From: Candidatus Omnitrophota bacterium
Lineage (GTDB): Bacteria > Omnitrophota > Gorgyraeia > Zapsychrales > Zapsychraceae
NCBI GenBank assembly: GCA_016212005.1
Contig: JACRHP010000052.1
Span: forward strand, 1 to 62,323
DNA length: 62,323 nt
Direction of reading: 5' to 3'
Notes under the pieces: generated by a model
The model's database searches: none
The model's input: the letters and a program-made list of their open reading frames with translations, nothing else
What the model was told of the DNA's origin: nothing
Translations under genes and position numbers: made by a program
Part shown: one piece after another, positions 1 to 62,323 of the stretch
Position numbering within the stretch: the stretch's first letter is position 1
Layout of the letters: each line of letters starts with the position of its first letter

Positions 1-2
1 GC

Positions 3-287
3 CGCCTGCGGGATTATAACCGCAAAGACTGCGACTTTGCCTTCTGGCGCCACGGGAGGCAGGAAATAGACATATTGGTGATGCGGGGCGGAAAACCCGT
101 GATCGCTTTTGAGTGCAAGACGGGGCAAGAATCGCTTTCTTCGGATACTTCAAATAATTTCCGGAAGCATTTCCCCAGGATTCCGTTATTTATCGTTTCG
201 GCAAATAAAGAAGGCCATCGCCAGTTAGACAACGGGTTAGAGATTCTTCCATTTTTTATGGCTACGGACAAATTCTTGTCTGTTTGA
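3..287 (+). CDS. C-terminal part of DUF4143-type ATP-binding protein (truncated by window start)
   Basis: Open frame from base 3 (RLRDYNRKDCDFAFWRHGRQEIDILV...AFECKTG) resembles the nuclease-like C-terminus of AAA/DUF4143 proteins. Confidence 0.6.
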   Translation, partial: RLRDYNRKDCDFAFWRHGRQEIDILVMRGGKPVIAFECKTGQESLSSDTSNNFRKHFPRIPLFIVSANKEGHRQLDNGLEILPFFMATDKFLSV

Positions 288-312
288 CATTTATCGTAAA
301 GAATGCTATATT
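284..312 (+). promoter_or_regulatory. sigma-70-type promoter of AbiE operon
   Basis: TTGACA (284-289), 17-nt spacer, TATATT (307-312). Confidence 0.7.
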
Positions 313-320
313 TGTTTCTG

Positions 321-344
321 TAAATAATCAATAATGATTATTTA
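321..344. promoter_or_regulatory. inverted-repeat operator candidate for AbiEi
   Basis: TAAATAATCA-ATAA-TGATTATTTA, perfect 10-bp arms, between predicted TSS and the start codon at 354. Confidence 0.6.
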
Positions 345-353
345 AGAATACGT

Positions 354-995
354 ATGAAATATTCCGATTTCAAACATCATTATCAGCATTTACCCGTTAT
401 ATTGAGCAAAGATATCCAGGAAATCCGTGGAAACCGGCAAATTATGCGTAACCAGCTCTCCCGTTGGCAGGCGCAAGGCCTCATTGTGAAGCTCAAACGG
501 GGGATGTATATGCTCAACAAAGACGACCGCCGCGCTGAACCTGGCCGGCCGTTTATCGCCAACCAATTGCACGCGCCGTCCTATGTGAGCCTGGAATACG
601 CGCTCAATTTTTATGGGTTGATCCCGGAACGGGTGGCGGACGTGACGTCCATCACGACCAAAAAAACGACGCGTTTCAATACCCCGGAAGGAACGTTTAT
701 TTATCAACATATCAAGCCGGCGGCCTTTCGCGGTTTCAAAACGTTTAAAGATGAGAAAGGGCTACCCTGCTTTATGGCGTTGCCGGAAAAAGCGGTGGCG
801 GATTTTATTTATCTGAATCTGGAAAAATTCAGGCCCGGCGACAGAACGGTTTTTGATCAGTCTTACCGCTTTCAGAATCTGGAGGACATCGACAAAAAGC
901 TTCTCATGGAACTGGCGTCTCTCTACGGCAGCCTCAAACTGGTCCGGATATTGGGCTTGTTCTGTTCCTTCATCGACAAGGAGAAAGTATTGTGA
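354..995 (+). CDS. AbiEi-type transcriptional regulator / antitoxin
   Basis: N-terminal wHTH-like sequence plus AbiEi-like body (GRPFIANQLHAPSYVSLEYALNFYGLIPE); 4-nt overlap with next ORF. Confidence 0.8.
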   Translation: MKYSDFKHHYQHLPVILSKDIQEIRGNRQIMRNQLSRWQAQGLIVKLKRGMYMLNKDDRRAEPGRPFIANQLHAPSYVSLEYALNFYGLIPERVADVTSITTKKTTRFNTPEGTFIYQHIKPAAFRGFKTFKDEKGLPCFMALPEKAVADFIYLNLEKFRPGDRTVFDQSYRFQNLEDIDKKLLMELASLYGSLKLVRILGLFCSFIDKEKVL

Positions 996-1798
996 TCGAG
1001 GTCCTCAAAGAACAATTCGCGGAGTCGATGTCCAAAGAAGAAAAGGAAAACCGTTTGCGCGAATTCCTGCAGGTCCTGACCCTGAAAATAGTGCATGATA
1101 AGGGATGGTTTGAAAACCTGACATTTGCCGGAGGAACGGCTTTAAGGATATTGTTCAACATGCGGCGTTTTTCGGAAGACCTGGATTTTTCACTGACCGG
1201 CCCTTCCGGGTATGATTTCAAAAAACTTTGCCGCGAGCTTCAGGCGCAGATGGAACTCCACGGGATCAGGATGGAAGGAATTCCGGACATGGAGAAAACC
1301 GTCCATGCGGTTATGCTGCGTTTCCCGGGGCTGCTCAACAACCTTGGGATCTCGCCGCTTCCCGGGCAAAAGTTATCCATTAAGCTGAAAATCGACACGC
1401 GCCCTCCGGAAGGCGGAAAGATCGAGAATAGCCTGGTGAACAAGACCTACGTATTTTATATCCGTCATTTTGATCTGTCCTCATTGTTTGCCGCGAAAAT
1501 TGCCGCCTGCTTTTATCGCAAATATGTTAAAGGGCGGGATTTTTATGACCTGATCTGGTATTTGTCCAAAAACGTCGAGCCCGACTATGAGCTGTTGAAC
1601 AACGCTATCCGTCAGACCCAGGGCAAGGCGCCGGGCATCAACGCGGGGAATATCGGACAATTCCTGCGCGATCATCTTGAAAAGATCGATCTAGACAAGG
1701 CCGCAAAAGACGTTGAAAGATTCCTGGATGATAAAAACGAATTGAAGCTGTTCAACCATGACCTTATCAAGGGAAGCATTGATTCGGTATTTCGATAA
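992..1798 (+). CDS. AbiEii-type nucleotidyltransferase toxin
   Basis: FAGGTALRILFNMRRFSEDLDFSL nucleotidyltransferase motif; coupled to AbiEi ORF. Confidence 0.85.
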   Translation: MIEVLKEQFAESMSKEEKENRLREFLQVLTLKIVHDKGWFENLTFAGGTALRILFNMRRFSEDLDFSLTGPSGYDFKKLCRELQAQMELHGIRMEGIPDMEKTVHAVMLRFPGLLNNLGISPLPGQKLSIKLKIDTRPPEGGKIENSLVNKTYVFYIRHFDLSSLFAAKIAACFYRKYVKGRDFYDLIWYLSKNVEPDYELLNNAIRQTQGKAPGINAGNIGQFLRDHLEKIDLDKAAKDVERFLDDKNELKLFNHDLIKGSIDSVFR

Positions 1799-1817
1799 AA
1801 ACATGTGAGGCTGACCT

Positions 1818-2357
1818 ATGAAAAGAATTTTTTGTTACCTGTTATATTATTTCTTCGCTAAAAACCTGCCGCGGTCCTATGAACTGGGGCCTGTCGGCAA
1901 GATGTCCGGACGTCTGCGCCGGTTCGCCTGCCGCCGCCTTTTCCAAAAGACTGAAGGTATTTTCGGCGTCGAGCGCGGGGCGGACTTCGGCGGCGGACGC
2001 AACATCATTATGCGCGAATACGGATCGCTGGGAGAAAACCTCCGGGTCATGGGCGAAGGGACCGTTACCGTCGGGCGCCATGTCATGATGGGGCCTGATG
2101 TGCTGATCCTGACCAGCGACCATAAAGCGGACGAAGAAGGGTTTGACGGTTACGTCACCAAAGACGTCCTGATCGATGACCACGCATGGATCGGCGCCCG
2201 CGCCATCATCCTCAAAGGCGTGAGGGTCGGTAAACACGCGATCGTGGGGGCGGGGGCGGTGGTCGCCCGCCACGTGCAGGACCACGAGGTCGTCATCGGA
2301 AACCCCGCGAAAGTCCTCCGCGTGAGGGTCCCACCGCCGGATGACCGAAAATCATGA
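1818..2357 (+). CDS. hexapeptide-repeat acyltransferase
   Basis: Left-handed beta-helix hexapeptide pattern (VGRHVMMGPDVLILTSDH...IGARAIILKGVRVGKHAIVGAGAVV). Confidence 0.85.
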   Translation: MKRIFCYLLYYFFAKNLPRSYELGPVGKMSGRLRRFACRRLFQKTEGIFGVERGADFGGGRNIIMREYGSLGENLRVMGEGTVTVGRHVMMGPDVLILTSDHKADEEGFDGYVTKDVLIDDHAWIGARAIILKGVRVGKHAIVGAGAVVARHVQDHEVVIGNPAKVLRVRVPPPDDRKS

Positions 2358-2363
2358 AAATCC

Positions 2364-2418
2364 TTGACATATCAATATATTGGCGTAATATAGTGAATTA
2401 GTTCCTCAAATTACGCCA
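2364..2418 (+). promoter_or_regulatory. promoter with dyad operator overlapping -10
   Basis: TTGACA (2364-2369), 16 nt, TAATAT (2386-2391); TGGCGTAAT (2381-2389) and ATTACGCCA (2410-2418) form a perfect 9-bp inverted repeat. Confidence 0.6.
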
Positions 2419-2428
2419 CTAAATAACC

Positions 2429-3565
2429 ATGTACACACGAATTCTTAAAAAACAAATTTACGAAAAATTCTTCTCCGGAAAAGCCATTATTATCGCGGGC
2501 GCCAGGCAGACCGGCAAAACCACGCTTTCCATGGACCTTCTTCGGGAATCGGGAGAAGGTCATTATAAAATTTTTAATTGCGATAATCCCTCCGACAGGG
2601 AGATGCTGACCGACAAAAACCTGGAGTTTTTAAAACAGCTTGTCGGGGACTCCCAAGTTGTCCTCATTGACGAGGGGCAGAAGGTAACGACGATCGGGCA
2701 GACGGTGAAGCTGCTGGTGGATTTTTATAAAAAGGAAAAACAGATCCTCGTGACCGGATCCTCGAGCCTGAACCTCCTGGACCAAACCCATGAACCCCTG
2801 ACCGGAAGAAAATATGTTTATACGCTTTATCCGTTATCGCTGGAAGAGATCTACCCGGACCGCGATGTGCTGACCATGACCAAAGAGCTGGAGGGACTGC
2901 TGGTTTTCGGTTCTTATCCCGAAGTCGTGACGCAAAAGTCTTTCGAAGCCAAGGCGGAACTCCTGCGGGAACTTCAATCGAGCTACCTCTATAAGGACAT
3001 CCTTGAATTCCAGGCGGTAAGGAATTCCGACAAGATCATGAAACTCGTCAGGGCGCTTGCCCTGCAGGTCGGGTCGGAGGTCTCCTGCACGGAACTTTCC
3101 AGCCTCATCGGCATCGACAAAAAAACCGTGGAACACTACATCGACGTCCTGGAAAAAAGTTTTGTGGTTTTCACTCTCACGCCCTACGCCAAAAACAAAC
3201 GCCGGGAGATCTCCAAACTGAAAAAAGTTTACTTCCATGATCTGGGCATACGCAACGCCGTGATCAACAATTTTAATTTTCTGGAAAAACGCGGCGACAC
3301 GGGGATTTTATGGGAAAATTTTCTAATGGCGGAACGCCTCAAATACCGGCAGCATCATCATCTCCACGCGAACTCCTATTTCTGGCGGACATATGACGGC
3401 AGCGAAGTTGACCTGGTGGAAGAGCTTGAGGGGAAACTGAACGGTTATGAATTCAAATGGAAAGAAAAAAGGAGGAAAACGGGGGGGCCGGCCAAATGGC
3501 TGGAATATCCCGGGAGCTCTTTTCAAATCGTAACGACTCAAAATTTACAAAATTTTCTTTTCTAA
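2429..3565 (+). CDS. AAA ATPase with DUF4143 domain
   Basis: Walker A GARQTGKTTLSM, VLIDEGQK, TGSSSLNLL and DUF4143-like C-terminus. Confidence 0.85.
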   Translation: MYTRILKKQIYEKFFSGKAIIIAGARQTGKTTLSMDLLRESGEGHYKIFNCDNPSDREMLTDKNLEFLKQLVGDSQVVLIDEGQKVTTIGQTVKLLVDFYKKEKQILVTGSSSLNLLDQTHEPLTGRKYVYTLYPLSLEEIYPDRDVLTMTKELEGLLVFGSYPEVVTQKSFEAKAELLRELQSSYLYKDILEFQAVRNSDKIMKLVRALALQVGSEVSCTELSSLIGIDKKTVEHYIDVLEKSFVVFTLTPYAKNKRREISKLKKVYFHDLGIRNAVINNFNFLEKRGDTGILWENFLMAERLKYRQHHHLHANSYFWRTYDGSEVDLVEELEGKLNGYEFKWKEKRRKTGGPAKWLEYPGSSFQIVTTQNLQNFLF

Positions 3566-3608
3566 GGTCTATCCTGAATCCTTCTGTAATCCATAAAAAT
3601 ATGCCCCC

Positions 3609-5954
3609 ATGAAAATTCTTGTCTTTACAACGCTTTTCCCCAACAGCCGGATGCCGCACCATGGGCTTTTTATCAAGGCGCGCGTGGCCGCCCTCTCCAA
3701 AAACAACGAAGTGCGGGTCGTCGCGCCGGTGCCGTTTTTCCCGCCCTGGAATATCAATCCCAGGTGGTTTCTGTTCAGCCAAATACCCGTGGAAGAAGAG
3801 ATCGACGGCATTAAAGTTTATCATCCCCGGTATCTGGTTACTCCCAAGATCGGCCGCGCGCTCTACGGATTTCTGATGTATTTCAGCCTGTACGGCTTCA
3901 TCAAAAATCTACGCCGGTCATTTGATTTTGATCTGATCGACGCGCATTTCTTGTATCCGGACGGGGTGGCCGCCGTTTTACTCGGCCGCCGGCTGCGCAA
4001 AAAAACGATTTTAAACGCGCGGGGGACGGACCTCAACTGGTACCCGCAATTTCCGGTCATCCGCGCCCAGATCCGTTCGGCCCTGGAAAAAGCCGACGCG
4101 GTGACCGTCGTTACGGAAACTCTTCAGGAAAAAACCATCGAACTGGGCATCGACCGCGGCAAGGTCGCCGTCATCCCCAACGGCGTCGATACCGGCATGT
4201 TTTGCTTCAGACCGAAGGACGAAGCCAAACGGACGCTGGGCCTTCCTGACAATCGCCGCGTTATCCTTGCCGTCGGCCATCTGCTGGAAGCCAAAGGATT
4301 TCATTTTCTGATAGAAGCGTTGCGCCATGTCCGCCGGCAGGACATGGACCTCGTTATCATCGGTGAAGGGGAATATAAAGAAAAGTTACTGCAATTGGCC
4401 GCGGAATATCACCTGCAGGGACGCGTCAAGTTCCCGGGGGAAAGGCCGCAAGGCGAATTGGCCCTCTGGTACGCGGCCGCCGAGGTCTTTTGCCTGACCA
4501 GCCTGCGCGAAGGCCGGCCCAATGTCGTCCTGGAGGCCATGGCCTGCGGCACGCCGATCGTTTCTATGAACAAATGGGGGCTGTCACGGATCGTTGATCT
4601 GGACAAAGGGATCCTGCTCGACAGTTACGAACCGGCAGGCATCGCCCGCGCCATTGATGAAACGCTACAGCGGCACTGGGACCGCCGGGCCATCAGCGGC
4701 TCGATGAAAGAACATACCTGGGCCAGGACCGCGGAGCAGGTGGACCAACTTATGACATCGGTCATGGCGCGAAAGGATATCCTGTTTTTTTCTTCCGACG
4801 ACTGGAACAGCGGCCTGAAGACGAGCAAATACCATCTCTCCACGCGCCTCGCCCGCCAGAACCGGGTTTTCTTCATCAATTCCTTGAGTCTAAGGGCGCC
4901 GACCTTCTCAAAACGGGACGTTAATAAAATCCTGGCCAAATTGAAAGGATATTTTCGCGGCCTGCAAAAAGTTAGAGAAAATTTATATGTATACACACCG
5001 TTACTGATTCCATTTCAAAAGTTCGCGTTCATCCGCTGGCTCAATGAACGGTTTCTCCTGTGGCAATTCCGGGTTATGATCCGCCGGTATCAAATGCGGG
5101 ATCCCGCCATCTGGACGTTCCTGCCGAACACGGTCGACCTTGTGCGCAAATTACCGAAAAAATGCCTGATCTATTACAGCGTCGACGACATGAGCGCCTT
5201 TAAAGGCGTACCGCGGGAGACGGTCCGCCGGCAAGATGAAGAGCTGACAAAAGAGGCGGACCTGACGTTTTCCGTATCGGAGGAATTGTTCAACAGGAAG
5301 CGGCTGTTGAACCCCAACTCATTTTATTCCCCGCACGGCGTTGATTTCGACCTGTTCAACCGGGCCAATACCAACGGCGCCGTCAAAAAACCGGAAGATT
5401 TGGCCGGAATCCCGGAGCCGATCATCGGGTTCTACGGGCTGATCTCCGGCGACTGGGTCGATTACCGGCTGATGGAATATCTGGCCCAACAGCGGCCGCG
5501 ATGGTCATTTGTTCTCATCGGCAAGATCGACCGCAGGGAAGGCGAAACGCTCCCGCGGGCAAACAATATCCATTATCTGCCCGTAAAACCCTATGAAGAA
5601 CTCTACCGTTACAGTAAATTCTTTAACGTGGCGGTCCTGCCGTTTAATATCAATCCGCTCACGACGCACTCGCATCCTTTGAAGATCCTCGAATACCTCT
5701 CCGCCGGCAGGCCGGTTGTTTGCGTCGCTATCCCGGAGGCAAAAAAATACGCGCAAGTCATCACGGTCGCCTCCGACTACAAAGACTTCCTGGACAAGAT
5801 TGAAAATTACTTGAGTAACGATAACCCCGGGGCGAAAGAATCCCGCGTTAACTTCGCCTCGCGGCATTCCTGGGACAAACGGTTTGATGAGATACAAGAG
5901 ATTATTAGTCGTCATATGCGTCCTGATGCTGCTGGCGCTCGTCGTACGGCCTAA
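3609..5954 (+). CDS. tandem (two-domain) GT4/GT-B glycosyltransferase fusion
   Basis: First half MKILVFTTLFPN...PNGVDTGMF...SLREGRPNVVLEAMACG; second half restarts at RKDILFFSSDDWNSGLKTSKYHLSTRLA...PHGVDFDLF...HPLKILEYLSAGRPVV (TuaH-like). Confidence 0.85.
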   Translation: MKILVFTTLFPNSRMPHHGLFIKARVAALSKNNEVRVVAPVPFFPPWNINPRWFLFSQIPVEEEIDGIKVYHPRYLVTPKIGRALYGFLMYFSLYGFIKNLRRSFDFDLIDAHFLYPDGVAAVLLGRRLRKKTILNARGTDLNWYPQFPVIRAQIRSALEKADAVTVVTETLQEKTIELGIDRGKVAVIPNGVDTGMFCFRPKDEAKRTLGLPDNRRVILAVGHLLEAKGFHFLIEALRHVRRQDMDLVIIGEGEYKEKLLQLAAEYHLQGRVKFPGERPQGELALWYAAAEVFCLTSLREGRPNVVLEAMACGTPIVSMNKWGLSRIVDLDKGILLDSYEPAGIARAIDETLQRHWDRRAISGSMKEHTWARTAEQVDQLMTSVMARKDILFFSSDDWNSGLKTSKYHLSTRLARQNRVFFINSLSLRAPTFSKRDVNKILAKLKGYFRGLQKVRENLYVYTPLLIPFQKFAFIRWLNERFLLWQFRVMIRRYQMRDPAIWTFLPNTVDLVRKLPKKCLIYYSVDDMSAFKGVPRETVRRQDEELTKEADLTFSVSEELFNRKRLLNPNSFYSPHGVDFDLFNRANTNGAVKKPEDLAGIPEPIIGFYGLISGDWVDYRLMEYLAQQRPRWSFVLIGKIDRREGETLPRANNIHYLPVKPYEELYRYSKFFNVAVLPFNINPLTTHSHPLKILEYLSAGRPVVCVAIPEAKKYAQVITVASDYKDFLDKIENYLSNDNPGAKESRVNFASRHSWDKRFDEIQEIISRHMRPDAAGARRTA

Positions 5955-8229
5955 AAATGCCGTGCTGGGGGGCGCGCCGGCGAAGGGGACACAAAAGCCC
6001 GCTTCGATCGCCATCGACGCGACCCAGGATGGGCCCGTATTCGGCGACCCTGAAGGGCTCCAGCGCGTTCAAAAGCTGGAAAGCCAGCTGCACCAGTTAA
6101 AAATCCGCGAGGACCATCCGCGGATGTTTATTACAAAAGAGAACATCCCGGAGATCCGGAAAAAACTCACCGCTTTTAATCCGAATTGGCAGGAGATATT
6201 GAAAAAGGCGGACTCCGGCGACCTCATCAACGCGGCTTTCGTTTACGCGGTCCTGGAAGATTCGGACCCGATGGCCGGACGACTGGCGTTAAGCACTGTT
6301 AAAAAAATACTTTTTGAAAAAAAGCCGGACATCAATAAAAATTGGGCGCAGGAAAAAGACGCGGCCGTGATGGCCTTGGCCTTTGATTGGGTCTATAATG
6401 GGCTCACCGAAAACGAGCGCGAACAACTGGTCCAAAAGCTCGCTCGTCTCAACCGTATCGATGAACGAGCCAAAAAGATCCGTTCCGGATACAAAGAAAT
6501 GCTTGAGACCTTCCATCGGGAAGAATGGGTATTCAATTCCTGGCGGGCGTGGCCGGAAATCGCCCTGGCCCATCACGTGCCGGACGCAGAATTTAATTAC
6601 AAAGCCCGCTGGGACCACACTTGGTACTACGGCGATGCCGCCCGGATGTACGCCTACGCGGCGGACGGCACGCCGTTCGAAGGTTATTACATGGGAGCCG
6701 ACGGCTGCGACTGGTTTCTCGCGCTCAAAAGCGCCACAGGTATCAACCTCATTGACGACCCGCAAATCGGCTGGTGCCGCAACGCTGCGTATTACGTGCT
6801 GTACCGGCTCGATTTCGGCCTGGGTCGAGAAATTTTGCATAAGGGCGCCTTTATCGGTAATGGCGGAATTCTTTCGTACTCGAAAGGGATCTCTACCTGG
6901 AAATTTATGGAATTCCTTGGGCGCACCATGGGATTGGCTTCCGACAACCCTTACTGCAAGTGGATTATTAATAATATATCCAAAGATGTATCTTCCTGGA
7001 TTATGACAACTACCGGATACGCCGGGCTTGAAGAACTGGAAAATATCGCGAATACGATATATGATCACCCGCTGCAACAGGCCCAAAATCCGCAGACGGC
7101 ATCGTATGAAGAGTTACCTTACGCGCGCTTTTTCCCGGGCGGCAAAGAAGCGGTCATGCGCACCAGTTTCCGTCCGGAAAGTACCTGCGTTGGATTTACG
7201 GCCAAAAACGCCTATACCATGACCAGTCACAGCGATTTTGACGTTAATACATTTATGATCTATAAAAAAGGAAATTTAGCGCCGGACTCGGGAGTATACG
7301 ACGCCTACCAAGGACAACACAATTATTTGAACTATCAGAAAAATACTACCGCCCATAACGATATCCTGATCATCGATCCGGCAAAACCTGATGATCCCCG
7401 CAAGCTTTCCAGAGCCGTTGATCCCGGAGGAGTGGAACTGGTCAGCAAACGGACGTTCGGCGCCGTGAACAACTGGGGATTCAAAGACGCCTTTCTACAC
7501 GACGCGCGGGCTCACTGGACGCAAATCCTCGATTTTAAAACGACCAAAGATTATGACTACATCATTGGTGAGGCCGCTAAAGCTTATTCCAGCCGGTTAA
7601 ACGAATTTATCCGGCATCTGGTTTTCATCCGCAAAGGTCCTACGGACAACGCTTATATTATTGTTTTTGATCGCATTGAAACCAAAAGCGGGAATTTCAT
7701 CAAGAAGTGGCTCTTGCACTTAGTGAGCGAACCACAGCTCAACGGCAAGCTTCTGCACGCCAAGATCCCGGGCCATTACGAGATATTCGACGGTGATTTC
7801 CTTGTTGCCACAAATGTGTTCAATACGGCAAAATTGTACAATAAGACCCTTTTACCAAAGCACAGGACGATCGCCAAAATCGGTGGGGATGGATTTGAGT
7901 TTTGGATGGAAGGCTCCAGACCGCGAAATATCGGCATCTCGAAAGAAGTCAAAGAATATATTGAGAAAAATACCGGCGGGCCGTGGCAGGAGGTCGGCAC
8001 GTGGCGCGTGGAGGTCACGGCGCTGGATAAAAAAGAACGCGATTATTTCTTGAATGTGCTCTACGCTGCCGATATAAAGGATACATTAGACCCTGAAAAT
8101 ATCTCCATGCGCGAGGACGACAAGAGCGTGGAAGTATTGATCAGGGACCAGGAACTCGGTACCGTCAGCGTCACCATGCCCAAGACAGGGAAACCGGCGG
8201 TAAAGGTAATGTTTGAAAAAAATAAATAA
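5887..8229 (+). CDS. secreted heparinase II/III or alginate-lyase-like polysaccharide lyase
   Basis: Signal peptide at N-terminus; TFHREEWVFNSWRAWPEIALAHH, GTPFEGYYMG, MTSHSDFDVNTFMIYKKGNLAPDSGVYDAY; paralog of the C-terminal half of the ORF at 15745. Confidence 0.75.
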   Translation: MRYKRLLVVICVLMLLALVVRPKNAVLGGAPAKGTQKPASIAIDATQDGPVFGDPEGLQRVQKLESQLHQLKIREDHPRMFITKENIPEIRKKLTAFNPNWQEILKKADSGDLINAAFVYAVLEDSDPMAGRLALSTVKKILFEKKPDINKNWAQEKDAAVMALAFDWVYNGLTENEREQLVQKLARLNRIDERAKKIRSGYKEMLETFHREEWVFNSWRAWPEIALAHHVPDAEFNYKARWDHTWYYGDAARMYAYAADGTPFEGYYMGADGCDWFLALKSATGINLIDDPQIGWCRNAAYYVLYRLDFGLGREILHKGAFIGNGGILSYSKGISTWKFMEFLGRTMGLASDNPYCKWIINNISKDVSSWIMTTTGYAGLEELENIANTIYDHPLQQAQNPQTASYEELPYARFFPGGKEAVMRTSFRPESTCVGFTAKNAYTMTSHSDFDVNTFMIYKKGNLAPDSGVYDAYQGQHNYLNYQKNTTAHNDILIIDPAKPDDPRKLSRAVDPGGVELVSKRTFGAVNNWGFKDAFLHDARAHWTQILDFKTTKDYDYIIGEAAKAYSSRLNEFIRHLVFIRKGPTDNAYIIVFDRIETKSGNFIKKWLLHLVSEPQLNGKLLHAKIPGHYEIFDGDFLVATNVFNTAKLYNKTLLPKHRTIAKIGGDGFEFWMEGSRPRNIGISKEVKEYIEKNTGGPWQEVGTWRVEVTALDKKERDYFLNVLYAADIKDTLDPENISMREDDKSVEVLIRDQELGTVSVTMPKTGKPAVKVMFEKNK

Positions 8230-8255
8230 AAATTGATGGGGAATTAATTGAACCC

Positions 8256-8283
8256 GTAGGGACACGGCATGCCGTGTCCCTAC
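8256..8283. repeat. 28-bp perfect palindrome
   Basis: GTAGGGACACGGCATGCCGTGTCCCTAC; core ACGGCATGCCGT recurs at 13249-13266. Confidence 0.85.
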
Positions 8284-8306
8284 AAATGTCGTTGCAGGAT
8301 GACAAA

Positions 8307-9101
8307 ATGTCTTCTGGTCCAATAAAAAAGATTATCCGCAAGTTCCGGCACCTGTGCGGCCAATTCGACGCGCCCAAGGGGGTCATTATCTTGATGTACC
8401 ACCGCGTCAACGACGCCCTGCCGGCGCATAACCTGGTCACGCGCGCAAAGGCCTTTGAGGGCCAGATGCGGTTTTTGTACCGTCACGCGAATGTCTACCA
8501 GATGATCAGCCTCAAGGACTTCGAGACCGGACACCCGGCCGTATTCGAAAGCCCAAAAACAAAAGTCATCATCACCTTTGATGACGGCTACCGTGACAAT
8601 TATCAAAACGCCTTCCCGGTCCTGAAGCAATTCGGGTTCCCGGCGGCCGTATTTTTGACGACCAGCCTGGTCGGTACGGACAATAAATTGAACCGTTACG
8701 CGAAAATCTCCGGGCGTGACATGCTCAACTGGGAAGAAATCGCTGAAATGTACGCCCACCAGATCTCCTTCGGCGCCCACACGGCGTCGCATCCGCACCT
8801 GCCGCGGTTCAGCTACGAAACCCAATATCAGGAAATCGCGCAGAGCCGCGCCTGTGTTGATAGAAATTTGCCTCGGGGGGAACGGTTGGACACCTTTTGC
8901 TACCCCTATGGTGAATATAACGCGGATACGCTGAACATCGTCCAGAAACTGGGGTTCCGTTACGCTTTAAGCGTTATCCAGGGAGTCAACACGCCGGAAA
9001 CTCCCTTGTATGAACTCAAACGCGTCGAAATCAGCGGGTTCGATGACATCAAGAGCTTTGAATATAAGATGCTGGAAAAATATAAGCAGCAATTGATATG
9101 A
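8307..9101 (+). CDS. polysaccharide deacetylase family protein (start may be 8286 or 8307)
   Basis: ILMYHRVND, VIITFDDGYRDNY, FGAHTASHPHL motifs of NodB-type deacetylases. Confidence 0.85.
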   Translation: MSSGPIKKIIRKFRHLCGQFDAPKGVIILMYHRVNDALPAHNLVTRAKAFEGQMRFLYRHANVYQMISLKDFETGHPAVFESPKTKVIITFDDGYRDNYQNAFPVLKQFGFPAAVFLTTSLVGTDNKLNRYAKISGRDMLNWEEIAEMYAHQISFGAHTASHPHLPRFSYETQYQEIAQSRACVDRNLPRGERLDTFCYPYGEYNADTLNIVQKLGFRYALSVIQGVNTPETPLYELKRVEISGFDDIKSFEYKMLEKYKQQLI

Positions 9102-9922
9102 CAAATAAAATCACTCAACCAATCGTCCTCATGTATCACAGCATCCTGGCGCCCAATGCGCCGGCACCCGGGGAACGCGAAGCGGGAGCGGAGCTTTATG
9201 ACGTCAGCGCCGAAAAGTTCCGCGCCCAGTTGTCGTGGCTCAAGGAACACCAATACCGCAGCGTCACAGTCCATAAAAACCTGGACGTCTTCAGCCGCAG
9301 GGAAATCCTCATCACTTTTGACGACGGAGAAAAGAATAATTACACGGCGGCCCTGCCGTTACTGCAGGAGTTCGGCTTCACGGGACATTTTTTTCTGATC
9401 GCCAAGCGTGTCGGCAAGGAAGGATATATGGGCTGGGACGAGATCCGCCGGCTCCTCGCGGCCGGGATGGTGGTCGGTTCCCACGGCTTCAGCCACGAGA
9501 TATTGACCAACCTCCTGAATACCCAGATCGAGGAAGAACTCTCCGCTTCCAGAAAATACCTTGAACGCAACCTGGGCATCCCCGTTGAAAGCCTTTCGAT
9601 CCCCCGCGGGTTCTGCAATGATAAAATCCTGCGGATGGCGAAAGAGACCGGCTACAAATATATCTTCCTTTCGGAGAAACCCGCCGCGCCGCCGGCAGGA
9701 CATACCTCCCAGCCGGGTAGGTCCCGCGTAGCGGGGCAGGCAGGATGTTTTTCCCGCGTCGCCGTCAAATCGAACTGGACCATCGACCGTTTCGCCCAAG
9801 CCATGAGCGGGAACGCGCCTCTCAAGGAAAAAATCCTGGTGTCCTGCAAAAACAGCGTGAAAAAAATCCTGGGTGGAGGCGCGTACGACTGGGCACGGCG
9901 GATGATGCTCAAAATAAAATAA
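9098..9922 (+). CDS. polysaccharide deacetylase family protein
   Basis: VLMYHSIL, ILITFDDGEKNNYTAALPLL, VVGSHGFSHEIL; translationally coupled to previous ORF. Confidence 0.85.
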   Translation: MTNKITQPIVLMYHSILAPNAPAPGEREAGAELYDVSAEKFRAQLSWLKEHQYRSVTVHKNLDVFSRREILITFDDGEKNNYTAALPLLQEFGFTGHFFLIAKRVGKEGYMGWDEIRRLLAAGMVVGSHGFSHEILTNLLNTQIEEELSASRKYLERNLGIPVESLSIPRGFCNDKILRMAKETGYKYIFLSEKPAAPPAGHTSQPGRSRVAGQAGCFSRVAVKSNWTIDRFAQAMSGNAPLKEKILVSCKNSVKKILGGGAYDWARRMMLKIK

Positions 9923-9953
9923 TAATGGAAAAGATGGATATTCGGCATACATC

Positions 9954-10000
9954 ATATATGCTGTATAATACTTGACAACACAATATATATGCTGTATATT
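9954..10000 (+). promoter_or_regulatory. promoter with direct-repeat operator candidate
   Basis: ATATATGCTGTATA at 9954-9967 and 9985-9998; TTGACA (9972-9977), 17 nt, TATATT (9995-10000). Confidence 0.6.
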
Positions 10001-10006
10001 TAGGTC

Positions 10007-10723
10007 ATGAAGGTACCCGAGTTAAACTTCTCCATACAAAAACGGCTGTTAAAATGCTTGGCTGGCAAACTGGGCCATTATTACCTGGTTGGCGGGACTG
10101 CTTTGTCGCTTTATTATTTCCAACACAGAGAATCGCATGATCTGGATTTTTTTACGAAATCTTTCTCCGCGAAAGAAATCACTGAAGCCATTGGTTATCT
10201 TCAAGAAAAACACAACATAAAAACGGAATTGGTTGCTCAAAAAATGGGGAACAAATTCGCCAAAATCATGACGTATATGTTGACGGACAAAAAGGGAAAG
10301 GCCTGCAAAATCGATTTCGTGGAAGATTTTGTGGAGCTCGTTCAACCGATGAGGGAAATTGACGGCATCCGCGTTGTTTCTCTGGAAGATATCTACTTAA
10401 GGAAGCTTTATGCCGTGGCCGGCCATACAGCGTCACAAAACGATGTCGGCCAACATGTCACCATCGGAGGCCGCCAGGAAGCCAAAGATTTTTATGACCT
10501 CTATTGCCTCTCCAGTATCTCAACGCCTCTGTCCAAATTTGTCGCGCGCTACGGGACGGCAACCGTCAAGGAAGGCCTGGTCCGCTGGTATCGCACGTTT
10601 GACCGGATGGTCATAAAAACGGGCCTGCTGGATTTGGTCACGGAGAAAACCGTTGATTTCCGCCGGATGGACCAGCATTTTAAGAATGAAGTGGACGCCC
10701 TTTTGTCAGAGGAAGTCAGATGA
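10007..10723 (+). CDS. AbiEii/AbiGii-type nucleotidyltransferase toxin
   Basis: LVGGTALSLYYFQHRESHDLDFFTKSF motif; coupled to HTH ORF. Confidence 0.8.
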   Translation: MKVPELNFSIQKRLLKCLAGKLGHYYLVGGTALSLYYFQHRESHDLDFFTKSFSAKEITEAIGYLQEKHNIKTELVAQKMGNKFAKIMTYMLTDKKGKACKIDFVEDFVELVQPMREIDGIRVVSLEDIYLRKLYAVAGHTASQNDVGQHVTIGGRQEAKDFYDLYCLSSISTPLSKFVARYGTATVKEGLVRWYRTFDRMVIKTGLLDLVTEKTVDFRRMDQHFKNEVDALLSEEVR

Positions 10724-11259
10724 CGAGAAAAACAACGGATTGGCTGTGGGACCGGAACATCCCCCCCCAAGAAATTAGGAATATCCTGACCGATGAGCGG
10801 CATCCGAAGTTTACCGAACTTGCCGCGCTTCTTTTGGCCAGAAAGAATGTGCCGAAAGAAGTTTTTGAAGACTACCTTTCCAGGGAGACCTTTGTCCGTA
10901 ACTGGCCGCGCGTCAAAAAAAGAATGCGGCAGGACAAATGGACTGAAGACAGGATTATCTTCTGGCAGGCCATCTATGAAAAAGTGACGGAAATATTCAA
11001 AAAAAAAGGCATCGCCGTCCGGCCCCTCAAAACAATTCCCCCGGGAGATGAACTGTTCCGGGATGTGGGAGATCAGATCAAAAACTTACGCAAACAAGCC
11101 GGTTTAACACAAAGCGGTCTGGCTCAAAAACTCGACGTGTCTCAACAGGTCATTTCACGCGTTGAGAGCGGCCGCGGTAATGTCAGCCTTTTGACCATTA
11201 AACAAATCGTTGGAGCGCTGGGCCATAAAGCGATGGTCCAGTTCGCGCCTCAATCATGA
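10720..11259 (+). CDS. XRE-type HTH antitoxin with N-terminal DUF6922-like region
   Basis: C-terminal IKNLRKQAGLTQSGLAQKLDVSQQVISRVESGRGNVSLLTIKQI is a classic XRE HTH. Confidence 0.75.
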   Translation: MTRKTTDWLWDRNIPPQEIRNILTDERHPKFTELAALLLARKNVPKEVFEDYLSRETFVRNWPRVKKRMRQDKWTEDRIIFWQAIYEKVTEIFKKKGIAVRPLKTIPPGDELFRDVGDQIKNLRKQAGLTQSGLAQKLDVSQQVISRVESGRGNVSLLTIKQIVGALGHKAMVQFAPQS

Positions 11260-12416
11260 CCCTCACATTCTGGCTCCTGATATCGCTCACGCTTTACTGC
11301 TACTTCGTCTACCCGCTGCTGTTGTGGCTCGTCGCGCGGTTACGGCCAAACCCTGTCCGAAAGGGGAGTTATGAACCAAAGATCTCCGTCGTCCTCTCGG
11401 TCTGGAACGAAGCTGATGTTATAGAAGGGAAGCTCCGGAACCTTTTGTCCCTCGATTACCCAAAAGACAAGATGGAGGTCCTCATCGGTTCGGACGGTTC
11501 CACCGATCAAACGGCCTCGATCGTCCGCGGGTTCAACGACCCGCGGGTCCATTTGATCGAACGGCCGCAGCGCCGTGGCAAAATGGCGACCTTGAACGAA
11601 CTGGTCTTCACGGCCCAAAACGACATCGTCGTTTTTTGCGACGCGCGCCAAGCCTTCGCCTCTGACGCCATCAGGGAATTGGTGGCCAATTTCTTCGATC
11701 CCAAGGTCGGCTGCGTGAGCGGCGAACTTATCTTTCAAAAGGAGGAGGAAGAAGAGGGCGCTACGGCCAAAGGTGTTGGCCTGTACTGGAACTACGAAAA
11801 GTTTATCCGCAAACAGGAAAGCCGGGTCCATTCCATGCTCGGGGCAACCGGGGCCATTTATGCTATCCGCAGGGAATTATTTGTCTCGATCCCGACCCGC
11901 ATCGTACTGGATGACATGTATATACCTTTACAAATTATCCGCAAAGGCTATCGGGCGGTCTTTGATGGATCCGCCAAAGCCTGCGATCACGCCGCCGACA
12001 GCCCGCGCGAAGAGCACCGCCGCAAGACCCGCACGCTCTTCGGAAATTATCAAATATTTGGGCTCTTTCCGGATTTGTTTAATCCCTTGCACAGCCCGGT
12101 CGCTATCCAGTTATTCTCACATAAACTATTGCGGGTGCTGATACCGTTATTTTTAATTTTTCTATTCATCCTGAATCTGCTCTTATCCGGCAGACCGTTA
12201 TACCAAACCATGCTTTATCTGCAAATTACATTTTACGGTATGGCCGCAACAGGGGCCTTGTCAAGATACCAAAAGCATGGTATCTTTAACCTCATATCTA
12301 AAGTCTGTTATATACCGTATGTCTTTTGCTTACTAAACTTTTCAGCGCTGATAGGAACATTGCGGTTCTTTGGCTCAAAACAGGAAGTCACATGGCAAAA
12401 AGCTCGCGAGAAATAA
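11256..12416 (+). CDS. family 2 glycosyltransferase, membrane-bound
   Basis: KISVVLSVWNEADVIEGKLRNLLSLDYP...GSDGSTDQTASIV...GATGAIYAIRREL; C-terminal TM segments. Confidence 0.85.
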   Translation: MTLTFWLLISLTLYCYFVYPLLLWLVARLRPNPVRKGSYEPKISVVLSVWNEADVIEGKLRNLLSLDYPKDKMEVLIGSDGSTDQTASIVRGFNDPRVHLIERPQRRGKMATLNELVFTAQNDIVVFCDARQAFASDAIRELVANFFDPKVGCVSGELIFQKEEEEEGATAKGVGLYWNYEKFIRKQESRVHSMLGATGAIYAIRRELFVSIPTRIVLDDMYIPLQIIRKGYRAVFDGSAKACDHAADSPREEHRRKTRTLFGNYQIFGLFPDLFNPLHSPVAIQLFSHKLLRVLIPLFLIFLFILNLLLSGRPLYQTMLYLQITFYGMAATGALSRYQKHGIFNLISKVCYIPYVFCLLNFSALIGTLRFFGSKQEVTWQKAREK

Positions 12417-13240
12417 AAGCAATCCGGAACCAAATAAAATCACACCCCCAGGAATTTTTGCTGGCAGGGATGTTCATCCTCACCTACATCCCGACCTTTT
12501 TGTGGATGTGGGACAGGTGGTTCGCCCGCGACTCCTACTACAGCCACGGGATCCTGGTCCCGTTTGTCAGCGGATATCTCATCTGGCAGATGCGCGATGA
12601 ACTCGCGCGGATCAAGCCAAAGCGTTCACCGCTGGGCATGCCGCTAATCGTTACAGGACTCTTTATCCACGTCATCAGCTCGCTTTTCCGCGTCTATTTT
12701 ACTTCCGGGTTTTCCATGATCATAGTCCTGGCGGGTGTCATCCTTTTTCTGTACGGCACAACCACATTCAAAAAAATCTTGTTTCCCCTGGGATTCCTCG
12801 TTTTTATGATGCCGGTCCCCCTGGTCGTCATTGCCAATATCAGCTTTAAAATGAAGATCCTTGCCGCGCAGATCGCCACCGCCCTTCTCAACAACATGGG
12901 GTTGCCCGCCCTGCGCGAAGGGAGCATCATCAAAATGCACCATGCCTATGTCATTGTCGACGATATCTGCAGCGGCCTGCGTTCCCTGATTTCCCTGATG
13001 GCCCTGGGCAGCATTTTCGCGTACTGGATGAAGGGGCCCATGCTCAAACGGGTCATCCTGTTCTGCGCGACGGTCCCCATCGCCGTCATCACCAATGTCT
13101 GCCGGATCATCTTTCTGTCGTTTATTTCCGAAGTCTGGGGGCCGCAATACGCGACAGGGTTTGTCCATGACTTCTCGGGATTTATGCTCTTCGCCATCGC
13201 GTTCGCACTTTTGTACGCGGTGGGAAAAATCCTTGAATAG
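12392..13240 (+). CDS. exosortase (EpsH/Xrt family)
   Basis: Multi-TM protein with catalytic-type motifs IVDDICSGLRSLISLMALG, ITNVCRIIFLS, GFVHDFSGF; start taken at ATG 12392. Confidence 0.88.
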   Translation: MAKSSREIKAIRNQIKSHPQEFLLAGMFILTYIPTFLWMWDRWFARDSYYSHGILVPFVSGYLIWQMRDELARIKPKRSPLGMPLIVTGLFIHVISSLFRVYFTSGFSMIIVLAGVILFLYGTTTFKKILFPLGFLVFMMPVPLVVIANISFKMKILAAQIATALLNNMGLPALREGSIIKMHHAYVIVDDICSGLRSLISLMALGSIFAYWMKGPMLKRVILFCATVPIAVITNVCRIIFLSFISEVWGPQYATGFVHDFSGFMLFAIAFALLYAVGKILE

Positions 13241-13248
13241 GTACTAAA

Positions 13249-13266
13249 GGCACGGCATGCCGTGCC
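13249..13266. repeat. 18-bp palindrome, same core as 8256-8283
   Basis: GGCACGGCATGCCGTGCC. Confidence 0.8.
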
Positions 13267-13272
13267 CCTGCG

Positions 13273-13926
13273 ATGAAAAATATGCAAAACAAAATTTTCG
13301 ACAAATCTTCTCTTATGATAGCTTTTCTTTTCCTCGTATCCGCCGCGATTTCCTGGCAGCTCTACTTTAAAGTCTACAGCCAGAAAGATACCGTGAGCAT
13401 CCATACGTTCCCCAAAGAGATTGCAGGATGGACTGCCGAAGAATTACCCATTACTGACAGAGAAAAGGCTATCCTGGAAACAGACAACGTTTTTGCCAGA
13501 CGCTACACAAATGTGAAGGGAGAAGAAGTCGTCCTGTTCATTGTTTATTCCCAAAATAACCGCAAGGTTTCTCATCCGCCCGAGGTCTGTTACACCGGAA
13601 GCGGGGCGACCATTTTAAGCAATGTCCATGACTCCTTTCCGGCCGGATCAACGGCCGGTGACATCCGCGTTAACCGCGTAGCCGTGGAACAAGGCCGCCG
13701 AAACCAAATATTTTTTTACTGGTTCAAGGTAGGGGATACATTTACGTCTAACTACTGGAAACAACAAGGGCTTATCGCTCTGAAATCGTTCCGCGGCCAG
13801 CCCTCCAGCAGCGCGCTGGTCCGCATTTCCATAGACAGCGCCAACCCCGAAGACCCGCAGGCCATCAAACGCCTAAAAAAATTTGGCCAGTTAATCCTGC
13901 CGCTTCTTAATCAGTATCTTCCCTAA
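13273..13926 (+). CDS. EpsI family protein (exosortase-associated)
   Basis: FPKEIAGWTAEELPITDREKAILETDNVFARRYTN and SHPPEVCYTGSGATI. Confidence 0.85.
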   Translation: MKNMQNKIFDKSSLMIAFLFLVSAAISWQLYFKVYSQKDTVSIHTFPKEIAGWTAEELPITDREKAILETDNVFARRYTNVKGEEVVLFIVYSQNNRKVSHPPEVCYTGSGATILSNVHDSFPAGSTAGDIRVNRVAVEQGRRNQIFFYWFKVGDTFTSNYWKQQGLIALKSFRGQPSSSALVRISIDSANPEDPQAIKRLKKFGQLILPLLNQYLP

Positions 13927-13935
13927 AACAACGCA

Positions 13936-14976
13936 ATGGAAAATCAAAAAGAAAATTTAGAAAAAGCCGCCTCAATTCTTGCAAAGGACTTATTGTGTCT
14001 TAAGGAAGGAGAGAAACTGTTTATTTATGTGGACCGGGGAAGTGATTTGGCGGTGGCACAAAGCGTTCAAAATTATGCCGGAAAAACAGGTGTCCAGACA
14101 GAGCTGTACAAATTAAATGACCGTCTGGAGTTTCCCGAGAAGTTAAATGAGCTTACCGCCAAAATTGAAAGTGAACATTATGATGCGATCTGTGAGCTTT
14201 CGGAAGAATATTTCTATCCGACAATCGCCTGGAAGAAAGCGTTGGAGCGAAAAGCCCGCATTTATTCTCTGGCGGGAATGGATGCGCAGAGTTTCATCCG
14301 CTGTATCGGAGAAGTCGATCATGAGTCAATGTTCCGGCTTGGAACAAAATTGAATCAACGGTTAAAGGCGGCCAAAACGATTCATATCCGCACGGCCAAA
14401 GGGACAGACATAAAGTTTCGCATACAGGCGCGGATGAACCGTATATTACGGTCGCTATTGAAATCCATGAAAAAAGAGCTGTCCTATGTCATGGCCCAAT
14501 CAGGAACACCGGTACAATCGGGGCAATGTACGTTTCTGGGGGGACAGGTTGCCTTTCAGGGAATTCCGGAAACCATCGAAGGGACGGCGGTTGTTGATGG
14601 ATATTTATGGCCACCCAAAGAGGTTGGGCTGATTCAGGACCCGATTATATTGACGGTTAAAAAAGGTTACGTTACGGACATAGGCGGCTGTCCTGTGAAA
14701 TCGAAAGTTTTAAGCCAGTGGTTAAATGGAAAAAGCAAGAAGGTCAAACATTTTTGCTTGGGATTTCATCCTAACGCAAAATTATCCGGAGGACTCACCG
14801 AGGCTGAAAGAGTCTACGGCAACATCACGATAGGGTTTGGTGATTATCCATTTCACACGGATGGAATCATGAATAATCCGACTATATTAGTGGATGATAA
14901 CATTATGGAACAAGACGGTTTCTTTACGCATGAAAATCTACCAGCCTTTGCAATAAAGAATCCGAATCGGGATTAG
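13936..14976 (+). CDS. M29-like aminopeptidase family protein
   Basis: Overall pattern (LLCLKEGEKLFIYVDRGSDLAVAQSV...GTAVVDGYLWPPKEVG...GGLTEAERVYGNITIGFGDYPFHTDGIM) resembles leucyl aminopeptidase/M29-type proteins. Confidence 0.5.
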   Translation: MENQKENLEKAASILAKDLLCLKEGEKLFIYVDRGSDLAVAQSVQNYAGKTGVQTELYKLNDRLEFPEKLNELTAKIESEHYDAICELSEEYFYPTIAWKKALERKARIYSLAGMDAQSFIRCIGEVDHESMFRLGTKLNQRLKAAKTIHIRTAKGTDIKFRIQARMNRILRSLLKSMKKELSYVMAQSGTPVQSGQCTFLGGQVAFQGIPETIEGTAVVDGYLWPPKEVGLIQDPIILTVKKGYVTDIGGCPVKSKVLSQWLNGKSKKVKHFCLGFHPNAKLSGGLTEAERVYGNITIGFGDYPFHTDGIMNNPTILVDDNIMEQDGFFTHENLPAFAIKNPNRD

Positions 14977-15140
14977 GTAAGCTTAATTGAAGCGTAACGA
15001 CGTGGATGCCGCACCATGGCTGGAAGATTTTGGCCGAATTATCCTTCCCTAACATATACAACAACATCTCCCCTGAATTACCATAAATTCTTTTTATACG
15101 CTAACGTATTGGGAATAAATATCTTAAGTTTATGAACAAA

Positions 15141-15187
15141 CCACAACCGACTCATCTGAAACCGGTTGTGGAGATTTGCTTTTTCGG
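15141..15187 (+). terminator. hairpin terminator candidate
   Basis: CCACAACCG (15141-15149) / CGGTTGTGG (15163-15171) followed by a T-rich stretch. Confidence 0.5.
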
Positions 15188-15204
15188 AATTTATAGTTTA
15201 TACT
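15176..15204 (+). promoter_or_regulatory. candidate promoter upstream of riboswitch 1
   Basis: TTGCTT (15176-15181), 17 nt, TATACT (15199-15204); -35 is weak. Confidence 0.4.
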
Positions 15205-15239
15205 TCCTTTTGGATTTGATTCAACCGCTCTTTTGGACG

Positions 15240-15386
15240 ATAAAGGCAAACCCATCGTAAGGTGGGGACGCAAAGCTATCCCGACATTTCCTTCAGAAAA
15301 TATTTAGAAGGAAGTCGGGACCCCGACTGAGGCGCTGCCGAACGTCGGGGAAGGGTCCTTGAACAGGACAGCCTGGCCACCGAAAC
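15240..15386 (+). ncRNA. GEMM-I / cyclic-di-GMP-I riboswitch, copy 1, with extra hairpins
   Basis: GGCAAACCCATCGTAAGGTGGGGACGCAAAGCTA conserved core and 3' AGGACAGCCTGGCCACCGAAA matching copy 2. Confidence 0.8.
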
Positions 15387-15416
15387 CAAAGTAAAATTAA
15401 AAGCACGTATAAAGTG

Positions 15417-15447
15417 GCCTGTCCGGCAGAGTGGACAGGCATTTTTT
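15417..15447 (+). terminator. intrinsic terminator (riboswitch 1 expression platform)
   Basis: GCCTGTCC-GGCAGAGT-GGACAGGC followed by ATTTTTT. Confidence 0.8.
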
Positions 15448-15461
15448 ATGTGCGCGGCGAC

Positions 15462-15503
15462 TGCGCCCACTCTTACGAAAGCTAGAGTGGGCGCATTATT
15501 TTT
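15462..15503 (+). terminator. second intrinsic terminator
   Basis: TGCGCCCACTCT / AGAGTGGGCGCA perfect 12-bp stem, then TTATTTTT. Confidence 0.8.
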
Positions 15504-15651
15504 GAGTGAAAAATGAAAAGACGAACCAGAACAATTGACCTTAAAAACGAATTTGACGCAATGGATTCTCAAATGTTGAGCCCGTTGATCCAAATAACGG
15601 ACTCTTTTTATAGTCACATTTCGGAAAAAACCGAAATGGAAAATTCCCTTC

Positions 15652-15740
15652 AAAAAGGCAAACCCATCGCAAGATGGGGACGCAAAGCTATAGGACCCTG
15701 CACCATGCGGTACAGGGCAGCCTGGCTGCTGAAAGGAGTC
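15652..15740 (+). ncRNA. GEMM-I / cyclic-di-GMP-I riboswitch, copy 2
   Basis: GGCAAACCCATCGCAAGATGGGGACGCAAAGCTA, stem CCCTG/CAGGG, GCAGCCTGGCTGCTGAAAGG; ends at the RBS of the ORF at 15745. Confidence 0.88.
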
Positions 15741-15744
15741 TGCG

Positions 15745-18700
15745 ATGAACCGGATAAACACTCTTCGCAGTAAGATTGGTATTGTCGTTTGTTCGTTTGT
15801 GACTGCTTTGGTGATGGTCAACACTGCCCGTGCCGCCGATCTCTATGTAGAAACAGAAAGCGCGGCGACGTTAACGGCCCCGATGCAAATCGCTTCCGAT
15901 GCCACCGCCTCCGGTGGAAAATTTATTTATATCCCTAATGGCAATGGTGTGTCCTATAGCGTCCCGGGAAAAGGGACAGCTTCATATACGATCAATATCC
16001 CGCAAAACGGCACCTATGCCCTCTGGGGCAGAATTATTGCGCAATACCCAAATGATGATTCATTTTTTATTCAAGTGGATAGTGGAACCAACTACACCTG
16101 GCCCACGCCGGCTGGAAGCACCTGGCATTGGGCACGGGTGAAGGACATGTTTCATCATAGTTATGTAACGCTTTCACTTAGTGCAGGCGTACATACGATT
16201 AGCGTCAAGCACCGTGAAGACGGGGCAAAGATCGATAAATTATTTTTAACGGATGATATGGCTTTTGTGCCGAGCGGTTTAGGGGGAGACTCTGCTTCTG
16301 CCGAAGTTTGCGGCAACGGGACATTGGAGGGAACTGAACAATGCGATGATGGCAATGCCGTCAGTGGGGATGGTTGTACCGCATCCTGTACCCTTGAGAA
16401 GTGCGGGGATACGGTTGTGCAGAGCGGTTTGGGAGAAATCTGCGATGAGAACACGCAAAGTTGCACGACCTCCAATGGATACCGCGGTACGCAAACCTGC
16501 AATGCTCAATGTTCCGCCTTCAGTGCCTGTGTGAGCACCGAGTCCTGCGGGGACGGCACTGTCAACGGCAGTGAGCAATGCGACGACGCAAATACGCGCG
16601 GGGGAGATGGGTGCTCATCGGTGTGTTTGGCCGAAAGCGCACAAACCAATGATCCGGCGATATGGATTGAAACGGAAAACGCGGACAGCGTTGCCGCACC
16701 GATGGAAATTGTTGCGGACACCACGGCTTCCGGAGGGAAATTCGTCTATGTTCCCAATGGAAAGGGCACTTCCCTTAGCGTTCCGGCACCGGGCATGGCG
16801 AGTTATACAGTCACCATCCCCAAAGACGGTAACTATGTTTTATGGGGCAAGGTCATTGCGCAATATTCTAACGATGATTCCTTTTTTGTTCAGGTGGACA
16901 GCGGGACCAATTATACATGGAATACGCCGGATGGGAACACATGGCATTGGGCAAGAGTCAAGGATATGTTCCAAGGCAACATAACATTCCCATTGAGTGC
17001 CGGCGTTCATACAATCAAAGTGAAGCAACGGGAAGACGGCACTAAAATCGACCAGTTGTTTTTAACGGACGACCTGAACAGGATACCGGAGGATAATACC
17101 CCTCCACCGGCTCCGATAGTCACGGCCGCATGCGGCAACGGTGTCGTAGAATCACCCGAAGGCTGTGATGACGGTAATCTGAGTTCCGGGGATGGATGCT
17201 CAACGACCTGTACGCTGGAATCTTGCGGGGACGGCATCGTCCAGACCGGCGAGCAATGCGACGACCACAATACGATTGCCGGCGATGGATGCTCGGAAAC
17301 CTGCAAAACAGAATTCTGCGGGGACGGTATCCTGCAGACCGGCTTGGGAGAACAATGCGACAAAGCCGGCACGAGCCTGGTGTCCTGCACGACAACGACA
17401 GGATATACGGGCACGAAAACCTGCTCTGCCACCTGCACGTTTGGAACATGTGTTTCCAACGAAACTTGCGGGGACGGCATCGTCCAGTCCGTTGAGGAAT
17501 GTGACGATCATAACACGGTCAACCTTGATGGATGTTCAGCTCAATGCCTGCTGGAAAAAACAAAGGCCTCGCTCGATCAGGAAGGCATGGCGCGGGTCCA
17601 GGCATTGGAGGCGAAATTAAATAACATGACGATTGTCCCGACCCATCCGAGGATTTTCCTGAACCAGGAAAACCTCGCGGAGTTGAGATCAAAAACGGGA
17701 CAGGCGGCCTGGAACGCGGTTCTTTCCAAGGCCACCCAGAGCGACCTGATCAGCTCGGCATTGGGATATCTGATGCTGGAGCAGAGCAATCCCGGGCAGG
17801 CGCTTATTTATGCCAATAACGTATTTAATAACATCAACAATGCCACCTATGTTAACTGGTGCGCCACGGGGCAGTATGATCTAACACCTCGTATCAACGT
17901 GGCGATAGCCTCGTTGGCCTTTGACTGGGCCTATAACGGCCTGACGGAGGCCCAACGGAGTATCATCATCAATAAGCTGGCTGCCGCGGCCGATATCGTG
18001 GCCAAAAAAAAGGAAATCGATGATGGGGTGGTTCCCCAAATTGGTTCTTCCGCCTGCTATAAGAATGCGACCAAAGGCGAGACATTCCACCGGGAAGAAT
18101 GGGCATTCTACGCTTTTGAGGTTTGGCCGGAGATCGCGTTGGCCGGACATCATCCGGATGCCGAAGCGGTGTATAAAACCCGCTGGGATTATAGGTGGTA
18201 TTGGGGCGATGCCGCCCGGATGGAAGCCTATGTCAATGATGGGACTCCCTTTGAAGGGTATTATTTCGGCAATGACGGTGTATCGTGGTTCCTGCCGCTC
18301 AAGACCGCCACAGGCATCAACCTTGTTGACGGATCGGATTCGACCTGGAACAGGGACGCGGCTTATTACATGTTGTACCGTTTTGATATCGCCAACAGCC
18401 GGGAGACCATGCATAAGGGAGTAGCGACATCCAACCTGGCAACAAATTCGTTCCTGAAATCTGTTACCGATACCTGGAAATTACGTGAACATATTTCCAG
18501 AACGTTTTCCATCGGAGCGAAGAAAGACCCTTATCTGCAATGGTTTATCAACAACAAAATCGACCGGTTCTCTTCATGGTTAATGACCAACAATTATTTC
18601 GGCAGCGTCACGGCACTGTATGATGTATCAAAATTGCTGTTTTACGATGCGGCCGCCCCACAGAAAGACCCGACAACGGCGACCTATGCGGAATTGCCGT

Positions 18701-20214
18701 TCGACCGTCATTTCGCGGGAGGCAATGAAGCCTACATGAGGACCGGATGGGGCCCCAAAGCGACCATTGTGGGTTTTCGCAGCAAACCGGCCTTTACCAT
18801 GACCTCTCACAGTGACTTCGACGTCAATACCTTCGTCATCCATCGCGACGGCGGGCCGCTGGCGCCGGATTCCGGTGTCTATGACGCCTATGAACAGCAA
18901 AGAAATTATATGCAATATCAAAAAAATACGATTGCCCATAACAATCTACTAATTATCAACCCCGCAGATCCAGATGGCCCCAAAAAATTATCACTTGCGC
19001 CGGATCCGGGTGGTGTTGATTTACGTTCCACAAGAACTTTTTCAGCGCCAAATTCATTTTTACATTCTGTATTTGTAGAAAACGATCCGACACCGAACTG
19101 GGCGGATATTGCCAAGTTCGAAACCCAGCCAGGATACGCCTATCTGGTCGGCGACGGGAAGGAAGCCTATGGCAGCCGTTTGAGCAAATACGACCGCAAC
19201 CTGGCTTTCTTGCGTAAAGGCAATGACGAGGGGTATTTGATTATCTTCGACCGCGTCACCGCCGCCAGTTCAACGTATAAGAAAAAATGGCTGCTTCACA
19301 CCGTTAACGAACCTGTCTTAAACGGTAAAATCATCGGCACGCAAGTGCCTGGACATATCGAGACCTACGATGGTGATTCTATAACGACGACCAGCTATGA
19401 AGGGACTTCGAAGCTGCACGCGAAAGTGCTCCTGCCGGCCGGCCACAGTATCCGGCGTATCGGTGGAGAAATACTCCATACCAACGGAACTGTCAATGTC
19501 GACTACGGCAGTGATAAAGTGGTCGGCAATGGAACGACGTTCGCCCAAGTCATGGTGGGGCATTATTTCCACGTCAATAAGGACAAGACATCGACTGTGC
19601 CATCCGGTTATGATGGCTTTTACGATTGGTATCAAATTAAAAGCGTGGAGGATGCCGCACACCTGACGTTGAGCCGGGCATATACAAAGACAGCTCTCAA
19701 CGAACCCTACACGATCAATCAAGGTTATCAGTACTGGGTCGATGGAACAACACCCAAAAACATCTTCGTAACGGGCTCCACGAAAGCCACAGTAGACAGC
19801 GCATTGACCGGCAAGGCCTGGCAGCACATGGGGCAGGGAAGGATCGAACTGATGCCGCCCGACGGCAATAAAACTGATTATTTCCTTGTGGCTATGTCCA
19901 TTGGTGATATCAATTCAATCATGCCGGCGAACACATCACTCGTGGAAAACAAAACCGGCGACGCGATGGAAGGCGTTCTCATCGACAATAAGGTCGTTAT
20001 GTTTGGGCAGACAGGGAATGCGATCTCCCAGACATCGTTCAAAGTTAACTACAATGGCCCGGTGGATTTTATGATTGCGGATTTAAATCCCGGCCAAACA
20101 TACAGCGTACGCAAGGAGGGGGCCTTACTTTTTACCAGGACGGCTTCCAGCCAGGGGACCATCAGTTTCAGTGATAACCCCGGCTCAAGCGGCGCGACAT
20201 ATTCGCTCTTATAA
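15745..20214 (+). CDS. large secreted polysaccharide lyase: two CBM-like and two DUF4215 Cys-rich regions plus heparinase/alginate-lyase-like catalytic region
   Basis: Signal peptide; repeated ADLYVETESAATLTAPMQI / AIWIETENADSVAAPMEI modules; CGNGTLEGTEQCDDGN repeats; TFHREEWAFYAFEVWPEIALAGH lyase region paralogous to ORF 5887-8229. Confidence 0.8.
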   Translation: MNRINTLRSKIGIVVCSFVTALVMVNTARAADLYVETESAATLTAPMQIASDATASGGKFIYIPNGNGVSYSVPGKGTASYTINIPQNGTYALWGRIIAQYPNDDSFFIQVDSGTNYTWPTPAGSTWHWARVKDMFHHSYVTLSLSAGVHTISVKHREDGAKIDKLFLTDDMAFVPSGLGGDSASAEVCGNGTLEGTEQCDDGNAVSGDGCTASCTLEKCGDTVVQSGLGEICDENTQSCTTSNGYRGTQTCNAQCSAFSACVSTESCGDGTVNGSEQCDDANTRGGDGCSSVCLAESAQTNDPAIWIETENADSVAAPMEIVADTTASGGKFVYVPNGKGTSLSVPAPGMASYTVTIPKDGNYVLWGKVIAQYSNDDSFFVQVDSGTNYTWNTPDGNTWHWARVKDMFQGNITFPLSAGVHTIKVKQREDGTKIDQLFLTDDLNRIPEDNTPPPAPIVTAACGNGVVESPEGCDDGNLSSGDGCSTTCTLESCGDGIVQTGEQCDDHNTIAGDGCSETCKTEFCGDGILQTGLGEQCDKAGTSLVSCTTTTGYTGTKTCSATCTFGTCVSNETCGDGIVQSVEECDDHNTVNLDGCSAQCLLEKTKASLDQEGMARVQALEAKLNNMTIVPTHPRIFLNQENLAELRSKTGQAAWNAVLSKATQSDLISSALGYLMLEQSNPGQALIYANNVFNNINNATYVNWCATGQYDLTPRINVAIASLAFDWAYNGLTEAQRSIIINKLAAAADIVAKKKEIDDGVVPQIGSSACYKNATKGETFHREEWAFYAFEVWPEIALAGHHPDAEAVYKTRWDYRWYWGDAARMEAYVNDGTPFEGYYFGNDGVSWFLPLKTATGINLVDGSDSTWNRDAAYYMLYRFDIANSRETMHKGVATSNLATNSFLKSVTDTWKLREHISRTFSIGAKKDPYLQWFINNKIDRFSSWLMTNNYFGSVTALYDVSKLLFYDAAAPQKDPTTATYAELPFDRHFAGGNEAYMRTGWGPKATIVGFRSKPAFTMTSHSDFDVNTFVIHRDGGPLAPDSGVYDAYEQQRNYMQYQKNTIAHNNLLIINPADPDGPKKLSLAPDPGGVDLRSTRTFSAPNSFLHSVFVENDPTPNWADIAKFETQPGYAYLVGDGKEAYGSRLSKYDRNLAFLRKGNDEGYLIIFDRVTAASSTYKKKWLLHTVNEPVLNGKIIGTQVPGHIETYDGDSITTTSYEGTSKLHAKVLLPAGHSIRRIGGEILHTNGTVNVDYGSDKVVGNGTTFAQVMVGHYFHVNKDKTSTVPSGYDGFYDWYQIKSVEDAAHLTLSRAYTKTALNEPYTINQGYQYWVDGTTPKNIFVTGSTKATVDSALTGKAWQHMGQGRIELMPPDGNKTDYFLVAMSIGDINSIMPANTSLVENKTGDAMEGVLIDNKVVMFGQTGNAISQTSFKVNYNGPVDFMIADLNPGQTYSVRKEGALLFTRTASSQGTISFSDNPGSSGATYSLL

Positions 20215-20268
20215 CATATATATGTCGTATCACCGCAACAAGTGTTGAGTTATTTAAACAGCTAAAAG

Positions 20269-20307
20269 ATAGGACAGTCCAAGACAAACCAGGACTGTCC
20301 TATTTTC
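20269..20307 (+). terminator. intrinsic terminator
   Basis: ATAGGACAGTCC / GGACTGTCCTAT followed by TTTTCATT. Confidence 0.8.
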
Positions 20308-20323
20308 ATTATTTATTCCTCCG

Positions 20324-20362
20324 TATAACATATCCTATCTCACAATATCCCAATATGTTATA
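20324..20362 (+). promoter_or_regulatory. candidate enhancer (UAS) for a sigma-54 activator
   Basis: TATAACATAT (20324-20333) and ATATGTTATA (20353-20362), perfect 10-bp inverted repeat; a further TATAACATAT at 20210-20219. Confidence 0.5.
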
Positions 20363-20396
20363 AAACATAGAAAATCACTCATAAACAACATAACCT

Positions 20397-20412
20397 TGGC
20401 ACGCAATTTGCT
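20397..20412 (+). promoter_or_regulatory. sigma-54 (-24/-12) promoter
   Basis: TGGCACG-CAAT-TTGCT, matching the consensus TGGCACG-N4-TTGCW. Confidence 0.85.
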
Positions 20413-20443
20413 CTTACCAAAGGTACATGGAGTATCAGAACCT

Positions 20444-21304
20444 ATGAAACTGGTAAGAGAAAAAATTGCGAACGCGGCCTTCATGATGACGATGATCATC
20501 GCGGCCGTTCTTTTTGTCAGCACCGCCTGGGCCACGTTATCTTTTATTGCACCCCACGACGCCACGCCGGCCGCGGGCGCCGGCCAATCTATCCAGCAAA
20601 CAACAGCCGCTTCACTCGACCAGACGGAAAAGCCCAGATCACGCGCGCCGGAACCATCCACCATAATGCTTTTCGGAAGCGGTATTTTGGGCATGGTCGC
20701 CGGTTTTGTCCGCAGGACCTATCACGCGGTTAAACGCGTCTTTGACATCGCCGCCTCAATTTGCGGAATTATTTTGCTGTCTCCGCTTTTTCTGGTTACG
20801 GCTCTTCTCATTAAATGCACATCCAGAGGACCGGTCTTGTTCACGCAAACCCGCGTGGGCAAGGATGGAGAGCTGTTCAACATTTATAAATTCCGTACCA
20901 TGCGCGTGGATGCCGAAAAGCAAACCGGTCCCGTGTGGGCCGCCGATAATGATCCCCGACTTATCCCGGTCGGAAGATTTTTGCGCAAAGCGCACATTGA
21001 CGAGATCCCGCAATTCATCAACATCCTCAAAGGGGACATGAGCTTGATCGGCCCGCGGCCGGAACGTCCCATATTTGTTGAAAAATTCATGGAAGAGATC
21101 TCAGATTACGAAAAGCGTCTGGCGGTTAAACCGGGCCTCACCGGACTGGCCCAGGTGTGGCACAAGTACGATGAAACCGTGGAAGACGTCCGGAAAAAGA
21201 TCAAATACGATCTTCTCTATATTAAGAAGCTCTGCCTGTGGACGGATATGCGCATTCTTTTCCGCACCATTCGTGTCGTTTTTACGGGCGAAGGAGCAAG
21301 GTAA
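20444..21304 (+). CDS. sugar transferase with N-terminal signal peptide and internal PEP-CTERM motif
   Basis: From ATG 20444: signal-like MKLVREKIANAAFMMTMIIAAVLFVSTAWA, linker, APEPSTIMLFGSGILGMVAGFVRR (PEP codons 20648-20656), then VKRVFDIAASICGIILLSPLFLV...RGPVLFTQTRVGKDGELFNIYKFRTM...INILKGDMSLIGPRPE. Confidence 0.9.
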   Translation: MKLVREKIANAAFMMTMIIAAVLFVSTAWATLSFIAPHDATPAAGAGQSIQQTTAASLDQTEKPRSRAPEPSTIMLFGSGILGMVAGFVRRTYHAVKRVFDIAASICGIILLSPLFLVTALLIKCTSRGPVLFTQTRVGKDGELFNIYKFRTMRVDAEKQTGPVWAADNDPRLIPVGRFLRKAHIDEIPQFINILKGDMSLIGPRPERPIFVEKFMEEISDYEKRLAVKPGLTGLAQVWHKYDETVEDVRKKIKYDLLYIKKLCLWTDMRILFRTIRVVFTGEGAR

Positions 21305-21357
21305 CACAGTCATTTTATTTTAATTAAAACCAGATGTGGAACGAAGGGGGGAGAGAA

Positions 21358-22221
21358 ATGAAAAAGGTTCTATCATTTATTGCAGCAATGGTAATTGGGC
21401 TGTTTACGTCTCAATCGGCAAGTGCCTTTCCCATGTTCGCAAACAGCGCAACGTGAGGACCGGATTTGGTTCACGAATTGAACATCACTGGAGGTAGCGG
21501 CTCATTGGTTCAGAACTACAATGTATCCACCGGGAACGGCCGTGGCGTGGTTCTTGTGGGCAACACCATCTATTCGACCGAATCCGGACCCGGCGGCAAT
21601 ATTTTCGGGGGAAGTAATCTGATCTATAAGACAGACAGAACGACAGGATTACCATTGGGTACGATTACTGTGTCTGCTCTTCCGGCCGGTGCAGCCATGT
21701 CCACCCTCGCGTGGGATGGAACTCACTTCTGGACATCGGAGTACCTCGGCGGGAATCACGGCTATAGAATCGACACTTCCGGCAACATTGTTAAGACTAT
21801 TACCCTTGGTTTGGCGGGTTCCAACATGGATGGAATGGAATACTTCAATGGCAAATTGATTGTCAACCGTGGCGATACGGTCGGGCCGTATGATGTTTAC
21901 GATCTCGACGGCACTGTGCTCCAAGCGGCATTTATTACTCCTGGTTATGCTACTACCGGCATCGCTTTCGACGGAACAGACTTCTTTACATCCAACATCT
22001 TCGGGAGTGCTTTGTCTCAGTGGGATGGGACGACCGGGGCATTCAAGAATAATATCCCTCTGACTGGCGGCTCCTTCCTTATCGAGGACTTATCCGTTGA
22101 CTATGCCTTGCGTGAGGATACCGGTGGCAACGGCGGTCCCGTGATCCCGGAACCGGCAAGCATGTTGCTTTTAAGCAGCGGATTGTTAGGTATGGCCGGC
22201 GTTCGCAGAAAGAATACGTAA
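21358..22221 (+). pseudogene. PEP-CTERM protein interrupted by in-frame TGA (21454-21456)
   Basis: ATG 21358 encodes MKKVLSFIAAMVIGLFTSQSASAFPMFANSAT*, frame continues GPDLVHELNITG... to VIPEPASMLLLSSGLLGMAGVRRKNT. Confidence 0.75.
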
Positions 22222-22261
22222 TTTAGATACACTAGTTTAGCCGAAAGAGGAAAGGAAAAAA

Positions 22262-22990
22262 ATGAAAAAAGTATTCGCGATCTTGGTTTTGGGCGTAACC
22301 ATCCTTGGGGTCAACTTGAAAAGTGCCGATGCCTTTACGGCAATTAGCGGCACATTCGCCGATCCCAGTGGGTTAACTTTTGGGACATATTCATCCGGCG
22401 CGGAAGGGTACGGCTGGACGCCGCCAACTTATTATGGATGGAACGGTGCTTGTAACCCGGCGGGGTCGGGAGATTGCTTCTCTAAAAATGGCAATGCCCG
22501 GGACTGGTATTGGATCCAGGACACTAGCGGCCCGAACAACGCGGCTTCGACCGGCCTCATTTATGACCTGGGCGGACAAGCGAACAAAGTGGTTGTTTTC
22601 CCTTTAATTGATCATGACCCCGTAGGGCCGGAAAGCTGGGAATACAATGTCTATCTTTCCAATGATCTGTCAACCTGGACACCGGCCACATTGATTGAAT
22701 ACTACACGGAAGGCTGGTCTCCCAATCCGGATATTTCTGATGGATATACGACTGTTTGGGAATTAGGCTCAAGCTTGACAGCCAGATACGCTTCTATTAC
22801 TGCGGGTAATAACGGAAACCCTGATTCATCTTTTTATTATGATAGTTTCGATAATGAAATTGACGCGGTGGCAGGTCTCACCGAACAAGGGGGAGGCCTT
22901 GGCAACAACGCCGTTCCCGAACCGGCAAGCATGTTGCTTTTTGGCAGCGGCTTGGTTGGTTTTGTCGTTAACCGCAGGAGAAAAAGCTAA
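22262..22990 (+). CDS. PEP-CTERM sorting-domain protein
   Basis: Signal peptide MKKVFAILVLGVTILGVNLKSADA; C-terminus AVPEPASMLLFGSGLVGFVVNRRRKS. Confidence 0.9.
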   Translation: MKKVFAILVLGVTILGVNLKSADAFTAISGTFADPSGLTFGTYSSGAEGYGWTPPTYYGWNGACNPAGSGDCFSKNGNARDWYWIQDTSGPNNAASTGLIYDLGGQANKVVVFPLIDHDPVGPESWEYNVYLSNDLSTWTPATLIEYYTEGWSPNPDISDGYTTVWELGSSLTARYASITAGNNGNPDSSFYYDSFDNEIDAVAGLTEQGGGLGNNAVPEPASMLLFGSGLVGFVVNRRRKS

Positions 22991-23070
22991 CAACAGTTTT
23001 CAACATCTTCGGATGTTTCATATAAATCAGGTAAAAAATAACAAACGTTAAGAAATCAATGGGGGAGAAG

Positions 23071-23931
23071 ATGAAAAAATTAAACTTAATCCTGGGCATC
23101 ATGGCTGCCGTTGTTCTTACGGCCACCTGCGCCTCGGCACAACCGTTTTCGCCAGGCATGGCCGCGGACACATACGGCATTGCCCAGGGCGGTAGCAACC
23201 TGTTGGGGGTTCCGACGCCAAATGACAATAATGATAACCTGTTGGGATCACCGAATCCTGCGGATATCAACGATGCCATCAATTTATTGCTTGGCACAAG
23301 CTATACCCGCAACTCCGATGTGGATTTCTTACAATGGACATCGGGCGATAATTCTTGGATCGATTTAAGCACCACAGAGGCCAAGGCTACCTATGCCATT
23401 ATCAGCCTTACGGCGTCCAATTCAAACACCCTCGGTGTTTATAAAGTTTCTGATCCAATCGGCACAAAGGCAGAAGTCCTTGGGCCATACCACGGATTTG
23501 GCTTTAAGGGTTTCGGAACTGCTGTGAGTCCCTTCCCGGCAGGTCTATCTCCTTATACGGGGGGAGAAAATTTCGGGTGGTATCTAAAATCTGTTGGTTT
23601 CCCAACCGTAAATTACTGGTACTCTCAGCCTACGCTCAACGTGGATGCGATGGATCACATGTTGACCTATCACCTCGGAGATCTAGCAGGACAGAGCGTC
23701 TGGATCAAGGTCGGATCCGGGGATCCTTACGAATACACGTTTTACGACCCCTTCTTAATTGCTTTTGAAGATATTAAGAAGCTGGGGAATGGCAAACTTG
23801 GCGATGAAGATTTCGATGATACGATTTTCTTAGTTGATCGTGTTCATCCAGTCCCGGAGCCAGCAACTATGGCGCTTTTGGGCAGTGGGTTGATGGGATT
23901 AGGCGGGTTGCGCAGAAGGAAATTGAGCTAA
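23071..23931 (+). CDS. PEP-CTERM sorting-domain protein
   Basis: Signal peptide MKKLNLILGIMAAVVLTATCASA; C-terminus VPEPATMALLGSGLMGLGGLRRRKLS; RBS GGGGGAG upstream of ATG 23071. Confidence 0.9.
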   Translation: MKKLNLILGIMAAVVLTATCASAQPFSPGMAADTYGIAQGGSNLLGVPTPNDNNDNLLGSPNPADINDAINLLLGTSYTRNSDVDFLQWTSGDNSWIDLSTTEAKATYAIISLTASNSNTLGVYKVSDPIGTKAEVLGPYHGFGFKGFGTAVSPFPAGLSPYTGGENFGWYLKSVGFPTVNYWYSQPTLNVDAMDHMLTYHLGDLAGQSVWIKVGSGDPYEYTFYDPFLIAFEDIKKLGNGKLGDEDFDDTIFLVDRVHPVPEPATMALLGSGLMGLGGLRRRKLS

Positions 23932-24046
23932 TACAAATTCGGGTTTGAGCGGGGTCATGATTCTTCATCCCCCGGAGATTCAGCGGCCCGGTAAACTCGC
24001 GAGCAATATGACGGTAAGATAACGGAAAAACGATACCGGCAAAAAA

Positions 24047-24080
24047 GGCAGATTATTCAAAAGATAATCTGCCTTTTTTG
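24047..24080 (+). terminator. intrinsic terminator closing PEP-CTERM operon
   Basis: GGCAGATTAT-TCAAAAG-ATAATCTGCC-TTTTTT. Confidence 0.9.
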
Positions 24081-24121
24081 TGGGCGCGCGATTCCAGCAT
24101 CCGTTTTCCCAGCATCCGTTG

Positions 24122-24150
24122 TTGACAGGGCATGGAAGCTGTGTTAGAAT
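24122..24150 (+). promoter_or_regulatory. sigma-70-type promoter of sensor operon
   Basis: TTGACA (24122-24127), 17-nt spacer, TAGAAT (24145-24150). Confidence 0.75.
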
Positions 24151-24205
24151 TTACCCAATTCACAATTCATTTAATGACAAGTAGTTATTAAACGTTAGGT
24201 CAGGC

Positions 24206-25075
24206 ATGGACAAAAAATCATCAAAGCAGATCGGCAAGATCCTCAAGGAATCCGTCAACGCTTTTGTAGCCAACCCCGTTATCCTTTTTCCATTTATAAC
24301 AACGGCCTTTATCCAGTTACTTGTTCTGGAGGTCCTTTACTTCTCGGCACAGTTTCCTCTGGTCTATTTCTTCGGCCCTGTCATCAGCCGTTTCTATGGG
24401 GAAACGTATCTCCATTACCCGCAGCACTTGTTAATACTGCCCCAATGGCTGCAGACGTCCCAATACCTCATTTTCATCTTTATCAACGGTTTCCTGATCG
24501 CCGTCGCCATCGAGATCATTAAAAATATCAACCTCGGCAAGAAAACATCCTTCCCCGACGCCTTGCGCGTGACACTGCCGCAATACGTCCATGTGTGTAT
24601 CGCCGCCATCCTTTCGTTTGTTTTGTATTTCGGACTCGCGAACCTCCATGGCGCGGTCATCGCCAGGGCATTGCATATCCGCTCCCAGGGGGGGGTCTTT
24701 TACTGGATCAAGGCAGCCGTTGTCTACAGCGCCCCGTATATCAACCTCCTGATCGGGGTCCTGGTCACGGCCATTTTCGCCTTTGTCCTGCCAATCATCG
24801 TCATTGAACGAAAAAAGGTCTTTGCCGCCATTATTGAAAACTTCAAGCACATGAAAAGTTCTTTCGGGTTTATCTTTCCGATCGTTTTGGTGCCGACGCT
24901 TTTTTATATACCCATATTGCTTCTGCAGACCAATTTATCCGCGGTCGCCAGCCTGACATTTGAAGGGATAAGGCTTCTGTGCCTCGTCCTGGGGATATTC
25001 GTCATGGCACTGATTGACGCGACGGTTTATACCGCGGTCACAACCCATTACTTGTTAAAGAAAGAAAACTCATGA
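24206..25075 (+). CDS. multi-TM membrane protein
   Basis: Several hydrophobic segments; no specific family recognised. Confidence 0.6.
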   Translation: MDKKSSKQIGKILKESVNAFVANPVILFPFITTAFIQLLVLEVLYFSAQFPLVYFFGPVISRFYGETYLHYPQHLLILPQWLQTSQYLIFIFINGFLIAVAIEIIKNINLGKKTSFPDALRVTLPQYVHVCIAAILSFVLYFGLANLHGAVIARALHIRSQGGVFYWIKAAVVYSAPYINLLIGVLVTAIFAFVLPIIVIERKKVFAAIIENFKHMKSSFGFIFPIVLVPTLFYIPILLLQTNLSAVASLTFEGIRLLCLVLGIFVMALIDATVYTAVTTHYLLKKENS

Positions 25076-25971
25076 AGAAACTTCTTCTGACATATCTGGC
25101 CGTTCTCAGCGGAGTTTTTATTGTCTTGTCCCTTTGGGGGTTAAACAGCGATTACGCGATCGAGCAGATGGCGTGGAAGACCCAGAAAGAATATTTTGAC
25201 ATCCTCAAAGACCCCAAGGTCATCCCCGAGCAGACCTTTAATAAAGTCATCGCTGGTTACGAGAAGGTCATCCAGCGTCACCCCGATTCCAGGATGGTCC
25301 CGGGGCTACGCTTCCTGGCCGCGCATGTTTATTACCTGAAGAAAGATTACGCGACCGCCCGCCAGAAGTTTGAGGAGATCATCAAGCTTTACCCCTCCAA
25401 CAATGAGCTCCATGCCGAATCTCTGGCCGCCATCGCGCACACCTATGAAGCTGAAAACAACTGGCCGCAGGCCCAAAAGGTCTATAACGGCATCTTCACG
25501 GAATTCCCCAAAACCCAAACAGGTATGGGTGTTCCTATTTATCTGGCCAGTTATTATAAGGGAAAAAATGATTATCAAAAAACCATGGAGGCTTACGAGC
25601 GCGCCATCCAGCACTACGCGCAACTGGCTTCACAGAACCCGGATTCGCCGGTTGAATTCAACGCCCTGCGGTATCTTTCCAATTGCTACCTGGAGCAAAA
25701 ACGCTGGAGGGAGGCCGTGGAGACGCTGGGCAAAGTCATGGTCAAATACGGCCGGGGCAATTACATGAACCTGCGCACGGCGGAAACGATCATCAAAACG
25801 ATCAACGCGGTTTCCATCTATCAAATCAAAGACTATGACCTTCCCATCCAGATATACCAAAATATCATCCAGCAAAACCCGGATCACCCTTTGAACGCTT
25901 ATTTCCAGAAAGTGATCGGCGCCCTGAACACTTTAAAAGCCAAGGCCGTTCAAGTTACACCGGTAAAATAA
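25072..25971 (+). CDS. tetratricopeptide-repeat protein
   Basis: FLAAHVYYLKKDYATARQKFEEIIKLYPSNNELHAESLAAIAHTYEAENNWPQAQKVYN TPR-like repeats; N-terminal TM anchor. Confidence 0.8.
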   Translation: MKKLLLTYLAVLSGVFIVLSLWGLNSDYAIEQMAWKTQKEYFDILKDPKVIPEQTFNKVIAGYEKVIQRHPDSRMVPGLRFLAAHVYYLKKDYATARQKFEEIIKLYPSNNELHAESLAAIAHTYEAENNWPQAQKVYNGIFTEFPKTQTGMGVPIYLASYYKGKNDYQKTMEAYERAIQHYAQLASQNPDSPVEFNALRYLSNCYLEQKRWREAVETLGKVMVKYGRGNYMNLRTAETIIKTINAVSIYQIKDYDLPIQIYQNIIQQNPDHPLNAYFQKVIGALNTLKAKAVQVTPVK

Positions 25972-25990
25972 GAAGCGGGGTGGAAGCATC

Positions 25991-27286
25991 ATGGGCTTGT
26001 TCACCAAGACAGAGCAGGATGAAAACACGCAAGTTGAGGCGCTTCAGAAAGTTAATGAAATCTGCGCGCTTGTCACTACCGTCCTTAACGAACAGGATCT
26101 CCTCGAACAATCTCTCCAGCAGACCATGCGCCTTTTTGGGGCAACCCGGGCGTCCGTTTTTATCCTTGGCGAAAATGGTAAAGATCTGATCATGCGCTGC
26201 GCTTCAGGCATGCAGCGCGCCGAACAGGAAAAAATGGTCAAAAAAATGGGGGAGGGGATCGTCGGCCATGTCGCCAGACGCAAGCTTCCCATCGTGGTAG
26301 ACGACATCGAAAACGACGCCCGTTTCCACGATTTCAAGGCGCGTAAAAGCTACCGGACGCCTTCTTTCATATGCGCGCCTCTTATGATCAAAGACAAGCT
26401 GCTCGGTGTCGTCAATATCGCGGACAAAGGGTCGGGGTTATGTTTTACCCAAAACGAGATGCAGCTGCTCGATTTTCTTTCCACCCAGATCGCCCTCAAT
26501 TACCGCCGCATCGAACTTTATCAAAAGTTCAAGATCATGGTCCGGGAAACCCGGACACTCAAGGACCGTCTCGGCCAAAGCGACCAGGAGGCCAAAACCC
26601 TCAAAAAACAGGTCCACATCAATGAACGCCTCGCCACGATCGGTAAGTTGGCCGGAGGGATCGCCCATGAATTCAACAATCCGCTTGACGGCGTCATCCG
26701 CTACACGAACCTTTGTCTGGAACACACCAAAGATGACGAGGTTGTCCGCGGGTATCTTCTGGAAATCAAGCACGGCCTTAACCGCATGGCCAATATCGTG
26801 AAAAACCTGCTGGCGTGCTCGCGCAACGAATTCCAGCCGGGAGAACGTGTCAGTTTCCAACAAATACTGGAGCGTTCTCTGGCAAGCGTACATACCGAAG
26901 TTGAACATAAGAATATCAAAATCGAAAGAAAAATTGAAGAAAATATCCCGCCTCTCCGGGACCTGGGACTGGAACATATCCTGACGAATATACTCCGCAA
27001 CGCCGTCGAAGCCACCGGCCCCAGCGGAGGCAAAATTACTATTGAAGCTCAATGCCAGGAGAAACAACTTCAGATCAAGATCCGCGATACGGGTGCGGGT
27101 ATCCCCTCCGCGGAGATCGAAAAAATCTTTGAACCGTTTTACACAACCAAGGCCATGGACAAGGGCTGCGGCCTCGGCTTGACCATCGTCGCTGAAATCA
27201 TCAAAAGTTACGGCGGGAAAATCCGGGTCGAAAGCGAACCGGGCGACGGGACGCTGTTTCTGATTGCCTTACCTTTACAACAATGA
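25991..27286 (+). CDS. GAF-domain sensor histidine kinase
   Basis: GAF region; H-box KLAGGIAHEFNNPLDGVIRY; ATPase boxes NILRNAVEA, DTGAGIP, GCGLGLTIVAEIIKSYGG. Confidence 0.9.
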   Translation: MGLFTKTEQDENTQVEALQKVNEICALVTTVLNEQDLLEQSLQQTMRLFGATRASVFILGENGKDLIMRCASGMQRAEQEKMVKKMGEGIVGHVARRKLPIVVDDIENDARFHDFKARKSYRTPSFICAPLMIKDKLLGVVNIADKGSGLCFTQNEMQLLDFLSTQIALNYRRIELYQKFKIMVRETRTLKDRLGQSDQEAKTLKKQVHINERLATIGKLAGGIAHEFNNPLDGVIRYTNLCLEHTKDDEVVRGYLLEIKHGLNRMANIVKNLLACSRNEFQPGERVSFQQILERSLASVHTEVEHKNIKIERKIEENIPPLRDLGLEHILTNILRNAVEATGPSGGKITIEAQCQEKQLQIKIRDTGAGIPSAEIEKIFEPFYTTKAMDKGCGLGLTIVAEIIKSYGGKIRVESEPGDGTLFLIALPLQQ

Positions 27287-28680
27287 TCATGTCCCAGGAA
27301 TCCGAAAAAGCCGTACAGATCCTCATCGTGGATGATGAACCGCTCATCCGCAAATCCCTCTATGAGATTCTGCGCATCGAGGGCTACCGGGTCCAGATGG
27401 CCGGAAGCGGGGAGGAGGCCTCTGGTATTCTCTCCAAAAACGACATCAATATTGTCGTCACTGACATGCAACTCCCTAAAATGAACGGGATTGAACTCCT
27501 GGAAACCATCAAAAAAAGGTCACCGCACACCGAAGTCATCCTGGTGACTGGTTACGGCACCATTGAATCCGCTGTCGCGGCCATGAAAAAAGGGGCGTTT
27601 GACTACATCACCAAGCCCATCAACGACAACGAAATCAAAATTATTATCCAGAAACTCATTGAAAAAAAGAAACTCCTGGACGAAAACGCGCAGCTCAAAC
27701 AGATCATCGCCAAAGAACGGCGCAGCCGTTTCTGCGACCTCATTGGCGCCAGCTCCCGTATCCAGGAGGTTTATCACATCATCGATTCGGTCGCCAGCAG
27801 CAACGCCACGATTCTGGTCACAGGGGAAAGCGGGACAGGCAAGGGGCTTGTCGCGCGTGCCATCCACCAAGCGGACCAGACCCGCAAGGATAAACCTTTT
27901 GTGGAGATCAGCTGCGGGGCCCTGACCGAAACGCTCCTGGAGAGCGAACTGTTCGGCCATGTCAAAGGGGCTTTTACCGGCGCCATCAAAGACAAGGAGG
28001 GCCGGTTTGAATATGCCCAGGGCGGCACTATTTTTCTGGATGAAATCGACGCGTTTTCACCGGCCCTGCAGGTCAAACTACTGCGTGTTCTGCAAGAAGG
28101 ATTGTTTGAGCGGGTGGGGGACAACACGCCTCGACGGGCGAATACGCGGATCATCGTCGCCACCAATCAGAATCTTACTGATCTTGTTGAAAATGGAAAA
28201 TTCCGGGAAGACCTTTATTACCGTATCAATGTCATCTGTATCCATGTCCCGCCGCTACGCGAACGTAAAGACGACATCCCGCTTCTGACGGATCATTTCC
28301 TCAAAAAACACTGTGGGACCAACGGCAAAAAAAATACCGGGTTTTCCAACGAAGTGGAAAAGATGTTCCTGGATTACGACTGGCCGGGGAATATCCGGGA
28401 ACTGGAAAATGCCGTCGAAGGCGCCATTATCATGGCCAGGACGGCCGTCATCAACAAATCAGACGTGCCTAATTTCGCGAAATTCTCGTCCCTTTCCGCC
28501 AAAAAGTCCCAAGAACGGAATCTCAAAAAAGCCGTAGAAGAGCCGGAGAAGGAACATATCATCGCCATCTTGAAAGACTGCAGCTGGAACCGCAATAAAG
28601 CGGCCGCGTCTCTGGGGGTCAACCGGACGACCTTGTATAATAAAATGAAGAAATACAATATCAACGAGGAAACGATCTAA
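27283..28680 (+). CDS. sigma-54-dependent response regulator (NtrC family)
   Basis: Receiver VLIVDDEPLIRKSL...VVTDMQLPKMNGIELLE; AAA+ VTGESGTGKGLVARAIH, GAFTGA; Fis-type C-terminus NRNKAAASLGVNRTTLYNKMKKY. Confidence 0.93.
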   Translation: MIMSQESEKAVQILIVDDEPLIRKSLYEILRIEGYRVQMAGSGEEASGILSKNDINIVVTDMQLPKMNGIELLETIKKRSPHTEVILVTGYGTIESAVAAMKKGAFDYITKPINDNEIKIIIQKLIEKKKLLDENAQLKQIIAKERRSRFCDLIGASSRIQEVYHIIDSVASSNATILVTGESGTGKGLVARAIHQADQTRKDKPFVEISCGALTETLLESELFGHVKGAFTGAIKDKEGRFEYAQGGTIFLDEIDAFSPALQVKLLRVLQEGLFERVGDNTPRRANTRIIVATNQNLTDLVENGKFREDLYYRINVICIHVPPLRERKDDIPLLTDHFLKKHCGTNGKKNTGFSNEVEKMFLDYDWPGNIRELENAVEGAIIMARTAVINKSDVPNFAKFSSLSAKKSQERNLKKAVEEPEKEHIIAILKDCSWNRNKAAASLGVNRTTLYNKMKKYNINEETI

Positions 28681-28707
28681 ACTCCAGCCAACCGGACACC
28701 CCGCGAC

Positions 28708-29751
28708 ATGAACACGGAAAATTCAAGACAAATTGCGCTTAAGCTCATCAATAAAGAAAAGTGGTGGGATATTTTGTCGCGCTTTATTGATGTGCTGCGT
28801 ATCAACATATTTATCGTGGATAACAAAGGGGTGATCATCTTGCCTCCGGAGGAGGGAAAATACGGTGGCCGGCTTTTAACAGACCCCTCATTAGGGTTCC
28901 AGGCCCAGCAAGACAGTTCCGAATTCCTCAAAAAATTCGATCCTTACGGCGGCGGCTTGTACCTGGAATACGTCAGCCCTTTAAAACTCCACCAGTTTGC
29001 CATACCGCTTAATGTCCATAATAACGGCGGCCAGCCCATCGGGTACATGATTGTCGGACCAGTCATTCTCAACAAACGCCCGGAAACCGCCGAATACGAA
29101 ACCATCGCCCGCGGCCACAAGATCCCCTTGGAACAGGTCACAAACGAAATCAACGACCTGCGGATCGTTTCCAACGTCATGATGAATTCCATCCTGGACC
29201 TTTTATATGAAATCGTTAAAAATAACATTGAATTAAGCGGTATCAAGCTGGCCATCTATGAACGCGCGGAAGGTAAAGACAGTTTCCCGTTCCCGGCCTC
29301 GATTAAACATGCGGCGAAAGACCTTTTCTCAACCGTTTGTCTGGATGAGTTACTGGTGACCCTCCTGGATGTGGCCTTAAAAATGACCAATACAGAGTGC
29401 GGGTCAATTTTAATCGTTGACCCGGAAAAACAGGGTGATCTCACCATTAAAGTCTCCCGCGGATTACCCCAGGAAAGGGTCAAGGACACACGAATAAGGG
29501 TCGGAGAGGGGATTGCCGGCCTGGCGGCCCTCGAACAAAGGCCATTTATTATCCATGGTCAAGAAGGAGACAACCGGATTAAACATCTCTTAAAACGCCC
29601 TGAAATCCAGCATTCACTGGTCATGCCTTTGAAAGGCAAACGTCGCGTTCTAGGCGTCCTAAGTCTGCATACCCGCCAACCCCAATGCAGCATTGAAAAT
29701 AACCTGGAAAATCTGGAGTATCTTTCCAATTTACTTTCATCCGTTGTTTAA
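28708..29751 (+). CDS. PocR-like sensory domain plus GAF domain protein
   Basis: N-terminal LSRFIDVLRINIFIVDNKGVIILPPEEGKYG...VHNNGGQPIGYMIVGPVI PocR-like; C-terminal GAF pattern. Confidence 0.6.
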   Translation: MNTENSRQIALKLINKEKWWDILSRFIDVLRINIFIVDNKGVIILPPEEGKYGGRLLTDPSLGFQAQQDSSEFLKKFDPYGGGLYLEYVSPLKLHQFAIPLNVHNNGGQPIGYMIVGPVILNKRPETAEYETIARGHKIPLEQVTNEINDLRIVSNVMMNSILDLLYEIVKNNIELSGIKLAIYERAEGKDSFPFPASIKHAAKDLFSTVCLDELLVTLLDVALKMTNTECGSILIVDPEKQGDLTIKVSRGLPQERVKDTRIRVGEGIAGLAALEQRPFIIHGQEGDNRIKHLLKRPEIQHSLVMPLKGKRRVLGVLSLHTRQPQCSIENNLENLEYLSNLLSSVV

Positions 29752-29791
29752 TCCCAGAAAAATCTTTACATCAAAGGTTTAGCAATTTATA

Positions 29792-29841
29792 ATGAGCATA
29801 TGCTCATAGCAATAGTCATGTTATTGTGAGCATATGCTCAT
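29792..29841. promoter_or_regulatory. two palindromic operator candidates
   Basis: ATGAGCATATGCTCAT (29792-29807) and TGAGCATATGCTCA (29827-29840), centres 34 bp apart. Confidence 0.65.
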
Positions 29842-29870
29842 TAAATCATGACGTTTCAATTTTTCCCGAT

Positions 29871-30311
29871 ATGCGTAAAGGCCGCCGAAAAAAAGTCCGA
29901 TACATCCAAAAAATGCCCAAAACGGCCCAATTTAGCCCGCGCGGAAACCCGGGACGACCGGACGAAGCCGAGCTGAACATTGACCATTATGAAGCTATCA
30001 AACTGGCTGACCACCAGGGCTACAATCAAACCGAAGGTGCCAACGCCATGGGCGTATCAAGGCCGACATTTGGCCGGATATTGCGCGAAGGCCGTAAAAT
30101 CGTGGCTGACGCCCTAGCAAACGGCAAAATAATCCGCATCCGCACTGGAGATGTACAGGTGGGGATCCACCACAAAATCCTGCCGCATAAAAATACACTT
30201 ACAGCCCAAAATGTAATCACAAAACAAAAAGAAGAGGCCGTTCGCGGCAAAATGTTTAAATTCCGGCACAATGCAGCTGGAACCCAAACAACCCCGCTCA
30301 ATCACTCCTGA
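29871..30311 (+). CDS. DUF134-family DNA-binding regulator
   Basis: RKGRRKKVRYIQKMP...LNIDHYEAIKLADHQGYNQTEGANAMGVSRPTFGRIL; start set at ATG 29871. Confidence 0.8.
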   Translation: MRKGRRKKVRYIQKMPKTAQFSPRGNPGRPDEAELNIDHYEAIKLADHQGYNQTEGANAMGVSRPTFGRILREGRKIVADALANGKIIRIRTGDVQVGIHHKILPHKNTLTAQNVITKQKEEAVRGKMFKFRHNAAGTQTTPLNHS

Positions 30312-30612
30312 TTTTCCTTCTTTCATACGACTTCCTATAATACATATTATGTTAACTACTACAATACAAGAAAACAACATTTAACACATTAATATGCTTA
30401 TGGTTAGCATAAACATGGGAAGCCCTGTTAAAAACAGTGCGTAATCTTACTCAAAACATTGTGAAATATTAAAAAGTGGCAGGTTTTGGCCATAATCTGG
30501 CATTTAAATGAATATTCCGCCAAATTATACCCAAAATGGGGTATTAGACAAGACATGCAAGAAAAAGGCATCGAAAGATTCGGAACGCATCGGCATTGAG
30601 CCTCTCTTCTTT

Positions 30613-31023
30613 CTAAAACTGAATTTTCTCCGGGGTTTTCTGGTGGGGTGTCATGGCCTCAACCGCATCAATCTTAATCTCAGCCAAGATAAAATTAGGA
30701 TCCTGGGGAGCACCGAAATACTGCTTTAACATGGGGATATTTTCCCAAAGGATTGTTTTTTTCTCAATATCCGTGGTAATTTGGGCTTGGCCGGCGATGC
30801 GGCAATACCACATTTTCCGGTCTACAAAACATAATTCAACCCTGGGGTTCTTCCGGATATGTTCAATGCTGCGGGATCGTGCCAACAGAGCCACAAGGAT
30901 TTCCCCAGTATCTTCCACTAAATAAGGCATCATGGGCCGCACGCGGGGCTGATTCCCCTCCACCGTAGCCAAATACCCAAACCCGGCATCCCGGATCAAA
31001 TCAATCGCTTCCTCTTTGTTCAT
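30613..31023 (-). CDS. pyridoxamine 5'-phosphate oxidase-like (PPOX) family protein
   Basis: FGYLATVEGNQPRVRPMMPYLVEDTGEILVALLARSRSIEHIRKNPRVELCFVD. Confidence 0.8.
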   Translation of the reverse strand: MNKEEAIDLIRDAGFGYLATVEGNQPRVRPMMPYLVEDTGEILVALLARSRSIEHIRKNPRVELCFVDRKMWYCRIAGQAQITTDIEKKTILWENIPMLKQYFGAPQDPNFILAEIKIDAVEAMTPHQKTPEKIQF

Positions 31024-31056
31024 GTAATCCCCTTTCTACTGACTATGACCAACCTC

Positions 31057-31866
31057 TTATTCAGCCTTTTCCCTAAAAAATTTATCCGTCCCCAAGAAAT
31101 TCTGGTTTCGCACCGCCACCATCTCTGCCGCGATAGAAACGGCAATTTCTTCCGGTGTCTGGGCTCCGATATCTACACCGGCCGGAATTCTCACCAAATT
31201 AAGTCTATGTTGAGGAACTCCCATCTTCCTTAAGCGGCCAAAAAACTTAACCCGTTTGGCCTTGCTGGAAATGACCCCCAGATAACCCGTATCCTTGCCA
31301 ATAGCCACCTTTAAACACTCAAAATCAAATTCGTTCCCCTGCGTCACGATCATGACATATGTATCCCCATCAATCTTTATCTTGGATAGTTGGGCAGCGT
31401 GCGGGCCGACCATAATCCTGTCCACATAAGGAAACCGCCTGGGGTTCGCGAACTCTTTGCGGTTGTCAATAATGGTCACTCTGAAATTAAGTATCTTGGC
31501 AATGGCAGAGAGCGGCAAAGCGATATGCCCGGCTCCGCAGATAACCATATGCTTGGCCTTCTTGATCGGATCTATAAAAACCTTGATCTGGCCGCCGCAA
31601 ACCGATTGGCCCTCCCTGCCAAAATAATCATAAATTACCAAAGAAGGCTTGCCTGACTTGAGCGCCTTCAGACACTCTGCCTGCACGGCCTTTTCGTTAC
31701 GCCCCCCTCCAATCGAGCCCCAAATGGTACCATCCTTCAAGACAATCATTTTAGCCCCGGCCTTACGAGGAGTCCCCTTGACGGTCGACTCGACAATGGT
31801 GGCCAGCACATACCCATGCCCTTGATCGGTCGCCGCCAAGGCTTTTATTAATAATTCATGGTCCAT
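31057..31866 (-). CDS. XdhC/CoxI family protein
   Basis: GHGYVLATIVESTVKGTPRKAGAKMIV...GSIGGGRNE and C-terminal Rossmann-like VICGAGHIALPLS. Confidence 0.88.
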   Translation of the reverse strand: MDHELLIKALAATDQGHGYVLATIVESTVKGTPRKAGAKMIVLKDGTIWGSIGGGRNEKAVQAECLKALKSGKPSLVIYDYFGREGQSVCGGQIKVFIDPIKKAKHMVICGAGHIALPLSAIAKILNFRVTIIDNRKEFANPRRFPYVDRIMVGPHAAQLSKIKIDGDTYVMIVTQGNEFDFECLKVAIGKDTGYLGVISSKAKRVKFFGRLRKMGVPQHRLNLVRIPAGVDIGAQTPEEIAVSIAAEMVAVRNQNFLGTDKFFREKAE

Positions 31867-31868
31867 CT

Positions 31869-32435
31869 TTATTTAATATACGCGCGAAGGATTTTCTGGT
31901 CTTCGACAGGGCGGTCGCCGGCCCTGGTTTTTGTGGCCTCAATTTTTTGTACCACATCATAACCGCTTATGACTTTACCGAAAATAGTATGGTGCCCGTT
32001 AAGCCACGGGGTCGGGACGGTTGTAATAAAGAATTGACTGCCGTTGGTGTTCGGCCCGGCGTTAGCCATGGCCAGAAGCCCTGGCGTATCAAAGCTCACG
32101 CTTTTTGAAATCTCATCATTGAATTTACCGCCCCAGAAACTCTCCCCGCCCCTTCCTGTTGCGGTTGGGTCCCCTCCCTGGAGCATAAACCCTTTGATAA
32201 CCCTGTGAAAAACGGTGCCGTCGTAATATCCTTTTCTCACGAGACCAATCATATTTTCACATGTTTTGGGAGCCACCGCAGGCCAGAGCTCCAGCTCAAT
32301 GTTCCCCTGGTTTGTCTCTAATACAATGATCGCAGAGACGGATGGCTCATCCGCGTGAGAAGCACGGACGAAAGAAACTACAAAAGGGCAAAAAACCACC
32401 GCCCCCATGACGCTCCCTAAAACCCATTTATCCAT
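31869..32435 (-). CDS. cyclophilin-type peptidylprolyl isomerase
   Basis: YYDGTVFHRVIKGFMLQGGDPTATGRGG, MANAGPNTNGSQFFITT; start set at MDKWVLGS. Confidence 0.9.
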   Translation of the reverse strand: MDKWVLGSVMGAVVFCPFVVSFVRASHADEPSVSAIIVLETNQGNIELELWPAVAPKTCENMIGLVRKGYYDGTVFHRVIKGFMLQGGDPTATGRGGESFWGGKFNDEISKSVSFDTPGLLAMANAGPNTNGSQFFITTVPTPWLNGHHTIFGKVISGYDVVQKIEATKTRAGDRPVEDQKILRAYIK

Positions 32436-33426
32436 TAGTTTCTCCTCCTTTTTGTTCATCTTTATTGGTTGCCGGGGGATCAATTGTCTCTGGCACAGGC
32501 GGCGCGGTCGTATCAGAAATTTTGGGCTCTTCGACTTTAGATTCCACCGGGGTGGCAAGCGGCGGCAAGATCGGATCAGGTGCTTTAACTTGCGAATCGT
32601 GCGCCGCAGGCGGAGCGTCAACCGCCGGACCCGGCTTGGCTTCCAAACGTTTTACCAGACCGGCAAGCTCATCATCCTTGACCAATAAGGCCTTCTCCAT
32701 CTTTGTTATTTTTTCTTCCAGCTGGTCGACCCGCTTTTTATAACTTTCCGCCTCCGCGCGGGCACCGTTTAATTCGACCTGTATGATGCGAGACTTATCC
32801 TTGGTATCTTTAAGCTCCTTCTCCAGGATGTCTTTGAGTTTATTAAACTCCTTACGGTTATTCAATTCGGTCTGAAGGAGCTCTTCATTCTTTGCAAGTA
32901 CCGCACTTTTCTCCTGAAAGATTTTGTCCAGCCGTGCATACTTTTCTTTCCACTCCTCCAGGCGTGCGGTCAAATCGATTTCCTGTTCAATGCGTTCTTC
33001 TTCTTCGGCCGGCAATTGAGCTTGTTGCGCAGCTGATTTCTCAACGGGTGTTGCTGCGGCCAGGCTTTGGCGGGTTTGCTCGTCCAAGAAATTCTTTAAA
33101 GTAGCTAAAGGTACCCCTTCACGCACCTGCGTTCCTGCGCCCTGCAGGGACGCAGGATCCTTCTTTCGCGGCATCAAACGGGCAAAAAAATTCTTTGAAA
33201 CGGGGGGCTTGGCGACTTCCTCCCTGGAAACAACCTGGGCTTTCTTCTCTTTCTTTTTTGTCGGTAATGGAAAAGCTGGCGGGCTGCCTTCAACGGGTTG
33301 CGCCTCCGGTTCAAATCCCAGGTCACGCAAAGGAAGGCCGGCGGAGTGTTCTTCACGCCGAAGCAGAAAAAAAACAGCGATAACCCCTGCCACAGAAACC
33401 CCGACTAATACCAAAAATACTGACAC
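32428..33426 (-). CDS. membrane-anchored coiled-coil protein
   Basis: N-terminal TM segment, long Glu/Lys/Leu-rich coiled coil, Pro-rich C-terminus. Confidence 0.6.
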   Translation of the reverse strand: MSVFLVLVGVSVAGVIAVFFLLRREEHSAGLPLRDLGFEPEAQPVEGSPPAFPLPTKKKEKKAQVVSREEVAKPPVSKNFFARLMPRKKDPASLQGAGTQVREGVPLATLKNFLDEQTRQSLAAATPVEKSAAQQAQLPAEEEERIEQEIDLTARLEEWKEKYARLDKIFQEKSAVLAKNEELLQTELNNRKEFNKLKDILEKELKDTKDKSRIIQVELNGARAEAESYKKRVDQLEEKITKMEKALLVKDDELAGLVKRLEAKPGPAVDAPPAAHDSQVKAPDPILPPLATPVESKVEEPKISDTTAPPVPETIDPPATNKDEQKGGETNG

Positions 33427-33495
33427 GATACTCCTATTCTAGGGAACAGTTAAATATTCGTTGGTGACATCACCGTAATTGCGCTATAATCGCAA

Positions 33496-34098
33496 ATGAT
33501 GGTCACGGGTATTCTCTTATCTGCGGGCTTAAGCAGCCGGTTCGGATCTCCCAAAGCGTTGGCCAAACTCGGCCAGGAAACGGTCATTGAGCGCCTGGAG
33601 AAACTGCTTCTTTCCACCGAAACCGCAGAACTGATTATCGTCTTGGGACATGGCGCCGAACAAATAAAACCTGTTCTATTTAAGCATAAAAAGGTCAAGA
33701 TTGTCTATAACAAAGATTATAAATTAGGCCAAACGTCTTCACTTAAAACTGCTTTGGCCCATATCGCCCTCGACGCTAATGGCATCCTCCTTCTACCCGT
33801 TGACTATCCTCTGATCAAGCAAGAAACCCTGCAGACGCTCATAGGTTTTTTTCAAAAGCGCAACCCGCTCATTCTTATTCCCAGCTATCATGGCGATAAA
33901 GGGCACCCCCCCATCTTCGACATCCGGCTTAAAAAAGAGTTTCTTGATCTCGACAATGCCGTGGGGATCAATACGGTCATTCATCGGCACGCGGCGGAAA
34001 CGTGTGTTTTACCCGTCGAAGATGAAGGCGTCATCCGCAGTTTCAACACACCGGAGGAATTTGAAAAGTTAAAAATGAAATTATCGGGAAGCGTGTGA
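33496..34098 (+). CDS. MobA/MocA-like nucleotidyltransferase
   Basis: GILLSAGLSSRFGSPKALAKLG...LLLPVDYPLIKQETL. Confidence 0.85.
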   Translation: MMVTGILLSAGLSSRFGSPKALAKLGQETVIERLEKLLLSTETAELIIVLGHGAEQIKPVLFKHKKVKIVYNKDYKLGQTSSLKTALAHIALDANGILLLPVDYPLIKQETLQTLIGFFQKRNPLILIPSYHGDKGHPPIFDIRLKKEFLDLDNAVGINTVIHRHAAETCVLPVEDEGVIRSFNTPEEFEKLKMKLSGSV

Positions 34099-36441
34099 AC
34101 CAGCTGTGGTCTCAAGGTGTTCCTTCTCCTTGAGGGCTTGGATGATCTTATCCGGAGTGAAAGGAAGTTCCTTGAGACGGATTCCCACCGCGTCATAGAT
34201 GGCGTTAGCGATCGCCGCGGCGGTCGGCAGCAGGGCGGCCTCCCCCATACCCTTGGCGCCGAACGGACCATTAGGGTCGTCGGTTTCCACCATAATGCAT
34301 TCTATGGGAGGCGTTCCGATGGATCTGGGAAGCCGATAGTTCGCGAAGTTACCATTGGCCGGCCGGCCTTTATTGTCAAAACGAAGGTTTTCCATAAATG
34401 TATACCCTAGCCCCATGGCCAAAGACCCTTCTATCTGGCCTTCAACGGATTGGGGGTTGATGGCCTTGCCGATATCGTGGGCGTCCCATAATTTCAGGAT
34501 ATTGACTTCTCCCGTTTCTTTGTTGACTTCCACCTCGGCGATCTGCGCTTCAAATCCGTAACTTCCCGAAACATTCCCTTCGCCGGTCCTGAAGTCGATC
34601 GGCGTCGTCTTGGGGTTATAACTTCCCCGTCCAATAATTTGCTTCCCGTAATTGAACGCGTAGCATAATTCCAACGCTTTATCAAAACTCATCAGGACGG
34701 ATCTGTCCTTGAGACAAATGACTTCTTCAGCCTGAATATCCAGATCGTCGGCATTAAGTTTTAATTCTTCTGCAACAATAGCCAGAATCTGCTTTTTGGC
34801 GTCGCGCGCCGCCAAAAGGGTCGCGTTGCCGGAAATAAATGTCACGCGGCTGGCAAAGCTGCCTGTGTCAAAAGGCGTGATCTCCGTATCTCCGGACTTG
34901 CAGCGGATCCGGCTGTAACTGACGCCCAGTTCCTGTGCGGTGATCTGGGAAAGCACCGTGTTCGACCCCTGGCCCGTATCAGCGGCGCCGGTGAACAAAT
35001 ACACCGATCCATCTTCTTCCACTTTGACGATCGACCCGGCGGATTCATGTGATTTATACATCTTTGAACCCATGACATCGGCCGCGATCCCGATGCCGAT
35101 CCCGCGGCACAAATGCTTTTGCTTGCCGCGCTTGTTATACCAGTCGCTGGCGGCAATCGCCTTGTCAATACATTCGCGCAGACCGTTTGTCGTCAAGACC
35201 ATCTTGTTGATGGTCACCATATTCGGGGTCGTGATATTCTTCAGGCGAAACGCGATCGGGTCCATACCGATCCCTTCCGCGAGCATGTCCATATGCGATT
35301 CGACGGCAAACCCGGCCTGGACACCCCCAAATCCGCGCATGGCGCCGCTGATGGGGGTATTGGTGTACACCCTGTAGCCGGTCATGCGGAAATGCTGGAT
35401 TTTGTAGACCATAAAGATGCGCATGATCGCGGCCGCCAGAACGGTCGGCCCGTAACTGCAATAGGCCCCGCCGTCGGCGATGACTTCACCGGTGATGGCC
35501 ACCAGCGTCCCGTCTTTTTTGACGCCGGATTTAAGTTTATAAATCATGCCGTGCTTTCTTCGGGTCGCCAGAAATTCCTCTTCCCGGTTACAGCAGATCT
35601 TGACCGGCAACCCTCCGGCTTTTTTGGACAACAAACAGGCGGCAAAATCCATCGGGAGCATCTCCAGCTTCCCGCCGAACCCCCCTCCCACCGCCATTTT
35701 AATAACGCGCACATCGTTAAGATCCAATTTAAGAGTTTTGGCCAACGCTTCACGGCATTTAAAGGGCGCCTGGCTGGAGGCCCACAAGGTCACCTTGTTG
35801 GAAAAAGTCTCCCATTGCCCGACACAGACATGAGGTTCCAGGGCGGCCATGTGCGCGGCTGGCGCGAAAAATAAATCTTCACGGACGTAATCGGCTTCTT
35901 TCAAGGCCCTGTCAGGGTTGCCGAAATTGACCGGTAAAATGACCGCGATATTATTCAGAGATTCATGGATCTGCGGCGCGCCCGGCTTCATCGCTTCCTG
36001 GACATCAACGACAGCGGGAAGAATTTCATACTGGACATCGATCAGGTTCAGCGCTTCCAGGGCGGTTTCCTCATCAACGGCGGCGACCGCGCCCAGTTCA
36101 TCGCCCACGTAACGCACCTTTTCGGACTCTATGGCCATCTGATCAACGGTGTGCGGGAAAAAATACTCATTGGAACCGAACTTAATGCCGTCCGTATCTT
36201 TGGCCGTGATGATGGCGCGCACACCGTGGAACTTCTCGGCCCGGGAGGTGTCGATGCTGATGATACGGGCATGCGGATGCGGACTGCGGATCATCTTGCC
36301 AACCAGCATATTCGGGAAACCGACGTCAAAGGCGTATTTGGTCTGGCCTGTGACGATGCCTTTGCCGTCAATGCGCGGGACGCTTTTCCCAACGGGATTT
36401 ACATATTTCTTGGAAAATGTTTTCTTGATGGAAGTGACCAT
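34081..36441 (-). CDS. xanthine dehydrogenase-family molybdopterin-binding subunit
   Basis: KMAVGGGFGGKLEMLPMDFAACLL, ISGAMRGFGGVQAGFAVE, GFGAKGMGEA-type C-terminal region (GPFGAKGMGEAALLPTAAAIANAIYDA). Confidence 0.9.
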   Translation of the reverse strand: MVTSIKKTFSKKYVNPVGKSVPRIDGKGIVTGQTKYAFDVGFPNMLVGKMIRSPHPHARIISIDTSRAEKFHGVRAIITAKDTDGIKFGSNEYFFPHTVDQMAIESEKVRYVGDELGAVAAVDEETALEALNLIDVQYEILPAVVDVQEAMKPGAPQIHESLNNIAVILPVNFGNPDRALKEADYVREDLFFAPAAHMAALEPHVCVGQWETFSNKVTLWASSQAPFKCREALAKTLKLDLNDVRVIKMAVGGGFGGKLEMLPMDFAACLLSKKAGGLPVKICCNREEEFLATRRKHGMIYKLKSGVKKDGTLVAITGEVIADGGAYCSYGPTVLAAAIMRIFMVYKIQHFRMTGYRVYTNTPISGAMRGFGGVQAGFAVESHMDMLAEGIGMDPIAFRLKNITTPNMVTINKMVLTTNGLRECIDKAIAASDWYNKRGKQKHLCRGIGIGIAADVMGSKMYKSHESAGSIVKVEEDGSVYLFTGAADTGQGSNTVLSQITAQELGVSYSRIRCKSGDTEITPFDTGSFASRVTFISGNATLLAARDAKKQILAIVAEELKLNADDLDIQAEEVICLKDRSVLMSFDKALELCYAFNYGKQIIGRGSYNPKTTPIDFRTGEGNVSGSYGFEAQIAEVEVNKETGEVNILKLWDAHDIGKAINPQSVEGQIEGSLAMGLGYTFMENLRFDNKGRPANGNFANYRLPRSIGTPPIECIMVETDDPNGPFGAKGMGEAALLPTAAAIANAIYDAVGIRLKELPFTPDKIIQALKEKEHLETTAGSHASR

Positions 36442-36444
36442 AAT

Positions 36445-36918
36445 TTATAAGCTCTTTGCCGCTTTCATTTCTTTTCCCGCGGCGCGGATTGCGTCAAAAA
36501 TCTTTAGATAACAAGCACAACGGCAAAGATTGCCATCCAGGGCATATTCCATCTCTTCTTGGGTCGGCTCAGGATTTTTGTCAAGCAAGGCCTTGGAAGA
36601 CATGATCATGCCCGGGATACAAAATCCGCACTGCACCGCGCCGTGATCTATGAAAGCCTGTTGAACGGGATGCAGCTGTTCGCCGTCGGCCAGCCCTTCT
36701 ATCGTCGTGATTTCTCTTCCCGCGCAATTGGCCGCCAATGTAATGCACGAAAGGACGGCTTTGCCCTTAACCAGGACGGTGCAGGTCCCGCACTCCGATT
36801 CCTCGCAGGCCGTCTTGGTCCCGGTCAGCCCAAGCTGGTCGCGCAAAACTTCCAGGAGGGTTTCATGCCCCTTCAAATCCAGCTGGTATTCTTTCTTGTT
36901 GATATTCAATGGGATCAT
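36445..36918 (-). CDS. 2Fe-2S subunit of molybdenum hydroxylase
   Basis: CEESECGTCTVLVKGKAVLSC and CGFCIPGMIMSSKALLDKNPEPTQEEMEYALDGNLCRCACY. Confidence 0.93.
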   Translation of the reverse strand: MIPLNINKKEYQLDLKGHETLLEVLRDQLGLTGTKTACEESECGTCTVLVKGKAVLSCITLAANCAGREITTIEGLADGEQLHPVQQAFIDHGAVQCGFCIPGMIMSSKALLDKNPEPTQEEMEYALDGNLCRCACYLKIFDAIRAAGKEMKAAKSL

Positions 36919-37766
36919 GCGTGCTTTCCTGTCAAATCCCGCAGGGCTTGCCGGATACCAATACGGAACATATGTTTTTTGTAATCTGTACTTCGTGCGT
37001 CATAAATTGTCGCGTCTAAATGCTCCAAGGCCGCCTCCGGGACACTTTGATCGATACGGCTTTTATTGAGAAACTCTTCCAGAATACGATCTCTTTGGAC
37101 GAAGGCCACACAATTGTTCACCGCGACAATCGTTTCCGTGAATTTCCCCTGGACAAACCGCGTTTTGATGCCTAACGACAGAAGCGGGATATCGACATAG
37201 GGTGACTTTTTCGCGCGGAAGTAGGCGGCCGAAATGCCGTTGTCCCTGAGAATCGTCACGTGAGTGAAAATTTTGTCCGTTTTCGCGGCATTCTTAAAAA
37301 AGTCTTCAGCGCCGATTACTTCATCTTCTCCTTTAGTGCCCTTAAAATGCATTTGGGCTTCCAGCGCGACCATAACCGCCGGCATCTCGGTCCAGGTATA
37401 CCGGCACGTTAAATTCCCCCCGATCGTGGCCATATTACGGATAAGCTGCGAAGAGATATTATGGGCGACAACCTTCAATAAATTCAAATTGCCTGTCAAA
37501 AAGGGCGAATCATAAATTTCATCGATATTTGTCATAGCTCCGACAACCAACTGATCGCCTTTCATCCTGATCCCCTTGAGCGCATCGATGTGAGCAAGGC
37601 TGATGACGTTTTGCGGCGTCTTCGCCCCCCGTCTTTTGAGCATCTTCAGGCTATTGAGAAGAAAGGTCCCCCCTGCCTGCAACCTCACATCCGGAAGGCT
37701 GCCATAGAGTTCCAAGGCCGATTCTAACGTCTTGGGGGCATGGAAGTTAAACTGTTTTAAAAGCAT
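36915..37766 (-). CDS. FAD-binding subunit of molybdenum hydroxylase
   Basis: LQAGGTFLLNSLK...RNMATIGGNLTCRYTWTEMPAVMVALEA. Confidence 0.88.
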   Translation of the reverse strand: MLLKQFNFHAPKTLESALELYGSLPDVRLQAGGTFLLNSLKMLKRRGAKTPQNVISLAHIDALKGIRMKGDQLVVGAMTNIDEIYDSPFLTGNLNLLKVVAHNISSQLIRNMATIGGNLTCRYTWTEMPAVMVALEAQMHFKGTKGEDEVIGAEDFFKNAAKTDKIFTHVTILRDNGISAAYFRAKKSPYVDIPLLSLGIKTRFVQGKFTETIVAVNNCVAFVQRDRILEEFLNKSRIDQSVPEAALEHLDATIYDARSTDYKKHMFRIGIRQALRDLTGKHA

Positions 37767-37786
37767 AATACGTCTAATCCTCGAAT

Positions 37787-37839
37787 ATAGTAAAATTTTA
37801 CTATTTGTCGTAGTATACCAGAGAATTTCTTTTCCGCAA
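37787..37839 (-). promoter_or_regulatory. promoter and palindromic operator upstream of molybdenum hydroxylase operon
   Basis: Perfect 18-bp palindrome ATAGTAAAATTTTACTAT (37787-37804); minus-strand TATACT (37812-37817), 16-nt spacer, weak -35 TTGCGG (37834-37839). Confidence 0.5.
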
Positions 37840-37852
37840 GGAAATTATCCGT

Positions 37853-39715
37853 TCATTCCCTGGCCAAGGGAATCCCCAGATCCTCCAGCGCTACCTCCAC
37901 GACAGCCACATCCCAGCCGTGCGCGGCAATATCTTCCCGGATCCTGGCTGGAGTCTTGTCCCGCAGTTCTTGCGGATTTTGCCGCAGAAAGGTCTTCAAC
38001 ACTTCAAGATTATACCGCTGGTGGACAGTCAAATGCCAGCGCAGCGGCCGCGCTTCCACCTTCCTGTTCAGCACATAAGCAATGACGGCCAACGCCAGCG
38101 GCAGACAAAGGACCGACAGGGAACTCACAAGATAAAACGGCGTGGAAACACCGAACAGGTATTCGGCGCAATGCCAGAACACGTCAAAAAGATAATGGCC
38201 GACAATGGCGGGAATGATCCCGTACCGCAAATAGATCCAGGACAGGAATATCCCCAGACAGGTCACCTCAACCCCGCGGAACCACATCGGGAAAACCGGA
38301 TAATGACTATGGCTGAAGCCCCAGACAAGTGATGAGAGCAGGACGGCGATGAAAGTATTCTTCAAGATTTTTTTGAAAAAATTGATACCGAACAGCCGGA
38401 ACATCAATTCTTCAGAGAAACTCGCCTGGAACCCCAGCGTAAACGCCGCCAGGAAAGGCCAGTAAGCGGTTGAAAAATTGGCCATCCACTCATGCCCCAG
38501 CCACACCCCCCAGTAACGCTGGCCGATATGGATAACGACCGCCTGGATGCCCAGCATGACGACACATACCGCATACCCCAAGAGAATCGCCCCGGCCATT
38601 TCCCTCGAAAGAAATGTCGAACGCAAATAATGAAGAAGAGCGCCCGCGGAGTTTTTGCGGGATACCTCGTAATGCAGGGCCTCCCCCGCCAGACTGGGCA
38701 TAAAAATGATCACGCTCACAAACAAGGCGTTGACCAGAGTCTGAATGGCTAGGTGCCACAAATACATCCGAAACGCCCCTATCGCGCTGTAACCGAACAA
38801 GACATTCTCCCACTGGTTAAATACGGAAAGACTCGACAGAAAAAACGAAAAAATCATCAGCCCGAAATAAAACCTCTTTGTCGTGTGCATGGCCAGGTGA
38901 TTGCGCCTGACGATCATGAAAAAAATGGCCGAGACGAACAAACCCAGGGAGAGAAGATGCACAACCCCCGACAGAATCTTACCTATATCCCTGCTCTTCG
39001 CCAAATGCCGGTTAAACTGGTCCGGGACGGAAAAGGAGTTCTTGTGAAAGGAAAGGATTTCATCGCCGGATATCGTGGCGCCGATAACCAGCTTTCCGGT
39101 TCCGGCGTTTTCGTCGTTGCTCCACTGGATCCGCACGTCCTTTTTCTGCCAGTTGAACCCGAAATCGGAACGGTTGTCCAGAACAGTGACGACGTCCCCC
39201 TTGACCGTGTATTGATCCGGGTCGAACCGGAATCTCTCCTTCAAAAAATCAACGGCCCGGCGTCTCGCTTCCTCGCGCTCGACGGATTTACGGGCGGCAT
39301 CGTCATCGAGGATATGCTGAAAACCGATGATCTCGCCGGTCGAAGAGCTGACGGAAACGTTGTACCCTTCTTTATCCTCTTCCCTGAAAAAACGTATCGT
39401 CCAGTAAAACAGGTCAAAGTCCTGGTCGCGTAAAAAACGGATCAGCCCCTTGAAGCCCACGCTCTCCTGCAAATAACGGTCAGCCTCTCCATCCGAAGAG
39501 AAAATGACGGCCGTCTTGAAACGCTCCGGGGGTTCCTGACGGTCACGCAGATAATCCCGCGCGATCGCCATGGCCAGGTTGCGATCCACGGAAAAATCGG
39601 CGAATTCCAGGTAGGGATAGCTAAACCGCCACCAGACAATGATACTCACAAACGATAAAACGGTAAGAAAAAACCATTGGCGCTTTATTTTGGGCATGGA
39701 CATGTGGGGGATCAA
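37853..39715 (-). CDS. CPBP-family intramembrane metalloprotease
   Basis: SFSEELMFRLFGINFFKK, FSHSHYPVFPMW, GIIPAIVGHYLFDVFWH motifs; large N-terminal extracytoplasmic region. Confidence 0.85.
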   Translation of the reverse strand: MIPHMSMPKIKRQWFFLTVLSFVSIIVWWRFSYPYLEFADFSVDRNLAMAIARDYLRDRQEPPERFKTAVIFSSDGEADRYLQESVGFKGLIRFLRDQDFDLFYWTIRFFREEDKEGYNVSVSSSTGEIIGFQHILDDDAARKSVEREEARRRAVDFLKERFRFDPDQYTVKGDVVTVLDNRSDFGFNWQKKDVRIQWSNDENAGTGKLVIGATISGDEILSFHKNSFSVPDQFNRHLAKSRDIGKILSGVVHLLSLGLFVSAIFFMIVRRNHLAMHTTKRFYFGLMIFSFFLSSLSVFNQWENVLFGYSAIGAFRMYLWHLAIQTLVNALFVSVIIFMPSLAGEALHYEVSRKNSAGALLHYLRSTFLSREMAGAILLGYAVCVVMLGIQAVVIHIGQRYWGVWLGHEWMANFSTAYWPFLAAFTLGFQASFSEELMFRLFGINFFKKILKNTFIAVLLSSLVWGFSHSHYPVFPMWFRGVEVTCLGIFLSWIYLRYGIIPAIVGHYLFDVFWHCAEYLFGVSTPFYLVSSLSVLCLPLALAVIAYVLNRKVEARPLRWHLTVHQRYNLEVLKTFLRQNPQELRDKTPARIREDIAAHGWDVAVVEVALEDLGIPLARE

Positions 39716-39719
39716 CGCA

Positions 39720-40409
39720 TTAAAGCAAACTAATAACTTCTTTAGGGAGTTTGTTCAATTCCTGGCTTCCCAGCACCTTGACGGACCAGCGCAGCAACTT
39801 TAATTTCTTCGCCAGTTTCGGGTCCGGTTCGGCGACATTGACCAAACGGTTGCGCGAGAGGAACAACATCTTGCGTAACGTATTAAAAACCAACCTCGCC
39901 TCCCGGGTACGCTTGTTCCCCTGCCCGATAATATCGTTGAGGCTGTCAAAGGCCATTGCATTGACGGCCGCATTATAATGATTCAATTTCTGGATAAGGG
40001 CCGGGACCATGGCATCAAAATAGCGGTACCGGTCCAGAAGGCAGAGGGTATGCAAAATTTCCACTTCCACAAACGGCGAATCGGTCAACTTCAGCCGGCG
40101 GATCAATATCTTTTCCATCTGGACTTTTTCGCGCGCGACAGCTTCGTTGCTGTATTTCTCCTTATAAACACGGATAACGGCGGCGGTTTGATATGAATTC
40201 AACGTGTCATCCTTAAGCATTTCCACAATGACTTCCTTGGGAAGTTCCGCGTATTTTTGTGCGTAGCCGTCTAAAAGTTGCTTATCATCAAAAATGACTT
40301 GGTCAAAAACGCCTTCCTGCCCTTGGGCACCCTGGGCGAAAACGCTGGAGACATAGCTCAAGGCGACCAACAGCAAAATCACGATAACCAGAAGTTTCAC
40401 GCGTTTCAT
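39720..40409 (-). CDS. secreted alpha-helical (HEAT-like) protein
   Basis: Signal peptide MKRVKLLVIVILLLVALSYVSSVFA, then helix-rich repeats. Confidence 0.5.
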   Translation of the reverse strand: MKRVKLLVIVILLLVALSYVSSVFAQGAQGQEGVFDQVIFDDKQLLDGYAQKYAELPKEVIVEMLKDDTLNSYQTAAVIRVYKEKYSNEAVAREKVQMEKILIRRLKLTDSPFVEVEILHTLCLLDRYRYFDAMVPALIQKLNHYNAAVNAMAFDSLNDIIGQGNKRTREARLVFNTLRKMLFLSRNRLVNVAEPDPKLAKKLKLLRWSVKVLGSQELNKLPKEVISLL

Positions 40410-40417
40410 AAGTGTTA

Positions 40418-41269
40418 TTAATCCATAAATTCCATCGACACATCCACGGAACGACGAGAATGCGTGAGAGCCCCGACCGAGACGCGATCCACCCCGGTTC
40501 GCGCGATGCGCCGGACATTTTTAAAAGTAATTCCGCCCGAAGCTTCCAACAACGGGCGTTTGCCAACTCTCATTCTGTTTCTCAAGGCGACCGCCTGGCC
40601 TAACTGCCGGCCGTTCATATTATCCAGCAAGATAATATCCGGGCCGGCCGCGAGCGCTTCCTTGAATTCCTGGAGATCATCCACTTCAAATGCGATCTTT
40701 TGGCGGGTCGACCGGCGAAGATGCCCGATCATCGCCCCGACACTCATCCGCCGGCGGCAAATCCAGCGGTGATTATCCTTGACCAAAACCATATCAGTTA
40801 AACTCTGCCGATGATTAAAAGCCCCGCCGCAGCGGACCGCGTATTTCTCCAGTTCCCGCAAGCCCGGCGTCGTTTTACGCGTATCTAGAATCCTGACCTT
40901 GTAAGGACGAACCGCCTGGACATAACTATGTGCATTGGTGGCAACACCGGAAAGATAACCCAAAAAATTAAGCGCCGTCCGCTCTCCTGAAAGAAGCGCT
41001 CTTGCCTTGCCTTTCAGCGACAAAATACTTGTGCCTTTGGCAACCTCTTTCCCATCGGAACACAAAGCCGCGCACTGGACGTCCTTGTCCAGCATCTGAA
41101 AAACCCTGAGGGCAATCCCCAGTCCGCAGACAACCGCTTTTTCTTTGACAATAATCCGCGCCCGGGCCATCACCGATGGACCGACCAAAAGCCGGGTTGT
41201 CACGTCCTGCCAAACCCGGTCTTCCCGCAAGGCCTCCCGAATGACGGGTTCAAAATTTTTCATACGCAT
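40418..41269 (-). CDS. nadC: nicotinate-nucleotide pyrophosphorylase (carboxylating)
   Basis: LDTRKTTPGLRELEKYAVRCGGAFNHRQSLTDMVLVKDNH, EVDDLQEF, LLEASGGITF. Confidence 0.93.
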   Translation of the reverse strand: MRMKNFEPVIREALREDRVWQDVTTRLLVGPSVMARARIIVKEKAVVCGLGIALRVFQMLDKDVQCAALCSDGKEVAKGTSILSLKGKARALLSGERTALNFLGYLSGVATNAHSYVQAVRPYKVRILDTRKTTPGLRELEKYAVRCGGAFNHRQSLTDMVLVKDNHRWICRRRMSVGAMIGHLRRSTRQKIAFEVDDLQEFKEALAAGPDIILLDNMNGRQLGQAVALRNRMRVGKRPLLEASGGITFKNVRRIARTGVDRVSVGALTHSRRSVDVSMEFMD

Positions 41270-41275
41270 AAGTGG

Positions 41276-41390
41276 AGCCCCGCGGACTGAAGTCCGCGGC
41301 ACCTTTCACTGCGAGATTCCGCCCCGCGGAATCCCGACCGGAACGCCTTCCATCCCCCACCTGAAGATGGGGACGTTCCGGCGTCGGGGT
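41276..41390. repeat. intergenic multi-hairpin palindromic repeat (REP/MITE-like)
   Basis: CCGCGGACT-GA-AGTCCGCGG; ATTCCG/CGGAAT; CCGGAACG...CGTTCCGG enclosing a TCCCC/GGGGA inner stem. Confidence 0.6.
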
Positions 41391-41393
41391 AGA

Positions 41394-44057
41394 TTATTCC
41401 AGACTCGCGATGACTTGCTTTAATTCCCTGACTTTCGCCTGCAGGGCCGCCGAGCGTTCTTTTTCTTTGGCGACGACCTCCGCGGGCGCTTTCTTGACGA
41501 ATTCCTTGTTGCCCAAACGCTTCTCTAATCCTTCCAGCAGCCGCTGCTGTTCGCCGGCCTGATCCAAAATCCTTTTCTTTTCCTTATCCACGTCGATGAC
41601 CCCGCCCAAGGGGATCACGCATTTGATCCCGCCGACCAACGCCGTTGCCGCATTCTTGACTTTAGCGAGCGTTTGCCCCACGGTGACACTTTCAAGGCGC
41701 GCCATATTCTTTATCATGACAAGGTTGGCCTCAAGAAGCGCCGCGTCTTTCCTGGTGCGAACAATGAAACAGCACGAAATCGTCTGCCCCGAAGTGATGT
41801 TCCATTGCGTGCGCACGGTACGGACCGCCGAAACAACCCCCCGCAACGCTTCCATATCTTTCTCCGCCTCTTTATCCAGCAACTTCCTGGAAAATGCCGG
41901 CCACCCCTGGATACACAAAGCTCCCTTGCCTTTTGAGATCTTGTCCCATAATTCTTCAGTCACGAAAGGCATAAATGGATGCATCATTTTAAAGGAATTC
42001 TCCAAAACGCCTAAAGCCACTTTTGGAACGTTCTCATCCGCCCAGCGGTCTTTGATAGTTTCGAGATACCAGTCGCAAAAATTGCTCCAGAAAAATTCAT
42101 AAATAAGCGACTCCGCCTCGGAGAAACGATAACGATCAACGGCGGCACCGACCTTCTCCAGCGTTACATAAAAACGCGAGATGATCCAGCGGGAAGGAAG
42201 GTCCAGCGCCCGCCTGTCCACTTTGGCCAAATCAAAATCTGCGGAAGAATGGGAAACGCGCATCAAAATCAGGCGCGAGGCGTTCCATACTTTATTGGCG
42301 AAATTACGGCCGATCTCAAATTTTTCTTTGGAAATAAAAAGGTCCTGCCCGGAATTGATAATAAGACTAAATCGTAGCGCATCCGCCCCGTACTCGCGGA
42401 TGATCTCCAGCGGGTCAATGGCGTTACCCAAGGATTTCGACATCTTGCGTCCCTTGGCGTCACGCACCGTGCCGTGGATATACACATCCGAAAACGGGAT
42501 ATCGCCCATGAATTCGAATCCGGCCATGATCATGCGCGCCACCCAGAAAAAGATGATTTCCGGCGCCGTAAACAAAGACGCCGTCGGATAAAAATACGCC
42601 AGTTCTTCCCGGGCCGGCTTGTTTGCCTTATCTTCGAACGGCCAGCCGAAGGTGGCGAACGGCCAAAGCCACGAGGAAAACCAGGTGTCCAGGACATCCT
42701 CATCCTGTTTCAGATTGCCTGACCCGCAATGCGGGCATTTCTCCGGAACCGTCGCGGAAACAATCGGTTCTTTGCATGCCAATTTGCATTGACCATCTCC
42801 CACGCAATACCAGACCGGGATCCGGTGCCCCCACCAGATCTGACGGGAAATACACCAGTCACGGATATTTTCCATCCAGTTAAGATAAACCTTGGTCCAA
42901 AGGGACGGATAAAATTTAATTTTGCCCTTACGCACCGCTTCCAAAGCAGGTTTGGCCAGCGGTTCCATCCGGACGAACCACTGTTTGGAGAGATACGGCT
43001 CAACGACCGTATGACACCGGTAGCAATGCCCGACGGCATGCGTATGCGGCTCGATCTTCTCAAGCAGCTTGAGTTCGCTTAATTCTTCGATGACCGCTTC
43101 GCGTGCTTCGAAACGGTCCATCCCCTCGAAATCGCCGGCCCGTTCGTTCAAGACACCATTGGGATGCATGATGTTGACAAATTCCAGTTTATGGCGCTTA
43201 CCCATCGCGAAGTCATTCGGATCGTGCGCCGGGGTGACCTTGACCGCCCCCGTGCCGAATTTGGAATCAACGAATTCATCGGCGATCACTTTGATCTCAC
43301 GATCAACAAGCGGAAGCGTCAAGGTCTTGTCAATGTACTTCTTATACCGCTTGTCCTTGGGGTTCACCGCGACCGCCGTATCTCCCAGCATGGTCTCCGG
43401 CCGGGTGGTAGCGACGGTAATAAAAGCGTTCTCTTCGCCTTTGATCGGATAACGCAGGTAATAAAGGTTCCCCTGCAAATCCCGGTGCTCGGCTTCTTCG
43501 TCGGAAAGGGCTGTCTGGCAACGCGGGCACCAGTTGATGATATATTCCCCCTGGTAGATGAGTCCTTTCTCATACAAGCGGACAAAGACGCTGCGCACGG
43601 CCTTGCTGTATTCCTCGTCCATCGTAAAACGCGTGCGCTCCCAGTCACAGGAGGCGCCGAGTTTTTTTAACTGGTTAATGATCGTATCGCCATACTGTTT
43701 TTTCCAATCCCACAACCGGCGCAGCATCTCGTCCCGACCGACGTCATGCCGGGTCTTACCTTCTTTGGATAACTGGCGCTCAACGACGTTCTGGGTGGCG
43801 ATCCCGGCGTGGTCCGTGCCCGGCATCCAGAGAGTCTCAAAACCGCGCATCCGTTTATAGCGGATCATGATATCCTGCAAGGTATTATTAAGCGCGTGGC
43901 CCATGTGCAGGATGCCCGTGACATTGGGCGGCGGAATGACAACCGCATACGGCTTTTTAGCGGGGTCGACATGGGCGTGAAAAAAATTATTCTCGACCCA
44001 GAACTTGCTCCACTTTTCATCGACTTCGTTAAAATTAAACCGCGGGGATAATTCCAT
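41394..44057 (-). CDS. valS: valyl-tRNA synthetase
   Basis: PPPNVTGILHMGHALNNT (HIGH), KMSKSLGNAIDP (KMSKS), C-terminal coiled-coil arm. Confidence 0.97.
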   Translation of the reverse strand: MELSPRFNFNEVDEKWSKFWVENNFFHAHVDPAKKPYAVVIPPPNVTGILHMGHALNNTLQDIMIRYKRMRGFETLWMPGTDHAGIATQNVVERQLSKEGKTRHDVGRDEMLRRLWDWKKQYGDTIINQLKKLGASCDWERTRFTMDEEYSKAVRSVFVRLYEKGLIYQGEYIINWCPRCQTALSDEEAEHRDLQGNLYYLRYPIKGEENAFITVATTRPETMLGDTAVAVNPKDKRYKKYIDKTLTLPLVDREIKVIADEFVDSKFGTGAVKVTPAHDPNDFAMGKRHKLEFVNIMHPNGVLNERAGDFEGMDRFEAREAVIEELSELKLLEKIEPHTHAVGHCYRCHTVVEPYLSKQWFVRMEPLAKPALEAVRKGKIKFYPSLWTKVYLNWMENIRDWCISRQIWWGHRIPVWYCVGDGQCKLACKEPIVSATVPEKCPHCGSGNLKQDEDVLDTWFSSWLWPFATFGWPFEDKANKPAREELAYFYPTASLFTAPEIIFFWVARMIMAGFEFMGDIPFSDVYIHGTVRDAKGRKMSKSLGNAIDPLEIIREYGADALRFSLIINSGQDLFISKEKFEIGRNFANKVWNASRLILMRVSHSSADFDLAKVDRRALDLPSRWIISRFYVTLEKVGAAVDRYRFSEAESLIYEFFWSNFCDWYLETIKDRWADENVPKVALGVLENSFKMMHPFMPFVTEELWDKISKGKGALCIQGWPAFSRKLLDKEAEKDMEALRGVVSAVRTVRTQWNITSGQTISCCFIVRTRKDAALLEANLVMIKNMARLESVTVGQTLAKVKNAATALVGGIKCVIPLGGVIDVDKEKKRILDQAGEQQRLLEGLEKRLGNKEFVKKAPAEVVAKEKERSAALQAKVRELKQVIASLE

Positions 44058-44119
44058 TAAAAAATCGCAAAAAAACGCGAAAACTTACGCATTAGAATTA
44101 TTTTGCGTTAAATTTCGCG

Positions 44120-45694
44120 TTATTTTTGCGCCTTTTGGTCTTTCAATAATTTATACTCGATACTGTCCGTCAGCGCTTCCCATGATGCTTCAATGATATT
44201 TTCATGAACGCCGACCGTCGTCCAGGAATCAGTGTCATCCTGGGATTCGATCAAAACGCGCACCTTGGCAGCGGTGCCTTCTTTAGTGTCCAAAACGCGC
44301 ACCTTGTAATCGGTCAGATGCATTTGCGCAAGGCGCGGATAAAATTTCGTCAACGCCTGCCGCAGGGCTTTATCCAGCGCTTCCACCGGACCGCCCCCCT
44401 CGGCGGCATTATACCGGCTTTCGCCGTTGACGTTAACGCGCACCGATGCCTCGGCGAAGACCTGACCGTCAAAACGCTTCTCGGAAACGGTACGGAATCC
44501 CTCCAGCGTAAAAAACGGCTTGTATTTCTTGAGCGACCGCTTGAGGAACAATTCGAAAGAAGCGTCAGCCGCCTCAAACTGGTAACCGCCATGTTCTTTG
44601 TCCTGAAGGGCCTTCAAAAGTTCCTGGGCCTCCGGCGATTTCTTGTCCAGATCGACGTCCATCTGTTTGGCTTTCAGGATAATAGGCATTTTGCCGGCCA
44701 GTTCGGAAGTGATAAACCGCCGGTGATTGCCAACTTTGGCCGGATCGATGTGTTCATAGGCCAGCGGATTCTTGAGCATGGCGTCGATATGGACGCCCCC
44801 TTTGTGAGCAAACGCCGAGTGCCCGACGAATGCCGCGTTATCCGCCAGCTTAAAATTGCTGATCTCGCTGATGAAATAAGAGGTTTCCGTCAACTTCGGC
44901 ACGTTTTTCTCCGGGATCGAGGACTTATCAAACTTCGTGGACAAAATACCGATAATCGTGCACAAATCGGCGTTGCCGCAGCGTTCGCCAAGGCCGTTAA
45001 ACGTCCCCTGTACATGCACGCAGCCCGCCTCTACCGCCGCGATGCTGTTAGCCACCCCCATCCCCAAATCGTTATGGGTATGGATCCCCAAAGGACATTT
45101 GATGTCTTTTTTTACCTTCGTGACTATGTCCTTGACTTGCGCGGGGAGCGTGCCGCCGTTGGTATCGCACAGCACGATACAATCCGCCCCCGCGTCCTGG
45201 GCCGCCGCTATAGCCCTGAGGGCATAGTCAGGATTATGTTTATATCCGTCAAAAAAATGTTCCGCGTCGTAAATCACTTCCTTTTTGTGTTGTTTAAGAT
45301 ACTCCACCGAGTCGGCAATCATCTGCAGGTTTTCTTCCAATGTCGTGCGCAAGACATCCGTAACGTGCAGATCCCAGCTCTTGCCGAAAATCGTAACCGC
45401 GGGCGTCCCGGAAGCAACCAGCGCGCGCAGATTCAGGTCATCGGCGGGCTTTGTCTTCGGCCGGCGGGTCGAGCCGAACGCGGCGATCCTGGCGTGTTTC
45501 CATTTGCGTTTGTGCACGCTCTGGAAGTATTCCTGGTCCTTGGGGTTGGACCCCGGCCAGCCGCCTTCCACATAATGGACACCCAGTTCATCGAGCTTTT
45601 CGGTGATCTTGATCTTATCGTTGACCGTAAAAGAAACCCCCTCGGTTTGGGAACCGTCCCTTAAGGTCGTGTCATAAATGGTTATCCGTGTCAT
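44120..45694 (-). CDS. cimA: (R)-citramalate synthase
   Basis: IYDTTLRDGSQTEGVSFTVNDKIKI, DTNGGTLP, GIHTHNDLGMGVANS, HMGC/LeuA dimer C-terminus. Confidence 0.92.
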   Translation of the reverse strand: MTRITIYDTTLRDGSQTEGVSFTVNDKIKITEKLDELGVHYVEGGWPGSNPKDQEYFQSVHKRKWKHARIAAFGSTRRPKTKPADDLNLRALVASGTPAVTIFGKSWDLHVTDVLRTTLEENLQMIADSVEYLKQHKKEVIYDAEHFFDGYKHNPDYALRAIAAAQDAGADCIVLCDTNGGTLPAQVKDIVTKVKKDIKCPLGIHTHNDLGMGVANSIAAVEAGCVHVQGTFNGLGERCGNADLCTIIGILSTKFDKSSIPEKNVPKLTETSYFISEISNFKLADNAAFVGHSAFAHKGGVHIDAMLKNPLAYEHIDPAKVGNHRRFITSELAGKMPIILKAKQMDVDLDKKSPEAQELLKALQDKEHGGYQFEAADASFELFLKRSLKKYKPFFTLEGFRTVSEKRFDGQVFAEASVRVNVNGESRYNAAEGGGPVEALDKALRQALTKFYPRLAQMHLTDYKVRVLDTKEGTAAKVRVLIESQDDTDSWTTVGVHENIIEASWEALTDSIEYKLLKDQKAQK

Positions 45695-45701
45695 AGGATC
45701 T

Positions 45702-46922
45702 TTACGCCTCCAGCTCGAATCTTTGATGTAAGCACCGGACCGCTTTTTCCGCATACCGCTGGCTGATGATACACGAAATGCTGATCTCGGAAGTGGAGAT
45801 CATATCGATGTTGATCTTGTTTTCCGCGAGCGTCTGGAACATCCTGGCCGCGATCCCGTGATGCGAACGCATGCCGGAGCCGACGATGGAAATACGGGCG
45901 ATTTTCTTGTCAAAAAGAACTTCTCCGGCATTGATTTTCTGCGCCACCGCCTTGGCCGCCCGCAACGCCCTGGGCAAATCAGCCTTCGAAACAGTAAAAG
46001 AAATATCCGTATGTTTGGTATGGCTCACGTTCTGGACGATCATATCGACGCTGACGTCCATTTTGGATATTTCCGTAAAGATCGTGGCCGCGATTCCCGT
46101 GCGGTCGGGGACCGAACGGATAGTGATCTTGGCCTCCGACTTGTTGCAGGTGATGCCGCGAACGGACACTTCTTCCATCTTATCGTCTTTTTTAACAATC
46201 ATGGTGCCTTCCTCCTTCGAGAAGCTTGAACGCACGTGCATGGGGATATTATATTTTTTGGCCACTTCAATCGAGCGTGCCTGCATGACCTGGGCCCCCA
46301 GCGCGGCCATTTCCAGCATCTCCTCAAAAGTGATTGCTTTAATTTTCTTCGCCTGCGGCACGATGCGCGGATCCGTCGTATAGATGCCCTGGACGTCCGT
46401 GTAAATTTCGCAAACCTTGGCCCTTAGCGCATGGGCCAGCGCAACGGCGGTCAGATCAGACCCCCCGCGGCCCAACGTCGTGATCTCATTTTCAGAGGTA
46501 ACGCCCTGATAACCGGCCACAATGACGATCTTGTTATCGGCGATAGCCTTGCGGATCCGGCGGCCGCTGATCGTCTCAATGCGGGCCCTGGTGTGCCGCT
46601 TGTCGGTCTTGATCCCGACCTGGGGCCCCGTAAACGAAATGGCCTCATGCCCGCACGCCTTGACCGCCATGGCCAAAAGCGCGCAGGAGATCTGTTCGCC
46701 CGTCGACATGAGCATATCCATCTCCCGTTCCGAAGGAGATTTAGAAAGTTGATACGCCATCGCCTCCAGATCATCGGTCGTATCCCCCAGGGCCGAGACA
46801 ACGACAACCACATGATTATAATTATTTTTCGTCGCCACAATTCTGCGCGCGACCGCCTTGATCCGTTCGATATTCGCCACCGATGACCCGCCGTATTTCT
46901 GAACCACGATATACTTTTTCAT
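45702..46922 (-). CDS. lysC: aspartate kinase
   Basis: VQKYGGSSVANIERIK, TLGRGGSDLTAVALA, ACT-domain C-terminus. Confidence 0.95.
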   Translation of the reverse strand: MKKYIVVQKYGGSSVANIERIKAVARRIVATKNNYNHVVVVVSALGDTTDDLEAMAYQLSKSPSEREMDMLMSTGEQISCALLAMAVKACGHEAISFTGPQVGIKTDKRHTRARIETISGRRIRKAIADNKIVIVAGYQGVTSENEITTLGRGGSDLTAVALAHALRAKVCEIYTDVQGIYTTDPRIVPQAKKIKAITFEEMLEMAALGAQVMQARSIEVAKKYNIPMHVRSSFSKEEGTMIVKKDDKMEEVSVRGITCNKSEAKITIRSVPDRTGIAATIFTEISKMDVSVDMIVQNVSHTKHTDISFTVSKADLPRALRAAKAVAQKINAGEVLFDKKIARISIVGSGMRSHHGIAARMFQTLAENKINIDMISTSEISISCIISQRYAEKAVRCLHQRFELEA

Positions 46923-46932
46923 TACCGTCCCT

Positions 46933-48138
46933 TCAGGAATTACGTTTACCCAGAAATTTCATCATCAGGGCTTCCCCGCTTGCGAATTTAAGCCCCTTTT
47001 CCCGGGCGGCGGTCTCCGTAAACTGCCCGGCGCCATCGGGGACAACGCCTTTGCCGTACATCACAAAACAAACCGGGTCCGAAGAGTGCGTGCGCAATTC
47101 CACCGGCGTGGGATGGTCCGGCAGGAGTAAAACCCGCACGTCGTCACGCTTGTCGAAATAATTTAAAATCGTCCCCACGACATGCTGGTCGATCTTCTCG
47201 ATGCAATCGACCTTGGCCTGCGCGTCGCCGTTGTGGCCGGCCTCATCGGTCGCTTCAATATGGATATAGACCAAATCATGTTTTTTCAAAGCGGCCAGGG
47301 CGTATTCGGCCTTGCCCGAATAATTCGTATCATAATACCCGGTTATGCCGGGGACGTCAATAATTTCCAGCCCGGCGAGACGCCCGATCCCGTTGACCAG
47401 ATCAACGGCGGAAATAATCGCGCCGCTTACCCCGAACTTCTGGTCAAAAGAAGGCAAATTGGGCCGCACGCCCTGGCCCCACAACCAGATCATGTTCGCC
47501 TGGTTTTCCTTGAGATCGCCGCGCACCTGATTGACCGGGTGGCTCTCAAAGATTTTCCGGGATTTTTCCATCAGCATCAACAACATCTCGGCCCCGCGGC
47601 CTTTGGGCAGATGCTGTTGAACTTCCTTGTTCAGGATATCATGCGGCGGATAAGTCTTGAGCGCCAGGTAGTCCTGGATTTTATTCGTTTTCATCACCAG
47701 TAAATGGCGATAACTTTTCCCGGGATAAAATTTGATCCCTTCCTGGACGATCTCCTTGTTCAAAGCGTCAATTAAAATGCCCGCTTCTTTCGTGGGGATA
47801 TGCCCGGCGCTGTAGTCAACCATCTTCCCGCTGCCAATTGTAACCAGATTGCAGCGGAAGGCCACCTCATCGTCTTGAAGAATGATATTCTGGTTGGCCG
47901 CCTCCAGCGGGGCCCGCCCGGTGTGACAAATTTTGGGATCATACCCCAGGATCGCCATGTTGCCGATGTCAGAGCCCGGGTTCATCCCGTCAGGAATCGT
48001 TTGCACGAGCCCCACCGTGCCGTGTTGGGCCATAAAATCCATATTCGGCCGCCGGGCCACTTCCAAAGGCGTTTTATTGCCCAATTTCTTGACGGGGTAA
48101 TCCGCCATGCCATCGGGGACGATAACGATGTATTTCAT
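46933..48138 (-). CDS. ApgM-family cofactor-independent phosphoglycerate mutase / proposed homoserine kinase
   Basis: IVPDGMADYPVKKLGNKTPLEVARRPNMDFMA...PGSDIGNMAILGYDP; context between lysC and thrC. Confidence 0.88.
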   Translation of the reverse strand: MKYIVIVPDGMADYPVKKLGNKTPLEVARRPNMDFMAQHGTVGLVQTIPDGMNPGSDIGNMAILGYDPKICHTGRAPLEAANQNIILQDDEVAFRCNLVTIGSGKMVDYSAGHIPTKEAGILIDALNKEIVQEGIKFYPGKSYRHLLVMKTNKIQDYLALKTYPPHDILNKEVQQHLPKGRGAEMLLMLMEKSRKIFESHPVNQVRGDLKENQANMIWLWGQGVRPNLPSFDQKFGVSGAIISAVDLVNGIGRLAGLEIIDVPGITGYYDTNYSGKAEYALAALKKHDLVYIHIEATDEAGHNGDAQAKVDCIEKIDQHVVGTILNYFDKRDDVRVLLLPDHPTPVELRTHSSDPVCFVMYGKGVVPDGAGQFTETAAREKGLKFASGEALMMKFLGKRNS

Positions 48139-48782
48139 AATCTCTCGCGAAGGATACGCACCAGAGCCGCCGACATTTCCCTGCGGCTGGCGGCGTATGC
48201 CAATTCTTTTTTATTTTGATCCAGAATATATCCCCGGTACCCCCGCGCGGTCAACTGGTTGGCGACGACCAGATCACAACCGGCATTACGGAAAAGGTCG
48301 CGCGTTTTTACGACCGCCGACCGCCGCGAAATTTTCGGTTCAAGTTTAAACCCTACCAACAATGCTTTCGGATTAAGCCGCTTGACGCTGCGAATGATCT
48401 TCGGGGTGGCCGTCAACTCCAGTTTCAACGTTTTCCGTCCAGAGGGGATCTTCCCCCTCACCGGTCTTTTTAATTGATAGTCCGCGACCGCCGCCGCGTG
48501 AACCACAACAGCCGTGTCTTTACGCAATTCCTTCTTTACCAGTCCTTCCAATTCCGCCAAAAAAGAAAACTTCAATGTCCGGATCCCCTCCGAGGATAGT
48601 GGCCGCTGAACCGGTCCTTCCAGAAGCACAACCCGCGCCCCGGCACGTGCGCAATCGAGAGCAATCTGCTGGCCCAGCGCACCCGTGGATTGGTTGCTTA
48701 AAACACGTACGTCATCGATAGGCACCCAGGTCGGCCCGCAGGTGATGAGAATTTTTTTGTTTTTCAGGGAATGTCCCGCCAC
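48135..48782 (-). CDS. phosphopantothenate-cysteine ligase (CoaB domain only)
   Basis: ILITCGPTWVPIDDVRVLSNQSTGALGQQIALDCARAGARVVLLEGP; lacks the CoaC half. Confidence 0.8.
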   Translation of the reverse strand: MAGHSLKNKKILITCGPTWVPIDDVRVLSNQSTGALGQQIALDCARAGARVVLLEGPVQRPLSSEGIRTLKFSFLAELEGLVKKELRKDTAVVVHAAAVADYQLKRPVRGKIPSGRKTLKLELTATPKIIRSVKRLNPKALLVGFKLEPKISRRSAVVKTRDLFRNAGCDLVVANQLTARGYRGYILDQNKKELAYAASRREMSAALVRILRERL

Positions 48783-48789
48783 GTCGACC

Positions 48790-49848
48790 TTATAACCCGA
48801 TTTCCTTGAGGATCGCCTTGACGTCCGGCTTTAGTGAAACAGGCGGCTGAACGTTTTTGATAGCGATGTCCGGATCTTTAAGCCCGTGGCCCGTAAGAGT
48901 GCAGACGATGCGGGTGCCTCGATGCTTTTTAAAATACCCGGCCTGATGCAATTTGAGCATACCGGCCACCGAAGCGGCTGAAGCCGGTTCAACGAAAACC
49001 CCGCTTTGTGAAGCCAAACGTTTGTAGGCATCAAGAATTTCGAGGTCGGTGACAGCCTCGATCAACCCCCTGGATTCATCCCGGGCCGCCTCGGCGCTTT
49101 TCCAGCTGGCCGGGTTACCGATCTTAATGGCGGTCGCGATCGTCTGCGGATGTTCGACGATTTTTTTCAAGACAATAGGTGCCGCGCCCGCGGCCTGGAA
49201 CCCGAGCATCTTCGGCAACTGTTTTGACTTCCCGGCTTTTTTATATTCTCCGTAACCTTTCCAATACGCGGTGATATTCCCGGCGTTGCCGACGGGGATC
49301 GAGTGAAACTCCGGCGCATCGCCGAGCGCGTCACAGATCTCGAAAGCCGCCGACTTCTGCCCTTCGATGCGGAAGGGATTGATCGAATTGACCAGTTCAA
49401 CGGGATATTTTTCGGTGATCTCACGGACAAGCGTCAACGCCTCGTCAAAATTCCCCTTGATAGCGACCACCTTGGCCCGGTGGATCATCGCCTGGGCGAG
49501 CTTGCCCAACGCGATATTGCCTTCGGGGATCAGGACCGCGCAACGCATGCCGCAGCGCGCCGCATAGGCCGCCGCCGAAGCCGAGGTATTTCCCGTTGAG
49601 GCGCACATGACGATCGTGCAGCCTTTCTCTTTCGCCTTGGAGATGGCCATCGTCATGCCCCGATCCTTGAATGAACCCGTCGGGTTAAGTCCTTCGTATT
49701 TCAAATAAACTTCCAGACCGGTTTCTGCAGACAGATCGCGGGAAGGAACCAGCGGAGTATTTCCCTCAAGCAACGTAACAACAGGGGTTTTCTTGGTAAC
49801 AGGCAGGAAATCCCGGTACTCTTCAATGACGCCTCTCCAGCTCACCAC
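48790..49848 (-). CDS. thrC: threonine synthase
   Basis: LLEGNTPLVPSRDLS, KYEGLNPTGSFKDRGMTMAISKAKEKG, ASTGNTSASAAAYAARCG. Confidence 0.95.
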   Translation of the reverse strand: MVSWRGVIEEYRDFLPVTKKTPVVTLLEGNTPLVPSRDLSAETGLEVYLKYEGLNPTGSFKDRGMTMAISKAKEKGCTIVMCASTGNTSASAAAYAARCGMRCAVLIPEGNIALGKLAQAMIHRAKVVAIKGNFDEALTLVREITEKYPVELVNSINPFRIEGQKSAAFEICDALGDAPEFHSIPVGNAGNITAYWKGYGEYKKAGKSKQLPKMLGFQAAGAAPIVLKKIVEHPQTIATAIKIGNPASWKSAEAARDESRGLIEAVTDLEILDAYKRLASQSGVFVEPASAASVAGMLKLHQAGYFKKHRGTRIVCTLTGHGLKDPDIAIKNVQPPVSLKPDVKAILKEIGL

Positions 49849-51134
49849 AATTTCTCCATGCGGATGGCAACGGGTTTGCTTTTGACGATCGGCAGCTTCC
49901 AGATCTTTTCAAGAGCTAGACGCAAGTTCTTTTCCATCGTATAATCCGTCAGCATGACAACCGGCACCGCCCACGCCGCGGTGTGCGCCGGCTGGGTGAC
50001 GGAATTAAGCCCGATCCCGTAACGGCCCAAAACGCTGGTGATCTTGCCCAGGACCCCGGGTTTGTCGGTCGCCATAAAACGGATATAGAACCGTGTCTTG
50101 ATCTGGTCGATCTTGCGGATACTGAAATTGGGCGCTTCGCTGTAAAGGTTGCAGAGCAAATTCGCGTCCGCGCCGCGGGATGCCAGGTTCAACAAGTCGC
50201 TTACCACACCCGAGGCGGCCGCCATCTGCCCCGCCCCCTCGCCGGAGAGAAGCACGTCCCCCAGTGGATTGGCATTAAGATAAAACGCGTTGTAAATACC
50301 GCTGATCGAAGCCAATGGATGTCCTTTGGAAATGAGCGTAGGATGCACGCGGGCTTCCACAACGTTCTCGTAGCGTTTGGCGATTGCCAGAAGTTTGATG
50401 GTCAAATTCAGGCTCTCGGCATAGGCGATATCGTCATGCGAAATATGCGTGATTCCTTCGGTATAAATGTCGCTGACCTTCACAAACTTTCCAAAGGCCA
50501 AATACGCCAGGATCGCCAGTTTGTGGGTGGAGTCCATCCCGTTGATATCCAGCGTCGGATTGCTTTCCGCGAACCCTTTTTCCTGCGCCAGCTTCAAAGC
50601 CTTGGTAAACGAAAGGTTGTTTTTGGTCATCTCGGTCAGGATAAAATTGCACGTCCCGTTAATGATCCCGTAAATACGGTTGTACGTGTTGCCCACCATA
50701 CCTTCGGTGATGGTCTTGATGATCGGGATCCCGGCACCGACCGATGATTCAAAATATAACTGGCGGTTCTGCTTTTTAGCTAACTGGAACAATTCCTTGC
50801 CGTAATGGGCGATCAGGACTTTATTGGCCGTGACCACGTGCTTGCCGCGGCGCAACGCCGTTGTCACGATCTCCTTGGCCGGATGCAAACCGCCGATAAG
50901 TTCGATAACAACTTCAGTACTTCTATCGTCCAGGACATCGGATATCTTTTTGGTCAGCCGGGTGGCGCCCAATCCGCGGGTGTCTTTTCTGTGGATGCTC
51001 CGGTCGCAGATCGTTCGCGCAACGAATTCAACCCGGTATTTATCATGGATATAATTTTGCCGCTTCTGCAGGAATTTGATAACGCCTGCGCCGACGACAC
51101 CATAACCGATAAGCCCGACATTAATCTTGCGCAT
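49842..51134 (-). CDS. hom: homoserine dehydrogenase
   Basis: NVGLIGYGVVGAGVIKFL, GIINGTCNFILTEM, ESNPTLDINGMDSTHKLAILAYLAFG, ACT domain. Confidence 0.95.
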   Translation of the reverse strand: MRKINVGLIGYGVVGAGVIKFLQKRQNYIHDKYRVEFVARTICDRSIHRKDTRGLGATRLTKKISDVLDDRSTEVVIELIGGLHPAKEIVTTALRRGKHVVTANKVLIAHYGKELFQLAKKQNRQLYFESSVGAGIPIIKTITEGMVGNTYNRIYGIINGTCNFILTEMTKNNLSFTKALKLAQEKGFAESNPTLDINGMDSTHKLAILAYLAFGKFVKVSDIYTEGITHISHDDIAYAESLNLTIKLLAIAKRYENVVEARVHPTLISKGHPLASISGIYNAFYLNANPLGDVLLSGEGAGQMAAASGVVSDLLNLASRGADANLLCNLYSEAPNFSIRKIDQIKTRFYIRFMATDKPGVLGKITSVLGRYGIGLNSVTQPAHTAAWAVPVVMLTDYTMEKNLRLALEKIWKLPIVKSKPVAIRMEKLW

Positions 51135-51489
51135 GATTCTTGTTTTCTCCGTTCTTGAAAAATTCAATCAGCTTTGCCAGCAAGAATTCTCCTTCGGGAT
51201 CGAGGAACTCGAATGCCAGCCTCGTCTCATAAATCAAACTTTTTACTTTCTCATGGGATTCCAGGACATTCCCTTCCAGATAAGTTGTTTCAGCCAGATA
51301 AGGGGTCTTCAGCTCAATACCGATTTTCGTTCCGACCGCGAATTGCCTGGAGGTCACAAAACACATCCCCCCATGTCCGATATTCTTCAGTTGGGTCAAC
51401 TCGTAGCGATGTTCAGGGTGGTCTTTTTCGAAATACGACAATATAAAATGTTTGTGGATACGTTTGCCTTTACGCCGTTCTTGTACCAT
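51121..51489 (-). CDS. PilZ-domain protein
   Basis: RRKGKRIHKHFILSYFE...LKNIGHGGMCFVTSRQFAVGTKIGIELKTP. Confidence 0.7.
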   Translation of the reverse strand: MVQERRKGKRIHKHFILSYFEKDHPEHRYELTQLKNIGHGGMCFVTSRQFAVGTKIGIELKTPYLAETTYLEGNVLESHEKVKSLIYETRLAFEFLDPEGEFLLAKLIEFFKNGENKNHAQD

Positions 51490-51557
51490 TTTGCCTTCTC
51501 CACTTGCGGGTTAGCAGCCTGGCAGGAGAAAACCCGAACATCTCCCAATAATTTGAT

Positions 51558-51630
51558 CGGAGCGGACGGGCTTGAACCGTCGACCTCTTGAACCCCATTC
51601 AAGTGCGCTAGCCAACTGCGCTACGCTCCG
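51558..51630 (-). tRNA. tRNA-Pro(GGG)
   Basis: CGGAGCG/CGCTCCG acceptor, D-arm GCGCAGTTGGCTAGCGC, anticodon stem CTTGA/TCAAG with loop ATGGGGT, T-arm GACGG-TTCAAGC-CCGTC; CCA not encoded. Confidence 0.93.
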
Positions 51631-51633
51631 TTA

Positions 51634-52728
51634 TTATTTAACTAATTCTATATCAACAGTTTGTGAAATGTTACTATTTTCAGACTTTTGCGATTCTGGC
51701 GAAAGTGTCCAAAAAGTGTCCATTCTCCGACCCAAAACGTCAACCGCATGCTTCTTATGACTTGGTGACAAATGGCTATATCGCAGCGTCATTCGAATAT
51801 CCTTATGCCCTAACAATTCCCGCACCGTATTAATATCTATCCCAGACATGACCAGTTGACTGGCAAAAGTATGCCTTAAGTCGTGGAAATGAAAATCTTT
51901 TATACCAGACTTTTTCAGGGCTGTAAAGAAGGATTTCCGGATATCGTGACATGGTTTACCAAGTGAATTACAGAAAATATATGGGCTTTCGGGGTGCTTT
52001 CGAACCCGGATCAGAGCAGTCTTGACTTGCTCATTTATGTAGACTTCGCGCTTTTCCCCGTTCTTGGTATCAAGCAAAGTAATGATATTGTTCTTAAAAT
52101 CCACATCATGCCATTTAAGGCCGAAGAGTTCGCCTCTACGCATGCCGGTATTGAGCGCCAGGACAACGACCGGTCTCAACCTCTTGTTACAATTGGCCAG
52201 GACCTTGACGATTTCCTCCCTTTCGAGGAAACGCAAACGGCCCGCAGGTTCCTTAAGAAATTTGACGTTTCGGGCCGTGCTCTCATGCAGCTTGTCCCAG
52301 ATTACGGCTTTCGAGAACATTGTTTTCAGAGTGGCCAGCTCACGGTTGACCGTTGCAGGGCCGACCTGCCCGGAGCGTTCGAGCTTAAATTTCTCAATGT
52401 CTTTGATAGCGATCGTGTAGAGGTATTTACCCCCGAAATATCCCTTGAGGGTTTCGAGATTATAAAAATCGGACTTCCAGCTTTTCTTGTTGGCTTTGCA
52501 GTGGATATTCAGAAATTCCGCTGCGAAGTCCTCGAACTTAATCTTTTCCTTCTTGCAAACATCGAGGAATCTGCCCTCGGCAATCTCGACCTTCCGTTTC
52601 GCCAGAACAGCTTCAGCCAATTTCCTGCTGTAACCAATAGTTTCCCGACGACGCTTACCGTTCGGGGAACGATAATCAATCATCCACATCCCGTTTTTCT
52701 TTTGTTTTAAACCCTTTAATTTTTTCAT
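51634..52728 (-). CDS. tyrosine recombinase/phage integrase
   Basis: ALNTGMRRGELFGLKWHDVDF, FHDLRHTFASQLVMSGIDINTVRELLGHKDIRMTLRYSHLS. Confidence 0.95.
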   Translation of the reverse strand: MKKLKGLKQKKNGMWMIDYRSPNGKRRRETIGYSRKLAEAVLAKRKVEIAEGRFLDVCKKEKIKFEDFAAEFLNIHCKANKKSWKSDFYNLETLKGYFGGKYLYTIAIKDIEKFKLERSGQVGPATVNRELATLKTMFSKAVIWDKLHESTARNVKFLKEPAGRLRFLEREEIVKVLANCNKRLRPVVVLALNTGMRRGELFGLKWHDVDFKNNIITLLDTKNGEKREVYINEQVKTALIRVRKHPESPYIFCNSLGKPCHDIRKSFFTALKKSGIKDFHFHDLRHTFASQLVMSGIDINTVRELLGHKDIRMTLRYSHLSPSHKKHAVDVLGRRMDTFWTLSPESQKSENSNISQTVDIELVK

Positions 52729-52754
52729 AATAACTAGTATAAATATTAATGGAT

Positions 52755-52937
52755 TTAATTATACACCTTGACCGACTTTTCCTCTAGCCATTTTTCAATC
52801 TCTGAGAGTTCAAATCTAACCAGCCGGCCAATCTTATAATGCGGGATCTGTTTTGTGTGAACCCACGCATAAATGGTTCCGGCTTTGATCGCCAAATAAT
52901 CAGATAATTCTTTTATGTCAATACGTCTATTACTCAA
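52755..52937 (-). CDS. excisionase-like HTH protein
   Basis: RRIDIKELSDYLAIKAGTIYAWVHTKQIPHYKIGRLVRFELSEIEKWLEE. Confidence 0.85.
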   Translation of the reverse strand: MSNRRIDIKELSDYLAIKAGTIYAWVHTKQIPHYKIGRLVRFELSEIEKWLEEKSVKVYN

Positions 52938-53290
52938 TTCGAGTCCTTTTTAAAGACATCATCCACCTGTTTGGAGAGCTCCAGAAGCTCGGCGATTTCT
53001 CCCTTCGTGGCCGGCCAGTCCTGATCGACGTTAACCCGGGCAGCTTCAATCAAAGCCTTGAAATCAATTTTCAATCCATAGGTACTTTCCAGCTGGTCGC
53101 AAAGCAATCTTTGAAACTCTAGAATCTGCGCATACAATCGGATATCGTTTTCAAAGAATTTCTTGAAGACAACCTGGAGACTGTTTCTGTCCTTATTCAT
53201 CAGATCAACAAGGAAGCTGATGGCCTCCTGCGGGTCATTGAATTCCATTTTAGGGCCTTTCTCAAAGATATCAGGAGAAAGTTCTGCCAT
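52934..53290 (-). CDS. element-encoded protein of unknown function
   Basis: Intact ORF coupled to the excisionase ORF. Confidence 0.5.
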   Translation of the reverse strand: MAELSPDIFEKGPKMEFNDPQEAISFLVDLMNKDRNSLQVVFKKFFENDIRLYAQILEFQRLLCDQLESTYGLKIDFKALIEAARVNVDQDWPATKGEIAELLELSKQVDDVFKKDSN

Positions 53291-53325
53291 ATATCACCTC
53301 CGTTTAAATAGCGGGTTAATCTGCA

Positions 53326-54900
53326 CTATGTATGCCTTCTTATGGTATTACGCAAACTGGAATTCCGGTAAAGCGCTTCTTCAATCACACCCGTTATAGC
53401 AGCGCGATTCCGATAAACATCTTGGGCATCCCACGCCTGGATCACAATAACCGGCTGGTTAGTCACGTACTGGTTGCCGAGGGACCGCCCCCGGTTCAAA
53501 AGGTTGATATTGTCCTCCCCCAATGCGCCAACGGCGCGGCGGGAAAGCACGGCTTCCCCGCTTTGCGCGATAATAGGAACCTCATCCCTGGCCATAAAAC
53601 CGTTGTGCGCCCTAATCATCCCGCCGGCGTGGAATTCCTTAAGACCAAGCAAATTAAAAGGTGATGTTATTCCGAACATCCGGCCAAGCGTCATGGTTAT
53701 CAGCCATTTCCCGGCCACGTCCGCGAGGATCCGCATAATCGACCGGCCGAAATCAGCGAACATTTCTCTCGCGCCTTTTATTTGTTCAGAAAACGGATTG
53801 AAGAAAAAGTCCCCCATTGACTTGGCCATGGCCTGCGCGGCCTGGGCAGAGGTGTCTTTCATGACGTCAGCCATTGTCTTGGTCTGCGTTATGACATCCC
53901 CGATCTGTTCTTTCAATTTTGCATAATCAAGACCGGCGCCACCCGAAAGCCATTTTATTAAACCCCCAAACGTTTTCCTTATCTGTTCGACAGATTTATC
54001 CACTCTATCGGCCAGACCGCCGGGCACTGTTCCAGACATCCCGGCTTCAAGAATCTTCCGTATTTCTCCTTCGATCTGAGCGACCATCTTGTGCTGTTCG
54101 ATCGAATCTGCACGCAAGCTGCCGGAGAATTTATCAAGGGCATCAGAAGCCGCCAGGAAAGCCTCTTGCTGCGCCCCAGGGACCCGGGCAAGGACCTTCA
54201 TAAAACCAGACAAGTGAACGGATGCGGTGATTAACCCATCGACCAAGCCCCCCATCATCTTATTAAAACCCAGTTGTACCATTTTGATGCCAATTTCGAT
54301 CGCGTTCAGAATCGGGATGACTACTTTTTTGACCTTATCCCAGTGGACAATCATAAGAACGATACCGCCTACAAGCAGCATGATGCTACCCACAATCCCA
54401 ATGATGATCCACTGGGCCGGGGTTAATGCCAAAACGAACGCGACGATCGCTGCCCTGGCTCTAAGTAAATTTACAACCAATTTCCCGATGACCGCTACCG
54501 CCGTAAGAGCAATACCAACCCAAAGCCCGATCTGGACGATATTTGTTTGCACCACGGGCCCGAGGCTATTCCATGCCTGGTAGAGCCTCCCAATGGCATT
54601 CGTGAGCGTTTGGACGGTAGGGATCATGGCTGTGGCCACGCTCAATTGAAAGGCTGCTGTAACCGTTTTGACCTTTTCCAACTCATCACTGACCGCCCGG
54701 CTATACCGGGCCGCGCCATGAAAGGCTAACGCCATAGGACCAGTGATCGCGGCGCCCAACATCAAGGCGGCGTTACTGATGTCATTTATCTGCCTCGCCA
54801 TGTAGCGGGAATCGGATATAAACTTTTTGGCCATGGTGTTGAAATTCTTCGTTACTTCGTCTTTCAAACGGAAAATAATTTCCAGGACCCTATTTGTCAT
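53326..54900 (-). CDS. phage tail tape-measure-like protein
   Basis: Internal TM segments and tape-measure C-terminal signature FHAGGMIRAHNGFMARDEVPIIAQSGEAVLSRRAV. Confidence 0.8.
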   Translation of the reverse strand: MTNRVLEIIFRLKDEVTKNFNTMAKKFISDSRYMARQINDISNAALMLGAAITGPMALAFHGAARYSRAVSDELEKVKTVTAAFQLSVATAMIPTVQTLTNAIGRLYQAWNSLGPVVQTNIVQIGLWVGIALTAVAVIGKLVVNLLRARAAIVAFVLALTPAQWIIIGIVGSIMLLVGGIVLMIVHWDKVKKVVIPILNAIEIGIKMVQLGFNKMMGGLVDGLITASVHLSGFMKVLARVPGAQQEAFLAASDALDKFSGSLRADSIEQHKMVAQIEGEIRKILEAGMSGTVPGGLADRVDKSVEQIRKTFGGLIKWLSGGAGLDYAKLKEQIGDVITQTKTMADVMKDTSAQAAQAMAKSMGDFFFNPFSEQIKGAREMFADFGRSIMRILADVAGKWLITMTLGRMFGITSPFNLLGLKEFHAGGMIRAHNGFMARDEVPIIAQSGEAVLSRRAVGALGEDNINLLNRGRSLGNQYVTNQPVIVIQAWDAQDVYRNRAAITGVIEEALYRNSSLRNTIRRHT

Positions 54901-54903
54901 TGT

Positions 54904-55371
54904 TCACTCTCTTTCCGGCAGATCAATCTGCCCGTAACGCTTTACTGCTTCTTTGAAAAATACGATCGCTTTATGTTCACAATCCAAGGTCCTCTCTCGA
55001 ATAACCCGAGCGAGTTCCTCAACATCCGCCTTCTTAATAAGCGCTGGCAAGTCGACGTATAAAAATTGCCTTAATGATACAGCTTCCGATTCAGCAATTT
55101 CACACCGCAGGATATCCACAATATTTCTCGGCAGATCCAATACGTTCCTTTCCAGTAACCAACTGTTAATGTCTCTAAGGGGATAAACATACTGCTTTGT
55201 CCCGATCTTCTCACGCGGCAACCCTGACCTGATCCAGTACTCGATTGTCTTGAAACTCTTTCCGTAAAATTCTGCCACTTCCGAAATAGATTCCAGAGCA
55301 TAGCCAAGATTACCCTCGTCGATATATTTTAATGCTTGTTTGTCATTCTCAGTCGTCATATTGTAACTCAT
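54904..55371 (-). CDS. HTH protein, possibly terminase-small-subunit-like
   Basis: From ATG 55371: VAEFYGKSFKTIEYWIRSGLPREKIGTKQYVYPLRDINSWLLER. Confidence 0.5.
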   Translation of the reverse strand: MSYNMTTENDKQALKYIDEGNLGYALESISEVAEFYGKSFKTIEYWIRSGLPREKIGTKQYVYPLRDINSWLLERNVLDLPRNIVDILRCEIAESEAVSLRQFLYVDLPALIKKADVEELARVIRERTLDCEHKAIVFFKEAVKRYGQIDLPERE

Positions 55372-55700
55372 TGCATCTCCTTCCCTTATAGAAAAAAATA
55401 TTTCCTCGACGCTGGCCGCGCGCCCCGCGCGCGACCCGCAATGGGCACCGGCAATAGAAGGACCCAAATAATTCCCGGGCATCTTTGATACGGCGCACAT
55501 CAACCAGGCTGGCAGCCTCTCCACATAACTACCGGTCCCGAGTGTTACACATTGCCCTTTTAAATCGTGTGCGGAGAAGGGAGAAGGATGGGCTCCCTCT
55601 GTCATGCACTCATCGCACCGTTTTCATAACAAAGCCTCGAGACAGAGAGGAAGTATAGCAAGGATCTATCCCAAAGCTCCTCCGCATATTGTTCACCGGC

Positions 55701-56366
55701 CTACACACTTTCCTTGAGAGGTACTTCCATTTTCCTGCGGCATTTATCCAGGACACGTGGAACCTCTTCATCGACTCTAAGCGCACTGGCCCAAGTAGCA
55801 TCACTCTGAATCTCCGTAATCTTTTCGTAATAAGTCGGGTACTTCACGGATGCCCTTAGCTTCTCTTCCTCTTCCTTCATCAAAGGATCGGTGTCTGGGT
55901 CGGATTCAAAAATAGTCCCGCGTCTTAGACGCTCTTCAGCCTTAACTCTTCCAAAAAGCTGTTCAGCTACGATCAAAAGCCTGGCTTTTGCCTTCGCTAA
56001 TTCTCCGACCAGCTTGTTACGTTCCGGCAATAGAGCGTTTTGTTTTTTACCGGCAACATCATTTGCATTCTGGGCAATGGCTTCGTAAGTCTCGCGTAAT
56101 CTCTCTTCCAGCTTAACGATGCCTTCCGCGACCGCTTCCGAATCAAGACGGACATTTTCCACCCGTCGATCAGCTTCCCTGACCTGGTCATCGGAAATAG
56201 GCTCACCGCATAATTTTCTTTGCCGTAACTCCTTGGCTTGGGCTCGCAACAAGTCTTGCTGTTTCGCATATTCGCTCCGCTCTTGCTCCAAGGCCACGAT
56301 CTGCTCGGCAATTTCCTCCGGGTTATTACTTTTACTGTTGAGAATCTTTAAAAAATTGAATTTCAT
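55701..56366 (-). CDS. coiled-coil protein, unknown function
   Basis: Long Glu/Arg-rich helix pattern. Confidence 0.5.
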   Translation of the reverse strand: MKFNFLKILNSKSNNPEEIAEQIVALEQERSEYAKQQDLLRAQAKELRQRKLCGEPISDDQVREADRRVENVRLDSEAVAEGIVKLEERLRETYEAIAQNANDVAGKKQNALLPERNKLVGELAKAKARLLIVAEQLFGRVKAEERLRRGTIFESDPDTDPLMKEEEEKLRASVKYPTYYEKITEIQSDATWASALRVDEEVPRVLDKCRRKMEVPLKESV

Positions 56367-56403
56367 TTCGACGCCCCTTTCCTATTTTGTTGATGATTTC
56401 TAT

Positions 56404-57315
56404 TTACGGAGCCGCAACGGTTGCGGCCTCCGTTTTTCCCTCACAAATTGCTGAATTGAGATTGCCTGCGTCCTGCTTTTCCCTTATCAATTCGGATTCA
56501 ATTCTTAGGAATGCTGTCCCATTGCTCCCCCGGTACCTCTTCTTCAAAAATTGTTCGATTTTCCACCAAAGTATCTGCGGCATTTCCCGCATCATGGCCT
56601 TTATCATACCGTCCGTGGCAATTTTCCCGAGACGGTCTTCAATAAGGCGGTCCCAATTGACAACCTTCCCATTGCCACCAGCTGGACGCCCCTGGTCCTT
56701 ATTTCTGCGCTCCCACGTGCGTACAGCGGCCCGCCAGTCCTTCATTTTGTTATTGCCTACCCGCCAGCCCTGTGATTGGTAAAAATCAAAAAACGTCTCG
56801 GGATCTATCTGGTTCTTACGGTCAATGCAGAAAGCCTTGATCTCCTCTAATGCAGGCGGTAGGAATATACCCTTTCCCGTCTTTCCACTCCTTTCAGTAC
56901 CGTCATCCTTTTTTACCTTTACCTTACCATTACCTTTACCTGGACCCCTGCTAAGCCCCTTGTCAGGGGCTGGCAAGCCCCTTAATATTCCTTCTTTTTG
57001 AAGGATATTTATAATGGCACGATGAGCGTTGTTTTCCGGATTAAGCTCATCGAGGGATAATATCTTCTGTTGAAAAAGCACAAACTTTTTTATAAACCAT
57101 TTTTCCGTAGAGATAACAACGACGCGATCAGTAAAAATTTTCAAATCAAAGGATTCTTGCCCGCAATGGAATTTTACTAGAGGCCAATTCACATTCCAAA
57201 TACCGGCATGATTGCAAGTATCACAAAGATAAACCCAAAAAAGTTTATAGGGTGGGGGTAATCCGCAGAACCACGGGTCATTCCATTTTTCGGTTGCAGT
57301 GAATCTATTCGTCAT
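56404..57315 (-). CDS. phage replication/replisome-organizer-like protein
   Basis: WNDPWFCGLPPPYKLFWVYLCDTCNHAGIWNVNWPLVKFHCG resembles N-termini of phage replication proteins. Confidence 0.5.
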   Translation of the reverse strand: MTNRFTATEKWNDPWFCGLPPPYKLFWVYLCDTCNHAGIWNVNWPLVKFHCGQESFDLKIFTDRVVVISTEKWFIKKFVLFQQKILSLDELNPENNAHRAIINILQKEGILRGLPAPDKGLSRGPGKGNGKVKVKKDDGTERSGKTGKGIFLPPALEEIKAFCIDRKNQIDPETFFDFYQSQGWRVGNNKMKDWRAAVRTWERRNKDQGRPAGGNGKVVNWDRLIEDRLGKIATDGMIKAMMREMPQILWWKIEQFLKKRYRGSNGTAFLRIESELIREKQDAGNLNSAICEGKTEAATVAAP

Positions 57316-57323
57316 TCCAACAC

Positions 57324-57635
57324 CTATCCTCCGCTATAAATTCCATGTCTCGCGCTGAACTTATCGATAATTCGCAGATATTCCGCTATGATTGGTTTAT
57401 GAAGCGCATCTCCGGCCTTCTTCGTAAGCGGCCGGAAGCAATAAAATTGGTTCCCCGTAGAAGAAAACTTCGTCGGGTAGACTAAACGAAAGCCATCAGG
57501 AGAGTTTAAAGAGGTGAAAATAGCAATACCACCAACGGCAAAATCGCCGTTGATAGTCGCGGAGGCGAAAGCGACAAGACCGTCTTTGGGAGAGATCGGA
57601 ACAATCTGAATTTGAGAAATCGATAGACAATCCAT
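57324..57635 (-). CDS. SpoVG-family protein
   Basis: ISQIQIVPI...GLVAFASATINGDFAVGGIAIFTSLNSPDGFRLVYPTKFSSTGNQFYCFRPLTKKAGDALHKPIIAEY matches SpoVG layout. Confidence 0.7.
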   Translation of the reverse strand: MDCLSISQIQIVPISPKDGLVAFASATINGDFAVGGIAIFTSLNSPDGFRLVYPTKFSSTGNQFYCFRPLTKKAGDALHKPIIAEYLRIIDKFSARHGIYSGG

Positions 57636-57779
57636 GTTCTTACTTTTTTAAATAATTCTTAACTCTATTATCCAGAACACCAAAAAGATTGCCATGCTAA
57701 AAATCGGATACGAATTTAACAGAAGGGGGGCTAGTATTTCGAATATTGGGCAGATGTGACCAGATTGGTCAGGAACATC

Positions 57780-58523
57780 CTAACACGAAGAACAGGGCGG
57801 CTTGAATTTTAAATAAGTACCGCGGCCTATTTTCTCTCTATCGACATTGTTTTCTTTGGGATCTGTGCACCGGCCTTCGGTGGCCGCGCGCGTGGCCGCC
57901 AGTATTTTTTTCTCAAGACAACGACATTTCGAAATGATATGTTCAATAGTGGAGGTGGATAGACTGTTGCTTTGCGCAAGTGACTCGTATATTTTCCCAG
58001 GCGATTCTTTTACGTTGTGACGTTTGAGGTAATCTTCATAGATGCGGCGGTTTCGTTTTTCGGCACGTTTGGGCCATGGGTTAACACCACTCCCGAAATC
58101 TTCTTTTAAATAATACCTGATCAGCGGCCAAAAAGCGTCATATTCTGTGCGCGAAACCGCACGCTTAAAAATAATTGTACCTTTCTTATCGGGATCAGGA
58201 AAATAACGTCCATCCACTACTTTAAATTGAACAGGAGATTCCACCGGTAAACGAGGACAAATTTTTCCCCCTTTAATGTTTACATGCCATTCATTACAAA
58301 AATCTATCCATTTTTTAATAAGCTGGGCTCTCTCTGCACCCTCTAGGGATTTTTCAATAGTACTTTTCTTTAAATCCTTAAGGGATTTTTTAAAATCCGG
58401 TCTTTTCTGAATTTTCTTTGTTTCTCTCAAAAACCATTTCTTATAAAAAGAAGTTTTATAAAAAGCACCCAAAACTTCTTTTTCGGACTCATTTTTCCAT
58501 TTTGTTTTTTGGGGAGGACACAT
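57780..58523 (-). CDS. element-encoded protein of unknown function
   Basis: Intact ORF; likely start MCPPQKTKW preceded by a GGAGG-like RBS region. Confidence 0.5.
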   Translation of the reverse strand: MCPPQKTKWKNESEKEVLGAFYKTSFYKKWFLRETKKIQKRPDFKKSLKDLKKSTIEKSLEGAERAQLIKKWIDFCNEWHVNIKGGKICPRLPVESPVQFKVVDGRYFPDPDKKGTIIFKRAVSRTEYDAFWPLIRYYLKEDFGSGVNPWPKRAEKRNRRIYEDYLKRHNVKESPGKIYESLAQSNSLSTSTIEHIISKCRCLEKKILAATRAATEGRCTDPKENNVDREKIGRGTYLKFKPPCSSC

Positions 58524-58666
58524 CTTTATTACCTTTTCACTGCAACGGCCGTGGCCCGGCCGTATTGATTTCAATGGCTGCCTTTAGGCCGTAAATGCCC
58601 CCTTAAATGACTTTCAGGTGGCCAGGAAGACACCGGCCAGCGGGAACCGGCGCGCGAAGCTCCTTC

Positions 58667-58900
58667 TTAGACCTTAACGACCTTAAGACTTTCAATCATC
58701 CGGTCCAGATCAGACCGCTTGAACCGCAATGTCCTGGCGGGAAAGCGCGCCGGAACCACGCCATAGCGCTGCCATGACGGCCAGATCCGCTTTGTGTGCC
58801 CTTCACTGATGCCCAGATATTCGGCTGATTGTTTCAAGTTCAGATAGGCTGGCGTTATTACAGCTGGAGCTCGTGTCTTTCCCATTTTCCCTCTCCACAT
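58667..58900 (-). CDS. AlpA/excisionase-like HTH protein
   Basis: YLNLKQSAEYLGISEGHTKRIWPSWQRYGVVPARFPARTLRFKRSDLDRMIESL. Confidence 0.65.
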   Translation of the reverse strand: MWRGKMGKTRAPAVITPAYLNLKQSAEYLGISEGHTKRIWPSWQRYGVVPARFPARTLRFKRSDLDRMIESLKVVKV

Positions 58901-58972
58901 TTAAGCTGGTTTTTTCTTGAGTCTTTCCCACGGCATAAGCATGTTACCATAACTTGCCACCCCGGGCTATGG

Positions 58973-59167
58973 TCAGTTGCGCTTGGCTGTCGAACGGGTA
59001 GCCCCGACTAATTCTTGCTTAACGACAACACCGGAAAAATACTTCTTTAAGGTTGCCGAATATTTACCGATAGAGAAATGACATCTTTTATCAAGTAAGA
59101 CCAGATCTCCTGCTTTGGGCTTTCTCATAAGATCAACGGTAATTTGAAATAGCAATTTGTTCATCAT
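58973..59167 (-). CDS. small element protein, unknown
   Basis: MMNKLLFQITVDLMRKPKAGDLVLLDKRCHFSIGKYSATLKKYFSG; strong upstream AGGAGGGG RBS. Confidence 0.4.
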   Translation of the reverse strand: MMNKLLFQITVDLMRKPKAGDLVLLDKRCHFSIGKYSATLKKYFSGVVVKQELVGATRSTAKRN

Positions 59168-59384
59168 CCCCTCCTGTTTTGTTGAACATTGTTGCAGTTG
59201 GAGCGCTTGTCTTTTTCATTACAGCTCTTTTAGTTTTGTTGATTCGATTTACCGACAGCATAACAAAACGAGCAAAAGGATCCTTTAAGGCATCCTTGAC
59301 CTCGGGAATTTTAAGCAATTCTCTGACTTCTGATTCTGTGTATCTGCGGCCGTTGGCAGGTTCGGGTAAATGCGATGTTCTCAT
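59133..59384 (-). CDS. small element protein, unknown
   Basis: MRTSHLPEPANGRRYTESEVRELLKIPEVKDALKDPFARFVM; start 59384 after RBS GAGGGG. Confidence 0.45.
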   Translation of the reverse strand: MRTSHLPEPANGRRYTESEVRELLKIPEVKDALKDPFARFVMLSVNRINKTKRAVMKKTSAPTATMFNKTGGDDEQIAISNYR

Positions 59385-59440
59385 AATCCCCTCTTCTTTT
59401 GTTGAACATTGTTTATACGTTTCTGGACAAAAAAATATCG

Positions 59441-59590
59441 CTATACTTTTTTGCCGTATTTCTTGACGAGCCAAATAAAAAATTGGGCAACGCTGTGGAA
59501 CCCGTTGGATTGGGCGGCCTCTTCGACCATTTGTTTTTCTTCGTCTGTCACCCGGATAGCGATAACCTTGTCTTTGAGATCTTTTTTCAT
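59441..59590 (-). CDS. 49-aa ribbon-helix-helix-like protein, below the supplied ORF cutoff
   Basis: Translated by hand: MKKDLKDKVIAIRVTDEEKQMVEEAAQSNGFHSVAQFFIWLVKKYGKKV. Confidence 0.65.
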   Translation of the reverse strand: MKKDLKDKVIAIRVTDEEKQMVEEAAQSNGFHSVAQFFIWLVKKYGKKV

Positions 59591-59596
59591 GTTAAT

Positions 59597-59866
59597 TCAG
59601 ATATTTCGGTAAGCAGAGGGGCGTTGAGAGATAAGAGTGACTATGACTTTTTTTGGGTTCTTGTCAATGCTATAAATTACGCGATAATCACCCACACGAT
59701 ATCTATATCGTTTCTCTTCGCCCCGAAGCCGTTTTATGTTCGGACCGTAAAAGGGATTTGTCTCCAAGGATTCAAAGCACTTGTTGAGTCTTCCCGAGAG
59801 TTCCAGAGAACAGTTTTTGTAGAATTTCAAGGCATGGGATACCAGGATTACTTCAAACCTATCCAC
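59597..59866 (-). CDS. RelE/ParE-family toxin
   Basis: FEVILVSHALKFYKNCSLELSGRLNKCFESLETNPFYGPNIKRLRGEEKRYRYRVGDYRVIYSIDKNPKKVIV. Confidence 0.85.
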   Translation of the reverse strand: MDRFEVILVSHALKFYKNCSLELSGRLNKCFESLETNPFYGPNIKRLRGEEKRYRYRVGDYRVIYSIDKNPKKVIVTLISQRPSAYRNI

Positions 59867-60092
59867 GTTTTACTGTTCTCCAATTGATGCCTTTCCCTTT
59901 GAGATATTCCCTTTCGCCTTCGGCTATTTCTTTCAGCTCTTTGGCTGTCAGAGAATCCTCGAGACGCTCAACCAGCAATTCCCTTACGAAAGAAGAAAGA
60001 GATTTGTAGTTGCTTTCGCATAGCTTTTTTACCTGGTTGTAAAGCGGGGCAGGCATTCTTATGAGTAATTCCTTGTTCATCGTTACAGCCAT
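59859..60092 (-). CDS. cognate RHH-type antitoxin
   Basis: MAVTMNKELLIRMPAPLYNQVKKLCESNYKSLSSFVRELLVERLED; overlaps toxin by 8 nt; RBS GGAGGTG. Confidence 0.8.
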   Translation of the reverse strand: MAVTMNKELLIRMPAPLYNQVKKLCESNYKSLSSFVRELLVERLEDSLTAKELKEIAEGEREYLKGKGINWRTVKRG

Positions 60093-60111
60093 ATTTATCA
60101 CCTCCATAGAA

Positions 60112-60140
60112 AATATATCATAGTGATATACTTTTGTCAA
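60112..60140 (-). promoter_or_regulatory. TA promoter with palindromic operator
   Basis: Minus strand TTGACA (60135-60140), 17 nt, TATATT (60112-60117); palindrome TATATCA-TAG-TGATATA (60114-60130). Confidence 0.75.
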
Positions 60141-60409
60141 GGTTAAAAGAACGGTGCACGGCCAGTCTCCAGTGGGCTTTGCCTGCGACCGGGATCGAAC
60201 TCCCCATGACGCGGCCGTGGGCGCCGCGATACGAGGCGCTTGGGACCCGGGCTGCGCGCCAAGATGGCAAAAAAGGTTGGCGGATTCTCAATTATGATAA
60301 AGATGTTTTTTACAGCGACACTGACCCGCGGGGCCGGTGTCCAAAAAGTGTCCAAAATTGGACAAAATGGACAAGATTTTTTGCAGTCTTTTGAGTCAGT
60401 TTAAAAACG

Positions 60410-60446
60410 AAAAAGCACATTTTCTCATCGAGAAATGTGCTTTTTC
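60410..60446. terminator. bidirectional hairpin terminator
   Basis: AAAAAGCACATTTTCTC-ATC-GAGAAATGTGCTTTTT. Confidence 0.75.
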
Positions 60447-60483
60447 AATTAAATCAATCAGTTATGAAAAACAGCAGGAATCG

Positions 60484-60524
60484 GAACCCCATTCAAGTGC
60501 GCTAGCCAACTGCGCTACGCTCCG
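60484..60524 (-). repeat. duplicated 5' half of tRNA-Pro (attachment-site copy)
   Basis: 41 bp identical to 51590-51630. Confidence 0.92.
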
Positions 60525-60550
60525 GATATGCAATAAATTTAAGATAAGTA

Positions 60551-60578
60551 ATTATACTATAACCGCTTGGGCATGCAA
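60551..60578 (-). promoter_or_regulatory. candidate native tRNA-Pro promoter
   Basis: Minus strand TTGCAT (60573-60578), 16 nt, TATAAT (60551-60556), about 20 bp upstream of the tRNA 5'-half copy. Confidence 0.55.
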
Positions 60579-60631
60579 ATGGAAAAGCATGGTCTTTTCA
60601 GGGCAGTCTAAACTAAAGCTCGGGGTTGGAA

Positions 60632-61756
60632 CTAATAAGATCGGGGGCCTTTGTTAAGTAACGCAATCACCTTTTGACATTCTGCGGGGTCATTGACATT
60701 GTCGAGCAGGAATTCCGCATCCAGCTCAAGCAGATGGACATCTGAATGAGAAAGAATACGCCGCGGACAATCCGTCCCGGCCCCAAGGAATTCCAGCAAA
60801 CGAAATCGTGCTTTAGGCTCATAAATGACACACAAGGGCTCGGGCTGGCCGTTTTTTCGCGCGCTGCGGTAAGCGGTCGCCATCTTAAAAGGGTTACGGT
60901 TATGCACCAGCTTTTCGATGACACGGCTATCCACAAACGGGAGATCGCACGCCAGCACCAGCCATGCCGCTTCCGGGAACTTCGTTGCAGCCGTCAAGAT
61001 CCCGCCTAATGGCCCAATGTCAAGAAACGTGTCGTGGAGCTGGGGCAATATTTTATGCCCCGATAAATAGGATTGCCCGGCCCGGCTGGAGACATAAACC
61101 TGATCACAATACCCCGAAAGAAGATCAAAACAATAAGCGGCCTGGCTTTTCCCGTGATATTCCAGCAGAGATTTATCCTTATTCATACGCGTACTCCTGC
61201 CGCCGGCCAAAACAAGGCCGTATAAGGGAATTTCCTTCACGCGACTTTCAAAAAATGAAAGCACATGCCGCTCTATCCCATCCGTGTCTTCATGCCGGAA
61301 ATGCGGTTTTCCCGTCGGAATATTACCTTTAAGATCACCAATATAAGCGATGACGTTGCCTCTCTGAAAACCACCGGGATTGTCAAGAATATCCACATGT
61401 TCGTCAAGGACAACAATAGTTGGGACATCCCGGCCGGAATATCCCTCCAGAAGAAAAAAATTACTTTCCAGAATCGATGGAGGATGCATCAGCTCACTGG
61501 AGCTGTCCGTATAAATTAAGATATTCCCTCGCGGATCGTTTACAAAAACCATCCACGCGCCGCTTTGTCGCAATTGTTCAATATCCCGTGCACGGGCGTC
61601 CTCTTTTTGCTGAATAAAATATCCGATTTTATAGCGTTTCGAAAGCCGCTGGAGGAGCCGCTCGATCAAAACCGTTTTCCCGGCCGCCCCGTAAAAAGCA
61701 ACCTCAAACGGATGAAAAAAGAATGATTGGTTCAAAGCCGATGATCTATGAGACAT
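60632..61756 (-). CDS. MobB-MobA fusion (molybdopterin-guanine dinucleotide biosynthesis)
   Basis: N-terminal P-loop VAFYGAAGKTVLIERLLQRL (MobB-like); C-terminal GLVLAGGRSTRMNKDKSLLEYHGKSQ...VLACDLPFVD (MobA); start uncertain. Confidence 0.85.
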   Translation of the reverse strand: MSHRSSALNQSFFFHPFEVAFYGAAGKTVLIERLLQRLSKRYKIGYFIQQKEDARARDIEQLRQSGAWMVFVNDPRGNILIYTDSSSELMHPPSILESNFFLLEGYSGRDVPTIVVLDEHVDILDNPGGFQRGNVIAYIGDLKGNIPTGKPHFRHEDTDGIERHVLSFFESRVKEIPLYGLVLAGGRSTRMNKDKSLLEYHGKSQAAYCFDLLSGYCDQVYVSSRAGQSYLSGHKILPQLHDTFLDIGPLGGILTAATKFPEAAWLVLACDLPFVDSRVIEKLVHNRNPFKMATAYRSARKNGQPEPLCVIYEPKARFRLLEFLGAGTDCPRRILSHSDVHLLELDAEFLLDNVNDPAECQKVIALLNKGPRSY

Positions 61757-61792
61757 GTGATATATATTAACAAATTTTCCGTCGGTATGCCT

Positions 61793-61837
61793 TAAAAAAA
61801 ACCCGCTGTTTCTATTCAATTATTTAGAAACAGCGGG
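61793..61837 (-). terminator. intrinsic terminator of rRNA operon
   Basis: CCCGCTGTTTCTA / TAGAAACAGCGGG, followed on the minus strand by TTTTTTTT. Confidence 0.88.
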
Positions 61838-61845
61838 GTAAATTA

Positions 61846-61963
61846 ACCCGGTAACGTTCTACTCTCCCATAGCCTTGCGACTAAAGTACCATCGACCTCG
61901 AAGGGCTTAACTTCCGTATTCGGAATGGGAACGGGTGTGGCCCCTTCAGTAAAGTCACCGGAA
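61846..61963 (-). rRNA. rrf: 5S rRNA
   Basis: Reverse complement contains CCGGTGACTTTACTGAAGGGGCCACACCCGTTCCCATTCCGAATACGGAAGTTAAGCCCTTCGAGG. Confidence 0.95.
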
Positions 61964-62063
61964 TATCAAAGGGTCAGAGGTCAAAGATCTCTGACCAAAT
62001 AAAACAATTATGTAAGGAAAGACGCAAAAACAATCCACTTTGAAACATTTACAACTTAATAGA

Positions 62064-62323
62064 AGGCCAAGCTGTCGGCTTATTAGTACTGCTTAGCTGA
62101 ACCCCTTACGGGGCTTACACTCGCAGCCTATCAACCTGGTAGTCTACCAGGAGCCTCTCCTCCCTTGCGGGAGATCGATACCTAATCTTGGGGTTGGCTT
62201 CGCACTTAGATGCATTCAGCGCTTATCTTTTCCAGACTTGGCTACCCAGCCATTACCCTTGGCAGGATAACTGGAACACCAGAGGTCTGTATCTCCCGGT
62301 CCTCTCGTACTGAGGAGATCTCC
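62064..62323 (-). rRNA. rrl: 23S rRNA, 3' end (truncated by window end)
   Basis: Reverse complement of conserved 23S 3' region (AGTACTAATAAGCCGA...; AGGACCGGGAGATACAGACCTCTGGTGTTCC). Confidence 0.95.

Follow-up and report, generated by a model that had tools for sequence, protein, structure and literature searches.

Two c-di-GMP-I riboswitches, the first with a two-hairpin insert in P3, in a predicted two-level leader of a heparinase II/III-like gene

The window analyzed here is a whole stretch of 62,323 nucleotides from a Candidatus Omnitrophota bacterium; the lyase gene and the features of its leader all lie on the + strand. The gene (15745-20214) encodes a protein of 1489 amino acids whose N terminus resembles a signal peptide; it also has DUF4215 repeats, and its C-terminal half is heparinase II/III-like. 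Pfam gives matches to HepII_C, Hepar_II_III_C and DUF4215, and heparinase II (2fuq) is matched with an E value of 8e-25 over 983-1197 plus the C-terminal domain, with "IAHN" and a His of the active-site region retained. By this similarity of the catalytic domain, the protein is predicted to be a heparinase II/III-like polysaccharide lyase. Upstream of it are genes for glycosyltransferases, two polysaccharide deacetylases and an exosortase with its DUF3485 partner; downstream are a sugar transferase, PEP-CTERM proteins, a GAF histidine kinase and a sigma-54 regulator. The neighborhood fits a PEP-CTERM/exosortase EPS locus, and the view of the first-pass annotation, that the target is a lyase beside EPS machinery, agrees with a heparinase II/III-like protein adjoining exosortase/EPS genes. 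A second heparinase-like protein, with 48% identity to the catalytic half of the lyase, is also encoded upstream (5884-8229). No c-di-GMP-I match was found upstream of this second gene, and copies related to its product occur in G003:C40 and G022:C39. AbiEi/AbiEii-like genes (354-1798 and 10007-10723) are also present in the EPS region. Among 54 relatives, no orthologue of the lyase with the leader was found, and lyase matches in genome contigs looked mostly limited to the DUF4215 region. Elsewhere in the genome, c-di-GMP-I switches lie ahead of minor-pilin genes (C92) and of the gene for a giant protein of >1500 amino acids with PKD domains (C86). The latter is a second tandem pair (L166, G000:C86:4712-4991), with a promoter only before its first aptamer.

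Two c-di-GMP-I aptamers had been placed before the lyase gene at 15240-15386 and 15652-15740. Both are confirmed, with limits refined to 15234-15390 (aptamer 1) and 15647-15734 (aptamer 2). The covariance search with RF01051, which had been suggested as a check, gives 46.7 bits for aptamer 1 and 62.4 bits for aptamer 2, both above the gathering score of 35 bits. Aptamer 2, which has no insert, is also matched by RF03167 (GGC variant) at 15648-15734 with 62.3 bits (E 2.5e-12, above gathering). The RF03167 consensus has G in GACGC[A/G]AAG, where aptamer 2 has A and the match line is blank (GACGCAAAG against GACGCGAAG in the consensus). Because the two families tie and A stands at the consensus G, ordinary c-di-GMP-I is the better label.

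The RF01051 match for aptamer 1 (E 5e-6) covers 15235-15342, and its 3′ end is wrong, since it falls within the loop of H2, the second hairpin of an insert in P3. Aptamer 1 consists, in order, of GCAAAGCUA, the two-hairpin insert, the second half of P3 (AGGGUCC...GGACAGCC) and the 3′ end (GGCCACCGAA). R2, a model constructed with the window sequence left out, matches this 157-nt form end to end at 15234-15390 with 104.2 bits, against about 47 bits for RF01051. Because of the R2 alignment and the sequences of relatives, 15342 is rejected as the 3′ end and 15390 is favored; the limits first proposed for aptamer 1 were thus better than those of Rfam. The 3′ half ending at 15342 (GGCGCUGCCGAA), a conceivable alternative for the 3′ strand, turned out to be the H2 loop. 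This loop type, TGAG..GAAC, recurs in dispersed copies of the repeat described below. The core of aptamer 1 is retained: P2 with its GNRA loop (GUAA), P3, GGCAAAC / GACGCAAAGC and the 3′ ligand-contact C. GCCACC lies at 15376-15381, and the C at 15380 is presumably the equivalent of C92 in the Vc2 structure. An uninterrupted P3, which is typical of RF01051 although membership is possible without it, is absent. Because the same insert occurs in 19 relatives, the split P3 is treated as a structural variant of c-di-GMP-I. Over 38 nt, from AAAGGC to CTAT, aptamers 1 and 2 are 95% identical.

Both aptamers have G at RF01051 position 11, which we take, from the Vc2 structure, to be the selectivity position (the equivalent of G20). 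In GEMM-I riboswitches, G versus A at this position selects c-di-GMP over cAMP-GMP (PMC9481103), and the A of the cAMP-GMP-selective type is found in neither aptamer. The ligand of the aptamers is among the things that we infer for this leader, together with the polarity, the efficiency of each step and the biological purpose.

Aptamer 1 is followed by two strong terminators, as the first-pass annotation had described (15417-15447 and 15462-15503). T1 with its 5′ arm spans 15414-15447 (stem 15417-15440, -17.3 kcal/mol), and ATTTTTT follows the stem. T2 (15462-15503) is a 12-bp perfect inverted repeat (stem 15462-15495, -24.8 kcal/mol) followed by the U-rich tail TTATTTTT (U-tract UUAUUUUU); its loop of 10 nt is beyond the range of a simple terminator scan. 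The 3′ strand of aptamer 1, GGACAG(CCUG)GCCAC (15366-15380), is a candidate antiterminator. Between it and the T1 5′ arm (GUGGCCUGUCC, 15414-15424), 11 Watson-Crick pairs are possible; of 5000 random sequences with matched composition, 10 did as well. In the nascent RNA, the GCCAC/GUGGC part of this pairing has a probability of 0.97-0.99 until the 3′ arm of T1 emerges. At equilibrium, T1 is more stable than the antiterminator by about 7 kcal/mol, so that the first switch would have to be kinetic. In Cd1, the 3′ strand of the aptamer itself contributes to a transient antiterminator, and c-di-GMP favors the terminator (PMC9262584). For T2, folding of the leader gave no rival pairing of sufficient strength to disrupt the stem, and T2 looks unregulated. 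The transcriptional gating proposed earlier is thus supported by the complementarity of the T1 arm to the aptamer 3′ strand, but it does not extend to T2, which has no visible link to the aptamer. In the Bacillus riboswitch Bc1, a second terminator masks the effect of the ligand on the first (PMC11218506); by analogy, masking of T1 by T2 would be a real worry here. Terminators follow 43 of the 56 script-classified c-di-GMP-I aptamers of the order and, by eye, most of the rest as well, so that a translational aptamer 2 would be an exception in the order. In several loci of the genus (L101, L095, L084, L106 and others), a second palindrome comes after the riboswitch terminator and overlaps its U-tract.

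The spacer between the aptamers (15340-15640) gave Rfam matches at chance level only (E 0.25 and 0.79). An ORF of about 86 amino acids, seen by eye, may run from near 15514 across aptamer 2, with no clear RBS. The SD of the lyase gene, AAAGGAG, lies at 15732-15738, six bases ahead of the ATG at 15745. It was rightly recognized before that aptamer 2 ends on this RBS, since the SD lies inside the aptamer 2 fold. RNA folding gives the segment 15723-15742, with the 3′ strand of aptamer 2 and the SD, two alternative pairings, one in P1/P3 of the aptamer and the other in a helix that we call P0. The 5′ strand of P0 (15598-15616), a putative anti-SD and anti-aptamer strand, forms 19 bp with 15723-15742 with one bulged base (duplex -23.4 kcal/mol), and this strength was reached by 0 of 1000 dinucleotide shuffles. 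In read-through RNA, P0 captures the ligand-contact strand of aptamer 2 and the SD together. When the leader of aptamer 2 is folded in isolation, the SD forms the 3′ side of P1, a stem worth only 2.1 kcal/mol in RNA that starts at 15621. Read-through RNA thus hides the SD in either state, by P0 without the aptamer 2 fold and by P1 with it. The aptamers, terminators and SD of the original description stand; it omitted this SD-masking helix and the insert in aptamer 1.

Whether the two aptamers belong to one leader was judged from their promoters. A promoter profile (approximately TTGGCA, 18 nt, TGNTATACTT) was derived from 45 further c-di-GMP-I loci in the order, with the window sites excluded. 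A site at 15175-15204 (TTGC.. / TATACT at 15199, expected start near 15211) scores 22.0 bits, the best among the 124,550 positions of both strands of the window. Before aptamer 2, there is a weak promoter-like site at 15585-15614 (TTGATC-18-TATAGT, 15609), with 2.1 bits held out, a score matched by 11% of shuffled stretches. With a profile that included the site itself it had scored 10.3 bits; it was then given up as a real local promoter and kept as part of a rival explanation. Five tandems of the order, spaced 142-390 nt, have a promoter before the first aptamer and none before the second, and in two pairs spaced 780 and 1005 nt both aptamers have their own promoter. The spacing in the window is 412 nt, and its promoter pattern is like that of the close tandems. 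The claim that the aptamers stand in series is supported by this comparison, because a strong promoter is found before aptamer 1 alone, as in close tandems, and one leader shared by both aptamers from the promoter at 15175-15204 is the better reading.

The other reading is that there are two independent modules. Aptamer 1, T1 and T2 would then produce a short RNA with hardly any read-through, and the lyase mRNA would start from the local promoter at 15585-15614 under the control of aptamer 2 alone, where c-di-GMP would stabilize P1, hide the SD and turn the gene OFF. Since the 5′ strand of P0 lies just upstream of the local start, P0 would silence the read-through RNA, for which the phage T4 lysozyme mRNA is a precedent. 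The strength of both terminators and a P0 helix far beyond chance are in line with this arrangement, and so are the local site, which fits 9 of 12 consensus positions at the expected distance, and the modest P1 in RNA from 15621, which a ligand could control. However, the local promoter is at background when held out, and in close tandems of the order no promoter precedes the second aptamer. We consider two modules rather unlikely.

Since the SD is buried either way in read-through RNA, ligand control at translation may be weak or even positive, and its sign would depend on whether the RNA contains 15598-15616. Soft-constraint folding favors P0 over the aptamer 2 fold by 3.3-5.8 kcal/mol in read-through RNA. 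Aptamer 2 is predicted from these folds to act translationally, with either polarity. The translational gating claimed earlier holds insofar as the SD lies within the aptamer fold; its sign is not readable from sequence, given P0 and P1. Aptamer 2 could even be an ON switch, in which P0 breaks the aptamer and buries the SD without ligand, and c-di-GMP pays the 3-6 kcal/mol needed for the aptamer fold, where the SD is paired in P1, a much weaker helix. In that case, the lyase would be produced at high c-di-GMP alongside matrix synthesis, as a trimming enzyme. Such an energy gap is reachable by ligand binding, P0 occupies the ligand-contact strand, and the gene is located among EPS synthesis genes. 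Nevertheless, the SD is still paired in the aptamer fold and aptamer 1 indicates the opposite direction, so that an ON switch seems improbable to us.

The insert of aptamer 1 (15279-15351, about 73 nt) consists of two adjacent hairpins that split P3, H1 (15279-15320) and H2 (15321-15350), with the stems UCCCGAC...GUCGGGA CCCCGAC...GUCGGGG. The order was searched with the pattern GRCRCAAARYYATCCC, and the matches were read individually. The same insert occurs at the same point of P3 in 20 riboswitches read directly, from nine genera and four families of this one order. Across 286 genomes sampled from the phylum, strong split-form matches are confined to the order. In an alignment of 16 sequences, the insert-form structure pairs in 96.4% of cells, against a shuffled mean of 90.7%, and sliding the pairing partners abolishes the support. 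Eleven pairs of this alignment have changed on both sides, and 6 of these 11 lie in the two inserted hairpins. The insert also shows presence and absence: at four riboswitch loci that are orthologous between species of the genus, the flanks align on both sides, and the insert is present in one species and missing in another. The breakpoint is about 34 bases past the start of GGYAAAC in most filled/empty comparisons. Such pairs would reflect either repeated gain or repeated precise loss of the insert.

The hairpin TCCCGAC..GTCGGGA has 17 copies in its own genome and 0 with the pattern read backwards, and the full two-hairpin unit is also found outside riboswitches, for example in tRNA D-arm-like sequence and intergenic DNA. 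The insert is a dispersed repeat. Copies in tRNA D-arm-like sequence (GCTGGCGTAGCT^CAGTTGG) are L161 (G005:C11), L160 (G001:C68), L186 (G021:C64) and L163 (G000:C69). Their flanks, AGCT^CAG, are similar to the site in the riboswitches (AGCTA^CAGGG), a possible reason for the shared target. Another copy (L164, G000:C34:5060-5091) lies, by eye, within an apparent ATP synthase chain gene. At G000:C4:9198-9391, a c-di-GMP-I aptamer has a still longer P3 insert with several consecutive hairpins, and the next ORFs in the same direction encode an RNA methyltransferase and DAHP synthase. REP-type Y1 transposases, as movers of the repeat, numbered 0 in the partial own genome and some in relatives.

We tentatively propose, with a confidence just short of even, that the dispersed two-hairpin repeat has repeatedly entered or left P3 of c-di-GMP-I riboswitches at one position, and that the filled form, including aptamer 1, is a working split-P3 subclass, maintained by compensatory changes and misread or weakly scored by Rfam. 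RF01051 misplaces the 3′ end of split-P3 aptamers, and surveys may therefore undercount them. That aptamer 1 is instead a dead riboswitch followed by plain terminators, its binding abolished by an insert inside P3 near the tetraloop receptor, is improbable, for although binding by Cd1 relies on the tetraloop contact (PMC9262584), the split form keeps all core residues with compensatory changes in four families, and the window copy has an intact P2, P3 and GNRA loop.

Taken together, there is about an even chance that this is a single leader with two c-di-GMP-I switches in series, a Cd1-type transcriptional OFF switch followed by translational gating. One transcript from the promoter at 15175-15204 would carry both riboswitches ahead of the lyase gene. 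Without c-di-GMP, 15366-15380 would pair with the 5′ arm of T1 and delay the terminator; with c-di-GMP, this strand would be held in the split-P3 aptamer 1 and T1 would form. T2 would trim the RNA that passes T1. The escaping RNA would be gated again at translation, where the SD either serves as the 3′ side of P1 in aptamer 2 or is captured by P0. The net effect would be that the lyase is kept low, and c-di-GMP most likely reduces it further. The stronger statement of the first-pass annotation, that high c-di-GMP keeps the lyase off, was itself inferential and goes further than the sequence does, since T2 is strong without a link to the aptamer and the SD is hidden in both states of aptamer 2.

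The remark that tandem GEMM riboswitches are known elsewhere is correct: 347 doublets and 12 triplets of c-di-GMP-I riboswitches have been counted (PMC9481103), one example being Bc3-5 of Bacillus thuringiensis (PMC4759541), and tandems with platforms at different levels have been discussed as a type (PMC12452182). Like the known tandems, the arrangement here would have at least two aptamers in one leader of one gene; it differs from them in that the predicted outputs differ (terminator, then SD) and P3 of aptamer 1 is split. It is like the Cd1 OFF switch (PMC9262584) in that the antiterminator is built from the aptamer 3′ strand and the terminator 5′ arm, and terminator and aptamer can coexist; here, there are in addition a P3 insert and a second terminator, and the switch is a predicted one. 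The dual-terminator riboswitch Bc1 (PMC11218506) also has two close intrinsic terminators after a c-di-GMP-I aptamer, plus translational regulation, but it has one aptamer, whereas here a second aptamer would bear the translational step. Tandem c-di-GMP-I switches and dual terminators are already known. The literature searched contained no paper linking a c-di-GMP riboswitch with a polysaccharide lyase, and no precedent for a recurrent, site-specific P3 insert, for such repeats within riboswitches or for tetraloop-receptor inserts. With P0 as a clear alternative helix, the leader lends itself to tests of how one second messenger could control a gene at two levels. The two-hairpin P3 insert is the part of the finding worth following up. 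The natural filled/empty pairs at four orthologous loci of one genus could reveal how a mobile-looking hairpin alters ligand binding and switching. Dispersed palindromic repeats are known as REP/BIME in enterobacteria and as Rickettsia palindromic elements. Like these, the repeat described here is a short hairpin unit scattered in the genome, in RNA and coding sequences; unlike them, it has two adjacent GTCGGGA-type hairpins and recurs at one site in P3 of c-di-GMP-I riboswitches.
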